Positions 1 through 64,000 of a stretch of 64,000 bases of DNA are shown piece by piece. Positions within the stretch are counted from its first letter, which is position 1; each line of letters opens with the position of its first letter. This DNA is from Branchiostoma floridae (Eukaryota; Chordata; Leptocardii; Amphioxiformes; Branchiostomatidae), in NCBI RefSeq assembly GCF_000003815.2, contig NC_049993.1, forward strand, positions 11,038,623 through 11,102,622. The letters are read 5' to 3'. Below the pieces are notes generated by a model, which was not told the origin of the DNA, ran no database searches, and was given only the letters and a program-made list of their open reading frames with translations. Made by a program: the position numbers and the translations under genes.

Positions 1-795
1 CGCGCAGTTACTACTAATTTCTCTGCAGCGACGCCAAACGTGACAACGTCCAAATCCCAAGGATTAGGCGCAAATGTTGATTTTCGTCTAATGACAGAGA
101 TTTCTGCCGCAAGAGCGTCCTGATTAGGCACGCTGTGATTTGAGCAGTAACGTTCTGCCAAACCTGTCGCTTCCGTTTTCTCACTACTCCCGTCAGTGTT
201 ATAGTTATTAGATGTTGACTGACTGGTCCTAAGCCTATGATATCTGCTAGATTTAAGCAAAACACAGCAAGTGCGAAACTGTCCGGTCAGATTTTCTTTG
301 TCTCGACACTTCCTGTCCCTTAATGTGCGGCGCACATGCCTATGGAAGCTCAACTAGCTTTTCTTGTCGGCGCAAATCAGTGTTAACTGTGCGGAAGAAA
401 AGTTTGCCAAGTTTGTTCCAGATGGCTGAGTTGGGTAGGGTTGCTGTCGCAAAGCAATCGGTGCACTTCAAGTCGTCCGTAGAGATGATTGGTTCACAGA
501 AATTTCAATCAACATATGATAATCACATGAGAGATAAGCTATGCACCAGAGACCCCCCTTCGTCTCGTAATGACGGTATAGAAGCACACGGTAACAGCTG
601 TCAGTTCAGAACCAAGGACAGGAAGTTATCACCACATGAAGGGGAAGCGGTACATATTCAGACTCAACTGTACGCCATGAAAACCACGTCCAACCTTAGG
701 CGTGGAACCCAAGCTTCCTTATATCAATACAATATGATATTTCAACAGATGGTGGTCTTGTGACGTAATGAACGCATCATAATACTCACACATAC
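1..795. other. Intron or flank left of bHLH exon 2; no gene seen
   Basis: This stretch lies downstream (minus sense) of bHLH exon 2 and should be intron 2 of that gene. I looked on the minus strand for the expected next exon (helix 2, with a KLEKAEIL-like motif) and did not find it, so it must lie beyond the left edge. A 146-codon plus-strand ORF at 323-763 has no recognisable motif and no repeat-like or coding-like periodicity, and I treat it as chance. Confidence 0.6.
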
Positions 796-906
796 CCTGT
801 TGACCGACTTGGAGAATGCCGCCGGGATAGCCTGACTCAGCTGGGCGATACACGTGTTGATGCGGTGCCGCCTTCGCCGCTCCACTATCTTGTGGGAAGA
901 TATCTC
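796..906 (-). CDS. bHLH transcription factor, coding exon 2 (basic region and helix 1)
   Basis: The exon is 37 codons, phase 0 at both ends. A pyrimidine-rich acceptor ending in ACACAG precedes it and a GTATGT donor follows. The translation holds a complete basic region and first helix: HKIVERRRRHRIN, then TCIAQLSQAIPAAF. His, Glu and Arg at the class-B contact positions (H5, E9, R13) predict binding of CACGTG-type E-boxes. The spelling is closest in my memory to HELT, HEY and DEC/BHLHE40 (bHLH-Orange group), and the exon boundaries match those families, with helix 1 in its own exon and the next exon expected to start near KLEK. USF is the main alternative. His replaces the usual Asp or Ala after the four arginines. 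The bHLH call is firm; the subfamily is inference. Confidence 0.82.
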
Positions 907-1028
907 CTGTGTAAAAACATATGTTACACATTTTGTATGCAAACACAACCGATATCAATCGTGGTTATCTCCTGTGTAGAAACATGTGTCATACATTTTG
1001 TATGCAAACATCCGACATCAATTGTGGT
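901..1028. repeat. 65-bp tandem duplication covering the bHLH exon 2 splice acceptor
   Basis: Two direct copies with a period of 65 bp start at 901 and 966. Each begins TATCTCCTGTGTA and continues through ATTTTGTATGCAAACA to ATCAATYGTGGT. On the minus strand the shared start is the exon 2 acceptor (ACACAG followed by GAGATA), so a second, upstream acceptor-like site exists near position 972. Reading exon 1 into that copy stays open for 15 codons and then meets TAA before the true exon. Confidence 0.8.
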
Positions 1029-1993
1029 TAAATCAATTTAATCATGATATTATTTTAAATTTAGCAAAAAATTAAAACACTTCCTTAGCTTCTCTTTGAC
1101 TAATGCCTAGCGTGTACTGTGTGATGAATGTTAAATGGTTGTTAACTTTGTTCGCTTTATTCGCTTTAGAGTAATACATCGATGTAAGGCTTGATATATC
1201 AGTAGCTTTGTATCACTCAATATCACCACGTTACATCGAGTATCCAGATCCGTTCGGGCCCAGTTTTCACAACTTTCAAGTTCAGCTAAATCATGAAAAA
1301 CGATGAGGGTGATTCTTTCTATCAGTGAAGACATTTATCCAGATTTGCTCGCCCGTTGATCGTGCAGCTGGGAGATGTATAACAACCCAGAGGCGCGATT
1401 AAGTCACATCGCAACCCGATAGAGTAATCGCCAGTAAAAGTGTTGCTGTCGTTGTGCATTAATCAGAAAGACGATTTTTCGAAACTTTCTTCTCGGAATC
1501 TCAAGCCCATAGAAGTATATTATCACCAGAGACAAGGCATGAGTATTCATAGGATGTATCAGAAGATCACCAAATATTCAGGTCAACCTTTGACTTTCTT
1601 CATGGTAAGTGGTACCAGTTGCTCGCTAAGATCACGTGCTCATGGCAATTTGGTCAGTTATTCTGAAGAAGGTTCGGTTTTAATTTCTTTTATTTTGAAT
1701 GACTGTTTGAGTTTGCCATTGTTTTTACATTGCAAAATTGATTGTTTCCTCCACGCCTGGTATTAGCGATAGCGTGCATTGACTACAGCATAGTGTGATG
1801 GGTCAAACGGTGTTTAAAAGGACTGCTCGAAGGCAGCTATTCGATATGAAAGATGAAGATAGCATACCAACGATACCCTAACCGTTCACGACAATAGTTA
1901 CGTTACGACTGAAACTTTGATAAAGGCTAGACATCCAGCCAGGTAAACCATGTTTAAATACAAATCAATCTCTACAATTGGATTAGATACAAA

Positions 1994-2109
1994 AATTACT
2001 TCAGGACGTTTAGAGTGACATCCATCACTCGCCTTCAGCGTCATTGGCGTTGTTTTTCGTGACACTGAAGAAGGGTGATGGATGTCTCAGGGAATGTCTT
2101 GAAGTAATC
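1994..2109. repeat. 116-nt foldback hairpin (pre-miRNA-like, or tiny MITE)
   Basis: The inner arms at 2017-2043 and 2060-2086 pair over 27 positions with three mismatches and one wobble, around a 16-nt loop. The inner stem opens with GACATCCATCAC pairing to GTGATGGATGTC. Outside an internal loop of about 9 nt per side, ATTACTTCAGGAC (from 1994) pairs again with GTCTTGAAGTAAT (to 2109). The size suits a miRNA precursor, but the two outer arms also look like terminal inverted repeats. The sequence alone cannot decide. Confidence 0.5.
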
Positions 2110-2638
2110 GGCGTATCTTATCCAGTTACGATCGAAAGTAAGGATCTGAAAATGCTTCCTTTAAAGTTGCACGTCGCGAAGTGGTTTGTACCGCGGGTGC
2201 CAGGCTTGTAAAGGCCACTTACCCTGTTGCGAATGTGCCGCTAACTATTCCAGAGGAGGTGGAATGAGTGAAACGTGTGCCACATCCCAGATGGGCGACT
2301 TCCTAACCTCGGGAGGCCGAGATACGACTACCTCTCAACCTCCAGTCGAATTGATATCGATCTCGATCGATTTCAGTTGTACCCCGTCGCCTACTCCTCC
2401 CCTCCCCTTTCCCCCTGACCCTCCGTGTCCCAAGAGAGGTCAGAGTTCAGTCAGGCGTCGTCGCCTCCTATCGCTTAATCAGATCCGCGGTAAAGGAAGC
2501 GTTCCCCCTGCCGTCTCCACTCAGATCACCCATCCGTCAGCGGGCCGCTTGCCTCACGTCCCGGCCTCGGTGTGGAAGATTTACGGCAGGGTTCCTCGCC
2601 GCACTGTGTCACAGCCCGAGCTTTAGAAGTTCGTGTTT

Positions 2639-3063
2639 CATAGTACAAAGCTAAACTTTCTTCCAACAAAAAAAGTACACAAGGATCAAATTGTCAACGA
2701 TCAAATGTGTGTCTCTCAACACATCCACATCGAATCACCGTTTCACTGGACAAAGTTAGAATACTGGCCACTGAACAGAACTACTTTGTAAAAAGTATAA
2801 AGGAGGCCATATACATCAGGGTCCTCCAGCCATCACTGAACAGAGACGGTGGACGTTATAAACATCCTGGCACGTTTGACCAATTGTTGACGACACGTAT
2901 CCGCAAGATCACGTGATAATAAGATCACGTGTCCGTAACTCTCGCGAGTTTACGTTCTAAAGTGATTGGTCCTCAGCATTGATCCTGAAGAAGGTGACAG
3001 TGGTCGTTGAAAATTTGATCCGTGTGTATTTTTGTGTTGGAAGAAACTTTAGCTTTGTACTAT
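2639..3063 (+). mobile_element. Penelope-like element remnant flanked by 63-bp inverted arms
   Basis: The reading frame at about 2707-2916 ends with the C-terminal motif of PLE GIY-YIG proteins: KEAIYIR, then PSLNRDGGRY, then a GTFDQLL motif. The whole unit is bounded by near-identical inverted sequences at 2639-2702 and 3000-3063, each starting or ending with CATAGTACAAAGCTAAA or its complement. PLE copies are known to carry LTR-like flanks in unusual arrangements, which fits. The reverse transcriptase core is missing, so the copy is dead. A hammerhead-like core lies at 2985-3013. Confidence 0.75.
2985..3013 (+). ncRNA. Degenerate hammerhead-ribozyme-like core in PLE remnant
   Basis: CTGAAGA fits the conserved CUGANGA core. 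It is followed by GGTGAC and GTCGTT, which can pair through Watson-Crick and G-U pairs, and then by GAAAA in the GAAA position. PLEs are known to carry hammerhead motifs in this terminal region. Stem II depends on wobbles and I did not identify the cleavage-site strand, so activity is doubtful. Confidence 0.3.
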
Positions 3064-3906
3064 GATAACTATCAACACAGACGAGCTTCCATGATAAGTT
3101 CATATTTCATTGACAACTCCAAAGGTGCTTTATCCTTAAAGGATTGCAAAAGATTGGCTTACTTTCTTCATGTATCAAGCAAAGACTAGCAAGCTTAATT
3201 TGGAAGTTTTCAGACAAGATCACGGAAGAAAGAATGGGTGTCTTACACGTTTGTCTGCAAGCTACTCTCTGTCGGAATATTGCAGTTTGAAAAGATATCA
3301 GGATTAGGAGCTATAAACCTTTTAGGAGCTATCTTATCTTCTCTCTTTCTTATGAATGGCACCTATTTTTGATCAGTGAAAATCCCAAATCGGTTTTTGC
3401 CCTGTACCCTGTAGTATATCATTTTTTATCAGGGCCTGTGTTTGGGCTTAAATGAACCTGGGTGTGTATGAATCCCTTTTTTATCTCCATTTTATTGTTG
3501 CATAACCGGTAAACGGCCGCCTTTAGGCTTTATACACCAGTTTTGTGAAAAACTGCCTAAAACATGTAACGTTTGATACGATCACACCGGGAAGGAACCC
3601 TATTATTTTCGATAAGTGCGGTGACATCTTCAGTGCTCAAGATGTGGGCCTCCTCAAATACAGTGAAAGCGAACCGGTTTATCTCACTAAAGAACTACTG
3701 GCATTTTTACTGCTTGTGATAGAGACGACAAGTGCTATGTATAGTATTTACAGAACAATTGTACCGGGGAAATTCCCCTAACTTTTTTTGACAAGCACAA
3801 TTAACAGTGGACCAAGGCTTAACGTCCCGTCCTAAGAACTGCAACCCTTTCAGGTGAGTGACACAGCCGTGCGCGGGATCGAACTCACGGCTTCTGCAGC
3901 TTATCA

Positions 3907-4255
3907 AAACCTTTTTTGTTGGTCCGGTCCAGAAAAACCGGACATGAAAAAATCAGTGGACCGCATGTTGGACCGATTCGAAAATGAGCAGATTATATCG
4001 GCAGGCGTTCACGCGTTATGGGGCTTACCAGTCCAAGAAAAGAACAATCGAAGTAGAGGAGAGTTTATACGGTCAAACTCGCTCTAAAACAGAGGCAGTT
4101 AGTATTGTTTACATGATGAATTTTAAAACGTCGGATACTGTACCAAACAGAATCCTTGGCAGCGAAATGGACCGTAGTTTTGAGTATCGCCCATTCACGT
4201 TCACGTCCGGATCTGGACCTAGACCTGATCTTCTGGACCGGTCCCCACCTCTACC
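3907..4255 (+). repeat. Dispersed repeat X, direct copy (decayed coding element)
   Basis: It is homologous in reverse orientation to 17279-17702. Both copies contain GGTCCGGTCCAGAAAAA-like starts and a shared block reading AAGTAGAGGAGAGTT. A translated segment is conserved: D-[RW]-[MI]-L-[DN]-R-[FL]-EN-x-QII-x-AG-x-H here, and the equivalent on the minus strand of the other copy. This suggests decay from a protein-coding mobile element. The family was not recognised. Confidence 0.6.
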
Positions 4256-5946
4256 CAGAACCATTAGATTCTAAGTCAAGAGTCCCAACCACATGAGTCC
4301 ACTCTTTGCCACCCCTATCATAGTCTAACATAGCCTACGATCCAGCCCACCCAAAGACACACACTCTGGGCCACGCTCGATAAATCATAGGCGAGACTCG
4401 TGGCAACGATTTTCACTTATCTTTTCATTAGGCTTATCAAGCTCGTTCTTTACCGAGTATAGATCCGACATCAGGAAGGGAAAAGACCCGCCATCTATTA
4501 TCTGTTATCATCGGTAATGCATGAGTGGGTGTGCGGATAGCCGTTGGCAGTCTCTAGATAGTGACATTCTTTCAGATGCGTCAATTCCGTCTTACCGATC
4601 TTCTTACTGACATTTTAACATACGAAAGATAGTCGTGACAACACGTATAGAAACGCTATACCATGCTGAAATTAGTGTGCAAAAAAAGAAGAAAAACAAT
4701 GCCAGTTTTAAATGATTGAGTTTTCAAATGTATCCAAGAGAAGAGGGGAAACGACTCAAATATATCATACGCCTGGAAGAAACGCAAGATTTCCGCGGTC
4801 TTACATCTTATCTTTGATATATTTCTTGGAGAGACATAGAATTTGGAAATTAATACCCAGTATTCTAAAAGACAATGTCAGTCTATTACTAGTGTTGGGG
4901 ATGTAGGATCAATGCCAAGATATACCCTCATTCCTCCAGAGCGGCGACCTCGTGGCGACCTGGAGGCGACCCGAGGGTGACCTGAAAACTCGACAGAACG
5001 CTGTCTATAGTTAAAATCGAATCTTTTGACGCTGAGTAAGTTTTGTTGTCTTTCATTCATATTTTAACATTTTACATGATATACTCATGAAATCAAAGGG
5101 TACATAAATCCAGTTTAGGTCGCAGCTAGATCGGCGCACGATCGCCGTCTATCAGAAAAGGAAGGCTCTGGACATTGTGTTCGCTCATCAAAAACGTAAA
5201 ATTTCCGCTGTCTTACATCCTAAAAGTAATTACCTCAGAACTGATGACGGTGACGTCACTTTTATTACGTCGCCACGCCAGTCTGATGGTCTGTCAACGC
5301 GTAATATATGGTTATTTGGTTAATTTCTACCCGACGCGAATAAATTGGATCAAATAGCTCATTCGTCCCGGAGACAGGAATCAGTCGCCCGGCATCAATC
5401 AGACGGGCGACCCGAATGGCCGCATGCCAATCTCGGGTCCGTTTCAAATCATCGATACTTTATCTCCTCAAAAACGTGTTTGGTGTAAGTGATGGTTTCC
5501 ATGAATGCTTTCTAAACGTTTTGATGCACCACCTTCATATTGAAGATCTTTGATTGATACACAGTGGGAAAAGGTTGTTTTTCTAGGTTGACTGTCCGGA
5601 TACGTTTTGTGGGTACTTAATAGTAGTGTTTCGGTTGACTGGACCGATAAGCTAAGCCCGCAATCCTGATAGAGACATCTGCTAAAGTACAAACCGCGAA
5701 CCGCAAAACTCATGAATCACGAAGACTGGAGCAACTAGGTATCAAAACTGGAAGTTTAGCTGCAGTGCAGTCGCTAGGAGGTCCATTATCAAACTTGACC
5801 TTCGTTTTTCCCGACACCTACCTACAAACTTTCTAAAATTATGCTATCTACCTACACAGCCAGCCAATCACCCAACAGCAATCAGCATTGTCATTGAATA
5901 CATAGCCTTCTCGACGAAGGTAAAAAAATTTATAGTGCTTTCCTAC

Positions 5947-5973
5947 CTTCTGGTCCCGCTTGGCGGGTGCCAT
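5947..5973 (-). CDS. bHLH transcription factor, coding exon 1 (start codon)
   Basis: ATG at 5973-5971 sits in a strong context (GACCGACATGG) and opens nine codons, MAPAKRDQK. A GTAGGA donor follows in phase 0, which matches the phase-0 start of exon 2 at 906. The joined N-terminus is MAPAKRDQK followed directly by EISSHKIVE. A very short, basic lead before the bHLH domain is typical of HELT-type proteins. The exon sits in a GC-rich island (about 5950-6070) that probably also holds the 5' UTR. The other strand of this island has an open 29-codon frame ending at a GTACGT; I rejected that in favour of the minus-strand model. Confidence 0.65.
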
Positions 5974-6200
5974 GTCGGTCCTGCTGCCGGCCTCCCGCTC
6001 ACCGCTGCCCGGCGCCGAGGCACACTGTGCTGACCTGGACTGGCTGAGTCACAACTCGGTACGTTAAAGATAGCGTCCTGCACTACGCGCTGACGTCTTA
6101 AGGAGATAATGGGAGCCCTGGTCTGGTTTAGCTCCCGCTCAGCGTCCCAGATATCGACAGTTGATGCGTCCTACTGTGCCAATCGTGGAGGTGGGAAGTG
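5974..6200 (-). promoter_or_regulatory. Likely 5' UTR and promoter region of the bHLH gene
   Basis: The sequence upstream of the bHLH start codon is GC-rich to about 6070, in contrast to the surrounding AT-rich DNA. It shows a TGACTCAG (AP-1-like) site at about 6045-6052 in the minus sense. No convincing TATA box was seen. The boundaries are guesses. Confidence 0.35.
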
Positions 6201-6794
6201 TCCTATCTGAAATAGATAAGACGATATCATTTAGGGCTCGTCATTCGATTTTCTATGTCACAAGGCACTATCTTTGCTCCTTCAGAGATACCTTTAGATA
6301 CCATTAGAATGTTCTGTTCAAGTCTGATATGCGTTTCATTTTAAGGTAGATAAAACGCTTGGACAGTGACCTGGAAATGCGTAAATGACGTGTTTTAGCC
6401 TCAAGTGGGCTCTCAGATGTATCTGTCAAGAATTATAAGAAGTGTCAAAGAAGGCCTAAGCAAACATTAACGGTTACACACAGAAACACATCTAAAAATA
6501 CTGTCTGCACTTTTGAAATGATTGGAGGACCGATAGCTGACGTCGAAAATGGACTTTTTGCACAGTTGCTATTTGAATATACCGCACGCTGATATCACAA
6601 AAAATTCGGCGCTTCTATCGTACGTACGGCCTCACTCTGCAGTTAAGCAAAGCTACAAAATCCCCAGGGAAGTGTCATTTCTTAATCCGGAAGGTTATCC
6701 GCCCTTGTCACCATTGATACGACACAAACGATGCTCTTAGTGTCACCAAGGCTCTTACGAAATATTACAAAGATTAGACGCTTTTTTTTTCAAA

Positions 6795-7030
6795 ATCCGC
6801 ATGCATTTTACGAGCGAGTCTGTTTTAAGCGGACAATCTAACATTTTAACAATTCATATCATTCCATGGAAAAGTCACAAGGGCCACAAAAACATTAGAA
6901 ACGCACCGATATCAAAGATTGAACGTGCTTTTCCAAAACGCGCCTGCCTTTTACCAGTGAGCTTGTTTTTAACTGGACAATTCAACATTGTACTATAAAG
7001 AAGTCACAAGGGCGAAAAAAAACAGCATAG
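6795..7030. repeat. Imperfect tandem duplication
   Basis: Two direct copies carry the same order of landmarks: a GCGAGTCTGTTTTA-like or GTGAGCTTGTTTTTA-like stretch, a GGACAATYYAACATT motif and an AAGTCACAAGGGC motif. The copies start near 6805 and 6950. There is no coding content. Confidence 0.5.
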
Positions 7031-7439
7031 ATTCACTGACATTGCAGCCACAAAACTGATTCATAAGATATACACGACGCCATATAAAGAGAACCAAAGC
7101 TATGGGAAGGTGACTTCGCCGAGAGGATTGTACTTTAACGACCAGGAAAGTCCCTGGAGACAAGTTCACATTTGGCATGACTTCCTGGGGGTCACCCATC
7201 GGTCAGACTGTACACGGAATGTCGCCATTGGTAGAAACGATAGCGACATGTAGGGGCCTGGGATTAAAGCAATTAGATAAAATTTCCAATCATATTTGCG
7301 TCTTCATGGGGACATGTCTCATGTATGGCCACAAAACAGTCGTATTGCGGTGTCGAATACCTTTCCATGGCAATATAAGACTTGCTATACACTGGTCACA
7401 CTTTCAGCTGCAAAAATTGACATGAGTGTATTTTTTCTA

Positions 7440-7660
7440 TCTCCACTTAAGTTGGAGCAGGGCGTGTAAACAGGATTCTGGTAGGCTAATGACAGGGTGG
7501 CACGCGGCGGTACTATGGTCGCTCTCCCGGGACCGGGACATTAGGCAATAATGACTGCTCTCAATGGCCATTCTCGTCTTGTCCCTGTGTCTAAATGGAC
7601 CATGGCTATTGCCGTATCTCTAACGCCGATAACTGCCTCACCTGGTGATGTTTCTGTTCT
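7440..7660. promoter_or_regulatory. Candidate regulatory island
   Basis: This GC-richer, repeat-free block contains CAATGGCCATT, TGGACCATGGCTATTG and a CACCTG E-box. It differs in composition from the flanks. There is no direct evidence of function. Confidence 0.2.
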
Positions 7661-7944
7661 TGATTAGCGGATCAAGTTACGATGAATCGTAGAAAACATC
7701 TTTGATTGATGTATATGATTTCAAATTCCACTTTCCTTAAATACATTAAATCCCGAGGTTTAGATGTGGAGCTATTTGGTACATTTGACTTCTGCCTTTT
7801 TAATGATAAATTATTTCAGATTGTAACAACAAAATTTCGGACAAAGAAGGCAAAATTGTTTTTTTTTATTTCGAGTTTTTACAGTGATACCATTCGCAGT
7901 CTATAGAAGAACAACATATCATTTTGCTGGCTATGAAAATTGTG

Positions 7945-8040
7945 GATATCTGTCGACTGTCGCATTTTCATTATCATGGCCATAACACAACTGATATTAG
8001 TCTCTTTTACAACGTAAAATCATCGTCAAATGCAACACTG
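7945..8040. repeat. Dispersed direct repeat, copy 1 (copy 2 at 9015-9110)
   Basis: The motifs TGTCGACTGTC, GGCCATAACAC and TAGTCTCTTTTACA occur in the same order and spacing here and at 9015-9110. This indicates a duplicated block of about 100 bp, separated by 1 kb. Confidence 0.5.
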
Positions 8041-8159
8041 TAATATAACAAGGAGATTCTTGAAAGAGCACGGTATAGATTCCGATTGCGCGTTGTGACA
8101 ACAATCGCAGTAACGTTAGTTCACAAAATACGACGTGAAAAATGACGCTCAGATGGATA

Positions 8160-8540
8160 AGTATAAAGACAAATTACACCAACCAGGAAATCAGCACCGT
8201 GGACGGACAGCATGTATCGACAGTACCAGTTTGTACAGTTAGCCTGAGAGAAAATCCCGGCGACTGACTCGGGCGGCCACGCTGTAGGTGCGAGCCCGGC
8301 GTACGTACGTGAAGACGGAAGGTTTGTGTCTCGTGCGATGTTAGTGTGGGGAGTCCGAAGGCGGAAGTGGCGTGCGCGAGCGCCGACGCTCCCGATTTAT
8401 GGGCCGCGGGCCTGACAGATGTGTTGATGGGCACTTGATGGGTAAACAGGGCCGGCAGCGCACGTGAGCCGGGACCGTCCGCTTTTCAATTTGTAAGGAG
8501 GGGGGTAGCATGCTAACGGTGTGTGGCATTGGGTAATTGA
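8160..8540. promoter_or_regulatory. Candidate regulatory island with TGACAGATG
   Basis: A CpG-rich block contains TTTATGGGCC (Hox/Cdx-like), TGACAGATG at 8413-8421 (a TALE-homeodomain TGACAG fused to an E-box) and CACGTG. A second island at 8760-8900 repeats TGACAGATGG at 8866-8875. The regulatory role is inferred from composition and motifs only. Confidence 0.25.
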
Positions 8541-9014
8541 AAAGCATACGTCTCTAGCTCTACTGCTTTTATGTTCAGTACGGAGAATGAAATTATACAA
8601 GAAAGAAGGCAAGAAAAAATAGGTAAGAGAGACAATGAAAAGAATCGACTGATTGTGTTTGTTACATACTAGCTCAACTATGTCTTTGCGCGGAAATCAT
8701 CCAAAAATCACGATTTGAAAGAATTGAATGAAATATAAAGGATGGAAACATCCGGAAGCAAACATGCCCCGCCGTTACGGCCGGGTAGTGTGCGTGGTAA
8801 CGTGCGGCACGGATGGAGCTCTGTCCCGTCGGCGCCCTGGAAATGTATGCGAGCCTTTTAAACTCTGACAGATGGAGCCGTGGGCAGATACATCACGGTA
8901 GAGTGGCACGTGGAGAAGGGAGAGTGCTGCCAGTATCGTGTTGTACTGTCTAAAATCGCGGTCAACGGTACTGAATGTAGAAATGCAAAATTGTCGTTTT
9001 GTTTGTTTTGTTTC

Positions 9015-9110
9015 GCGTTTGGATACATGTCGACTGTCATAGTTTCGTCATCTGGGCCATAACACTACTGATACTAGTCTCTTTTACAGCGTGAAATCGC
9101 CGTGCAATTA
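9015..9110. repeat. Dispersed direct repeat, copy 2
   Basis: This is the partner of 7945-8040, with the same ordered motifs (TGTCGACTGTC, GGCCATAACAC, TAGTCTCTTTTACA). Confidence 0.5.
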
Positions 9111-9605
9111 TGATGTAGAAATGTTACATATTTATGTGCCACGGTCTGGAGTATGGAAAAGAGTAGAATTAGCACATATGATTTTTTGTCGTTGAGACTC
9201 TTTCTTCTTTACAGGTCGTCTGTATCCCATATGTTATGTTCGCCAAATACTAAAAATGCGAAGATGTGTTGTGATTGATTTGTAACGAACACAATGAAAC
9301 GACGCTCTGGAATGAAACGACAGACAGACTGCAGGTATAGTTAAGCTGTGATAAAGATGGAGCTAAGAAACGGCACATTTGACACATGTACAGTTGCGTT
9401 AAGCTTTGTGCTAGATGCTTCAGTCCAGCTATCTCAAAAAGTAGGTCCCACTACTGAAGTTCGCACAGCCCTTTCGTATCCAGGCAAGCATCCATGAAAA
9501 CACAGTTGTCTGCTATCTCAGGATCGAACTATTTTTCAGCGCTTTGGTAGGTATGACTTTGTATACAAACATGGAAGGTGAGATACTCTATTAGAAGGGA
9601 AAAAA

Positions 9606-9799
9606 GATGACGTTATTAGTGCATGAAAGCGGTACATCCCATCATAGGATACATCCGCGTAAACTATCTCTTTACGCGGACTTGAGAAGCAGTGATATCT
9701 TAAAGATGACGTTATTAGCACGTGAAACCGATACATCCCATCATAGGAAACATCCACGTTAACTATCTCTTTACGCGGACTTGAGAAGCATTGATATCT
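9606..9799. repeat. Tandem duplication of about 97 bp
   Basis: Two adjacent copies share GATGACGTTATTAG, CATCCCATCATAGGA, CTATCTCTTTACGCGGAC and TTGAGAAGCA-TGATATCTT. They differ by a few substitutions. Confidence 0.85.
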
Positions 9800-9907
9800 T
9801 CATCCGTCAGGAGGAGGGAGGCTGAGGCCCCGCCCCGGCGCCAGCATGTATGGAACCCACCGGCGTGACGGATGGAAGCGCGCCCGTACAGCAGGTTTAC
9901 GAGCTGA

Positions 9908-10172
9908 TGATGGAGTACCGCGGCGCTCCGTACGCAGGGGAAGGGTTCCTACCGTCTGTGGGGAGACGGCCCCGTAAACACCTACTCCGGGAGGACGCAA
10001 AATTACGGTCTGAAGTAAAACATGGAAAACAACAACAGAAGTGCAAACGAAAGCCGCGAAAGCAGAATTTATGTTTCCAAATCAAACAAAAATATGATGA
10101 TGAAGTACCGCCGCGCTCCGTACGCAGGGTCAGGGTTCCTACCGTCTGTGGGGAGACCGTCCCGTAAACACC
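9908..10172. repeat. Duplicated unit; second copy split by a transposon
   Basis: The segment beginning GCGCTCCGTACGCAGGG and running through TTCCTACCGTCTGTGG and CCCGTAAACACCTA occurs at about 9922 and again at about 10112. The first copy continues directly into CTCCGGGAGGACGCAAAATT. In the second copy this continuation is displaced to 11166, after a 1-kb insertion. This gives an internal empty site for the inserted element. Confidence 0.8.
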
Positions 10173-11161
10173 TATAGGGCTTATTCAGTCACGTGATCCA
10201 CCCTCCGGACGCCATGGCAACGGGCGAAGTCGGCCATTTTGGGGTCCACTTTGAGCGCGGCTCACAGCGGCTCGCTATGCAACTCTCCGTAAAAATTGAA
10301 AATATTTCTTATGCAACGCACAATTTCCCTTCAAAACGTTTAGGTTCATAATCAGGATGTGCTATCTTGTGGTGGGATGTTGGTCTAGCACTGGTAAAGC
10401 CTACACACATCGGGTAACAGTTAAGTTTGTTTCGCGTTTCTCGTGTAACAAACAAGCAAAGCCGGGACGGGAACGAAGTCATGTACTAGTGCTACGACTC
10501 GGAAACAAATGTGGGTTTCTGCCATAAGTAGAGCTCATCTTACTGGTAGAATTTTCAGAACGAATGTGTGTAGTACAAATTTTGTATCTGAACAAGACAG
10601 TAAACGATGGGTCAGATAACTTTCAACGACGTTGGACTGGGTACCTACTCCGGCACAACGTAAATACATGTACATGGACCGTCGCTACACTCCACTAAAG
10701 CAGGAAGGACAAATTAGAGCCTCACAAACAGCGAAGCCAACAAATGATAGGAAGAACATATTCCCAGGTTCTGTGAAGAATTTCTATGAAACAAAAGTAC
10801 AACATTTAACGTTAATAATGGCTATCACAGTGTCTGTGAACAACAACGTCACAGCTCACCCACAAAATTCACAATCCACTGATACTCCACTGTCACTGTT
10901 GCCGTGCACAGGCGGGGACCCGGAGTGGGTCAAACTTTCCCTCACTGATAATGGGAAAATGGGTAATTTCCACCCGATTTATGTAGTGAAAATAAGATTT
11001 AAGGTTGTAGACTCTTTGTATAGTCAAACATCGTGCAACCCACTTCACTTTCTTCGGACACTTGGAGACCCACGCTGTACATTGCTGTACTGTAGCGCAT
11101 GGACCCCAAGATGGCGGCGCACGGGAGCAAGGGGTGATGACGTCACGTGAATAAGCCCTAT
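10173..11161. mobile_element. Non-autonomous DNA transposon inserted in a duplicated unit
   Basis: The ends are inverted: TAGGGCTTATTCAGTCACG at the left and the complement of TAGGGCTTATTCACGTGACG at the right. Weaker inverted similarity (a GGCCATTTTGGGGTCCA-like block) extends about 65 bp inward. Flanking TA dinucleotides are possible target duplications. A 172-codon plus-strand ORF at 10632-11150 lies inside and runs into the right terminal repeat. It has no transposase motif that I recognise. The superfamily is undetermined. Confidence 0.7.
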
Positions 11162-11559
11162 AGCTACTCCGGGAGGACGCAAAATTGCCGTCATGGAAAA
11201 CAACAGCAGGAGGAGCACAGAGGAAAGAAGCGAAAGTAGGACACAAAAAGGGACGCAAAATTAGGTCTCGTACAAACTTTTCTTTTTCTTGCGTGTGTGA
11301 CTGTCGCCAAAAAGTAGTCTTGGCTAGATCGGTACTCAACTACAAAATTGACCAAGTCTTGAATTGCCTAAAACTATTGATATGAATAATGTCAGAATGA
11401 GATATTTGCAAAGGAGAGTTACTTATCTTCATGAAAAGTAAATTTGATTTACTCGTTTCAATGCTGAAGTTCGAGATATCACCAAATGGTTTCTTTCCGA
11501 AACACCACCTGGTAGGAAGAGATCATCGACGACTTTGCTGAAACACACAACGAATAGAT

Positions 11560-11720
11560 TACTTCTTATCAGCTTATCGGGAAGACCGGACGATCCCTAA
11601 TAGGCAGGCCACCAGCAGAGCGCCGCACGGCCGACAGGTGACTGATGGACAGTTTATGAGCGCAGTTCGGGCGGGAAACGACAGGGGGAGGTCTTCTGGG
11701 ACTTCAACTGCTTGTTTCAA
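11560..11720. promoter_or_regulatory. Candidate regulatory island
   Basis: This GC-rich block contains GACAGGTGA at 11633-11641 followed closely by CTGATGGACAG, and a TTTATGAGCGC stretch. It echoes the TGACAG-plus-E-box motif of other islands in this desert. Confidence 0.2.
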
Positions 11721-11925
11721 TATGACAGGGTGTAATAAACCACACGTCCTGTCCGCTTCTCATGCCAAAATATTCACTGAGTCCTAACAGACATGTTATT
11801 CGTAATACACGTTAAATGCGTGGTCATTTCTGTTGAAAAAAGTATTTTCCTTTATTGAAAAGCATCTTGAATTACACAAAACATCGCAGACATGTTGCAA
11901 TGGTCGGAAATCATTCTAGACAGAG

Positions 11926-11966
11926 CTTTAGCACGGTTGTTATTTTTTCAACAACCGCGCTAAAGT
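11926..11966. repeat. Short strong hairpin
   Basis: CTTTAGC-x-CGGTTGTT is followed by an 8-nt loop and AACAACCG-x-GCTAAAG, giving a 16-bp stem with one mismatch. It is too short for a typical miRNA precursor. No function is assigned. Confidence 0.5.
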
Positions 11967-12299
11967 GGCGATGCTTCTCTTGGAAAAGCGAAGTGGATTT
12001 ACACAAGCTTGTGTTTCCCTGAGCAGCGCTGTTCGAAGATAACGAATGAATTACCGAGAGGAATTGAATGGTCGGTAAAAGCCTGCACGTGCCTGGTGGT
12101 CGGGACGAGTCATTAAACGATGCTGAAGGGGTTGGCTTGATTGTAAATTAGCTTGTCGAAACTTGCCTTCATAGTCTGTTAGGGCAACACTTTGCAACAT
12201 TATTTGAAAAGTCGCTCTACTCCCATTTCGTCTTCTTTGTTTCTTTTTTTCAGAGTCCTTGGCTTCTTAGTTTTGTGCTGTCAATAAGGATGGGTTGGT

Positions 12300-12740
12300 C
12301 TCCACTGCGTGTTTTTGTCCTTGTTTGATGTCGGTTGGTCCCCGATGTACAGCTTGACGAGCCTACGGTAGGAGAGTCCCGGGGGACCCCCACTCCGCCC
12401 CGTCCGGACTCACTAATGTGACAGTTAAAACAGATGCGACAATAAAACTTTACGTGTGCTTCGCGGCGAAATGAATGGGTACTTTGCGCGTGGCGGACCC
12501 GTCGTGTTGTATTTCCTCCTAACGGCGCCGGTGATAGCCAGCGACGTGCGCTCCCCGCAAGATGGATGCTCGCGCGTTCCCCGGATGGCTAGTTTTGACG
12601 GGAGATGGGCAGAGGAGGAGATCTCCTGACAGGACTGTTGCTATTCAGTGTACGGTCCAACAACCCTGCTCGATGGAGCTGTTTTTAATCGTTACCACTT
12701 GCCTATCCTGCCGCGGAAGTCGCGCAAACTGCGGACAATT
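12300..12740. promoter_or_regulatory. Candidate regulatory island
   Basis: This is a locally GC/CpG-rich, repeat-free block within the AT-rich desert. It contains short open frames only. It is listed because composition sets it apart; function is unsupported. Confidence 0.15.
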
Positions 12741-13974
12741 CGAAACGTAATGGGCAGTTAACGGTAACGCGTCGACTACCAATGGGGTGTGCGCAGTACC
12801 AGGAGACCGTTTGTAAAAAGTCACACAGTCTGTATCTACCATACGTATACATCATATTATAAAAGCTATAAACGTAACATTGTTTGTGACTGTTGAGAAT
12901 CGCAAGAAACAGAAACAGCGTGAGGAATAGGCCATATGTTGAATGTGGTGCTCAGTTTTTCTAGGCACGCGTGGCGCGAAATGGCGGGATTTCGGAGTAA
13001 ACCAGGCAGTAAACGCGGAAGTGGCAGCGTCGTAAAATTTATGCTTGTCGATCACTCGGGACGTAATGGACGCTCCTGGTGCGAGCTCATAAATTATCCA
13101 TCAGAAATGATACGGCAACCTTTGGGAGCGAATCTGCATACCAAAGAGAACCTAGTCATCGTTGTCCTTTTACGGCCAACTTGGAATTGTGGCACACATA
13201 ACACAGAGACTTTGACGTTTTTACAGCTACGGTATGGTGCAAAGTTAGTAATGGTTACTCAGAGGTCCGTGCCGTTTAGAATAACCAATGAAAAAAAAAG
13301 AATTCAACCTAGCTCGTCAGTAGTCAACATTTTTTGTTACTAGTATCATCACTGAAACGATGTATGCATCTGCATTACAAAATGATGGGCCCAATTGGAT
13401 TGGGAAAAGTTGGACGGTAATAACATTTTTAACAACAATTACACCACAAAATAAACAACAAATACCACTTTACACAAACATGAACGTATTTCTATATAAA
13501 AGCCGTCGATTTCGAACAGAAATGAGAATTGAAAGTTGAAATTCTGCAGCGCAAAGTTCTCTCGTACGTTTTAATATATTCATCCCGGTAGCGCCTCCAC
13601 ACAGCATGGTCACCTCGGCCTTGTGGACTTCCACCGCCCGTGATCTATGGACCCTGCCGCAAATTACAGATACTAGTCGGCTATCAGAGACGTAATTCCC
13701 GCCACAATCACTCCAGAGTCGTGACCAGGTCAACGACAATATCTGCCATGCACGCAGCAATTCGTCTGGCGACGGTTTGCAAACCGTGCAATTCTGCCGT
13801 GACAGATTGGGGCCGGAACTTCGGCCGCCGCGGACGGACGGTTGGGTGGACGTTTATCAAGAAGATTCATACTTCAACAAGAAATAATGCGTGTATGTCT
13901 GGTCAAATCTTTTACATCGCAAATGTGAATCATACGGACAAGAGTCATTCGTAGAAAGCACTCCCAAAAAGCCC

Positions 13975-14110
13975 GATTCCAAAATCTCGAATCTAAGGCA
14001 TTTTCAGACAACCGGATTCTAAATTCTCGAGTATATAAGGCACTTCCAGCCTCTAAAATCTCGAATATATAAGGCACTTCCAGACCTCTAAAATCTCGAA
14101 TCTCTGGCGA
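13975..14110. repeat. Tandem repeat of about 45 bp
   Basis: Three to four imperfect copies of a unit contain AAAATCTCGAAT, TATAAGGCA and CTTCCAGA-type segments. Confidence 0.75.
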
Positions 14111-15501
14111 ATCTAGTGTGCTAACTGACATTCGAATATTCACAACAAAGTTCTCCACAAAATACTGAGAAGATTGTGCAGCGTGAAAGCAATATAGGTA
14201 TTCGAAACAACTTCAATTGAAGTGATTGAGGTGCATAAGATACATTTCTAATGTACGCCGACTTTTGACAGAGTGAGTGAGAAACAAGTCCAAAAAAGCG
14301 AGAGGTCCTTTCGTCTAGGGCGAGAGTTGATGTAAATTTGCAGAGAATTGATGTCTGAAACACAAATTGCACTAGATCAGTTTCCTTGGAATTCCCATAC
14401 TGATTGATGGCTTTGTGATTTGAAATCGCTTGTAAAATATACGAGCAGAAAGGCCACGTATAGGACTGGAAGTATCCCCGTTGATCCTCTGTTTATGACC
14501 AATGAAACTGTCGTCCTGTCGCTAAATTTCCGGAAAACAATTTTCGCTGGCGGGAACTGCCCGGAGGATTTCTCGACCTGGCCCACCCAACCGTCGCCAT
14601 AAAATGGAGGATTGACGACCGGGAGAAAAATGCACGGGGACATAAAAGTTTTACGTGCGCCTAACAGCGGGCTAACGTATCCACTCCGATTCCGACGGGT
14701 TTAACGTCGTGCGTCCGGATCAACCCCGCTTCGTGTTTCAGTGGCACTTGGTCTTTGTAATTCGACGCTAGAAGTGATATCATGAATGATGTTTTGTCAA
14801 ACGTGTTCTCTGTATTCAGATCTCTTCGGATCATTTTCCCATGGCCTCTCCGAAAGGCAGTGCCCAGTCACTGAGACAGACATCCTGATTTAAGAAAACA
14901 GTGATGAATAGATGTAAAAGAAGTAAATGAAAAATTAAATCCTTTTGAATTTTATACATGGGTTTGATACTAGTTAAACCACAGTTTTCTTTCCGTGTAC
15001 TATAAGAATATAAAACAAACTTTTCTGAGTCAGACCTTCGTGAGTCTTAAACACGCGCATTTTACTTCCCGTTATTCATTTTTTTTGCAGGATTTATGGC
15101 GATATGTATGAATGGTTAGTTTATGAACACTTGGAGCCGCCAAAACGAGCGTTTAGCGCGTCCCTCGCCGCTATACCATCCCTCAACATTATGCCTTTCT
15201 CGATATGATAACGCAACGTCCGTGTTTATATCACTCTTTGTCTGGCGTGGTAAGCACTTTGGTGGACGCGATGGATAAAGTAGGAGCAGGAGATGTGTTT
15301 TTGCAAGCGCAACTTTGGAGCCCAAAAGAAAACAACAACAACAGAAGATGGTCTGGCAAAAGTTTCCAATGAAGCGGTCACAAACGTCGTGCGATCGTCG
15401 AGCAGACCTGTATCAGACATTTGAACTTTGCAGGAGACGTAAATTTTTGTCCTCCAAAAGACCCGAAGTTAGCGATCGTACAACGATCGCACGACCTCCC
15501 T

Positions 15502-15742
15502 AATACCCCTGTCACATTTGGCGAAAATCGATTGGACGACGATTCTGCGGCAATCGCCCGAGCCTCGCTTATAAAGATAATTTTATTGCACAACAATTGT
15601 ACAAGGTACAAAGTATGGCTTATATGTAGCAGAGATGGTTTTCAGGTGAAAAATACGCGCAACCCTCTGTTGATCTTAGATATGGCCGATCTTCCATCGA
15701 TACGCCCGAAGATCGTGGATAATGTGACAGGGGTATTAACAG
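15502..15742. repeat. Foldback element with inverted arms
   Basis: TAATACCCCTGTCACAT at 15502-15518 is matched by its exact complement at 15726-15742. Further palindromic CGATCGTACGATCG-like stretches lie near 15475 and 15780, so the true element may span about 15360-15830. This is probably a MITE; the ends are uncertain. Confidence 0.5.
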
Positions 15743-16554
15743 ATGTAGAAGATAAATCTCGACACGTCTCTTATATCGTACGATCGTCGTACGATCGCAA
15801 TCTTGGGGCATTCTTGGGATAGTCATGAATGTGCATTGCGAAATTTAGCTCTGTTCATGCGGAAAAGGCCGGCTTACATTCTTGTCATCGGTTGGCTGTG
15901 ACAAAATTGTGTGACGACCTACGACGATTGTGACCGTGCCTTCATTTCACTTCACTTCACTTTATTTGTTTTTCCAGGGCAATACATCCAGGTTCTTTGA
16001 CCTGTTTTTCAGTCAAGCCTGGAAGATTGTACAAACACATGTCATTGTACAACATCAAACACATTACAACATATATATACACAATTACACAACATAGGCA
16101 AATACAGATGGCTACGCACTAATAGCAAAGGAAAGTACTATGGTGATGTTGTTGAAATACTGCATTTAAAGGCCCTGACCTGTAAAATACTTCTTTGGTT
16201 TAGTGATAGACCATTCATAATACCGCACCGTAAACATAACCACCTGATTCTCGGTTGCGAAACGCTAATCTCTAATACCAAGCTGTTTGTGTGTCCCTTT
16301 AAATTCGTTTAATTTTCTCAAGTGGAACAGAAATTCCCATGAAACTCTTAAGAGCCAAGATGATGGAACTAATAAGCTTATAAGATAAAGAGATTCTATC
16401 CAGAAAACTTTGTATAGCTTAGAAGAAAATGTGCCTTAGCTACATGTATCCGTTTACGTAGCTTGAAAACAGTTTGGAAAAGACTTCGCTCCATACAGTA
16501 TTTTAATTACGATATTTTTTATTGGTCAACGGGAAAATGTATAACGTTAAGACA

Positions 16555-16780
16555 CAGTGGGTGTCTGGGTGATAAACTCTGGTAATCTGCTGATATTTGC
16601 ATCAACAAACAACCCACTGAATGATGAACATCAATCAAGTACAATGACGGATAACGATACTGCATTTTGAATACGATAAGGTATAAGACACAGTGTATGA
16701 TGAACTCTAGTAAACTGCTGATATTTGCATCACCGGAAGATGAAAATCAAAAGTAACAATGATAAATAAAAGTACAACAA
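16555..16780. repeat. Imperfect tandem duplication
   Basis: Two direct copies share GACACAGTG, GATRAACTCT-GTAA and CTGCTGATATTTGCATCA, followed by related AT-rich sequence. Confidence 0.65.
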
Positions 16781-17278
16781 AGATTAACACTACGGTATTT
16801 AGGTCAGGCAGTGGGATGGAAGGAAAAGTGTGAAGCAACATCATATTCAGAATGTGAGTCACAGAACCTGGTAGTTTAACTCACGCCAGTACTTTACTTA
16901 AAACTTCTACAAAGCTGCGACGGCAGCTAGTGATAGCCTGGCGCAGTGCACTGTGATGTGTATTTGCTCTTCTCTTCAAGAAGTGTGAGAGGTTCGTTTT
17001 CTTTTGAACTGACTGCCACTCCCAACGGAAGAGAAAAAATCAGGACTCACCGACACCCCCCCCCCCCGTTCTTATGCTGCAGAATTACGGATATTACTAA
17101 CCACCAGAGTAACCAGACCATAGTAGTTTTTGTATAGATACTTACGGCACATTACTGTAGCACAGCAATTCAAACCTATTCTGTTCTGCTACGGCAACGC
17201 CTCACTCTAAACTTCATCGCTAGCACAGTGTGGCCAGTTCAGGTTAGAACAAAGAACGCTTACAAGTAGGAGTAGGTA

Positions 17279-17702
17279 CCGGTACAGAAAATCCAGGTAC
17301 GGTCCAGGTCCAGAGGATCAGGTCCAGGTACTGACCTGAACCTAAACCTAATTGTCCGTGAAAACTTCTCAATTGGCGATACTCAAATAATGGTCCATTC
17401 TGCTACAAAGGAATCTGTTGGTGAAGTATCCGACTTCCACTGGTGTTTCAAAATCTAATCTTCGTATAAACAACATTAACTGTCTCCGTTACTGACTTCG
17501 CCCAAGTCTGACTATACAAACTTGGTAAAAATGGCCAGCAACTCTCCTCTACTTTGCTATTATTACATGTGGACGTGTAAGCCCCCAAACGTGTGAGCCC
17601 CTGCCGGTATAATCTGTCCGTTTTCTAATCGGTTCAAAATCCAGTCCACTTTTGTTTTTTTCAGGTCCATTTTTTTCTGGACCGGTCCAACAAGAACAAA
17701 AA
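17279..17702 (-). repeat. Dispersed repeat X, inverted copy
   Basis: This is the reverse-complement relative of 3907-4255. The minus-strand frame keeps the residues LNRLENGQII and AGAH seen as LDRFENEQII and AGVH in the other copy. It is degraded, with no intact ORF. Confidence 0.6.
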
Positions 17703-17767
17703 AATAAGGTTTTGTCCCGGTACACCATACCGATACCCAGGCCACCCCTACTTACAAGTCCACGGGG

Positions 17768-17838
17768 CTACACTACACTACATTACACTACACTACACTA
17801 CACTGCACTACACTACACTACACTACACTACACTACAG
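17768..17838. repeat. (CTACA)n microsatellite
   Basis: About 14 pentamer units with two single-base variants (ATTACA and TGCAC). Confidence 0.95.
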
Positions 17839-19342
17839 TATGCTCTGTGCCTATTCATAAAGCGCAAATACAAACAACCTCGTTGAAACAACTCCGTCAA
17901 AGCAACGACCTGCTTCCTAAATTGATTACTGAAAGTAGCGCGTAAACGGAGGTCACTGCGATTTAAGACTAACGACCAGAGCAAGGCGCGGATATATCCT
18001 CACAAGTAGCAGCTTTGACTGTTTAACTGCCCGTTTGCGATCACAGAAAAGCCACTAACCCTGCTTTCAACCACTGTAAATACCGTTGTGGGACTCGGAA
18101 GCAATAAATGAAAGAACATGTGAAGATAAATGAAGAAATTCTAGATTTCGGATTGCTGGAGATGCCGTATATTTCTTCTTATTTGTGTTTGCGGATGTGG
18201 AAGATGTGCATATCAATAACAGTGTTAGAATCTGTTTCATGTGGTTTTGATATCTAGCGTGTCGACAAGGTGCAATCTAAACATTTATCATCATCAAACA
18301 CCGGTTGGAGCAAGGGTTAGCAACTTAATGGATGAGATTATTTGTAAAAGCAGAAATCGCGTTTTCAAAGCGATCCGATACAGAAGAGTCAAAAGCAGAC
18401 GTTTTATTACCGGCGATGCGGAGATATAAACAACAAACGATGTTAGACCGGCCACATTAGTTTCAACAGCCGCACTTGAGCAGCGTTATCGCCGCTTGGC
18501 ATGGGGCGGTTCGATTTGTGACTGGCGCCGTCTTTTCTGTCTCAGTAACGTTTCCAAATAACTTCTTTCCTCGGGCTACGAGAAAAAGGCTTACTGGATA
18601 ACTTGGACCGGTCTCGTGCCGAGATAAAGGCGTGAGGAAACAATAACTCTTTATTACAACGGCTAAGTCATGCAGCCGCCGACGATAGTCATTCAACTTT
18701 CTTTACACAAACCTACGAGGTTTTTACGAGCTAATCTAAGCCCATACTGAATGCACACGAACTTTTAGTAGGGGTGGTTTAGCGCTGTTTATCACAAGTG
18801 ATAAACATTGTCAATGAGGTAAAAGAGAAGAACGTCTTTTCTGAGGTTCGTGTCGCTATTCCTAAAAGTCAAAGTAAGATATCTTCCTAATCAGATGCGT
18901 CAGTAGTGATTGTCAAACATAAGACGGGAGTTCGCAAAACGACAACCCTTAAGAAAAAACGGTTAGGTTCTTGTTAAGCAGGCGTGTGTAACGGTAACAC
19001 GGGATTTCACGAAACGAGACCGGCGAAAATCTTACCGTCGATTTTACCCGAAACAGCATAGACCTCAAATTCTAGTACTCTCTCTGTTGTACCGAAAGAT
19101 GTTCAGAGGGACATTAAAGGGCACTGTGTTATGTTTCTTTCCACTTTCCGTGTATGCGTGTCTTTTTTGTGGATTGCGTTGACTGTCATTACATTAGTTT
19201 TATAAGAAACGCTGCTCAATGATTAGCATTTCTGCCTGTACCTAGAGCATTATTGTGACGCATACTTGAATTTTAAATCCAAAAAAAGACTTAAAACATT
19301 AAATCTAGTGTACGAATAATGTAAAAATGGCATTTACTTACT

Positions 19343-20090
19343 TGATGAGGAACGTTAGATGTGCGTGTTGTGTTGTGTTGTTAGACGCGTCGCCTGGCGG
19401 TGAGCCGGTCCCTCTCCCAGTCTGGTCCCTCTCACCACATGTGTTCATCAGCAGCCTGGTGTGAGTCCGACTAGTCCGCTCGGATTAAAGCGCCCCCTGC
19501 ACGTGATTTATTCCCGCCGAATCAACTGCCCAAGAAAAGATCGGAGATGAGTTTTTGCTGAGGCGAAGGATAATTGATTTCAGTTCAGCAAGTTTGCCGT
19601 TAAGTGAGATACAGGATATTACACTAGACGCGAGGACGTCATCCCTCAAAACGCTGACTGGGAACAGATACCATCTGGGTCGTTCTTCATGGAAAGGCGC
19701 TCCATTCTTCCGCGCATGACAATCCAAGAAAAAAAAAAGTTGGGAAACTTTTCCCGAGTGGAGTTGGTCGTGACTAATCACGGTGTCTGCCCCATCACAA
19801 GTCGGCAACACTCTTAAAGAAGTAGGGGCGTGAAGACGTAGGAATGGGGGATCATTTCTCAAGACGTCAAAGAAGAGGCTAGGTGAGACGAGAGGAGCAT
19901 TTCTCATCGCTGGAAGGGAGGCTGAGTCGCTCCTGATGCCGACATCCTGGCGTCGGTATCTCGTCAGGGCCGCCCAAGATTGGACCGAACAGGAAATGGT
20001 GCTCACCGCGGGAGATTCCATCAGATAAGCGGGGAAGATCAAGATAGGCTGGGCGGCCTCTTTGGGAGCGGCGCCCGCCACAACTCTTTA
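19343..20090 (-). promoter_or_regulatory. GC-richer island; possible leftward untranslated exon
   Basis: The minus strand is open for 198 codons (20081-19485). Farther on it has a consensus-like donor, CATCAA|GTAAGT, at about 19343. The translation shows no domain or known motif. The block could be a 5' exon or promoter of a leftward transcript, or a conserved regulatory element. The long frame alone is weak evidence. Confidence 0.2.
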
Positions 20091-20146
20091 TTCGTTTGAA
20101 AATTAGTTAAACTTAAGGAAATTCGAATGTCTCTGTTCCGACATTT

Positions 20147-20195
20147 CTTTCTCTCTCTCTCTCTCGTTCTCTCATTCTCCCTCTCTCTCTCTCTT
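20147..20195. repeat. (CT)n microsatellite
   Basis: Interrupted CT dinucleotide run with CGTT and ATTCTCC interruptions. Confidence 0.95.
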
Positions 20196-22019
20196 TGTGT
20201 ATCCGTATCTGTGATGAAAAATTAAAACTGAAAACTAGATACGTTACTAACGACCGAAGAAAGTTGCTTTATTATAATTGAAATAAACTTATTATGAGAC
20301 ACAAAACTTTATATCATTAATTATCAATACATTGTAAAAGTTGCACATTGGACTAAATGTTTCTACAAGCTTAATTAAGCTTATTGATGCCTTCTTTTAT
20401 TAGTGCTCATAATGAAGACACACCTTTATGGAAAGAAAAGTGGACACCCTGCACAATCATTTATAAGAACATCGATGATTCAAATGGAACAACATACGTT
20501 AGGTGGTTATGTGTGTAAGAGATAATCAGCTAAACGGCTGCATCGTATGAATTTAAATGAACGATGAGCCGGTGATATAACAGGTTAACGTAGAGTGGTC
20601 GCGCTCCGTCAAATTCAAACTGGCGCAAGTTTTACTGCAACCAAACATCGTCTCAATCAATTTATGTCTTATGATAATGGCCTCGAGGGTTTTATGTCCG
20701 AGCTAAGGATCTTTTCGGGTGCGATTCCTTTTCCCTTGACTATTGGGTTGTTGTAACAGACTTTTCACAATGTTAATCTTTGTTAATTAAAGATACCATT
20801 TGGTTCACTGGTCAATTTCTTACCGTGAATGGGACAATATGGCGAAATGTGTTATGCCTATCGTTCCATTGTATGACGTCATGGCATCTCAACAACCTAA
20901 GTATGATGTAGCCGTCAATCAGACGTCCTTTTTGACATGCCAAGCTGTCAGATTCACTGGAAAATTTCCAAATAATCGTGCGTGAGTCACTACGTATGAG
21001 TCATCACAAGGCTTCTTATAAGGACCGTTTTCTGAGTTTAGTGTGTTTAGAAACATAGGAATTAGTCATCAGTATCGAAAGTGAGCTCTGTTAAACTCGG
21101 ATAGAATTTAGAATTAGTCACAGTAGAGGCCTGCGTTGAATTTCAAATCTTTTTCTTCTATCATAAAGATTTTCCTGTCATATATTGCCATTCTTACGTC
21201 ATCAATGGCCCAATACACAAAGTTTTTGCATTTTAGTGGGATTTTCATTTCACCTTTGATTTTAAATCTTTCTCTCCTTGCCAAAGCGATTTGTGTTAAA
21301 GCTTTCACAGACCTCCATATGTTTAATGTCTTACACTTAACACTTCAGTTGAATACAGTCACCGGCTATTTAGATCTATTTCAGAAGAGATCATTTGAAG
21401 TTATGGGACGCGTATTAAAGGACTACTGTTTTGTAGAATTTTGCAACGACAAAACAGCCTTTTAGTGCAATTTACCCATGAACTAATACGCTACCACTGT
21501 ATGATGAGATTGCAGTTTTAGCTTCAGTTTACAGCTTTCAATTCCCTCGTATCGCCGACTTTAGTGTGTAAGAACGTGGAAGCGGTGTGTCTCTATCAGA
21601 AGGCTGTGTCGGTCATGCTGTGTTATATACCTCTCCCTTGTATCTGCTTCCGCGTGAGTGTTACAACCATAACTATCATCGCTATTACTGCCACTGCAAT
21701 TTTCCGCACGAGCGGAAGTACACGTAGTGAGTTGAAGCAATCTGATAAACACATAAAGTTAGACATTTGTATTCATTTTCCCAATTGCTGCGGCTTTTCT
21801 GTTTGTTGTCTTTGCATCTTTTGTCTTTATATTTCCTAGTTCCCAAAAGGGACCGACAGTACTTTATCTCATTTACCCACCAATGATGAATCCCGTGAAA
21901 ACTAGGCAGAATAAATAGATAGATGAATATATTTTTTCTTGCAGTGGTATTAAACGTGTGGTTTGGCTGTCATGGGTGGAGAACGTGCGAGAAATATGTA
22001 GCATCTAATTCGCGACATC

Positions 22020-23240
22020 ATTCAGGGACGTGATTAAGCTGACGTCCCGGCGTGTAATATTGTTTGCCGGTGCAGCAGACGCAGCGTGGCTTCAGTACCC
22101 CGTAGGGGTGGCGTCGGTGTGTCGGTCCTGGAGCTGCCGAGCTGTCAGCTGTCAGCGCACAAACGATGATCTATGTTGGAGATAATCAGAGATAGTGAGC
22201 CGCCAGCTTTAACGTCATTACAGAACCCCACTGTACGTCGCCGTCACATCTACATCCGTTTGTGTTTCGCACTTCTTGAAAAGTTTTCTTCGCAACTTTG
22301 GCCGCGCCTGTGCGTGATGGATGCGGGTGCTGAAGTGAATTACGATGTATGCGCGTGGAGAAAAAGTAACACAGCTTTCAATTAAGCCGTCCTCTCTCAG
22401 AGTAGGCTTGTCTGAGACGGAGGGTTAAGGGTTCGCCGTATGTCAGAAGTCTCCTTTTCGGAGCAGGGCTTCGCCCTCCCCGCCATCCTGGCGTCGGAAG
22501 TATCGGCACATTTGACCCGAGGATTTACCGCGAAAAGAGCCAGCTGTCAGTCTATATCTGATGGCCTTCATTAGTTCGACGCCCGCGAGCTGAACGCTTT
22601 TCATGGAGAGACCAGTGCTGACAGGTGGAGGGATTCTTCAAGGAACCGGCGCGCATCCCTCGCCAGCCCGGCGTCTGAGGATCGAGGAGGCTTCCCAATA
22701 TTCAACAGATGTCAGAGACGCAACTGGCAGCCGCTGATGGCTGGGTCTGATAGCAACCTCGGCAAACTGAGAAAGAAAAATGAGACTTGGAGAGAAAAGC
22801 CGAGTGACAGGCTGACCGTATCTCTCTGCCCTTCCTCTCGGACGGAGGCGCGCTGGCTCCCCGCCTGGCTGGCGACGCCGCATCGATCGTGGCCGCGGGA
22901 GCAGCCGAGAACAGATGAGTTGTGGCGCCGGACTAGACTGATTTATGGCACACGACAAACGCATGAGAGGGGCTGTCGTTTGTAAGAGGCTGTGATGGAT
23001 GTGCGGCCTGATTTGTTCATCAAATGTCGTGATTAAGGGAAGGCTGAAACGCTCGGTAACCAATTTCGACACCTCGTACCCACCAGTTCCCACATCGGAT
23101 TCCGCAAAAACACTTAACAAAGCCATTGGCACGGCAGTGCGGCCACAAGAAACAAGCCCCCCGTGCCATTCACTCATCTGTGTGACAACCGCCAAATTTT
23201 CAGCACCCCGGTCAGACCACACTTTTGTCAGGCCGGTCTT
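22020..23240. promoter_or_regulatory. Largest candidate regulatory island
   Basis: A 1.2-kb GC-rich, repeat-free block carries TGACAGGTGG at 22619-22628, paired GCTGTCAGCTGTCAG at about 22141-22155, a TTCATTAGTTCG stretch and AATGTCGTGATTAAGG. The minus strand is open for 194 codons (23222-22638) but shows no domain. It resembles conserved non-coding DNA in texture; alignment would be needed to confirm this. Confidence 0.3.
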
Positions 23241-24044
23241 TTAAAAAACGATTGTCGTCGTTTGGTAATAAAATGATACGTCTAATGAAAAAATGAATAC
23301 AAAATAAAAGCAGCTGTGGACAACTTTTAGACTTTTCTTTTACTTGGTAAAGAGATTGCTTTGTTGTTGAGCTGTGCAGAACAAACTAAAGGCCAGTTGG
23401 ATGAAATATTACGTGAAACTTTTAGAAAATTGATTATTCTTTATCACATTTCGTAATCAAGTAACAATTTCCATTGAAGCAGGAGATGCATGGAGAACGG
23501 AAACTTTGTTGACATCGGAAATACTTTGATAGACCACAGAAGAATTTATGTTAGCGAGGGGAAAGCCTGTTGGACATTGCGGCAATAAACTGCTGAAAAA
23601 GTCTCTGATACAGAGGAAAACGACTTGTATCTGCGGGCATTTCACAATTTACGATCGGCACATAGAATTTATGAAGGATAGACTCTTCATGCCCGGCAGT
23701 AGGACAATATTTCTTCAATTCTTCTCTTTCATTCGCTCTGATCCACGGCCAGCTCAGCTCGTTTGTTACGGTAGGAAAAGGGATACTAAAAGTCTTAAAA
23801 TCTGCAAAAATGGGTAAAAAATGCACGAATATGTAGGTCAATGGTCGGGTTTTACAAAGGTCTCCGGACAACAATTGTTGAACCTGAAAAGTTAGAATAT
23901 GTGAACGGGCACTATGTTCTTATCGTCAGCAGTTTTATGTCTTTTGTATGATAAATGTAGATGAAATTCAAAACATGTATCTTATTGAGGGCCGTTTACT
24001 GGTCGTTGCGGCCATGAGTTGAATTGCATTAGTGACTGTACATT

Positions 24045-24573
24045 AGGCCACACAGTAAGTACATTTTATGAATGACAACCTCTGTAGACTCCAGATCTAA
24101 TGCAAGAGGAGGAAAAAAAGAAGATGGGTAGAAAAAACAAGATGCCAAAACTAGACAGAAATATTGTAGAAGCAATTGTAGTGGCAAACATGGTATCACC
24201 ATGAGGCAACGAGTTTTTTTTTAATTCCAGCATTGAAGAGGTGCACAAAGGAATGCTTGTGTGGTAGACTGGTATCGAAATACCAAGTTGGAAACTTCAC
24301 TAAATGCTACCACACTGGTGCCACTAGTGCCATTGAACAAGTTTCACTTCTACAACTACTGTCATGGCTATCTCAGCTAGCGTCACTTCTGCAAGTACAA
24401 ATCAAAGCTAACACACGACATATTTCCCATTTTCTAAAATTTTCTCCTGATATTGATCATCCCCTGAGGGAAAATCCTTTTGTTTTAAATTATGCTAAAT
24501 TAATAGTACTTTAAGTCAGGCACAAATTAATAAGCGCGCTAATGCCATCCTTAAAAGTTACTTGCTGTAGCCA
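24045..24573. mobile_element. MITE family B, copy 1
   Basis: The left end, AGGCCACACAGTAAGTACATTT, and the complement of the right end, TGGCTACAGCAAGTAACTT, are inverted relatives. They match the ends of the second copy at 51481-51974. The interior also shares ACTTCTACAAGTA-like segments. There is no coding capacity. Confidence 0.65.
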
Positions 24574-24789
24574 TATTCGGGAATAAAAGATGTGTGTATT
24601 TGGAAAACAGAACAAAGCATAATTTATTAAGCATTTTGATTTATGTAAAAAACTGAAGAACAACAGGGTGTTAACTGTGTGTAATATTGATAGTTTTTGA
24701 TCATAATGTTCTTATGACATTTATCCAGAATTATTCGTTGTGTGGCAGCGTAATCCAATATTCCTTAATGAAAATATTTCCCGCCATTC

Positions 24790-24930
24790 CTCATGAACAC
24801 ATGACATGTGTCGTCTGCGGCTGACCCGCCAACCCCGCAGGAGGTCGCGCCAAGTCGGCCGACTCAATAATTTGGTGACGCGATGTCGCAGCAGTCCATA
24901 CAGTAGTTAATGAATGGGGGTTTAGTTAAC
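24790..24930. promoter_or_regulatory. Candidate regulatory island
   Basis: A short GC-rich block (CGCCAACCCCGCAGGAGG, GCCGACTCAATAATTTGG) lies in AT-rich flanks. It is repeat-free; function is not shown. Confidence 0.2.
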
Positions 24931-25434
24931 ACTTATGGTGACGTACTTATTATGTACTTGCACGCCTATCCCTGAACCGACATGGATCTTTCCCTTACCG
25001 TGATCTAAATGTCATATTCGGCGATATAGATTAGATAGCGAGGTAATAAGATACACCAAGTTGCATTTACTCAAGCAACTGGGTATGATTTTAGAAGCGT
25101 TCATGCTTTTCAAGTAGCATTCACCTTTCGTCTAGATCAGTGTGGTACTGCCATATTACTGACCGCATTACTAAACCAGTACTGCCTACCACATGTCGTA
25201 ACGCCTCGTCGTTCCAGAAGAAATGCTGATGCCATGGTCACCTATGTGTCTGATCTGTGATGTGAGTACCATCCAGCGTAAAACACGCTCTCAGCGCTTG
25301 GGTTAGTAACCGATTGGACAACATTGAATATCACGTGAAATGCTGAGTGCGAAAAGTCTGAAATATGTGGTTTTTAACCGCAGATCTATGAATGAAATAC
25401 TATACCGACACCTTTCTGCTTTGATAGGTGCGTA

Positions 25435-25560
25435 TTGATGGAAAGAAATCCATCTACACCAACTATCACTCAGTTGGCAAGGTCACGGTACAAACTTCCT
25501 GGCACCTTTGACCCATTACTTCGGTCACGTGACCAGTGGCTAAGCGCACGAAGTGGTGGG
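25435..25560 (+). mobile_element. Penelope-like element coding remnant
   Basis: The frame from 25435 contains RSRYKLPGTFDPLL, clearly related to the RYKHPGTFDQLL terminus of the PLE remnant at 2707-2916. Only the last part of the protein survives. Confidence 0.6.
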
Positions 25561-25849
25561 ATATCTAAACTCAGGAAGACGGTAAAAAACAGGTGTTCGT
25601 GTTGTGTCTTCAACACAAGTATCAAGAAAGAAATCCTATGAAAAAGTTAGTGCTATACATTTTCTCGAAGGCAATAGGCTAATTTAAGTTCTGTCAATGT
25701 TTTTCTGTCAGCTTTGTCGTGGTGCCATTTTGTTCAGTTCTTCCGTGCAAACGCATTCTTCCATTTGCACACACACCACGATCCCCCTAATCTTTCCCGT
25801 AGTAGTGGCATTAGTTACGCACGTATCAACGCGACTCCAGAGATTAGCC

Positions 25850-26060
25850 AAACAGATCCTCGCGTCCGCATTCCACGTATCACCTGGTTAGCGGCGCCAT
25901 CGGTCTGAGCCGGCTGATGACCGCGACGAGGCTGGCCTCCAGGCGGGAGTAAGACACGATATCTACCGACACCTACAGTCAACACACCGCCTGTTTCCCT
26001 CTGTTCTGCTCCTTATTGATGAGACCTGGCTTATCATAACCTCGCGCTACAGGTATGCCA
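25850..26060. promoter_or_regulatory. Candidate regulatory island
   Basis: A GC-rich, repeat-free block contains TATCACCTGGTTAGCGGC, ACACCGCCTG and a CTTATCATAACC (GATA-like) stretch. Function is inferred from texture only. Confidence 0.2.
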
Positions 26061-26274
26061 TCCATTAGTGTTCATTATTATTACCCTACAAATAAATAAA
26101 GAAAAAAAAACGGGAAAAGGTGGAGAAGGCTACGTACGATCAGGAGTGGAGGTGCTGTAACTTTTGAAAGTTTGCTGTACTTTGCTTATCGATCACGATT
26201 GTCTTTTTTTTTCTTTTGCTTTTGGACAGACGAGGACAATGTGGCACTGCACTCAAGTTTTGTAACTTATATTA

Positions 26275-26460
26275 ACAGTGCCACATACACGGTACAGACA
26301 GAAGGTACCCATTTTTACACCTGGGTGAAGTGAGGAAGGTCGTGTAGAGTGCCTTTCCCAAGGGCACAACGTCGGGGCGGGGCACGGCGGGGATCGCGAA
26401 CTCAGAACCTCTAGGTCCCGAACCGAACGCTCTACCAGTTACGCCACGCCCGACGCCACG
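26275..26460 (-). mobile_element. tRNA-derived SINE
   Basis: The minus strand begins with a tRNA-like head: an A-box-like TGGCGTAACTGG (complement at 26435-26446), then a B-box-like GAGTTCGCGATCC (complement at about 26391-26405). The body follows, with CCTTGGGAAAGGCACTCTAC and CACCCAGGTGTAAAAATGGG. This arrangement defines a tRNA-derived SINE. It is not a working tRNA, because the acceptor arm and CCA-side pairing are absent. A related body fragment lies at about 43434-43530. Confidence 0.75.
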
Positions 26461-26639
26461 AACGTATCTTTTTCTGCTAAATCATAACGAATAAATATTT
26501 TGTAATTCTACTTTAATACTGAATTGTTTCACCCACGAACTTCAAACACGCGATAACCTCAAACCCTCTCCCCCTCGAAATGAAACCGCCGCGAAAGTAA
26601 CTGCATTTCCGCCAAAGAACGTTTATCACATATTGCTGC

Positions 26640-26760
26640 GGTACAATGTGAGCCAGTTAGAATTGTCCTGACGAAGGTGACAGACGGTCACCGAAACGTT
26701 GGTGGAAATAAAGCAGTGTAGTCTCTTTATTCAGTGACGTACCAACCTGATGAAGCTATT
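26640..26760 (+). mobile_element. Penelope-like element terminal region
   Basis: The sequence GACGAAGGTGACAGACGGTC, followed by ACCGAAACGTTGG and an AATAAAG run, is the typical terminal signature of PLEs, with a hammerhead-type core at 26668-26696. A second CTGATGA occurs at about 26749. The rest of the element is not adjacent. The only nearby PLE coding remnant is 1.1 kb upstream. Confidence 0.6.
26668..26696 (+). ncRNA. Hammerhead-ribozyme-like core
   Basis: CTGACGA (CUGANGA core) is followed by a perfect 6-bp stem II, GGTGAC with GTCACC, around a 5-nt loop. The conserved GAAA at 26693-26696 comes next, continuing into ACGTTGG. All fixed catalytic-core nucleotides of the two 3' strands are present. 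I could not place the cleavage-site strand and stem I with confidence, so self-cleavage is unproven. Confidence 0.45.
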
Positions 26761-27319
26761 AAATGAACGTTTATCTAATTAACCGCAGTTCAAAATTTTC
26801 ATTTCAAAGAACATCCGGTGTAGCTAATTAGGAAATTAAGTAGAAAAAAGTCAATAGCAATGAGATATGGCACGTAATTTACTTTCCCTTGTTACTTGTA
26901 GAGTAAAAAATATACCAAAATGTTAGATTCGGCTTGAAAGCGAAGGTAGGCAGACTAAAGTGCGCCTTACTAGAAAGACGTACAAAACGCTTTTAAAAGG
27001 TACGCAGAACCGGCTGGCGCCACAAATATACATCTACTGATAGGTTTAAGAACATGGGCCATTTAGGGGGTTGCAGGGGACGTACATGTATTTGAATTAG
27101 GCTTGCGTCAAGGCAAAAATATGAAAAGTTATCACCTACGAAGAAATCGGGCCAAAAGCTTCAAAATTTTACTCCCGACTGAAGGCATATACATCTGCTG
27201 ATAGACTAAAGAACTTGGACCATTTAGGGGTTTGTACGATGCGTGTTTGAATTAGGTTTGCATCAAGGCAAAAGCTATGAAAAGTTATTAAGAAATCGGT
27301 CCGGGACCATGTCAACTTG

Positions 27320-27560
27320 AAGTTTTCCTCCCGACTGAAGGCGTCCCATCTCTCCAGTGCCTGCCTGCCCGTGTCTCTCCCCCGATACTTGTATGAGCGA
27401 TAATCGCCTGATGCGGTGGTGGCCATGGATGGGAGCCAAACATCGATCAAACCCACCCAGGCTGCACGTTAGCTGATCGTCCCGCCCACACCCATCCATC
27501 AAACACGCCAAGCCCAACTCACCCCAGATGTCTGCCGATCTCTTCCGATCCCGCTATTCA
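27320..27560. promoter_or_regulatory. Candidate regulatory island
   Basis: A GC-rich, repeat-free block contains AACATCGATCAAACCC, TGATGCGGTGGTGGCCATGG and CCCACACCCATCCATC (GLI/KLF-like CACCC). No function is shown. Confidence 0.2.
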
Positions 27561-30039
27561 AAGGGACATCCTTTAGTTCTCATCCTGAAGGATATCTGCA
27601 ATTATGGACGGGAACTAAGCGGCTCTAGGTAGCTATTTAAAACTATGCTGCTCCGATGTGATACCGTGGCACGAGTCCACAAGGCAGAAACAAAAGTAGC
27701 TCCCCATCTATCATAGTTTTGTGGTCTTTTACTGCACTTAGCGTGACTATGAAGTACCTCAGACATATCACCGGTGGCGACGAAACTTTGAAACGGCAGA
27801 GGTGCACTTATGTGTTCTTCTGACGCAAAACACGGTTATTTTCTGGTTGTCTTGTCTTCCCGTTCTCTTTTCGACATGAAAGTAGCTTCGAATAATCCTT
27901 TCTACCGGAGGACTTCCCGATCTTTTTTCCATTCGGCTATCTTTTGGGAGTTTATGTTAGGAATCAACGTTTTTAAAGTCCGTAATACTTTGTTTGTATA
28001 AGAGGTTGAAGAATGACATTCTACGGAAACACAGCCTGTCCAAATGTAGAAAATGCAGTAGAGAACAGTATAAGTGCATGACCAATGGACTAATAAGGGA
28101 CTCCAATAGTTATCTTTGCGTCTAGCAATTGAAATGGCTGGAAAGATCGGTTCCTGTCCCGTAATCTGACTCAAATGAATGATTGCTTCCCTGTGCAAGA
28201 TGCTGACTGTCTACCTTTACATGAGTGAGATAACTTAAGTCTAAAAAGACAAATATTACACATACAACAGATAAAGCCATAGTATGTAAAAGAAATGCTT
28301 CCGTCGTCAGATTGCTTCAAGATCACGATTACTCCAACCGATGTCTGTCTCAAAGATTCTTGTCTATTACGCACTGCTGGCCATATCTTTGATATATGAC
28401 CACTGGTCGTCCACAGTGCAAAGTAAGACCTAAGAATATGACAAGTTGATATAGCAAGATGGGGGATCATTGAATTGAGTTACTTTTATATCTTGATAAT
28501 AATGATCGATATCATGTGTGGTCCGCCGCGCATGGAAGGCGCGTTTCTATAATTTTGCAACAGTTGGTTAGACGACTGCAGCTGCACAGGTAGAGCTGTG
28601 GCACAAATAAGAAAAGGGGTTCCCTCAAAGGCAGCCATAGACTTAATGCTATGTTCTTTCCTTAAGAAACGGACAGTGGTTCTAATTTTCTTAAAGGCCA
28701 CACAAGAAAAAGTACTGGTACATCTATGTCCTTGGGGCAAGGAATGAGCTGTTGGGAGAGCACTGGGTCTTTGTTTTCATACATGGTGATCGACCACATT
28801 TACCTAAATACTGAGTGGATCTAGGCAAGAATCGGGGTGGGTTTTGAGATGTAGGGGTGCCAAACTAGGTGTTGGCTTACCTCTTTAAATTGTCTTTTGT
28901 TTTTAATTTTTCTTCCTTTGTGGCAATGTTAATTTTCTATCATGACAGTGTAAATCATCTTTATCATTTTCATTTTTTGTCATTTTCATGTCCTCTCCCA
29001 AATGCAGTTTCGTGGCAAGGCCCTTGCTTATATGGATGCCTTTAGCTGTACCTGAGGTGTAAGGCAAAAGCAAAGGTCTCCCTCCACAAATCTATCAGAG
29101 TTTTACCGTGTCTACACTGTCAGATATTTGCGACCATACATTTGTTATAGTGCAGTAAAATTTGTCAGTGTGGTAAGGTCCCTGGAGTTTGGGGGCGCAG
29201 GTGACATTCCTACCGGCAAGGGATATTTCACAACTCTTTCAGATGGTTGGTACAGTGCACCTGGACAGTTTGGACATCCATACACATTAGAAAACTGGCC
29301 GTCACTATACTTCCCCATCCTTTGTCATTTCAGTATGTGCTGTCTGTCACCAAGTGCAGTGGACACTTACAACTGGCTATCGCGTAGTAGATGCTTTCTC
29401 GTCAACGCGTTCTTGATCAACACAAATTGAGCAAGTTTGAAAGGTTAGCCGTTCCTACAGACAACTGAATCCCGAAAAGTGCACTATAAGGCAAACGGAA
29501 AGACAGGTGAAATGGCACATTAGCACTAGTGTTAAGAGTTCATATTACAAGAAGTGCGTAGAAAAGTACTGTGATGACTGTGGTTCAATGAGTGTCACGA
29601 ATATATTGCCACTTAAAATTAAAAACTTTCGAAAATTTATGCCACACCAGGCATCTTTCTACAAAACAAGTAGACCGCTTTATGCGTAACACTTTGTCTG
29701 TCCCGCTAGCTCTTGAGACTATTTCCACAAATGGTTTTGTCGCCACAACGCGCACTGGAAACTGTGACAACCCCGTCCATCACCTGATGGGTCGATAAAA
29801 AGAGGAGCAGGGGGATAAGAGGCGGGCGGGGTGACAGGATTAGACCGGTCCTAACCGCTTTCCATAGTCGTTATCCCGCGCCCACAGCCATACACACTCC
29901 CAGAGTCTTGTCACAGTGGTAAAGTCAGTCTGAATGTGGTAAGGAAAGAAAGGACAACTGTGACAAACAGACAGAAATAGAAATTGGACGATGATATCAA
30001 TGGAAGAAAGTTGTAATGTTTTCATAGTCTACAACCTTT

Positions 30040-30078
30040 CATCCTCGGTGAGTGAATATTATTTTTTTTCACACCGAG
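30040..30078. repeat. Short hairpin
   Basis: CCTCGGTG and GTGAA pair with TTCACACCGAGG across an AT-rich loop. No function is assigned. Confidence 0.4.
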
Positions 30079-30839
30079 GGTTTGGCGATCCAACACTTAC
30101 ATCTCTGTCACAGCACAGAAAGCGTGCAAGTTTTCTGACAGGTAAAACTTATGAAGCACTGACGCTTTGTTCAAAGAAACGCGGCGTTGGTAAGGTGAGC
30201 TTTGTCACTTCTGTCGTGAGAAGTAATCCTTCGCTCACATTTGGTCGTCCCGGTTACCTGCAGACGACATGAAGTGCACATCCGGGACACTGGGGTGGAG
30301 CAGAAAGAGCGGGAGGGGGCAGGCGGAGGATCAGACAGGCGGCGCCACGGAGGTCCTGATAGATCAGGCAGGGTTGTGGCCGCCTACAGCTGCAGTTCCC
30401 GTAGAGAGTCGCTATGTCCGCAGACTATAGCACTCTGAGGAGGACAAAGGAGTGGCTTGGTCAGCAAGAAGATGGTACAAAGATAAAACGTTTGACTTCC
30501 GTTCTCATTAGTTCTTACATGCGGGCTTAATTTGTCGTCCATCTAACGTTATATTTCACTACGTAGAGTTCTAGTACAGCATGTAACAAAGTCCACTGGT
30601 TGCTGAATAAAGAGCATAACATATACTCTGTCCCTTATCTGACAAATGAGTTCCTCAAACCTCTGTATTCTACTCTGTTAAACTTTTGCTTTAGTCATAT
30701 CTTGTACCTTGTACATTTGCTGCGCATATCTGGGATAGACTGTTGCGCTTTGATATGATACGAAGTACCCAGGAATTTCTGTTGTAATATCATCTGGCAA
30801 TGTGCACAAAATATCTTCCTCCGTTGCGGCTGGCTGTGG

Positions 30840-31110
30840 CGTGACTAAAGTTGGATTGGACGGCGATACACTCCTGATTCCTCCTGCTATCTCTCCCGGA
30901 TGTTGTTACGGCAGCCTCCCCGGCTCGGAACAGTTTAACTATCGGGGCCTTCCGGCCTCGGGGCGGTACAGAGGGCAGCTCAGGGACGCAGACTGCTGGC
31001 GCCGAAATTCGGCATGATTTACGACGGACGACACGAGCGCTCAAAAGCACGCCCATCATAGCTGGCGCTGATGGATTTACCGCGCCGTGCAATCAATGCG
31101 CTGGCTAACG
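30840..31110. promoter_or_regulatory. Candidate regulatory island
   Basis: A GC-rich block ends with TGATGGATTTACCG, a TGCAATCAATGCGC stretch and TAACGCAGGCTAATGCAGCC (paired TAAT/TAAC cores). It is repeat-free; function is inferred only. Confidence 0.2.
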
Positions 31111-32481
31111 CAGGCTAATGCAGCCTGTCGGTAAATACATTTCGATGTGGTGTTTACCATCCTTTATCAAAACACGCGCTGTGGCGATCATCTACTGCGG
31201 TTACACTGGTTTTAGTCTGCGGTTTCTGAAGGCGTGTCATTCTCTGTGCAAGGACACAAAAAGAGCTGTAAAATGTCAGATGATTTCTTTTTAGAGGAAG
31301 GGAAAATATCTTTTTCCTACATAGTACAATCGTAATACGCAGTTTTACCTTATTCACTGGTTTGAACAAAATGCTTCTTGCCACGTTCCCTGCAGGAATT
31401 GTCACCGCCATTGCTGCTAATGGTTTAAAAGCGCTCAGGAATATCATAGATCTTGAGACACTTTTAGTTGTGAAATGCCTCCAGAATCAACTATTTGACC
31501 GGAGAAATTTCAATACCATTCACACTAGCCCCTAGCCCTGTTGCTTCTCTTGTACCTTATATAGGCAGATGATTTTACCCATGAGCTATATGAGTGCGTA
31601 GGTTTTCCCCGTACGAAAACACTGTCCGTTTCGGTAGCGTGTTGTTGTAATGAAGAATTCAGCACCAAGGACAGGTACATAACATGAGCGGGTATATCGC
31701 CAAATTCACTTCTATGGATTGCTTTCAAGCGTAGTATCAAATGACGATCTGTATACTTACGAGACTCCACCTGTTTTCCGTACGCGTATCGTATTTACTT
31801 GGGGCATGTTAATTCGATTATAAGGATGGCATCCACTGGTAACTCGAAAAATGCGAGTGTGTGAATAAATAAAGGTTGGCAAAACAAAGTTGCCTCCATT
31901 ATGAAATCTGGGTTGTCAGGAAGGTTGAACAGATAACTAAACGCACAGAGTATTGTATACCAAACAATAGAATCTTTGGTTTTGTTCTTTCACATCTTAA
32001 TTCGTTGACTTTGGAAGAAAGTTTGGTATCCTACGACATTAGTAGCCGTTTTGCAACATTTCTTTCTGCAATTTGCGGCAAATATTTGCATATTTTGCAG
32101 GTGCTCTGTACGATTTACAGTATGGTCAAAAAAGTTTTTCTGGAAACTAAAATTGATGCGCGCATCCATATATTTTTTTTTTAATGGCATTATCGCCCAG
32201 TTGGGTCTGTAGTTTTGAAAATGGTCGTAAGGTGGCGCAGCTGACCTACTTAAACAAGATGGCACTGAAACTTCCAGACAGCCGTCGGTCTTTAACATAG
32301 GCTTAGAGGAATACAACTACTTTTAACAGCTAAATTTAGTCAAACGCATAATATCTACTCTAAGGAAAATTAGGGCAAAACATTACCTTAACTATATAAA
32401 TTTCGCCTTTTGCCTGCTGAAATGTCACTATATACTTCAACAAAGATTATGACATGACACAAAAATCGTTCCCAAAGTACG

Positions 32482-32487
32482 TTTATT
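32482..32487 (-). terminator. Polyadenylation signal for dehydratase last exon D
   Basis: AATAAA on the minus strand is followed about 15-35 nt later by a U/GU-rich stretch (GATTTTTGTGTCATGTC). It would end a 3' UTR of about 1.4 kb after the exon D stop at 33903. Confidence 0.55.
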
Positions 32488-33902
32488 GTTCTGCAATGCC
32501 CTAGTACACTTTTGCAGCACATGCAACATTGATGTCAGTGAAGAAACTATAAAAGCTCTTACATGTCATGTCATGTATACACAAGATACACATAATAATT
32601 TACATCCTCCTGACACCATGTTATTTCACTTCCAAAAATAGATGTTAAATATCTGCACTATATGTTATATGGTATGACTGCCTGATAGCATACTTTTAAG
32701 GACACCATTTTGTAGTTTTCTTAAACCAGAAACAACAATAATGGCTTTTATGACCTGAGACATATCTAGAATACACACAGAACTCTTTTGCCCACTTTGG
32801 TCAGATACACTGATGTTGTTGAATGACAACCTAATACAAGCATATTTCTATTTTTCCTGATCTGTTATGATTTGTTACCATGTAGAAATTTACATATTGG
32901 ATATTTGATTTTCACATTTTGCTTGTCTAATGGCCACTGGCCCTACCGCCTAAGCAAATACTTATTAAGGACTACTAGGTACATGTGCGTGAGTGAATAC
33001 CACATTCCTTCATACTCAACAATTGATACATTGTTGGATAGTTAAAATTTTGCTTCAAAATCCTGAAAATGACAGATAGTTCAATGTGTACAAATACATG
33101 TAACTACAAAATCCAGGTGGCTCATTTTCACTGTTATTATTATCAATGTGTGCCAAGACTTGCTATTTCATGATACTTGATCAAAGTATTCAGTTGTCTT
33201 CAAAACAAGAAAAAAAATCTTACAACCAGACATTGATGCACTAGATGAATATCATCTAGATTTAACTTAAAACCAAAACACAAAATACTACACAACATCT
33301 ATGCATAGAAAATACACAAAAATGACATTCCGACCATTTACAATCCATTGTAGAATAAAATTAGGGACCAAAACATATTAATTGAAGGAAACTTAATTAG
33401 TTGAAAAGAAAATTCTGCTTGTTTGCAATTTCATAATAACACAATGGGGATTGGTGTGCAAGCTAATACTGAAAGCATGAAAGAACATGCAAAGAAGACC
33501 AAAAACACTCAGAAAAAATGTACATAAAAATGTATCATTTCTTACGTTGTAAACTGAGGATATCTCATCATATGTCATCATCAAAGCTGATACACCTTAG
33601 ACATACCTTAGACGTAAAAGCCGGAATAGTCAGAGTTGGGACAAGGTATTTTTGAACAAAATGTATTCAAAACCTGATGCTCTCGGAAACATTCAAATGT
33701 AGAAGGCAATGCTCTGTCATATTTTGCTCCTACTAAATGGCATTTTTGGAATGTGCTATTGGTGCAATTATTTTTTTTTTGCTTTTTGCTAAGGGCACTT
33801 AAACAAGTCTTTAAGAAAATGCATCATTCCCCTCTTGCTGTTGGCATGGTTAAAGAAAATCAGTACATAAGTACAATATTTAGACACAACCATGTCTTAG
33901 CA
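32488..33902 (-). other. Probable 3' UTR of dehydratase isoform D
   Basis: This AT-rich stretch between the exon D stop and the polyadenylation signal has no coding exon or mobile-element signature that I could see. Extent is inferred from the AATAAA site. Confidence 0.45.
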
Positions 33903-34079
33903 TCAAGGGTCTTGATCCTGACAGTCAGTCCAGTCAGTTGAAGATGACACCTGCGGTGGTTGTGCGGGGGAGTGGTGGTAAAAGTCGGGGCCCCAGGTGA
34001 CGTTACCATAGCGACTTCGTAGTTCTGTCTGAAGTTGCTCTGCATGTTCTTTGTCACGTGTCTCCACCACACACTTTAC
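33903..34079 (-). CDS. Dehydratase alternative last exon D
   Basis: The acceptor TTTTTTTTCAACAG is strong and the exon starts in phase 0. It encodes 58 residues: [17 protein letters not shown]...RYGNVTWGP, then a 25-residue tail (HHSPAQPPQ...DCQDQDP) and TGA at 33905-33903. The first 31 residues align without gaps to the other three last exons. The tail is unique and Ser/Asp/Gln-rich. It is the most distal variant and has a good AATAAA 1.4 kb downstream. Confidence 0.85.
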   Translation of the reverse strand, partial: VKCVVETRDKEHAEQLQTELRSRYGNVTWGPDFYHHSPAQPPQVSSSTDWTDCQDQDP

Positions 34080-37000
34080 CTGTTGAAAAAAAAGCTGTTT
34101 GTTAGAGAAGTACAAAAAATTGGTGAAGCGGAAGAGGGTTCGTAGGGCATGTGGCTTATAATTTGACATCTTAAAGTTAGTCACATCAAATTGTTCTCGC
34201 TTCACTGGCTATACCATGTTTCTACCCTGCCTATGATTACTAGACTTGTAGCATAGGCTCTCATTGTGCATTGCTACCCTCCCAAATACCTAAATGAGTA
34301 ATTATATATTTTTAGCAATCTTGTCTAGATCTTTCCAAGTGTTGATTAGTCTTGACTAGTCAGGATCATTAGCAACTGAAACTAAATAGTCCTTAAATAT
34401 CTCCTCACTTATAATACATATAGCAGCTATGTGAGACAATTTGTCTCTCTCCTTTCACCTAGGTTTTTTAACCTATAGAGGATGATGAATGAAGCATGCA
34501 CTGATTGGATGTCTGGACCACCTAACCATAAAAGCTGCAATGATTGGCTGACGACTGAATCACCTAACCCTAGTAATAGCTTCAATGATTGGCTGACTGA
34601 ATCACCTTATCCTAGTAAAAGCTTCAATGATTGGCTGACTGAATCACCTAACCCTAAAAGCTTCAGTGATTGGTTATCTGGATCCCCTAGTGCTGATGAG
34701 GGCTGCAATGATTGGCTGACTGGATCACCTAGCCCTAAAAGCTTCGATGATTTGTTATCTGGATCCCCTAGTGCTGATGAGGGCTGCAATGATTGGCTGA
34801 CTGGATCACCTGACACTGATAGAAACCCCTGTTGGTTATCTATTCACTGTAACTTGTAAAGGCTAATCTCCAAGCAGATCTTACAATGGCATAAAATAGT
34901 ACCAAACTGGCCAAGGAGTGTAATCAGCCAAGAGGTGTACATTTGCCATGTAAAATCTGCCCCCAGTCGGCTAGAACAAAGGCTATTAACATCCAATTGT
35001 TTCCCATTCAAACTGTGTTTGCAGAGTAGGTGCTAATTGCCCTCCTTCCTGTTTGGTGCTAACTTTCAACTGGGACATGTGCTGGCCAAAGACTTTGTCT
35101 CAGTGTAAGTTGCTCGTAAAATAATTAGCACATGGCAACAGGGAGGGGCAGCAGCACCATCGTTGAATAGAAATGCTCCTCCCTGTTTCAGTGCAGGCAG
35201 ATCCCCGGTAGCCAAACACACTCCTAACCCGGCTTCACTCCTCTGCCAGCTTTTGCTACCATAGGATCTGCTTGGAGATTAGTAAAGGCATCATATGCCT
35301 TTCTGAGAAGTCCATCTATGTTTTCTGAGTGATGACTGGTCTTGCATACTGCTGAATTTCCTAAGGGATAATGAGATTCAAAATCTGCCTACTTTACTTC
35401 TGTCTGCATGCAGCACACAACCTGTGAAGGAGAATACCCATACCCAATATTCTGCAATACTGCTGCTTAACGAAAGGTGGCGCTGTGGGGTCCCCAGTCC
35501 ACACGCTGGTATCTATTCATCAGTGTTGTCCTCAGTTCCTCGGCGTGATCAAAGTCTCGTGTCTCCACAATGCACTTGACCTAGACAGCGGGTGTAATCA
35601 TTGTTTATAGCAAAGTTAGTCCATAGCAGCAGTTAACCATACTTTTTGGGACCTGATGGAAGAGAAGTTGGATCTAGCAGATGCTGAATTCCTTCTAAAA
35701 CTTACAAACAGTTCTGTTAAACCATGCAGTAGTTTACCATTACAGTCAAACCTGTCTACAGTTTTGTACTCAAGGGATAACAGTAGACAGATGTCCACTA
35801 TAGACAGGAGTTAACTACACTGTATAGACCACAACAATGTTGCCACAATGGCCATGTAGTCCCAAAATACAGTAGTGGAGGTTTATATCATTGATCATCC
35901 CTTTGATGTATATACATGTACACTGCAATGAATCAATACACAAGGAACATTCAATTCTTATCACATAGCTCATGGTAAGAAGCAAAATTAAATATGTTTT
36001 GAATCCCCTAAGCTTTCTCTTATGATACATGATGTAACACAGAGGTTCAAAGGTCATAATACATGTAATCTGTAAATATTAAACATTGTAAGAGGAGGTC
36101 AAGTGCTATTTTTGAAGCAGGTGGTTATAAGAAGTTTTGAAGTGAAAAACAAGAAAAGACCAGTAAAGACAGCGCATGTTTGGAAAACCCAAGACATCAA
36201 GATCAGAACCTTTGGAATCTTGGTCAAAAGCTTTATTGCTGATTTTGTAGATGCCAGCACACTATACAGATAGCACCAAGCAATGGTGTTGTACAAAGCA
36301 TATATCTTCTGAAGTTTGCACTTTTAGTACATTTCTTTCTGCTTCTATAAAACTTTTTTCCTCACTAGAATTACGATATTTGCCATAGTTGGTTTCATTG
36401 TTGTGCAATAGTTCATTTTCTATATTGACATCATCTTATATACTCTTACCATTGATAGGACCTCCTAGATACACAAGCTTTGGAATGTTGTGCACTCTGT
36501 TGATAATAAATATCATCTGCCACATGTCAAGAGAACTCCAAGACAAGATCTACCTGGCTGAAAAAGAGACAGAGTGTCTCTCAAAAGTAATCTCCAACCA
36601 AATCCACGGTGCGTAATGTATAGTATCAAACTTCCCGTACCTGTTTGACTCTATTAGCCGGCTACACTCCTTGGCCAACTTTGATACTATCTTATGGCAC
36701 CGTAGGATCTGCTTGGAGATTATCTCAAAAGCTCCCCAAGTAGCAAGCTTTGTTGTGTAAAATTGTTTATATTTTGCCAATAGCACTCTGTTGACTTCCA
36801 GTTCTATCATTAAGATATATTCATTGCTTCCACATCTTCTTCCATAGTGGTAGCATTAAGAGTGGGAAATTCATTGTCTACACCACGAGGTATATTTACA
36901 TTAGAGTACGTGGAGTTATTTTACTTTTTTGAAAGTGTCTAATTGTATTGGATGAGACATAGGGAGTAGACCACTCCTAAAGCCAAAAGACATCTCCTGC

Positions 37001-40000
37001 ACCAGTCAACTATGGCAAGGTCATATTCATTGTATACCTGTCAAATGATCACAAATTTTGGCCATTCTTGAACTAGTCGTGCATGTATCAAACAAACTTA
37101 AGCTGTCTTTTTCCGGAAATGCAGGCAGTTGATTTGGTCACATCTTCTTTTAAAATCCTTGGGCAAATGTACATGACCATGCCTCTACCAAGGAATGACT
37201 GGATGTGAAAGATGTTGGCTCGCATGAGGGATTTCTAGTCCACCCCATATGTCTATAGAACTATATAGGATTGCTAAACTCAGCAGTTCCCAAAGCTTAG
37301 GATTTTTTCATGAGTTTTTTGTCCAATGTTCCTCTGAAAAAGACATCCCCTGAAGCCTGCAGGTCCTGTAACAGAGGGCCTGGAGACGACACGTGCTGTA
37401 TGAGCATCTCAGCCATCGTGTTCTGGCCCCAGATGACACGGCTGTATTTCTGCTCCAGGGCCTGTTTCAGTTCCATGGCATGGTCCCAGTCACGCGTCTC
37501 CACCACAACCTTGGCCTGAGGCAAGGTGCATGATGGGGAGGGCCAGGTGCATGGTGGGAAGGAAGGGTGACGGAATGGACCAACCATGACAGACAAACCA
37601 ATGACGGAAGGGCCGTTTGCATGATGGGAAAGGTATGATACCTCAAGCCAATTGCAAGAGCAAGCATATGATGAAAGAACATAAACCATTTGTAAAATGT
37701 GTGATTGAAGTAATTTAAAAGCAGAAAGTAAAATGGGTTGCACATACATGAAGAATATGGTTGAAAAGGGTTTAAAGGGATGGAAAAAAAGAACCACCTG
37801 TTAGTAAGTATGGCAGTATTGAATGAAAGAAATAATGATAGACATGCAAACATATATGGCTATCTTTTCTTTACAGAATTACTCTGTGATTGTATCCATA
37901 TACGAAAGCTGTCCAAGTTTCAGTTTACGTCAGCAGGGAGAGAGACAATGCTTGAGAACTGCATCGAAATACATGACTGTTTTATCATACTACTAGGCTG
38001 TAGGCCTCGGCGTGTTTCTACTGTATACTGGCTTTCTGTGGGCTGATACTGATATCATTTGATGATTGGCAAAAGCGGGTGCTAGGTGGGTGCTGAAGCT
38101 AATCCGTGAGTTCCAATCAGCGAGTTCCAAGAACTGCTCTGGTGGGGAAGAAAAATTTACTGTTGGGTCCATGGAGCTGGGGCATGGGTTGTATCGTACT
38201 ATATGTATTGCAAAAGTTAGGTGTGACAGGTCCTTCGGTGTAATATAAGCTGCTGTGTTACGCCGAAGGACAGTTATACCTGCTACATAGATACAGATAC
38301 TCATTCAATTGTCTTACATGTAGTTGATCTGAAGTTCAAGCATACAGTCAGAGACAAAGGAAGTCAAGAAAAACAAGGAACACAATTATTAGTTTTAATT
38401 CTCTAGGTACAGGAGTGAGGGAACTTTAACTTTAAGTTTAAGTGAAGGTGGCAGGATTTGTGTCCATTTTGCCTATCAAACAAAGACTGTAGCCAAAAAT
38501 ATGACTATGGCAAAAATATTGATGATTCGTAATAGATCAGATAAATGATTCTCCCAACTTTTTGCAGCCACAGTTCAGCACCTCCCCTTCAACAAAAAAC
38601 TATGATCTTAAATGCACCTTAGGATGAAATAAAACAGCAAAATAACTTGTACCATACTTGTAGCTACAGTTGGGCCTTGGGATAAGTACCTGATTTCTCA
38701 ACAACTGTTATAACAAAAATGTCTATATTAACCCTACAATTATCAATCCCACCAAAAACATGGGCTCACTAAAACAATCCTATTCATAACTGAAGTTGTA
38801 ACTTATGCAAACCACAAACACCCGCAGTAATTTCAACCTTATTCAGTTAAGGAATTATGTTCTTTTTGGTCTCTACTGTCACTTTGTATGTCTCTGTAAT
38901 GTTTAAATATGGATGTGTAGACCACAGAATGAATAGCCTCTTATGAGGCGAATTGTGGATATAAATAAACTCAAACTCAAATCTTATTCAGTATAGTATA
39001 TCATACACATCTTTGTCTATTTCCCCTATGGCCCCATGAGGCTATGTGGGCCCCAGTACACATGCTCGTATTTCTCTTCCAGAGCTCTGCGCAGCTCGTC
39101 TGCGTGTTCGTGACCTCGTGTCTCCACGATACACTTGGTCTGGACGGGCCACAGCAGGGGATGATGGGACAGGTTAGCATGGGCCACAGCAGGGGATGAT
39201 GGGAAGGGTTAACAACGTGACACAGAGGATAGCAGGACATAGACACAACAACACAAGAGAGAGAGGAAACACAAGGAGTGAACTTCCATACTCAGGGAAA
39301 TCAAAAAGGACAAAAGAACATCTTTTATCTATGATAAAAGTGCCAAGCTAACCCCTGGTACACATGTGGACATTGCAATGCATTGGGAATAGTTGGTATG
39401 CATGTACTACTGCCACATATGAATATTGACAGATATGTGTTGAGCACTATAAATCCTGCATTTGGAGTGGCTATGGACGGAGGCAGGGGTTAGGTAATGG
39501 AATCCCTTTTCTCTAATTGTTTGTAAGACTATCTGTGTTATGAGCTATCCTCATAACAGAAAAGTTCTTTTACATTAAATAGAACAATTCTCACCTGTAC
39601 ACTGAAGATGTCAGATGTGAGCCACGCTCGCTCGTGGAAGATGTCTTTAAGGCTGTAAAGAAAGAAAAAATGTATATTAATAGCTTATAATTTACTTCAG
39701 AAGTGCAACTTTCATTCAGTAGTTAAATTCTGCATTATTGTGACAGAGAAAAGTAAATGTAACCTACAGTGATAGGACATTTATTAGCCCTAAGACAAAC
39801 TTTAAGTCATGCTTACCTGACTCCTAACTTTGCGATGATCTTGCACAGCTCGGCAATTCCACCCGGTCTGTCGCTAACGGTTACGACAAATCTACAGAGT
39901 CTTCCGTCCGCCGCCAGCCCCCTCTCGATGCAGCGCCCCAGAACTGTGGTGTCAATGTTGCCTCCACACAGTGGAATCACCACCCTTTTTGTAAAAAACA

Positions 40001-43000
40001 AAAAAATTGATATTCATCAATATAGCCTTTGAAAACTTACACAAACTGAGAAGGTATTTTTGCATGATAATCTTTTAAAGGCATTACAAGTATTTACAAA
40101 AAAATTATAATGCCCCAGAACATAGCATATCTAATTAATTATCAGTCAATGAAATTCAATAATCTCTAACATAAAAACTTATTTCCCAAAGGGAAACATT
40201 TGACTATTACAGTACCTTGCCAATACACAAGGGAGCAATTGAACTATAAGCATTCATAAAACAACAACTCTCATCACAAGTTTGCATACTGCCCCATGCC
40301 TGTAGCCTGTGCAATACATACAAACCAATCAGTTGACAGTAGAATAATATAGCAAATGCACCCCCCCAAAAAGTATTGAATGATTGTAGGGTGAACAATA
40401 TACTGATTCCCATCACATCTTGTGAGGCTGATTCTTACAAACATACGAACCACACAAAGTCCCTACATTTGTGTGGACTTGCATGCTCTATGGTACACAG
40501 TCTCTATTCTTCTAAACCCCTCTTGCTGACCTTTTCCCCTTGAGTTCGGGCAGCAGTCCTGCCAGCACAGCGGCCAGCCCCGTGGCGCCCGCGCCCTCCA
40601 CCACGGCCTTCTCCATCTCCACCAGCCTCAGGATTGCCAGGGCAATAAACTCCTCCCTGTGGAGGGAAACAACAGTTACAGTAGGGCGATAAACTCCTCC
40701 CTACACAGGGAAACAACAGTTACAGTAGGGCAATAAACTCCTCCCTACACAGGGAAACAACAGTTACAGTAGGGCAATAAACTCCTCCCTACACAGGGAA
40801 ACAACAGTCAGAGTATCTGTTTTAGTGTAAACCTGACTTAAAACTTGTGGTGGTGGGCTTGAATAAAGTAGTTCTTGATGTTTGTTATACTTTGTTGGAT
40901 TAACTTTCATTGCATCTATTCTAGGAGGGGAGAGAAGCTTCATAGTGTTACCAGTATTGTCCTGTTACTCCTATCCCCCTTCTGAACATCACCCTTGATC
41001 TAAATAGGGGTAACCCCCTAGAATTTGAAGTCAGTATTGACCTCCTGCTTCCTTTTCTAAAGAGCTAACCTCTCCTTTCCCAGATGGTCAAGAACATGAA
41101 ACCTCACAATGTCAGGAAACATCATGTTTGTCTGAACATTGATAACATGGAAGCTTGAGTGTGGCTTACCCCACTGTGACCATTTGGTCAATGTAGTTTC
41201 TGGCTGTGGCAAAAGCGTTAACCCCGACTGTGGGAACAGCAAGACCTGAAAGACATAGCAGGGCACCATGATGTAAAATACAACTTCCATTTTCACAAGT
41301 TCATCTGGTGTAACATCTGTCATAATGTTTTCCCCCTCCGCCCCTCTTGTACAAGTCATAAAACATGTTAAAAACAAGAGTGGAATAGTTCTACCAGTAT
41401 GATGTGTTTCAAATTGTGAAAGTTTGACAAAAATCTAAAATCCTGTAATTATAAAGAGTTTGTATGCCAGATTCACCATGATGTCTTATTGATGTCTTTT
41501 GCAATTTTTTTCTTTTGCATGTTTATTTTTTTTTGCACGCATGTTTTTTTTTCTTCTATTGTATGTTCATTTATCCCATATCTTTTTTGGCTATATTTAA
41601 GCATGAATCAGTATTGAATCCATCCATGTCCACCCTCACCATCAGCCAGTGTAGACTGTGCTCCTACAGTGACGACCTTCCCAGCCTTCATAGACTCTGT
41701 GAAGCCAGCACATCTCTCCGACTCTACTCCCTATGGATGCAAAGATACATGTAATCATGCATACATACATACATACACTGACACAATGGGCTCATATATC
41801 ATAAGTGATGGAAATATCCTACGAGGAGATCAAAGTTGAGCATGATTCAGGGTTGTCCTTCCTCCTTGCCCTAAATCTTTCCAACTATGTGTACTCTTAA
41901 TTATCAGGTTTGTCTTATAACAAGCCTTGTCAGTAGTGTATACCTGTATGTAAAAGAAATGGTATACCCTTCAAACAACAAAAAGAAACTTACAGCCCTC
42001 AATAGAAATGAACTAGGAGCACAAAAGTTCAACTTAATTCTTATACATCTACTCATATTGAAACAAGTGTACAGTACTTACAATAACTTTAACACTGGGG
42101 TATAGACTCTTGATAGCCAGGGCTGATCCAGCAATCAGACCCCCTCCCCCGATGGGGATGACCACTGCGTCAATGTCGGACACCTGCTCCACGATCTCCA
42201 GCCCCATGGTACCCTGGCCTGCCAGGATGTGGGGGTGATCGTAGCTGGAGAGACATGACAATTTGAGGAGGTGTCATTAAGGGTTATCAGGCTCATGTTG
42301 GCTCTTGTTGCCACCAAGTACTATGGGGGACCCTCCATAGAAAGCTTTGGTCATAGCTTGCAGCCAGGTGTGCAAACTTAAGGCTAAGTGTCACAGGTCA
42401 TTCAGGTTAATGCAAATACATAACCAGGAGAGTGGTCACACCGGCTATACAGATACAGATATAGATGTTATCCACTGTACTGGAAATGCACAAACTTAAA
42501 AGTCATGATATTTCAATCCTCTAACATCATTCACAGACACAATTTCAATGCTGAGGAGAAACCAAATTACATGTGTAAAGCAAATTTTCTTGTTTAGCAA
42601 TGATTGCATAACCTTCTAAGCCAGATACATATCAACGGCTTTGACACCCTGATCCTGGGATGAATTTTACTCCAGCTTCTATAAAAATTTTCAAAAAAAC
42701 AAGATTCCTTACCCGTTGATGTAAACCATCCCTGAGTCCTTTGCAATCTTCAGAGCGTGAGCCCTGGACTGTAAATCAACAACACAAAAAATATCTTCAT
42801 TGAGGAAAGCACTGGCTATGCTAGGTAAAAACAGACGTTTTTCTGCCATTTCCTTTTTCATCCCTGTTTACTTTCTTGTGGAAGTGTTATTTTTTGCAAA
42901 GCCTATAATTATTAGAGAACTATTGCATCATACATGTAGTAACATTTACATCACTCCAAGTATGGTCAATATTGTATTTCAAATCTCAGTGTCAGAACTA

Positions 43001-44869
43001 TAAAGGATGGTGTCAGTACAATGCAAAACTGACCACTCCGATATCTGCTCCCTTCACGATAACGTTCCCGCCGTACTGTCGACACAGGTTGACCTTCATC
43101 AGGGGTGCGATGATGGGCATCACTACGGTAACGGGGATGCCAAGTTGGTTGCCATGGTAAGACAAGGCTAGGGCGTGGTTTCCTGCGGACGCTGCTACAA
43201 CACCTATCTGTTTCTGTTCCTTTGTAAGAGCCATGAGGGTGTACCGTGCCCCTCTTTCTTTGAAGCTGTAAAACAACAAATCGTGTGGTTAAAACATTAT
43301 TCTAAAGAGTAAAGGTACATGTAATCCCATACCCCTTTTGAGACAGTAGGTGTAGTGGGTTCTTTATCCACTGTGCTTAGGACATGATATCAGCAGGAGG
43401 AACCCATCCCTCTCCTCCAACCACCTTTTACCTCCCCAACCAAAGTCAGTTAACCATTTTTATACCTCGGTTCTTGAGGAAAGTCGTGTATATTGCCTAT
43501 CCCAAGGATACAACGTCTAGCCAAGGCTATTATACAATGCTTATACATGTACAAAGAACATTCCAGATCCACATAATCTACTAGGAAAAGTAAAGCTCGT
43601 TCCAAGTCTGAGACAAAATACTGACTGAAATTAGTTGATTAGATATGGCCATGTTAGACTTTGTAATAGACAAGACAGGAAGTCAACATTCCTGAGCAAG
43701 GTTTCCTTCTGTAAAGGGCATCTTATCCATAATTCTTTATAATTTTTTTAAATTGCTTCCAAAATCGTTGCCCGGCCACGCCTACCTTCCTGTCTGCTGT
43801 AGGAACTCCTTTTTGAAGTGCAGGTCGATTCCTGTTAGTGCTGACAGCTGTACTGATTTCTGTAACCATGGAAACAACAAAGTTACAACAACAGTCCACT
43901 TTCTAGCAAAAACTCTTCTGAATCACAAACTTGCAGGTTCAATCCTGGTCTCGGACTGAAATTCAGAGTCAGGACTTTCATTGGTGTCCTGACTCTGAAT
44001 TTCAAGTTTTTTATACAAATAAACAAACTAGTAGTTAATTGTTTGAGTACCTGGGCAATGCAAGTTTAAGTAAACAAAAAAGTTTTTGAAAACATAAAGC
44101 ATACTAGTCTTGCAGGTTGATGAACTCAAAGCTGGTCATTGTTAATCTTTGATTGGGCAAGGTCCATTTTACAGTGACCATACATGGTCATATATAGGTC
44201 AATGAACCCTTTGATCATCATTTTATCCTTTAGTAGAAAACCATGAGTACACAATGGCTTCGAATTTTTCTGTATTTTTCCAAATCAGTATACTGTCATC
44301 TTAGTTAAAGTACTCTGTTGACAGTCTCAATACTTCAATGGTAACTAAAAATAAAATATGGTATGATCACAATTTCACATTATGGATTTCACATTCACAG
44401 AAACTAACACTGGGACGAGCAAAAGAGAGATAGTGATGAAAGCAATGTCTAGACCAGCTGGCGGAGGGTATCTATAGTAGAGCAGTAGAGGAAACTGACT
44501 AGTATTCAGTGAGAAAGAGCATGAAATCACATCCTTGAAGTCTCCATCCCAAACTCCTCTCAGTCTCTAGCTTCTTGCTTGGTTACATCAATGTTCTGAC
44601 ATCACATCATATACCATTGCCACAGACAGGAATTTACATCTATACATCCCGGTATATGATTATAAACTTACAGTGCACGGCGTTCTCTCAATGCCGTTTC
44701 TGATTTTGTACGCAGCTGCGCTGACATCCTGGAACTTCACAACGATGGGATTGTCGGGGTCGCACATGGGGTCGAACAAGTCCTCCTCTGCAGGGATGCT
44801 GTTACTCTTCTCCAGGTGACCGTTCACCATCACACCTTCAGATGGGGAGGTGGCTTCTTCCCCAGGCAT
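33903..44869 (-). CDS. PLP-dependent serine/threonine dehydratase with ACT domain (whole gene)
   Basis: This enzyme should convert L-threonine and L-serine to 2-oxoacids plus ammonia (threonine ammonia-lyase, fold-type II PLP family). Ten constant exons encode 414 residues with all splice phases consistent: 44672-44869, 43786-43859, 43034-43265, 42713-42768, 42082-42244, 41640-41730, 41170-41245, 40531-40656, 39817-39984 and 39595-39652. One of four last exons follows, for totals of 451, 486, 451 or 472 residues. Seen motifs: PLP lysine K93 in GSFKERGA, N120 in SAGNH, tetraglycine phosphate loop 219-222 (IPIGGGGL), TLADG near 270, EGAGATG, and C345 in CGGNID. A118 sits where serine racemase has its second catalytic serine, so a dehydratase is favoured over a racemase. 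An ACT domain ([23 protein letters not shown] onward) follows, as in bacterial ThrD-II enzymes. There is no targeting peptide, so it is probably cytosolic. Confidence 0.92.
34482..34826. repeat. Minisatellite with 39/42/45-bp units, open on both strands
   Basis: About eight units of the type AGCTTCAATGATTGGCTGAC-TGAATCACCTAACCCTAAA lie in the intron between last exons C and D. All unit lengths are multiples of three. A higher-order 81-bp unit is duplicated at 34659-34739 and 34740-34820. The plus strand is open from ATG 34482 to 34859 (125 codons) with repeated [FC]-[NSD]-D-[WL]-L-[TS]-x-SP motifs, and the minus strand is open too. I treat it as a repeat rather than a gene. Most units carry ATTGG (an inverted CCAAT box). 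Confidence 0.85.
34864..35281. mobile_element. MITE family A, copy 1, with 8-bp target duplication
   Basis: The terminal inverted repeats begin TAATCTCCAAGCAGATC at both ends. GTAAAGGC flanks the element directly at 34856-34863 and 35282-35289. The length is 418 bp with no coding capacity. An 8-bp target duplication suggests the hAT group, although the second copy shows 9 bp. It lies between last exons C and D of the dehydratase gene. Confidence 0.9.
35467..35580 (-). CDS. Dehydratase alternative last exon C
   Basis: The acceptor is CCGCTGTCTAG and the start phase is 0. It encodes 37 residues, [17 protein letters not shown]...[15 protein letters not shown], with TAA at 35469-35467. It has the same length as exon A and the same WGPHS ending of the fold, with a different C-terminus. 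No clear AATAAA was found before MITE A, so the 3' end is unknown. Confidence 0.85.
   Translation of the reverse strand, partial: VKCIVETRDFDHAEELRTTLMNRYQRVDWGPHSATFR
36232..36237 (-). terminator. Candidate polyadenylation signal for last exon B
   Basis: AATAAA on the minus strand is followed by GU-rich sequence (GGTTCTGATCTTGATGTC). It lies about 1.06 kb after the exon B stop. MITE A copy 2 would lie inside this 3' UTR. Confidence 0.4.
36588..36722. mobile_element. MITE family A, copy 2, with 9-bp target duplication
   Basis: The ends are TAATCTCCAACCAAATCC and the complement of TAATCTCCAAGCAGATCC. The element is flanked by TCTCAAAAG at 36579-36587 and 36723-36731. The interior shares CTACACTCCTTGGCCAACTT with copy 1 in inverted sense. 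It is a deleted, 135-bp derivative. Confidence 0.9.
37297..37515 (-). CDS. Dehydratase alternative last exon B
   Basis: The acceptor is CACCTTGCCTCAG and the start phase is 0. It encodes 72 residues: [18 protein letters not shown]...KYSRVIWGQ, then a long tail (from NTMAEML to KKLMKKS) with TAA at 37299-37297. The tail is about 40 residues longer than those of A and C, mixed hydrophobic at first and then basic. Gln replaces Pro after WG. Confidence 0.85.
   Translation of the reverse strand, partial: AKVVVETRDWDHAMELKQALEQKYSRVIWGQNTMAEMLIQHVSSPGPLLQDLQASGDVFFRGTLDKKLMKKS
38206..38300. repeat. Dispersed repeat with internal palindrome (also 42385-42470, 45600-45660)
   Basis: GTCCTTCGGTGTAA pairs with GTTACGCCGAAGGAC inside the unit, and GATACAGATA ends it. 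Related but diverged segments with CTGTGTTACGCC-, GGTTATAC- and CAGATACAGA-type motifs occur near 42.4 kb and 45.6 kb. This is probably a small MITE family. Confidence 0.5.
38394..38399 (-). terminator. Weak candidate polyadenylation signal for last exon A
   Basis: ATTAAA on the minus strand is followed by TGTTCCTTGTTTTTCTTGAC. It lies about 0.6 kb after the exon A stop. Another variant (AATAAG) near 38990 is closer but weaker. Confidence 0.25.
38880..38985 (+). mobile_element. Probable 3' tail of a non-LTR retrotransposon
   Basis: A plus-strand segment ending in GGATATAAATAAACTCAAAC followed by TCAAA has the look of a truncated LINE 3' end with a short tandem tail. It abuts the last exon A 3' UTR. 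No coding part remains. Confidence 0.3.
39026..39139 (-). CDS. Dehydratase alternative last exon A (most proximal)
   Basis: The acceptor is GTGGCCCGTCCAG and the start phase is 0. It encodes 37 residues, [18 protein letters not shown]...[15 protein letters not shown], with TAG at 39028-39026. It is closest to exon 11 (455-bp intron) and would be the default choice by position. Gly replaces the Asp found after VETR in the other three variants. Confidence 0.87.
   Translation of the reverse strand, partial: TKCIVETRGHEHADELRRALEEKYEHVYWGPHSLMGP
39595..39652 (-). CDS. Dehydratase exon 11 (middle of ACT domain)
   Basis: It encodes [20 protein letters not shown] and completes the split Ser395. 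The acceptor is CTTTCTTTACAG and the donor GTGAGA, in phase 0. It ends within the ACT strand that continues as [VTA]K-x-[VI]VETR in each alternative last exon, so it is the shared splice donor for all four. Confidence 0.93.
39817..39984 (-). CDS. Dehydratase exon 10 (end of catalytic core, start of ACT domain)
   Basis: It encodes [13 protein letters not shown], where C345 should contact the PLP ring nitrogen. It then encodes [16 protein letters not shown] and [10 protein letters not shown], the first strand and helix of an ACT domain. The donor is GTAAGC. The acceptor (TTTTTTACAAAAAG) has purines between the tract and AG and may be weak. Confidence 0.93.
40531..40656 (-). CDS. Dehydratase exon 9
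   Basis: It encodes [41 protein letters not shown], including the conserved EGAGA helix cap. It is strikingly GC-rich compared with its introns. The acceptor CCCTCCACAG is the innermost copy of a tandem array of similar acceptors. The donor is a GTCAGC site. Confidence 0.93.
40641..40812. repeat. 44-bp tandem repeat duplicating the exon 9 acceptor
   Basis: Nearly four copies with an exact 44-bp period each contain CAATAAACTCCTCCCT and GGGAAACAACAGTTACAG. The innermost copy overlaps the first 16 bases of exon 9 and its acceptor. The three outer copies present CCCTGTGTAG|GGAGGAG decoy acceptors, with junctions at about 40700, 40744 and 40788. The decoy frame reads EEFIALL and then TAA. Confidence 0.95.
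41170..41245 (-). CDS. Dehydratase exon 8
   Basis: It encodes [20 protein letters not shown] plus MVTV. The acceptor is TATGTCTTTCAG and the donor GTAAGC. It begins with the two bases that complete the Gly of TLADG. Confidence 0.92.
41640..41730 (-). CDS. Dehydratase exon 7
   Basis: It encodes [20 protein letters not shown], then [10 protein letters not shown], matching the GVQSEN...GTLADG region of threonine dehydratases. The acceptor ends ATCCATAG and the donor is GTGAGG. Confidence 0.92.
42082..42244 (-). CDS. Dehydratase exon 6 (PLP phosphate loop)
   Basis: It encodes [20 protein letters not shown], then [20 protein letters not shown]. The GGGG at residues 219-222 binds the PLP phosphate in this family. 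The donor is GTAAGT and the acceptor TGTCTCTCCAG. Confidence 0.95.
42713..42768 (-). CDS. Dehydratase exon 5
   Basis: It encodes [18 protein letters not shown], with acceptor GTTGATTTACAG and donor GTAAGG. It is only 56 bp but phase-consistent on both sides. Confidence 0.92.
43034..43265 (-). CDS. Dehydratase exon 4 (PLP lysine)
   Basis: It begins by completing Ser91 of [13 protein letters not shown]93 forms the PLP Schiff base. It continues through [17 protein letters not shown] and [13 protein letters not shown]. Ala118 follows Ser117, where serine racemases have a second serine. The donor is GTCAGT, a non-optimal but valid site. Confidence 0.95.
43434..43530 (-). mobile_element. SINE body fragment
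   Basis: On the minus strand, ATCCTTGGGATAGGCAATAT and CGACTTTCCTCA match the body of the SINE at 26275-26460. The tRNA-like head is missing. Confidence 0.5.
43786..43859 (-). CDS. Dehydratase exon 3
   Basis: It encodes [20 protein letters not shown] plus QQTG. The acceptor is CATGGTTACAG and the donor GTAGGC. It leads into the PLP-lysine motif across a phase-2 junction. Confidence 0.92.
44672..44869 (-). CDS. Dehydratase exon 2 (common start codon)
   Basis: ATG at 44869 (context AATCTAAAGATGC) opens 66 codons, [13 protein letters not shown]... to NGIERTPCT, with donor GTAAGT. The first 40 residues are acidic and disordered; the catalytic fold starts near [16 protein letters not shown]. The exon itself starts at 44878 after acceptor GCCTGTTAACAG, so at least one upstream exon exists. 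The nine bases before ATG are open in the frame (NLK), which allows an upstream coding exon to join. Confidence 0.93.
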
Positions 44870-44878
44870 CTTTAGATT

Positions 44879-47389
44879 CTGTTAACAGGCAGGTCAAAGG
44901 TTAATGGAGCATTCCAACTGACATGGGGGTGTGTAAATGTTTGTGCTTTTTTTTCTTGTGGCATCAGTTTGTGCTAATGTTTTGTTTTCTGGTTTTCTAC
45001 ATTTGTGGGACTAACTCTTGCCAAAAATCTAGATCTAAATCCATCTACATGTCCTTTATTTCCTATATCAAATGAACAAGATAATGTCATGTTCTAGAAG
45101 CTGCAGATGACCAAGATCCATTCTGTAAACTTTAGCGTTGGTTACGTAAAGTTTAGTTGTTTCTATACAGACAAACTTTCATGTTGAGAACAAAAAAATG
45201 TTTAACTAGATGCCATAGTGGTACTTAGGAATGAAAATGTATGTAGATGCACTAATATCATACGTTACTTTTACAAGTGTAACAATATGAAAACAATAAG
45301 ACAAAGTGTTTTACAATTACAGTGTTTGTACATGCCTAGTAAGAATATTTGTTTCCTTTTGCAACTTGTTCAAATGATCAGCTGACAATTGACAATGTTT
45401 CCATCATCACAAAATGACCTTGACTTCACATGAGTGGTTCTACACAGGGTAAGTCCAAAAATATACTCAAATCATTTTTCGTGCCAGGCCTAACACGGAG
45501 AGCGATGAATATTTTATCATGACTATCACAGCATTATGAGTCCAAGGCCATTTCCCTGGCGGAGACAATACACCATAGTTTTATGACCCACAACAGAAGC
45601 TGGTGAGAAGCTGGTGTGTTATGCCTAAGGATGGTTATGCAGATACAGAAGACCAATTACAAATTAAAGGTAGTAGGTTGCGTTCTTGACAGATTGATGC
45701 ATCTTGATTTGGGCCTGTTTACTGAGACTATATAAAGTTTTGGCCCGCTGAGTTTTTAGGAGACATTGCACGCTCTATGGTGTAACGTGACATATTGCTC
45801 ATACTTGTGAGACATTGGGTTTTTGTCATTGGGTTATTGTTATTGGGTGGGACGACTACAAAGTACTCTCTCTTCGCAGCCAGGGGCTGAATTGCGAGGT
45901 GCTTACTAACACAGATAACCTCAATACGACTGCCGCAAGAGTCTGGAGCAACTAGGAGGGCCTGCATGCTCTTTTCCGTAAGGCGTAGGCAGCTTTTTTT
46001 TATTTGCCGTAACTCGTAGGGAAAACCATCTTATCTACGTAATTTGTAGCAAGGTGACCAAATTTAGCGTAATTGCCTTCCTTGATTTAGCGAAATACGT
46101 AGGGGATTCTTCTGAATTCAGCATAAATCGTTGTGGGGACCCCCATGCAGACCCTCAACTAGCTGCCATTCGGCGCTAACTTAGGTGACCTCAATGCAGG
46201 GCTCTAGCCAGCGTCCGTTTTTCCGTCAATTGACGGAAATTTGCTGCGTGTGACGGAAAATTTTTTAAACCAATCCGTCAACCTTGACGGACAAAAATTC
46301 TTGGTGGAAGCTACAGGCAGCTTGGGGACGCTGTCCACGGTCGTAAAAGCCACACACTGTTTGTTTTGCTATTGTTTGTTGACAATGTGTGTCGGCGCCC
46401 TTTTGCATATGATAATCTCATTAAAAACCCGTTTTTCAAGGTCTCCGTTCCGTCTGTCTAACTTGATTTTTGCGGTTTTCGCGACAATGGGAATTGGTTG
46501 ACGGAAAAAAATTTCGAGCTGGCTAGAGCCCTGCCTCAATGTGACAGCAACTGCTCCATGTGCAGCCATGGAACTGTAGGTTTTAAATCACTAACAAAGG
46601 GAGGGGCCCCTGCTCTTTTCGATAAGTGTGGTGGGTTCTTTAACATGCTCGGGGTGGGGCTCTCCTTAAACATGGGACCTCCATTTATGTCCTATCCATC
46701 AGTTTAATACTTGTTACTCCTGCTAATTTGGATGATTAACCTGATAATTATAATGATGATGACCCTGATAAACTGGCTTCAGGATTGAATTGCAATTATG
46801 TCTGAATTTGTCTAAGCTGCTCTAAAGGGCTGATCAACATGCTTTCAGTGAAAAATGATCTGGGTTTTTACTTTTTAGGTACCAAAAACTTATTATTAAA
46901 TACAAGGTATTTGCATCAATAGAATTACTCAAAGACTAAATACTACATGCCTACTACTTGGGAATGTAACTACAAGCAGTAAAGTTTTAAAAAATCACGT
47001 TAAGGTGACAGTGAGTACAACACACACGTAGTTTGATACAAATCTATTTAGCAAATCATGTAAACGATTTATACACAATTCGTCAACGACAAGACCCCCC
47101 TCCCCCATTTCAATCACATTTTACACGTAGATCAGTTCGCTTCTATGCATATTGGCTCAATTCCCGAGTACATGGCGGCAAAAGTTAGCAAGAACCAGAG
47201 CCTATGGGTGGAGTAAATAGATTTCCGACATGAAGACAATCAAGAAGAAATAATGATACATAATTAGATCCCAGCAAAACTGAGCGCGTAACGTCAAGAG
47301 TGATCCCATTTTTTCAAGACGTCAACAAAAAGAATTCCCAGGTTTTTCTCGGTCCTAAGCCTCGAAAAGTGACATATGGTAACCCTTAC
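44879..47389 (-). other. Intron upstream of dehydratase exon 2
   Basis: This intron holds a hAT-type MITE (46197-46533) and a decayed repeat with recurring CGTAATTTGTAG-like words at 45960-46130. It also holds a fragment at 46590-46700 that resembles 3570-3670 (both have CTNTTTTCGATAAGTGYGGTG). No other exon was seen. Confidence 0.6.
46197..46533. mobile_element. hAT-type MITE with perfect 8-bp target duplication
   Basis: The element begins CAGGGCTCTAGCCAGC and ends with GCTGGCTAGAGCCCTG. CCTCAATG flanks it at 46189-46196 and 46534-46541. CAGGG termini plus an 8-bp duplication are diagnostic of hAT transposons. At 337 bp it is non-autonomous. The 86-codon ORF inside is not a gene. Confidence 0.95.
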
Positions 47390-47640
47390 CTTTCTGATTT
47401 CCCCTTCTTGCGAAATCTAGCGAGTCTGTGGCGTTTAGAAAGTTTTAAATCGTCAGGAAACTCCGGTGCCTCACGTTGTTGTTTTGGAAATCTCTCCGGT
47501 CCCAAGGTGAAAACTGGGGGCTCGGCCTCTCTGACGCAATAGCATCGCCGGTTTGTCAACTCTGATTGGTCAAAATTAACAATGCTTCTGTGCTATTGGT
47601 CAATCGGGACAACGCCTTCGTTTCTGACTCATAAAGAGGG
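47390..47640 (-). promoter_or_regulatory. Candidate dehydratase promoter and non-coding first exon
   Basis: Two CCAAT boxes in the minus sense (GACCAATCAG near 47571 and GACCAATAG near 47600), 30 bp apart, lie upstream of a GC-rich stretch. That stretch ends in the donor CAGAAAG|GTAAGG at 47390. Spliced to 44878 it would give a 5' UTR exon of roughly 150 bp before the common ATG. The TSS position near 47540 is a guess. Confidence 0.5.
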
Positions 47641-48009
47641 CTCTTCTTGTGCTGCAGGAATGACGATATGAAACGAGCTAAACATTTGTGGCCTTTCTTA
47701 GTAAAAATGCTAATCATACAATACAACGACGAATTAATCTTCGAGTCATCTTATAAAAGCAATGTTTTATCTATATATGTAGCAAGATTGAACAGAAATA
47801 TCTGGTGTTATGAGTTAGTTTAGGGGGCTTTGTTACCACAGTAAAGTGATATCATTCCTCCTAGTACGTCAGTTGCGCCGGAAAATCCAGTTCGAGTCGG
47901 TTCCAACAATCAGCTGACGAATGACGTCACAGGTGACATTAATACGTTTCGCGGGAAATGATTGGGATGTGCGCGGCAGAGATTACGCAGTAATCAGCGA
48001 ATGGTTCAA

Positions 48010-48067
48010 GCAAGGACCTCCTTGGTTCAAGCAATGAGGTTAAAAAAGGTGATTTTTAACCTCCTTG
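48010..48067. repeat. Palindrome P, copy 1
   Basis: GAGGTTAAAAAAGGTGATTT followed by TTAACCTCCTTGG forms a self-complementary stem. The same sequence recurs in inverted form at 55824-55863, and half a copy occurs near 48345 (AAGGAGGTTAAAATTA). Confidence 0.7.
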
Positions 48068-50099
48068 GTTCAAGAATAGAAATCTATGGCTGTCAGATTT
48101 CTATTTTGTATTATCTAGGGTACATTCAACGCGCTTGAATCTTCTTCAAGTAGATTACGTGTCTGAGATTCTTGTGGTTCTATATTAAGTAATTTGCATG
48201 GTGTTTACAGCGTACCACGAACTTTTACGGTGGTCACATGAGACAACCTTAAGCTAACCGAGTCACGCGATTGTGTTTACTTCCTCTGGCATGCACTGAA
48301 CGTGAATTTACCTTCATGTTTTCAAAAAGGTTCAAAACTGGTAGTTTCAAGAAGGAGGTTAAAATTAAATTCTTTCGTAAACAAACAAAAAAATCCCTGT
48401 CAACATTTCACAATTTATCTAGTAAGCTTATTGCCCTCACCTCAGTTTTTTTTTTAAAATACAGAAATACCAATGGTAGCATACATGTATACAGTGCGGG
48501 TCAAGTATTGCTGTGTGCAAAATGTCAAGATACTCAGATCAATTGCTTTCTAGTCGATTAGCCTTCCGATACCGATTTTTTCTTTTCGAACCTGTCCCAA
48601 CCGGTACCCACCACCACGGCTTGTACTTCATCAATGAGGTTACGTGAGCATATACATGTAACGTTATATCAAACCTCGTCGAGACAGGTATTTCATTCGT
48701 AATGACGGTGTATTCAAATTTTTTCACGTCGATCACGTCCACAAATCATGACGCCACGTGCACGGCTACGTGTGCAAAATGCTAGGGCCTAGATCTATCT
48801 AAACGAGTAATTAAAAATAGAATAGTCCAATCCTGTATGAAATATTTTGCGGTAACAAAATAAAAGTCAACCGGGCTTAAATGTCAACTAGACTCTTTTT
48901 AAAAAAATATTTGACGGTCTTCTAGTAACGATTCTGTCCTTATTCATTGAGCTGTACTTTTTTTTACACCGGGTGACCCCGAAGTTTGATATTACACCTT
49001 CTCATATACGTGTACACACATATTACAGTGAAGGTGCTAGTATTAGACATCTACCCTAGTTTCATTCTTAATCGGTGTTTCGTTGTTGTTGTTGTTTTAA
49101 ATCCAATTTCATTTATCATCATAACGTCTTTGATAAATGATAATTTGGGGTTATAAGAGTGCATCCCACAGGCATGGACAAAAGCGCCGACAAACGGCTA
49201 AAAATATTATTGCAGGAAGCAACGCCTCCAGTTGATGCAAAAATATCGTTAACCGCTAGAGGCCCCCATTGACACGTGCAAATGAATCAGACAGCAATCT
49301 GATACTTTGATATCTAAACGTGGCCCGTGAACTTTAAAGAGGACTTTAGATAGCCTAGAACTCAAAGTATCCAATACAAGTGTCAAATTTTACGGGTCAG
49401 ATTTGGTTAATGAACTACAGGGGAACTAACTGAGCATAGTACTAGTATATAGAAAATGGGCTACAAAATTGGCTGCCAGGCAGCTTACAGGGCAATCTAC
49501 GGTGAAGAACACATAAATACATACAATCAAGACACATTTTAGTTCGCATTCATACATTTGTACATACCACCTACTGTATAACACCATGGTAGAAAAGTAT
49601 TACTGTACTACATATTCAGAGGGTAGATGCGTTCGGGCAGATCAGTAACAGTTGTCAAAATTAAAAGTGGACTGTTCGTTTGTATTACCCTTGGCGAGTA
49701 ACCAGTAATTGTTTTCTTTGGTGTAGCAAACAATATATCATCAATGTTGACGTCTCTTTGACAAGATATGTTCTGGTGACAATATACAATAGAGTATTGA
49801 CAATAAAGTACGTATCTAATTTGAATGTTCCCACGACACCCCCATATCTGATGATCGTCACGAGACTTACAAATACATGTAATTTTTGTCTACAAGCTGT
49901 CAAGCAGACATGTCAGCTAGATGAAAAAAGATAAGGATTTGGCCAAATAATTTGCTATTGGATAGCGAAGGAAAAACATCTTACTGTCATAATGTCCAAA
50001 CCATCCTTCATACTGAGCGAGGTCATCCTTTCAATTATAACCTAAAAGCTGTCACTTGTCGCCTAGAATATGAGATTCAGAATGCTGAGTCAGACTTAC

Positions 50100-50309
50100 C
50101 TGAGGAGGGGTTGGTGATCTTGTGATGGGTGGAAGGGGGGAGGTGACTTTAAATGGAGAACTAATCCTAATCCTAGGTGCTTCTTTGTCAACTCTTTTTG
50201 AACCCTGCTCCATATTACCTGACTCCTTGCTTGTAAAGTTTATCTGCCTTTGAGAGATTTTCCTTTCACACAGAAGTTTCTGAGGTTCTGCGTTCTGCAG
50301 AATTTCCAT
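50100..50309 (-). CDS. Candidate alternative first coding exon of the dehydratase
   Basis: ATG at 50309, preceded by an in-frame TGA, opens 70 codons (MEILQNAEPQK... ending SPTPPQ) up to a consensus donor CAG|GTAAGT in phase 0. Joining to the exon 2 acceptor at 44878 keeps the frame open (PPQ, NLK, then MPGEE), adding 73 residues. The peptide is basic and disordered, rich in Ser and Pro. There is no other start-proximal exon to confirm it, so it may also belong to an unrelated transcript. Confidence 0.4.
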
Positions 50310-50834
50310 TCAACTGATGTTGGTATTGTAGTGTCAAAACAGGGGTAACTATGCTTAAGCGACCCACCGATTTTCATATCAACATTGTCGGGTGCCAAGT
50401 AGCTAAGCTTCACTCTCTAGCTCAGTCCATGGGGAGAAGGTATCAATAGCAATGCGACATAGCCTGACGTGCAAGGCCCAATCCCCTCGAAATCATCGGG
50501 ATTAATGCAGAGCTGGTTGAACAATTAGGATTATGGAAATCTTAGGACCAACTTTGAAGTACATGTATGAAATTGTTGTGGTACGACACGATGAGAGAGA
50601 GAGAGAGTACGGCCGGTAACCTTATATTCTTATATACCTCTTCAGCGTTAGTTTGTTACAATGTAGTAGGCAGATCAGTATCAAGATTATACAGCACTTG
50701 GCTAACATAAATAGATATGCACCCATCACCTGCGAAAATAGTATGAACCGCTAGAGGTCCTCATTACCACGTGTAGATGATATCGATTCCAATAAACGAT
50801 TCCCTTGACGGTAAGACTGCAGTACTTTCTTCTA

Positions 50835-50851
50835 GGGGGGGGGGGGGGGGG
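50835..50851. repeat. Poly-G run
   Basis: Seventeen consecutive G residues; a G-quadruplex-prone or error-prone site. Confidence 0.95.
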
Positions 50852-51480
50852 TGAGCTTTTGCAGAAGTTCAAGTTCAACCTGCATTAAGAATAGGCGCTG
50901 CCCTATCATCAATGATTGTGCATAACGTTTCTGTTGTCTCAAGGATGGGAATGTTCTAAAAGTTTTAAAAGTGTTTTGAATACTATAGTCAGCGCTTTAC
51001 AACAAAATGTGATCTATGTTAATATAGAGAGCCAATTTCAAATGTTTCGGAGTTGCATGTTTAACAAATGGTCGACTTGCTCACTCTGTGAAAAATAAGT
51101 TCTACATAGTTGTGATGATATTTCATACATGTAGTAAGTATAATTTATGACATTATGACTTCATTTCTATAACAACCGGGAAAAAGCTTTCAGAGGGAAA
51201 GTTGTACTCTTCACATGAAAAAAACTGAATTTGTACTCGAAGAGCCAATGTCATTGTCATATACTGATGCACTGAATATTTATCGGACTGTAAACGTTGG
51301 AATGCATGCAGATAGAAACAGGAGATATTTGATATCTGAATCTCTATCATGTAAGGTTTTCCGCTATGAAATGTTGCATCGCATTGCATCTATGGTTTGC
51401 AGTATGGTTGAAAAAAGGAATAAAATACATGTACTGACTGACTACTGATATTATGTTCATGTGTATTTTGTTTGTTACTT

Positions 51481-51974
51481 AGGCCACAGCAAGTAAATTT
51501 TATGGATGACATATGGATGACATTTTTTTCTTCTGCAGGGATGGTCAACATGACGATAAAGTGCCAAAATGAGCAAATATATTGTGTTGTAGCCTAATAA
51601 TTGTATTTGTAGAAGTGACACTTGCGAGGTACCCAGGACTGTACTTGTAGAAATGAAACTTATTGGACTGTTGTAAAAGTGACACCAATATGAGTGTGGT
51701 TACCAATTTTGCTGGTGATGCCAGTCTAACAAACTATTGTCAATCTTACCACACCAGTACATGTCTTAAATACAGGAATGAATGCATTGTTGGCTCTGAT
51801 ACCACGTTTTGTCCCTTTAATGCTTTTCACAACAGTCATCACAACTTTATGGTGCCTATTTTTGAAAATGTAGCCATCTTTTTTTTTCACCCATCTTGTT
51901 TTTTTTTTCGCCCTATCGCACTATTTTTGCTGTCTGCAGAGGATGTCATCCATAAAATTTACTTGCTGTGGCCT
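51481..51974. mobile_element. MITE family B, copy 2
   Basis: The terminal inverted repeats of over 30 bp start AGGCCACAGCAAGTAAATTT and continue TATGGATGAC at both ends. The family is the same as 24045-24573. No clear target duplication was seen. The 106-codon ORF inside is not a gene. Confidence 0.85.
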
Positions 51975-52189
51975 TATCGCTAGTTAGATGAATCTCTGAA
52001 GAACATTCCGTGCTACTCATAGTCGAATTCTTTTCATCTGTCAAACTTTCAGTCTAGATATTATTGTAAGGCATACAGTACAGTGTTCTTAGTGAAACGA
52101 TCTAATGTAAAACTAGACTGTAATTCACACGTATGCGCATGTCCTTTCCACATCATTTTTTTGTGATCTGATGTCCAGATGTTTATTGT

Positions 52190-52800
52190 ATGAGCGAATA
52201 GGTAACAGTCAGGTAAATAGTCATGATTAGCCATAGTAGAAATCGGATAAGGTCTCCAACAGATGTTGGATGGAAGATAGTAATGTTTTTCGAGTGGCGG
52301 ACAGACTTCCCTGACCGTCCCTTACCCAATATAAGCAGATAAACAGTTACTTTAATGCCCAAGCTGTCTAGGACATTCAAGAGGACGTCCACATATATCC
52401 TTAAACTACTCATTACGTACAAGAAGTGATGCGTACATGAATGTAGGGGGCGCTTCGACGGACGACCACGGCGCGGCATGGGGCTACGCGCAGTGCCTAA
52501 AAATCAGTCCTTTTCATGTCCATATGTAAACTATATGGAAAGTATTAGAAGTAATTCTATAAATACGTGAAGATGTCTGGATTTATCTGAGAAAGAGTTC
52601 ACTAGCTTAAAGCCTACGTTTTGTTTATATTCCCATTTTACAATTCGGGACTACAAACCCTATGAGAGCCCAAACTGCAGTACCGCTCCCGGCCGCGTCC
52701 TGAAAAGTGGCTAAGACGACCGTCAAATTGCCAAATTTCGGTCTTTTCGGGAATGGGCAAATGGCGAAAGGCTCGTAAAGGGGTTTGAAATTTTATGTCT
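52190..52800. repeat. Left arm of a 3-kb inverted duplication
   Basis: It is homologous in inverted orientation to 54700-55265. The best-conserved block, 52651-52800, starts with ACCCTATGAGAGCCCAA at 52657 and includes CCGGCCGCGTCCTGAAAAGT. Farther out, the arms share CCTACATTCATGTA and an ATGAGTAGTTT start on the minus strand at 52415-52413. The minus frame continues as MSSLRIYVDV... and is hydrophobic. Confidence 0.85.
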
Positions 52801-54699
52801 TATGATAATATCTAACTTTGTTTTAAAAAATGCGACCGTGGAAAACCAAGAAGGACAATATTTGAGACATATGGCAAACCAAACAACTACATATGAGGTC
52901 ATAGATGATATGTTTCCTTCATATTTAATGATAGATGTGGTTTGGTGTCCCGCAAATTATTGACATCCCAATTTTAAAACCTTTTCCATGTAGTGCTTAT
53001 CATACCATGTATGAATTAGTTTCATAAGGTTTATGTTGAAAACAGGTGACTGAGTCTCATGAAAAATGAACACAGCTTCTCATTATCATAATTTATGGCT
53101 AAGAGTTTGGCGTTTTCCTCATAGATGCTAGCTTTTATAAACTGACGTTATGTTTATTTCATGTAGACACATTCATGTATGCAGTGAAATGTTGGTGTAA
53201 TTTTGTACATTTGATTGGTTGTTGCTATTTGAATGTCGAATTTCTGTTGTTCAATAAACTACAAGTACAACTCTTTGAATCAGTCTCTACCGGTAAGCCA
53301 CGGCTCGTCCATTACGTATTGTGTCTGCTCTTATAACAACCGACCATTATGTCTATGATATATTCGGATCAGTTTATAGCGACATTTTGGATCCCGTTTC
53401 CATAACGACAATATATAATCGACAGGAAAATACAAGCAACGAAGACATTTATGTACTACTTTTCCGTGATATGTAATATACTATCCTTTCAACCTCATAT
53501 TTCTGTCAATGGTTAGTAACCTTAAAGTCCAGCCGAACCTCATACAGAAAACTGACTACCCCGTAAGGTTCGTAAGTAAGAGAAAATGATGTTTCAAGCT
53601 TATAAGGAAAAAACCAACGCAATTACCTGTTCCATGTCATTGTAATAAAATAAGACTCGTAGAGTTTTTCTTGTGGTTTATTAAACAGTCTGAACAACAG
53701 AAAGTCAAAATTTTAATAGCAACAGCCACTTAAGTGCAAAAATTACACCGATACTTCATAACATTAGTAAATGTGTCTTATATATATATATAAAATATCT
53801 CAAAATTTGTTTGCTAAAATGTAGCATCTATAAGAAGGACACCAAATTGATCTGGGTGAATTATGATGATGATCTACAGTGTATTCACCTCAAACCAGTT
53901 TCTGTCACATAATATCATAGCATTATTGTTATCCGTCATTTTGCTTCAAATACAGTCCATTGCATTTAACACTAGCTTGTTATAGATATATATAAGTAAA
54001 AATAATGTAATAAGCGCTCTCCTATCACGTCAACCTTTTGCGCCACTTTTACTCTCTGCTCCTGTCTGATAAAAACCGTCCTGCATGGAGTATTCAATCG
54101 GCAAATAATTCATCCACCTGTGCGAATTCAGTAGCACAGAAGGCCACTCTGGCACCCTCTAGATACCGATCAAAGCTGATGCGAACACTCGCCAAAACAA
54201 TACCACGGAGTATATGAAAACACTTAATATACAGAAAATGGTATAATAAACTAGACCCGTAATGGTTGTTCCAAAGAAGTAGGTTGTATCATTTCAGAAG
54301 ACGATGTACTTAAACAAACTATCTTCTAAAACTCATGTGCCCAAAGCCCATCAAAATGACCCCTCCGGGTACTCGGGGTTATATTGTACAAGTCCACACA
54401 CCTTACAGCAGATTGAAATGAGGGTTTGATCTATTGATAAACTAAGAGAAACACAGTTGTATATTTGTTCAATGTCTTACCACAAAATGGAATTGAAATG
54501 TGACCGTAGTAGCCCTTCAGAACACGACAGTTTACATGTATACACGACCACTTTTACTCGTAGATTGTATGGGAAACGCGTCACTTGTGATCTATTACGC
54601 CATAATTTCGTTTGTAAAATATCTTAGGTATTGCTATTCACGATTTCAAATGGTCACATTATTGAAAATAAAGTAAGAGATGTTTAAAAATCTAAAACC

Positions 54700-55265
54700 C
54701 TTTAAGAGCCTTTCGCCATTTCCCCATTCCCGAAAACACGGAAATTTGGCAATTTGGCGGTCGTCTTAGCCACTTTTCAGGACGCGGCCGGTAGCGGTAC
54801 TGCAGATTGGGCTCTCATAGGGTATATAGTCCTGACCGTCATGATATGATAATATAAATGAAATTAGACCTAACGTCAGTGCAAACCTTTCAAAATAGTT
54901 ACAGAGATCATTATACACATCTCGAATGCCCCTTTAAGACAACAAGTAGCATAAAAAGGGTCGATTTTAGGCACCGCGTGAGGAGCCCAGGTACACCATG
55001 TCTGCCCGTCATAGCGCCGCCTACATTCATGTATACATCATACCTTGTGTGTTATGAGTAGTTTTCGGATATATTTGGAGGTTATTCGATTTCCCTTGAA
55101 AGCTTTGGCCTTTTATTTAATTGTTCGTTTGTTTACACGGGATGGGCGACTGTTCAAGAAGCCCCAGCGTCTCTCGGAAAACATTCCGATCCTCCACTCC
55201 AACATCTGCTTGGAGACCAATTTCCGACAACTTAGACCTTTTACTTGACTGTTCATCCGCTAATC
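54700..55265. repeat. Right arm of the inverted duplication
   Basis: This is the inverted partner of 52190-52800. A plus-strand frame from ATG 55054 (MSSFRIYLEV...LAFYLIVRLF) corresponds to the minus-strand frame of the left arm. Both starts lie about 240 bp outside the conserved ACCCTATGAG block. The two ORFs therefore point away from each other. Confidence 0.85.
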
Positions 55266-56628
55266 AGTCACGTTTGCATGCGTCGTGCTAACAAAATATT
55301 ATCAGACACATTTATCCTATGGAGAAATACATGTACAATGTATATGTATATGTATAACGTTATATATATATACCGGTATGTATCTTTTTCTTTACACATC
55401 ATACTAAAAAATGAGGTATTATTGATACAAAGTAAGCGCCTATTTGCCAAACATGAGTCTAGATAAATCGACAATTTACGATAATCCCCCAACAGACTGT
55501 AAAACGACTTTTCTTTCCAATATCATGTACAAGGCTAGACACATATTGGTGAACTTGAAGTATCGGGAACGTTTAAGCCCTTTCAATAACCCATCAGGAG
55601 TCGCCTTATCTTTTCATCAATCCAGTAATTCTCCGTGCATAAATGATAGACAAGTCTTTGGAATGTTTCTTTTACCTCGGTGACTTTCAGATAGTCTATA
55701 TCGTCTGACTCTAATATACTCTCCAAACAGAGGTTAGGCTCCGGCTGTTTTTTGAGTTTCTTTTTTTCGAGTTTTCTATGTTGTAACGTTTTCTTTATGT
55801 CTGGCGGTTTTCTTTATGTCTGGGCAAGGAGGTTAAAAATCACCTTTTTTTAACCACCTTGGTCTGGGTCATCCCCAAATTTGGGCATTCTGCGACTTGG
55901 GAAACGGGATTGGTTCTTAAGGAGGGTTTCCCATCAGTTATTTTCAGCTCGTGTTCTTGACCTTGGGGCTATTTCTGACTGCCAAACTACCAGATCAAGG
56001 GTTGTTTTAGTCTTGTACTTACCACTTCTGATACATCAGTTCAGTTAAGTTCATCCATCCGGTGACACTATGTTCTTCCATACAAATCTGTCGCGCACGA
56101 TAAGGCTTCTAATGCTAGCGTTGAGAGTTCAAGCTCTGATATTCGACCAAAGAACGGTCTTTCGACACCCAACAATTGAACTGTAGAACTCTTGCCCATA
56201 AATCTCCAAAAGCTGAACTAAACTGATACATACATTTCTCTAGTTTGTCAAGGAGCGTCTGCATGTCAGCATCAGAGCAAGAAGTATAACATACATGAAC
56301 AGAGTCACAGCTATCACCAGGTACTTAGGTTTTCCTTTGGCGGGTAATGACGGGAAAGTCTTACATCTAAGGCCGGACGGCAAAAAATCCTACTGTTTAC
56401 AGAATTCTGAGTACTAAGTACTAGTCCTTTGTTCTCTTGTAGTATGATACTCAAAACTCAGCTTAAGGAAATATCTTTGTGGTAGTATACTCACAGATTC
56501 CCATTCCATTCCAACTTAATACATTCGCCCCAAAGTTACTTTATTCTCCACTTATACTTCAACTTTTTGTAAACAAGTCAAACACAAAGAAGAGGCAGAG
56601 TCAAGTTGCTGAAGTTTGGAATGCAACA
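55266..56628. other. Intergenic stretch, no gene seen
   Basis: It contains palindrome P copy 2 at 55824-55863 (GGAGGTTAAAAATCACC followed by TTTTTTTAACCACCTT) and AT-rich single-copy-looking DNA. No exon could be supported. Confidence 0.5.
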
Positions 56629-56634
56629 TTTATT
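56629..56634 (-). terminator. Candidate polyadenylation signal of the right-hand gene
   Basis: AATAAA on the minus strand is followed by TTGCATTCCAAACTTCAGC and then a GU-rich stretch (TCTTTGTGTTTGACTTG). It would give a 3' UTR of about 4.7 kb for the gene ending at 61353. Confidence 0.45.
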
Positions 56635-59600
56635 GTGCATTAATGGCTATACGTTGTAAACTTGTCTGCTGTGTTGTGTCAAGTAACATAAGGTACTGTA
56701 TCTTCCCATACTGTGTTTCACCAAGCTTTGCAATCAGAAATACAGAGGCACATTGTTGTCCACGTTTTCTTCTTCCATTGGCTCCCTCCAGAATATAGAA
56801 ATGTGTCCTGCCACCCCTAACTAACATCATGGAATGTTCCAGGCATTACCAATCATCCCTCTACCTCTGGAACAGCTCATCCAACTCTGGGGGTGAGCAG
56901 CATTGGAGGGTTCACAGTCGAGACATGGACATTTCCTACTCATTAGTTAGTTGTCTTATTTTATGCTATCACCTACGGTAAAGAAAAAAAACTGCAAATA
57001 CATTGTAAAGTACAGTACGGTATAACATTGTCAATAGAATGCATTTTACTGTAGATACGAGCCGATCTATTGATTAAGTAACTGTTCTAGCAGATTCATC
57101 ATCCGAGGGTACCGGAGCAATTGAGTGAGGAGGGTTGTTTCCCAAGCAAGGGGTGAAAGGTGAAAGGTTGGGGGTCGTCTGGCTACCATGGAAACAGCAG
57201 TTAGGCAGTATACAGAGGCACTTCAAACAATTGCTCTAAAATTACTCAAAGCAGAGTTAGCCATCCCTAGTTTCCCATCCTTTAACACGACCCACACATT
57301 TTGCTTGCAGTATCAATTCTTATCATCAACATACCATCATTGTCTATATACAAGCCATAACAATTTCCAGATCATCACACATCTTTTAAAACTCTGTCCT
57401 TTGTGTTACTCCTTTCTTTATACAAAAATATTGCACTCTTTTCGATACATCTTCAGAAAATAAAATAAAATAAAATGCTGGTCCAAACCGTAACAGACCA
57501 GTTAACAAGTGAAGTTCCCATTCTTCGATTTTCTCCCCCCAACTTTCGGAAGCCCATTGTTTGTTTCTCCTTCAACATAATGGGTCTCTCAATGTCAACC
57601 CCAAAGGTGGAGGGGGTGGCTATATTGCAAAACCATTTAGTAACAGGCAATCGTGCATCACAGTAAATACCACAATAACCAATCCTGTGTTTATAACATA
57701 CACAACTATTTGCGGAACTGATGCACAATGGTTCCTGTTAAGGTTTTGCCGTCGTTTTAAGCTTTGTGCGGGTAAGACCCCCTCCTTCTAAGGGATTACA
57801 CTGAGAGGTGCAAGTGGCATAAATCTAGGCACAAGGCATTTGCATAAAGCACTGCATAGCTACTAGATGTCCTTTGGCTACGAAACAGCAGGTACAAAAG
57901 CATGGTACAAAATAACCATAGGCCCATGAACACAAATATAACAGTCAGCACACACAAGAACAACAACAGTTGGTACACAGGGGTGGCACTTTCAGGCCTA
58001 CAAAGCAAAAACACAATGGAAAATAAAGGGGAACGTAATAATAATTGATTAGTTCCTACAGTTAATTGGAATAATTTAGACTTTTCAGTGCAAACAACAC
58101 TTTCCAAGACATTTTACAGACACATTCACTGCCTCTAAAGCAGACCCATTTCAAAGATAGGGTCACAGTAGATGGCAGTTCGACCCACAAGTCCATTTCA
58201 TCGGAAATACTTCTTCCTCTCTTGCATAAAATTGTTCCAAGTAAGGGGCTCTAAAAAAATACAAAATTCTGCATTGAAAATAGGGCAGAATCATACTGAT
58301 CTCCTTTTCTCTCAATCACAATGTGCACTTGTCTATGATACATACCCCCTGTTCTAGAAACCATTTTATACAGGGATATATAAATATATATTAAGAATAT
58401 CTAAATAATTTTCACACTTTTAGCTTATTTACATCCTTTCTGTACAAACCACTCTAGTCAGAAACTTGTGCAACTCTTTCTAAATTAAAATTTACACAAA
58501 CAATCGAGGAGGCAGGTCAGAGCAGAACATTGTTTGGGTTGGTTGTGTGCAGAACGCAACGTTTTCAGATTTGGAATGGACGTAAAGTGGTCGGGCTTGA
58601 ACTACGATGAAGCGGACGTGGGTTTGAAAACGTGGAAGACATCAGCAGGAATTGTCAGAGGCATCATTAGCAAGGTTAGGCTACGGCAGTGTGTCACGCG
58701 AAGTCCACCATCCGGACATATCAACATGTTTCCAACTCAAACAATCCATGTCAAAATTCTTATAGTTTCTACAACACTGAAATAAATTTCCTATGTCAAA
58801 AAACTTCTGTTAAACATCTTGCCCTGTATGTGACAACAAGGCTGTCAAGATGATAGCAGAAGTCAAATAGTCTATCAGATGATGGCTTGGCGTGAGACAC
58901 TTGTAAGATATACGTACATATATTGAAATAGATAGATATATATATAGCAGCGTTAGCAGAATCTCTCAAATGTTTCAGTTGAACCCTCGGTGTCAAGAAC
59001 TTGATACAACAAGGTGCCATCTACTTCACAGATAGCACGCTCGCAACGTTAGCACCAAGGTCTTCATGGAACAACAACTATGTCAAACAAATACTAGCCA
59101 AGTTTCCATAGCAGGCCACAAATTACTCTTCTATAGATCCCTGTCCTAGGAAAGACTTAGGATTTATACAGGAACTACCTTTGGCAAAGTCAAACATTAG
59201 ACAAGGCCCCTTACTTTAATTTGTAATTTTTGGAACGACTGTTCAATGAAGACCTGGCGACAGCAAAAATAGGTTAGTAACATTTTCCTATAAATTGATC
59301 AGGATAGTAAAAAAAAAGGCTTATCTACTACATTTATAGAGGCTACATCTTCATAGAATTCAAAGCATAAAATTTCTAAAAGCTTCCGTGTGCATTTTTT
59401 TCTCGTCTCCAGAAGCAAATACATGGCCAACAGGCCCATGAGATATTCACACTACACAATATTGATAGTTCACACTTTAGAGTTATTGCTGCAATTTCGT
59501 TTGGCTTCTCTTCTCTTCATAAATACTCTTCCTTGTGCTGATTAACTCCCCTCAAGGGTACAAAGTGCAACACCCAACAACATCAACATACAAGTTTGTC

Positions 59601-61352
59601 TCCACTCAGCTCCGTCTTTTTGCTTAGTAGTCATCTCTTATAAGTCACAGAAAAATAGATTTGAGCCACGTTACATCTCAAATTCTTAACTAACTGGCAA
59701 TAATTGTCACAGTGGAGAAGAAGCTGACGTGGCTGTCTTAAAGTTCTGTAGGGTGCTACTTATAGGTTGCTGTGTCTTAAGGAAGCAGAAAACAGGCCCT
59801 CGAAGCAGTGTCTGCAGAATACCTGGTGATGTTAGAATCATTCGAACTGGCGAGTTTCCCTCGAAAACAAAGGACGTCAACCTCAAGAAGTATCTTAGCC
59901 ATGTGGTTATCATTTAGAACTGATTTTCAAGCTTCAATGCCAGTTTTTAATGCTTAAGTTTCTTGGTTTTAGATAGTTTAAGTTGATTGGTTTCTATATA
60001 GAGCTCAGCCCTTATCCTAATCAACTGGAATTTCACATTTTTTGTACAGAAGCTGGAACATTTTTGGGTGGTTGACAACCTTCACAATGACCAAATACGA
60101 CTCTAGGTGGCAGAAACTGCAACAAAACTGTTTCACCTTTACAACTGTTCCTGCTGCTATATCTCTACCTCAAAAATGAAAGTCAAGTAATCAAGCTTGG
60201 CTTATACCTCTGTCTTCAACACTAAATCTTTCTAGGTAAAACGTATCCAGTATTTCATTTTCCTATGTCAAGAACATTCTGTGGAAAAAACGAGAAATTC
60301 TTGAGTGCAATAAATCCTTTAGGCTACTCTTCAATGTTGCCATACAATTTGAACTGCTGAAACACCTTCCGACCAGAATATGTACATAGTGGCTGAGATT
60401 ATTTCACTGTGACTGATTCAGTCTTTCTCAGCCTCTTGCTTTTATACTCTAAACACTAAAGAGCTACTGTCAGTTCAATAACAAAGAAAGGAAAATGTTA
60501 GGGTTAATACTTGTCCATTTTAAAAATCAAATGTGGACGTGTCCTGTCTCTGCAACTCTGCCTGTATAATCTTATCTTATATAATTTATAATGTCATAGT
60601 AGTTAATCCAGCTTATCATCTGGACAGCCATAAATCCATCTGCTAAAAATTCTGTCCAACCCATGTCGGAAACTAAAGTCTTGTTATATTGATTAGCTAG
60701 ACTTATTTTGATATTGATTATCATGTATTAGTATTCCGCTGTGTTCGCTTGTGTTAAAGGCATCTACATGGTAGGAGCAGCTTAGTTATGACTTTGGGTT
60801 GGCACAACTCCATTCCCAAAGTCTTAAAAGTACTTCTTTCCCTACTTCTTTAAGTTCTACGTTCTATGTCCAAAGCAGAAGTAACCTAACCATATGTCTA
60901 TTAAGACCTTGCAGTTGTGCAGACTGCAAGATGAGCTTATTACAATCTCTCCTGCCTTATCTAAATGTATAAATCCTTAAAACAGCTACAAATGGTCTCC
61001 TCAGCACTTTGGAAAACATGCACAGTTGGTATTAAAATTGTCTTTCATAGGTTTCTGTATCAGGAAGGAACTTTTTTTTGTTTCTGTTGTTGTTGTTGCT
61101 GTTGTTAAAGAAAAGACCCAGCTCCTCTGCAGACACTGCTTGGTAGGGCTAACCAGCGTATCATATTGTTTACTCAGAAAACCTTTGTCATCCCCTATTT
61201 TGTACAAAGTTGTGCTGTCACAATCCTGCCACGACAGCCCCAAGGAACTACTTTCCTTTGGCAGCGGGACACAGAGGGTCATGCGGCAGCCTCCTTGGTG
61301 GGGCTGGTCTGTGTGCTGCTGTTGGCGGTTGTATCCATGGGCTCTGAGGGCA
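56635..61352 (-). other. Probable long 3' UTR of the Pro/Thr-rich protein gene
   Basis: This is 4.7 kb of AT-rich sequence without exons, MITEs or SINE signatures, in contrast to the repeat-rich DNA to its left. No minus-strand AATAAA was noticed closer than 56634, though ATTAAA occurs at about 59213. Extent is inferred. Confidence 0.4.
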
Positions 61353-61396
61353 TCATTGGGAAGAAGCGCTCTGCAACGAAGAAGAGTGGACGGGGA
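61353..61396 (-). CDS. Pro/Thr-rich protein, last coding exon
   Basis: The acceptor is TGTGTTCTTACAG. Entering with one base from the previous exon, it reads VPVHSSSLQSASSQ and TGA at 61355-61353. The two other frames of this region are open longer but do not match the incoming phase from the GTGAGT donor at 61839/61838. Confidence 0.6.
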
Positions 61397-63896
61397 CTGT
61401 AAGAACACAGACGTGGTGTAAGTACAGTCCACAACAACCGAGTCTCATAACAACTACAACAAAACTGGACTAAAATTACATAAATACACAAGGGGTATGT
61501 CAATTTGTGTAAATAAAGTTTGCACATCACTTCAACTTCTTGAAACATTACTTTACAGAGTACTATTTTTAAGGGAAAGTTATTCAGCACCAAGGAAAGG
61601 GCTTGGTGATAAGAAAAGGTTGTTTCATTAAACTGTAACAATACTTAAGGTAAATATTTTCTATTTTGAGACCTTGTAACTGGAGAGGGGAAAATATTCG
61701 TGATGTGCAATCGTCTATTTTGTGGCATCAGAATTTGGGGAAACCTTGCAATACAGATATTATATTGTCAAAAGTTACTCGATCAAAGTGATTCCATAAA
61801 TGATGAACTGTGCAATGAAGAAATGATGTGAAACTCACCTTCATTTAGCATGCCTTCCTCAGGGTTCATAGGTTGTACCATCCCTGTAACACACAGGGAA
61901 CATTGATTACCAAACTGGTCTTTCACCAAATAGTTAACAGTGTGACATATAGTAAGGACAAAGTTACCTTTTTAAGCTACTGTGATTCCTGACTTTTTCA
62001 ATGTACTTTTATGTTCACGGTTTTCACGATGACGGCTGTAACATGAACTTATCATTACTGATAACAAATAAATCAACGACTTTTTTTACATGCACCTGCC
62101 AATACCGTGAACATTTAGTTCTGAGAAAAGGTAAAATTTTCTCAGACCGTGAAAGTTTGGTGCCGAGAAGACAAAGTGAATTACAGTATGTTTCGTAATT
62201 TTTCAGTACAGTATTTTCCATGAACAACATAATCCAAGCATATGCATGTACAATTTTGTATATAACTAAGATGAAATCCTGTATATTTTGTTGTGGAAAT
62301 AACTTTTTCATTTTAACATATTCTTCAGCAGCAATTCTAAATGTTTGTTACCAGAAGAAAATGGTTCATACTTACTAAGTGTGAAACATTTGCCTTACCG
62401 GCCATCATGTTGTAGTCTGCATTCTCCTCCAGTGAGATCAACGGGGCCGTCCAGCGAGGGATGGGCGTGGATCTGGGCGTGGTCCGTGGCGTTGTCATGG
62501 GCGACGCCAGCACACTGGGGCTGAGGGCAGTCATACTGACGGGGCTGATGTTGGGGTATGTCAGCAACTGATGGAACAGCAGGATACTGATGAACAAGGG
62601 GGTAGGATGACAGAATAGAAGAGCCGGAGAGTAGGGGCAAGATTGCAATGAAAGCCGTGAATAAAGGCAGAATTAACGCAGCAATGTGTGGAAAGCATTT
62701 GGCTACTATCAAAGTTGAAACATCTGACCGTCAAGGTGTTTCTCATATAGAATGACTCAAATCTCAGTTTGAAACGGAATCAACAATATATGGATATCCC
62801 TCCGATTGCTAAAAACTGCATCATAGACAATTGACCACCTTAAAGCATGACAGCAGCTACAAGAAGCTGGGTAGAAAAAGATTTCAGACAAAGCACACAA
62901 CATCACAATGTCACACCTGTGCTAACATGACCTGACATGGTCACACCTAAGTGCAGAGGTGTTCTCACCTGGTGCTGTGCCTGTGGGTGGATGAAGCCCG
63001 TCTCCGGCCGGCCCAGTGCAGCGAAGGGACTGGTCATGATGGCACGGTTACCAGGCGGGGTGGTGGGGCAGGTGGACCCCGGTGCACTGGCTGCACCTGG
63101 AACAAGCAGGTATTGATTACAACACAGTACAGGTGCTGGGTATGACAAGCCATGAACATTGTTCACACTTCTGTCAATGAAGGTTAGACATCCACGTAAT
63201 AGATATGCAGCAGCAGCAAAAATCAACAGTTGATTCTACAAACTTATCCCAGGACAATTTCATGAAACTTATCATCTCAAATCTGACATATTGCAATTGT
63301 ATTACAATTCAAGGACTGAATAGCTGACAATCCCCCAAGATTTACCGTGCAGATTGCTATGATGAGTGTTGCATAAACATGGATGAATTTTCAAAAGGAA
63401 ATTTTCTTAGTAACACCAAAATTGCTATTGAAAGTCTTGATTAATTGTTCCCCAACTCAGAGATTTGTACTTTAAGAAAATTACTTTGGTGCCCCAAATC
63501 ACCATGTTTACTCGGGACCTCAAAACCTACAAACATGGGAAAATTCAAACATATTGACAAAAGAATTTAAGGTACGAATACACATACACATTTAATTACA
63601 TAAACAGTACCCACATCAGAGATATTCCCATAGGTAACAAATACAGATCATGACTTACTTGATGTGGTGGTGGAGGTGGTGGGAGAAGGCGTGGCACTTG
63701 TCGTGGATCTCGCACCTGACGTCACCAGGGCGACAGGTCGCGCCATGGGTGGGGGCGGGGGTGGAGGCAGCATGGTAGCAGGAATGAAGGGTCCGGGGCT
63801 GCACTTGGAGGGGTTGAACTTGTTCTCGTTCTTGCAGACCTGTGGGACGGAACGTTCCAGCTTTACCCAAGTCTCCCGAGTCCCATGTGCATACGA
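61353..63896 (-). CDS. Unrecognised Pro/Ser/Thr-rich protein, C-terminal exons (whole visible part)
   Basis: Five exons join with matching phases: 63659-63896, 62969-63096, 62399-62567, 61839-61883 and 61353-61396. The visible protein begins SYAHGTRETWVKLERSVPQV and CKNENKFNPSKC, runs into PATMLPPPPPPMARP, a Ser/Thr/Ala-rich stretch, FIHPQAQHQLLTYPNISPVS, then TTPRTTPRSTPIPRWTAPLI and SLEENADYNMM, and ends NEVPVHSSSLQSASSQ. The low-complexity, phospho-site-rich character (repeated TPR) suggests a nuclear or signalling regulator. I do not recognise the family. The 5' part lies beyond the right edge. The length of conserved-looking motifs argues for a real gene. Confidence 0.75.
61839..61883 (-). 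CDS. Pro/Thr-rich protein, 45-bp exon
   Basis: The acceptor is GTGTGTTACAG and the donor GTGAGT. The only open frame (two lead bases, then MVQPMNPEEGMLNE and one base) agrees with the phase left by the previous exon. Confidence 0.7.
62399..62567 (-). CDS. Pro/Thr-rich protein exon with TPR repeats
   Basis: It encodes LLTYPNISPVSMTALSPSVL, ASPMTTPRTTPRSTPIPRW and TAPLISLEENADYNMMA. The acceptor is GCTGTTCCATCAG and the donor GTAAGG. It enters in phase 0 and leaves one base over. Confidence 0.8.
62969..63096 (-). CDS. Pro/Thr-rich protein exon
   Basis: It encodes AASAPGSTCPTTPPGNRAIM, then TSPFAALGRPETGFIHPQAQ and HQ. The acceptor is CTGCTTGTTCCAG and the donor GTGAGA. The two lead bases complete the Ser codon begun by the upstream exon. 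Confidence 0.75.
63659..63896 (-). CDS. Pro/Thr-rich protein, first visible exon
   Basis: The acceptor is CCCCCCTTCTCCACAG and the donor GTAAGT. It encodes SYAHGTRETWVKLERSVPQV, CKNENKFNPSKCSPGPFIP, a polyproline stretch and TTSATPSPTTSTTTS. The Cys/Lys/Asn segment before the polyproline is the most structured-looking part and may be the end of a folded domain encoded upstream of the window. Confidence 0.7.
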
Positions 63897-64000
63897 CTGT
63901 GGAGAAGGGGGGGCAAGCAGTCATTCATTTAATAAGGGGCTCGTTTAGCACAGATTTGTCAGAAAATCAACAATGAATGCAAATCAGATTTTTAATAATG

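Follow-up and report, generated by a model that had tools for sequence, protein, structure and literature searches.

Four tandem homologous last exons as candidate alternative ends of the ACT domain in a predicted lancelet threonine ammonia-lyase

The window analysed here, a 64-kb stretch of Branchiostoma floridae DNA, contains a minus-strand gene (44869 to 33903) whose ten coding exons, when rejoined by script, read in frame through 1242 nt, or 414 codons. Coding exon 1 (44672..44869; like all further exons, on the minus strand) opens with the ATG at 44869 and, because an acceptor-like AG precedes it (possible exon start at 44878), a non-coding exon may lie upstream. Coding exon 2 (43786..43859) is followed by coding exon 3 (43034..43265), whose 5′ start completes SFKERGA, presumably the PLP-lysine motif, while coding exon 5 (42082..42244) contains GGGGL, which we take to be the glycine-rich PLP loop. 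The edges and frame of coding exons 2, 4 (42713..42768), 6 (41640..41730), 7 (41170..41245) and 8 (40531..40656) were likewise rebuilt by script. Coding exon 9 (39817..39984) encodes the end of the PALP domain together with strand 1 and helix 1 of an ACT domain, and coding exon 10 (39595..39652), counted as exon 11 in the first-pass annotation, adds ACT strand 2 and the beginning of strand 3. The donor that closes it at 39595, CAG/gtgaga, is in phase 0.

Downstream of this donor lie four homologous exons in tandem, each starting in phase 0 after an AG and each carrying its own stop: A (39026..39139; 37 aa, TAG stop), B (37297..37515; 72 aa), C (35467..35580; 37 aa, TAA stop) and D (33903..34079; 58 aa), with which the predicted isoforms measure 451, 486, 451 and 472 aa, respectively. 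The rebuilt edges and frame confirm this arrangement as it had been read by the first-pass annotation, whose VETR...WG motif matches all four exons; the tails past WG, given there as about 3 to 40 residues, measure 7 (A), 42 (B), 7 (C) and 28 (D). Since each copy ends in its own stop, the four are more precisely called "alternative terminal exons". When 773 AGs were scored as acceptors with a scoring matrix, the acceptors of A to D fell at percentiles 92.8, 95.0, 88.1 and 97.8 and the nine constitutive acceptors of the gene at 88.6 to 99.9, so that C, the weakest of the four, sits slightly under the constitutive range. No donor-like site scoring above 3 was found within exons A, B or C or up to 300 nt past their stops, which is the behaviour expected of terminal exons, although the scan is blunt, as at least two of the gene's ten real donors likewise score below 3. 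The first ATTAAA or AATAAA past the stop lies at 627 nt for A, 1060 nt for B and 1416 nt for D, and none occurs across the 1385 nt downstream of C; being at background density (1.2 per 1.5 kb by chance, with 34% of stretches free of any), these signals lend no support. Similarity between the flanks of the copies is confined to a single match of 24 bp, located downstream of exons B and C.

The gene product is predicted to be a single-ACT threonine ammonia-lyase. Isoform C, the one scanned, scores 383.7 bits against TIGR01127 (ilvA_1Cterm), above the curated cut-off of 378.75, and the PALP domain is matched at an E value of 2.9e-82; the sister model NF005600 gives a higher score (407.1) that remains below its own cut-off of 496. 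Against the Pfam ACT profile (cut-off 27 bits), whole isoform C reaches 22.6, and the separate domains of A, B and D reach 26.9, 25.0 and 27.1, so that only D passes. PF00585 had no match across the genome at E up to 0.001, and a PDB sequence search with the ACT part of the D isoform alone returned no match at E up to 1. The ACT fold itself is seen on the AlphaFold model of a bacterial relative, L012 (57% identical), whose isolated domain is modelled as beta-alpha-beta-beta-alpha-beta and resembles known ACT proteins, such as phosphoglycerate dehydrogenase and aspartate kinase. On this model, the exon junction falls after residue 376, within the strand at 374-382, so that coding exon 10 stops partway through the third strand of the C-terminal ACT domain. 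All isoforms would thus have ACT strands 1 and 2, helix 1 and the beginning of strand 3 in common, with the remainder of strand 3, helix 2 and strand 4 supplied by each of exons A to D.

Six bacterial relatives (47-58% identity) run continuously across the exon-10 junction, with VETR in four and variants of it in two. Together with the position of the junction in the L012 strand, these unbroken sequences bear out the earlier observation that a phase-0 exon end cuts the ACT domain in its middle. A profile built from these six bacterial sequences alone places the four exon frames ahead of every other frame in the window, with whole-frame E values of 1.3e-9 (D), 8.3e-9 (C), 1.1e-6 (A) and 0.0076 (B), the next frame being at 0.87; the exon B stretch by itself is a weak match (11.3 bits, i-E 0.034). 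In leave-one-out scans, profiles made from three exons recover the fourth at 53.7 (A), 45.0 (B), 63.1 (C) and 47.7 bits (D), and the top non-exon frames score 11.1 to 15.6 bits. The next window matches to the four-exon profile are a 12-residue stretch on the plus strand near 18430 (E 0.0047) and another at 0.042. Peptides A, B and D, used as queries against the genome, each hit four places, all of them exons A to D, and in a search with the full protein, query residues 360-413 were matched in this gene only.

The comparison of Ka and Ks among the copies that had been proposed in the first-pass annotation shows dN (0.33-0.48) below dS (0.72-2.26) in all six exon pairs, with ratios of 0.16-0.45, and 13 of 30 peptide columns are invariant. 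When neutral drift from another copy was simulated (19,998 runs per exon), the observed conservation was reached in a fraction of at most 0.0007 of the runs for any exon at t = 0.36; at t = 0.6 or 1.0, no run reached it. Each of three trees rejects a codon model in which every branch has omega = 1 (2dlnL 14.6, 21.9 and 16.0), with branch lengths at their bound (saturated). The single-branch comparison, which is non-nested, favours constraint for D only (7.6 to 14.3), the values for A, B and C being -0.9 to 1.8. High dS, the invariant columns and the rarity of such conservation under drift imply that all four last exons have probably served as protein.

We consider it likely that duplicated last exons have been kept here as four alternative terminal exons of one threonine ammonia-lyase. 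An ancestral single-ACT gene would have had its last exon duplicated in tandem long ago, up to four copies, all of which were retained. In each transcript, the donor of coding exon 10 would join one of the four acceptors, and 3′-end formation would close the transcript, giving four isoforms that have one catalytic body and the first half of the ACT domain in common; each last exon would complete strand 3 and contribute helix 2, strand 4 and a tail of its own. Use of the four exons in RNA, their exclusivity and an effect of the swap are what we infer from this arrangement. The swap would most likely alter the response of the ACT domain to amino acids, or assembly, by way of the tail, strand 4 and, in helix 2, the first residue and the variable faces. 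Because the four exons each complete one ACT domain, one enzyme body could carry four regulatory ends. The first-pass annotation had spoken of one catalytic body with four allosteric modules; the single body, the phase-0 cut in the ACT domain and four constrained homologous ends hold up, but what is exchanged is half of an ACT domain and not a whole module.

All four exons might also be used with the choice serving the 3′ UTR, the tail or the expression level, the ACT halves being functionally equal and kept for folding, which we regard as possible, if somewhat doubtful. The invariant positions indeed sit in strand 3 and along a single face of helix 2, the tails (7 to 42 residues) are the most divergent part, and, for known terminal-exon arrays such as pip, the discussion in PMC9013439 turns on which 3′ UTR is chosen. 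Against functional equality, the copies share just 15 to 19 of 30 residues pairwise, and the residue that opens helix 2 (H, W, F, K) and a residue of strand 4 (Y, I, D, T) differ in all of them; the other faces of helix 2 vary as well. This pattern fits altered interfaces or partners as well as altered ligands. Under our preferred reading of four retained terminal exons, the swap may retune either regulation or assembly. A bolder version is speculative, and we lean against it: the half-ACT exons would provide four ways of responding to effectors or of assembling, the choice among them would depend on cell type or nutrition, and mixed oligomers of the isoforms would widen the range.

It is unlikely, in our judgement, that use is confined to one or two of the exons, with the remaining ones left over from tandem duplication and still to decay. 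The low score of acceptor C, the weak match of exon B to the bacterial profile and the single-branch comparisons, which leave omega = 1 possible for A, B and C, would suit such relics. Yet, despite high synonymous divergence, the frame, the acceptor AG and the core residues are kept in all four copies, which neutral drift would seldom achieve (P ≤7e-4 per exon). Moreover, no decayed or further copy of the last exon was found by the profile scan of the window or when the genome was searched with the A, B and D peptides.

As to how exclusivity might be enforced, pairing between a docking site and selector sequences does so in insect Dscam. The stretch ahead of C pairs with the exon-10 intron at -38.1 kcal/mol, a value reached by none of 20 simple shuffles (minimum -36.2), but it is reached by 6 of 60 dinucleotide shuffles and by 15 of 60 random window stretches, and the stretches ahead of B (59/60) and D (27/60) show nothing. 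A single docking site with selectors ahead of each exon is therefore very improbable, and for exons B, C and D, in this one genome, we set aside docking through competing RNA structures. That the array consists of tandem whole-gene copies reduced to their last exon is scarcely credible; the tandem order and identical phase would agree with it, but the full-protein search, whose counts are lower bounds, shows matches between the copies in the last exon alone.

Bacterial TIGR01127 enzymes share with the lancelet protein the PALP body and one ACT domain. Unlike it, they have one fixed end: in an alignment of 13 of the 19 bacterial loci considered (the six relatives plus the seven usable among 13 further loci, L029 to L040 and L044, with L031, L035, L037, L038, L039 and L044 left out), the chain stops at strand 4 or within about 20 residues of it. 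Among the literature matches listed, which cover titles and the starts of abstracts, with subscription papers thinly represented, no alternative ends of a threonine dehydratase are described, nor is a four-way half-ACT swap in a metabolic enzyme. The novelty claimed in the first-pass annotation has to be narrowed, as mutually exclusive choice among tandem homologous terminal exons is known from Drosophila pip and PGRP-LC (PMC9013439). There, the arrays are discussed as selecting a 3′ UTR or a 3′ variable region, with competing RNA structures (PMC9013439). The lancelet array resembles them in its homologous tandem terminal exons, but the genes and domains are others, and competing RNA structures left no sign among the three exons examined (B, C and D). 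In pyruvate kinase, swapping exons 9 and 10 (PKM1/PKM2) alters the effector site and the subunit interface (PMC4838608); here, too, exons are exchanged within a single metabolic enzyme, albeit two internal exons with an established effect, whereas the lancelet gene has four terminal exons whose effect we infer. UGT1A likewise joins tandem variable exons to a common enzyme part, but these are first exons with their own promoters that change the substrate site (PMC9013439), and the lancelet exons are last ones. If our reading is right, the gene offers one enzyme body with four naturally occurring regulatory ends and, as the cut lies within an ACT strand, would directly test which ACT residues govern assembly or the response to effectors. 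Tandem terminal-exon arrays would then also reach beyond Drosophila pip and PGRP-LC to chordate amino-acid catabolism.

Our analysis places the threonine ammonia-lyase gene on the minus strand of the window (C15:11038623-11102622), from 44869 to 33903, where 10 coding exons join in frame over 1242 nt, with GT donors in all 10 and AG acceptors in all nine inner ones. Isoform C (isoforms are named by their last exon) matches PALP at 2.9e-82 and scores 383.7 bits, over the cut-off of 378.75, against TIGR01127, the model for threonine ammonia-lyases that carry a single C-terminal ACT domain. The donor of coding exon 10, at 39595, follows ...SDIFSVQ in phase 0. Downstream lie four tandem last exons, A, B, C and D (starts 39139, 37515, 35580 and 34079), and, as the first-pass annotation had described, 4 of 4 begin in phase 0 after an AG acceptor, open with [TAV]K-x-[IV]VETR and carry their own stop. 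Across 33 residues, exon A shares 52% identity with B, 61% with C and 48% with D, 13 columns of the A–D alignment are invariant, and the tails past the conserved WG pair measure 7 (A), 42 (B), 7 (C) and 28 (D) residues. In the window, a four-exon profile gives 73 to 82 bits for A–D and at best 14.2 bits elsewhere (E 0.0047). Farther upstream, an array of 4.0 copies of a 44-bp unit (40639-40815, 93% matches) includes the acceptor of coding exon 8 and the codons with which that exon opens; each of the three upstream copies has its own AG, followed by a predicted EEFIALL and then a stop, so that use of these AGs would truncate the enzyme.

Bacterial relatives of the enzyme are encoded by 6 of 50 pattern-matched stretches (47-58% identity, best segment); among them, the Phycisphaera-group proteins L012 to L014 are 57-58% identical to the animal enzyme. 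All six proteins run continuously through the position of the junction, with VETR in four and variants in two, and 7 more distant bacterial proteins of looser likeness are also continuous there. A profile of the junction-spanning stretch, built from the six relatives alone, places the reading frames of the four exons ahead of everything else in the window, in the order D, C, A, B (the following hit has E 0.87), with B reaching 11.3 bits over the exon stretch alone (i-E 0.034). Both of our structure models represent bacterial L012 rather than the spliced lancelet protein. In the full model (13 sequences; mean pLDDT 91.8, but 64 for block 361-370 and 80 for block 371-380), the junction falls after residue 376 within strand 374-382; what remains of strand 3, together with helix 386-398 and strand 4, corresponds to the last exons. 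The isolated domain is modelled as beta-alpha-beta-beta-alpha-beta (mean pLDDT 82.6) and has 67 matches to solved structures at E <=0.001; the best 50 of these 67 include ACT domains of formyltetrahydrofolate deformylase, prephenate dehydrogenase, aspartate kinase and phosphoglycerate dehydrogenase, as well as some PII-like SbtB chains.

Within exon columns 10-24, the invariant H12, A13, L16, L20 and Y24 group together on a single face of the helix (0.74, equalled by 1.9% of 3003 five-column picks in a test picked after the alignment was seen, Y24 lying just beyond the modelled helix). Variation falls on the other helix faces and in the tails, and also affects the residue that opens the helix (H, W, F, K) and one residue of strand 4 (Y, I, D, T). 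Thus, the last exons seem to keep the fold and change the surface, which is compatible with changed contacts to a second ACT domain, to the catalytic body or to a partner; a change in effector specificity is also possible.

The Ka/Ks comparison among copies proposed by the first-pass annotation yields dN/dS of 0.16 to 0.45 in all six pairs, at dS of 0.72 to 2.26 (Nei-Gojobori, 30 codons). In a codon model with branch lengths at bound, omega = 1 is rejected on 3 of 3 trees (2dlnL 14.6, 21.9 and 16.0), and setting omega to 1 on the D branch alone costs 7.6 to 14.3, against -0.9 to 1.8 when this is done for A, B or C, in a non-nested comparison against the single-omega model. Neutral drift was simulated from another living copy (19,998 runs per exon), a simplification of the true ancestry; with t set to half of the smallest pairwise dS (0.36), the fraction of runs reaching the observed similarity score was 0.00005 for A, 0.0007 for B, 0 for C and 0.0002 for D, and at t = 0.6 or 1.0 no run did so for any exon. 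This constraint, read from the coding sequence, argues for the putative use of all four last exons.

In a full-protein search of the genome (513 Mb, 431 contigs; all match counts are lower bounds), query residues 360-413 matched at this gene only, and other loci matched in the PALP part only. Peptides D, B and A each found at least 4 places, all within this gene, and peptide C was covered as part of isoform C; these searches (full protein and peptides A, B and D) revealed no further copies of the last exons. That the last exons are relics of whole-gene copies is unlikely, because no other exons of the gene lie between them among the full-protein matches listed.

When scored with a generic matrix, D has the strongest of the alternative acceptors (4.4), followed by B (2.7), A (1.6) and C (0.4); the nine constitutive acceptors span 0.6 to 10.7. 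No donor-like site scores above 3 within A, B, C or their next 300 nt (local density 0.44 per 300 nt), and D has two, the first on its opening base and the second 296 nt past the stop; the scan is blunt, since at least 2 of the 10 real donors of the gene also score below 3. Poly(A) hexamers near the last exons occur at chance density, and pairing of the exon-10 intron with stretches before B, C and D was not above controls; a signal before C stood out against simple shuffles, yet fell within the wider controls. Short tandem repeats at 37520-37562 and 39146-39203 lie immediately upstream of the acceptors of B and A, respectively, and a minisatellite-like array (periods 42, 81 and 123 bp) occupies 34502-34821 between C and D. 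Between B and D, at about 34860-36740, stretches resembling aatctccaagcagatcct and its reverse complement recur like small inverted-repeat elements, and a 24-bp match between the sequences downstream of B and of C may be part of these.

Tandem mutually exclusive terminal exons are already known, being described for pip and PGRP-LC (PMC9013439); the lancelet gene has tandem terminal exons in common with these, its exclusivity being putative. Among the literature matches listed, we found no amino-acid catabolic enzyme in which half of an ACT domain is swapped among four terminal exons. The exon swap of PKM, which retunes a metabolic enzyme according to PMC4838608, likewise resembles the lancelet arrangement in affecting a metabolic enzyme, with retuning established for PKM.
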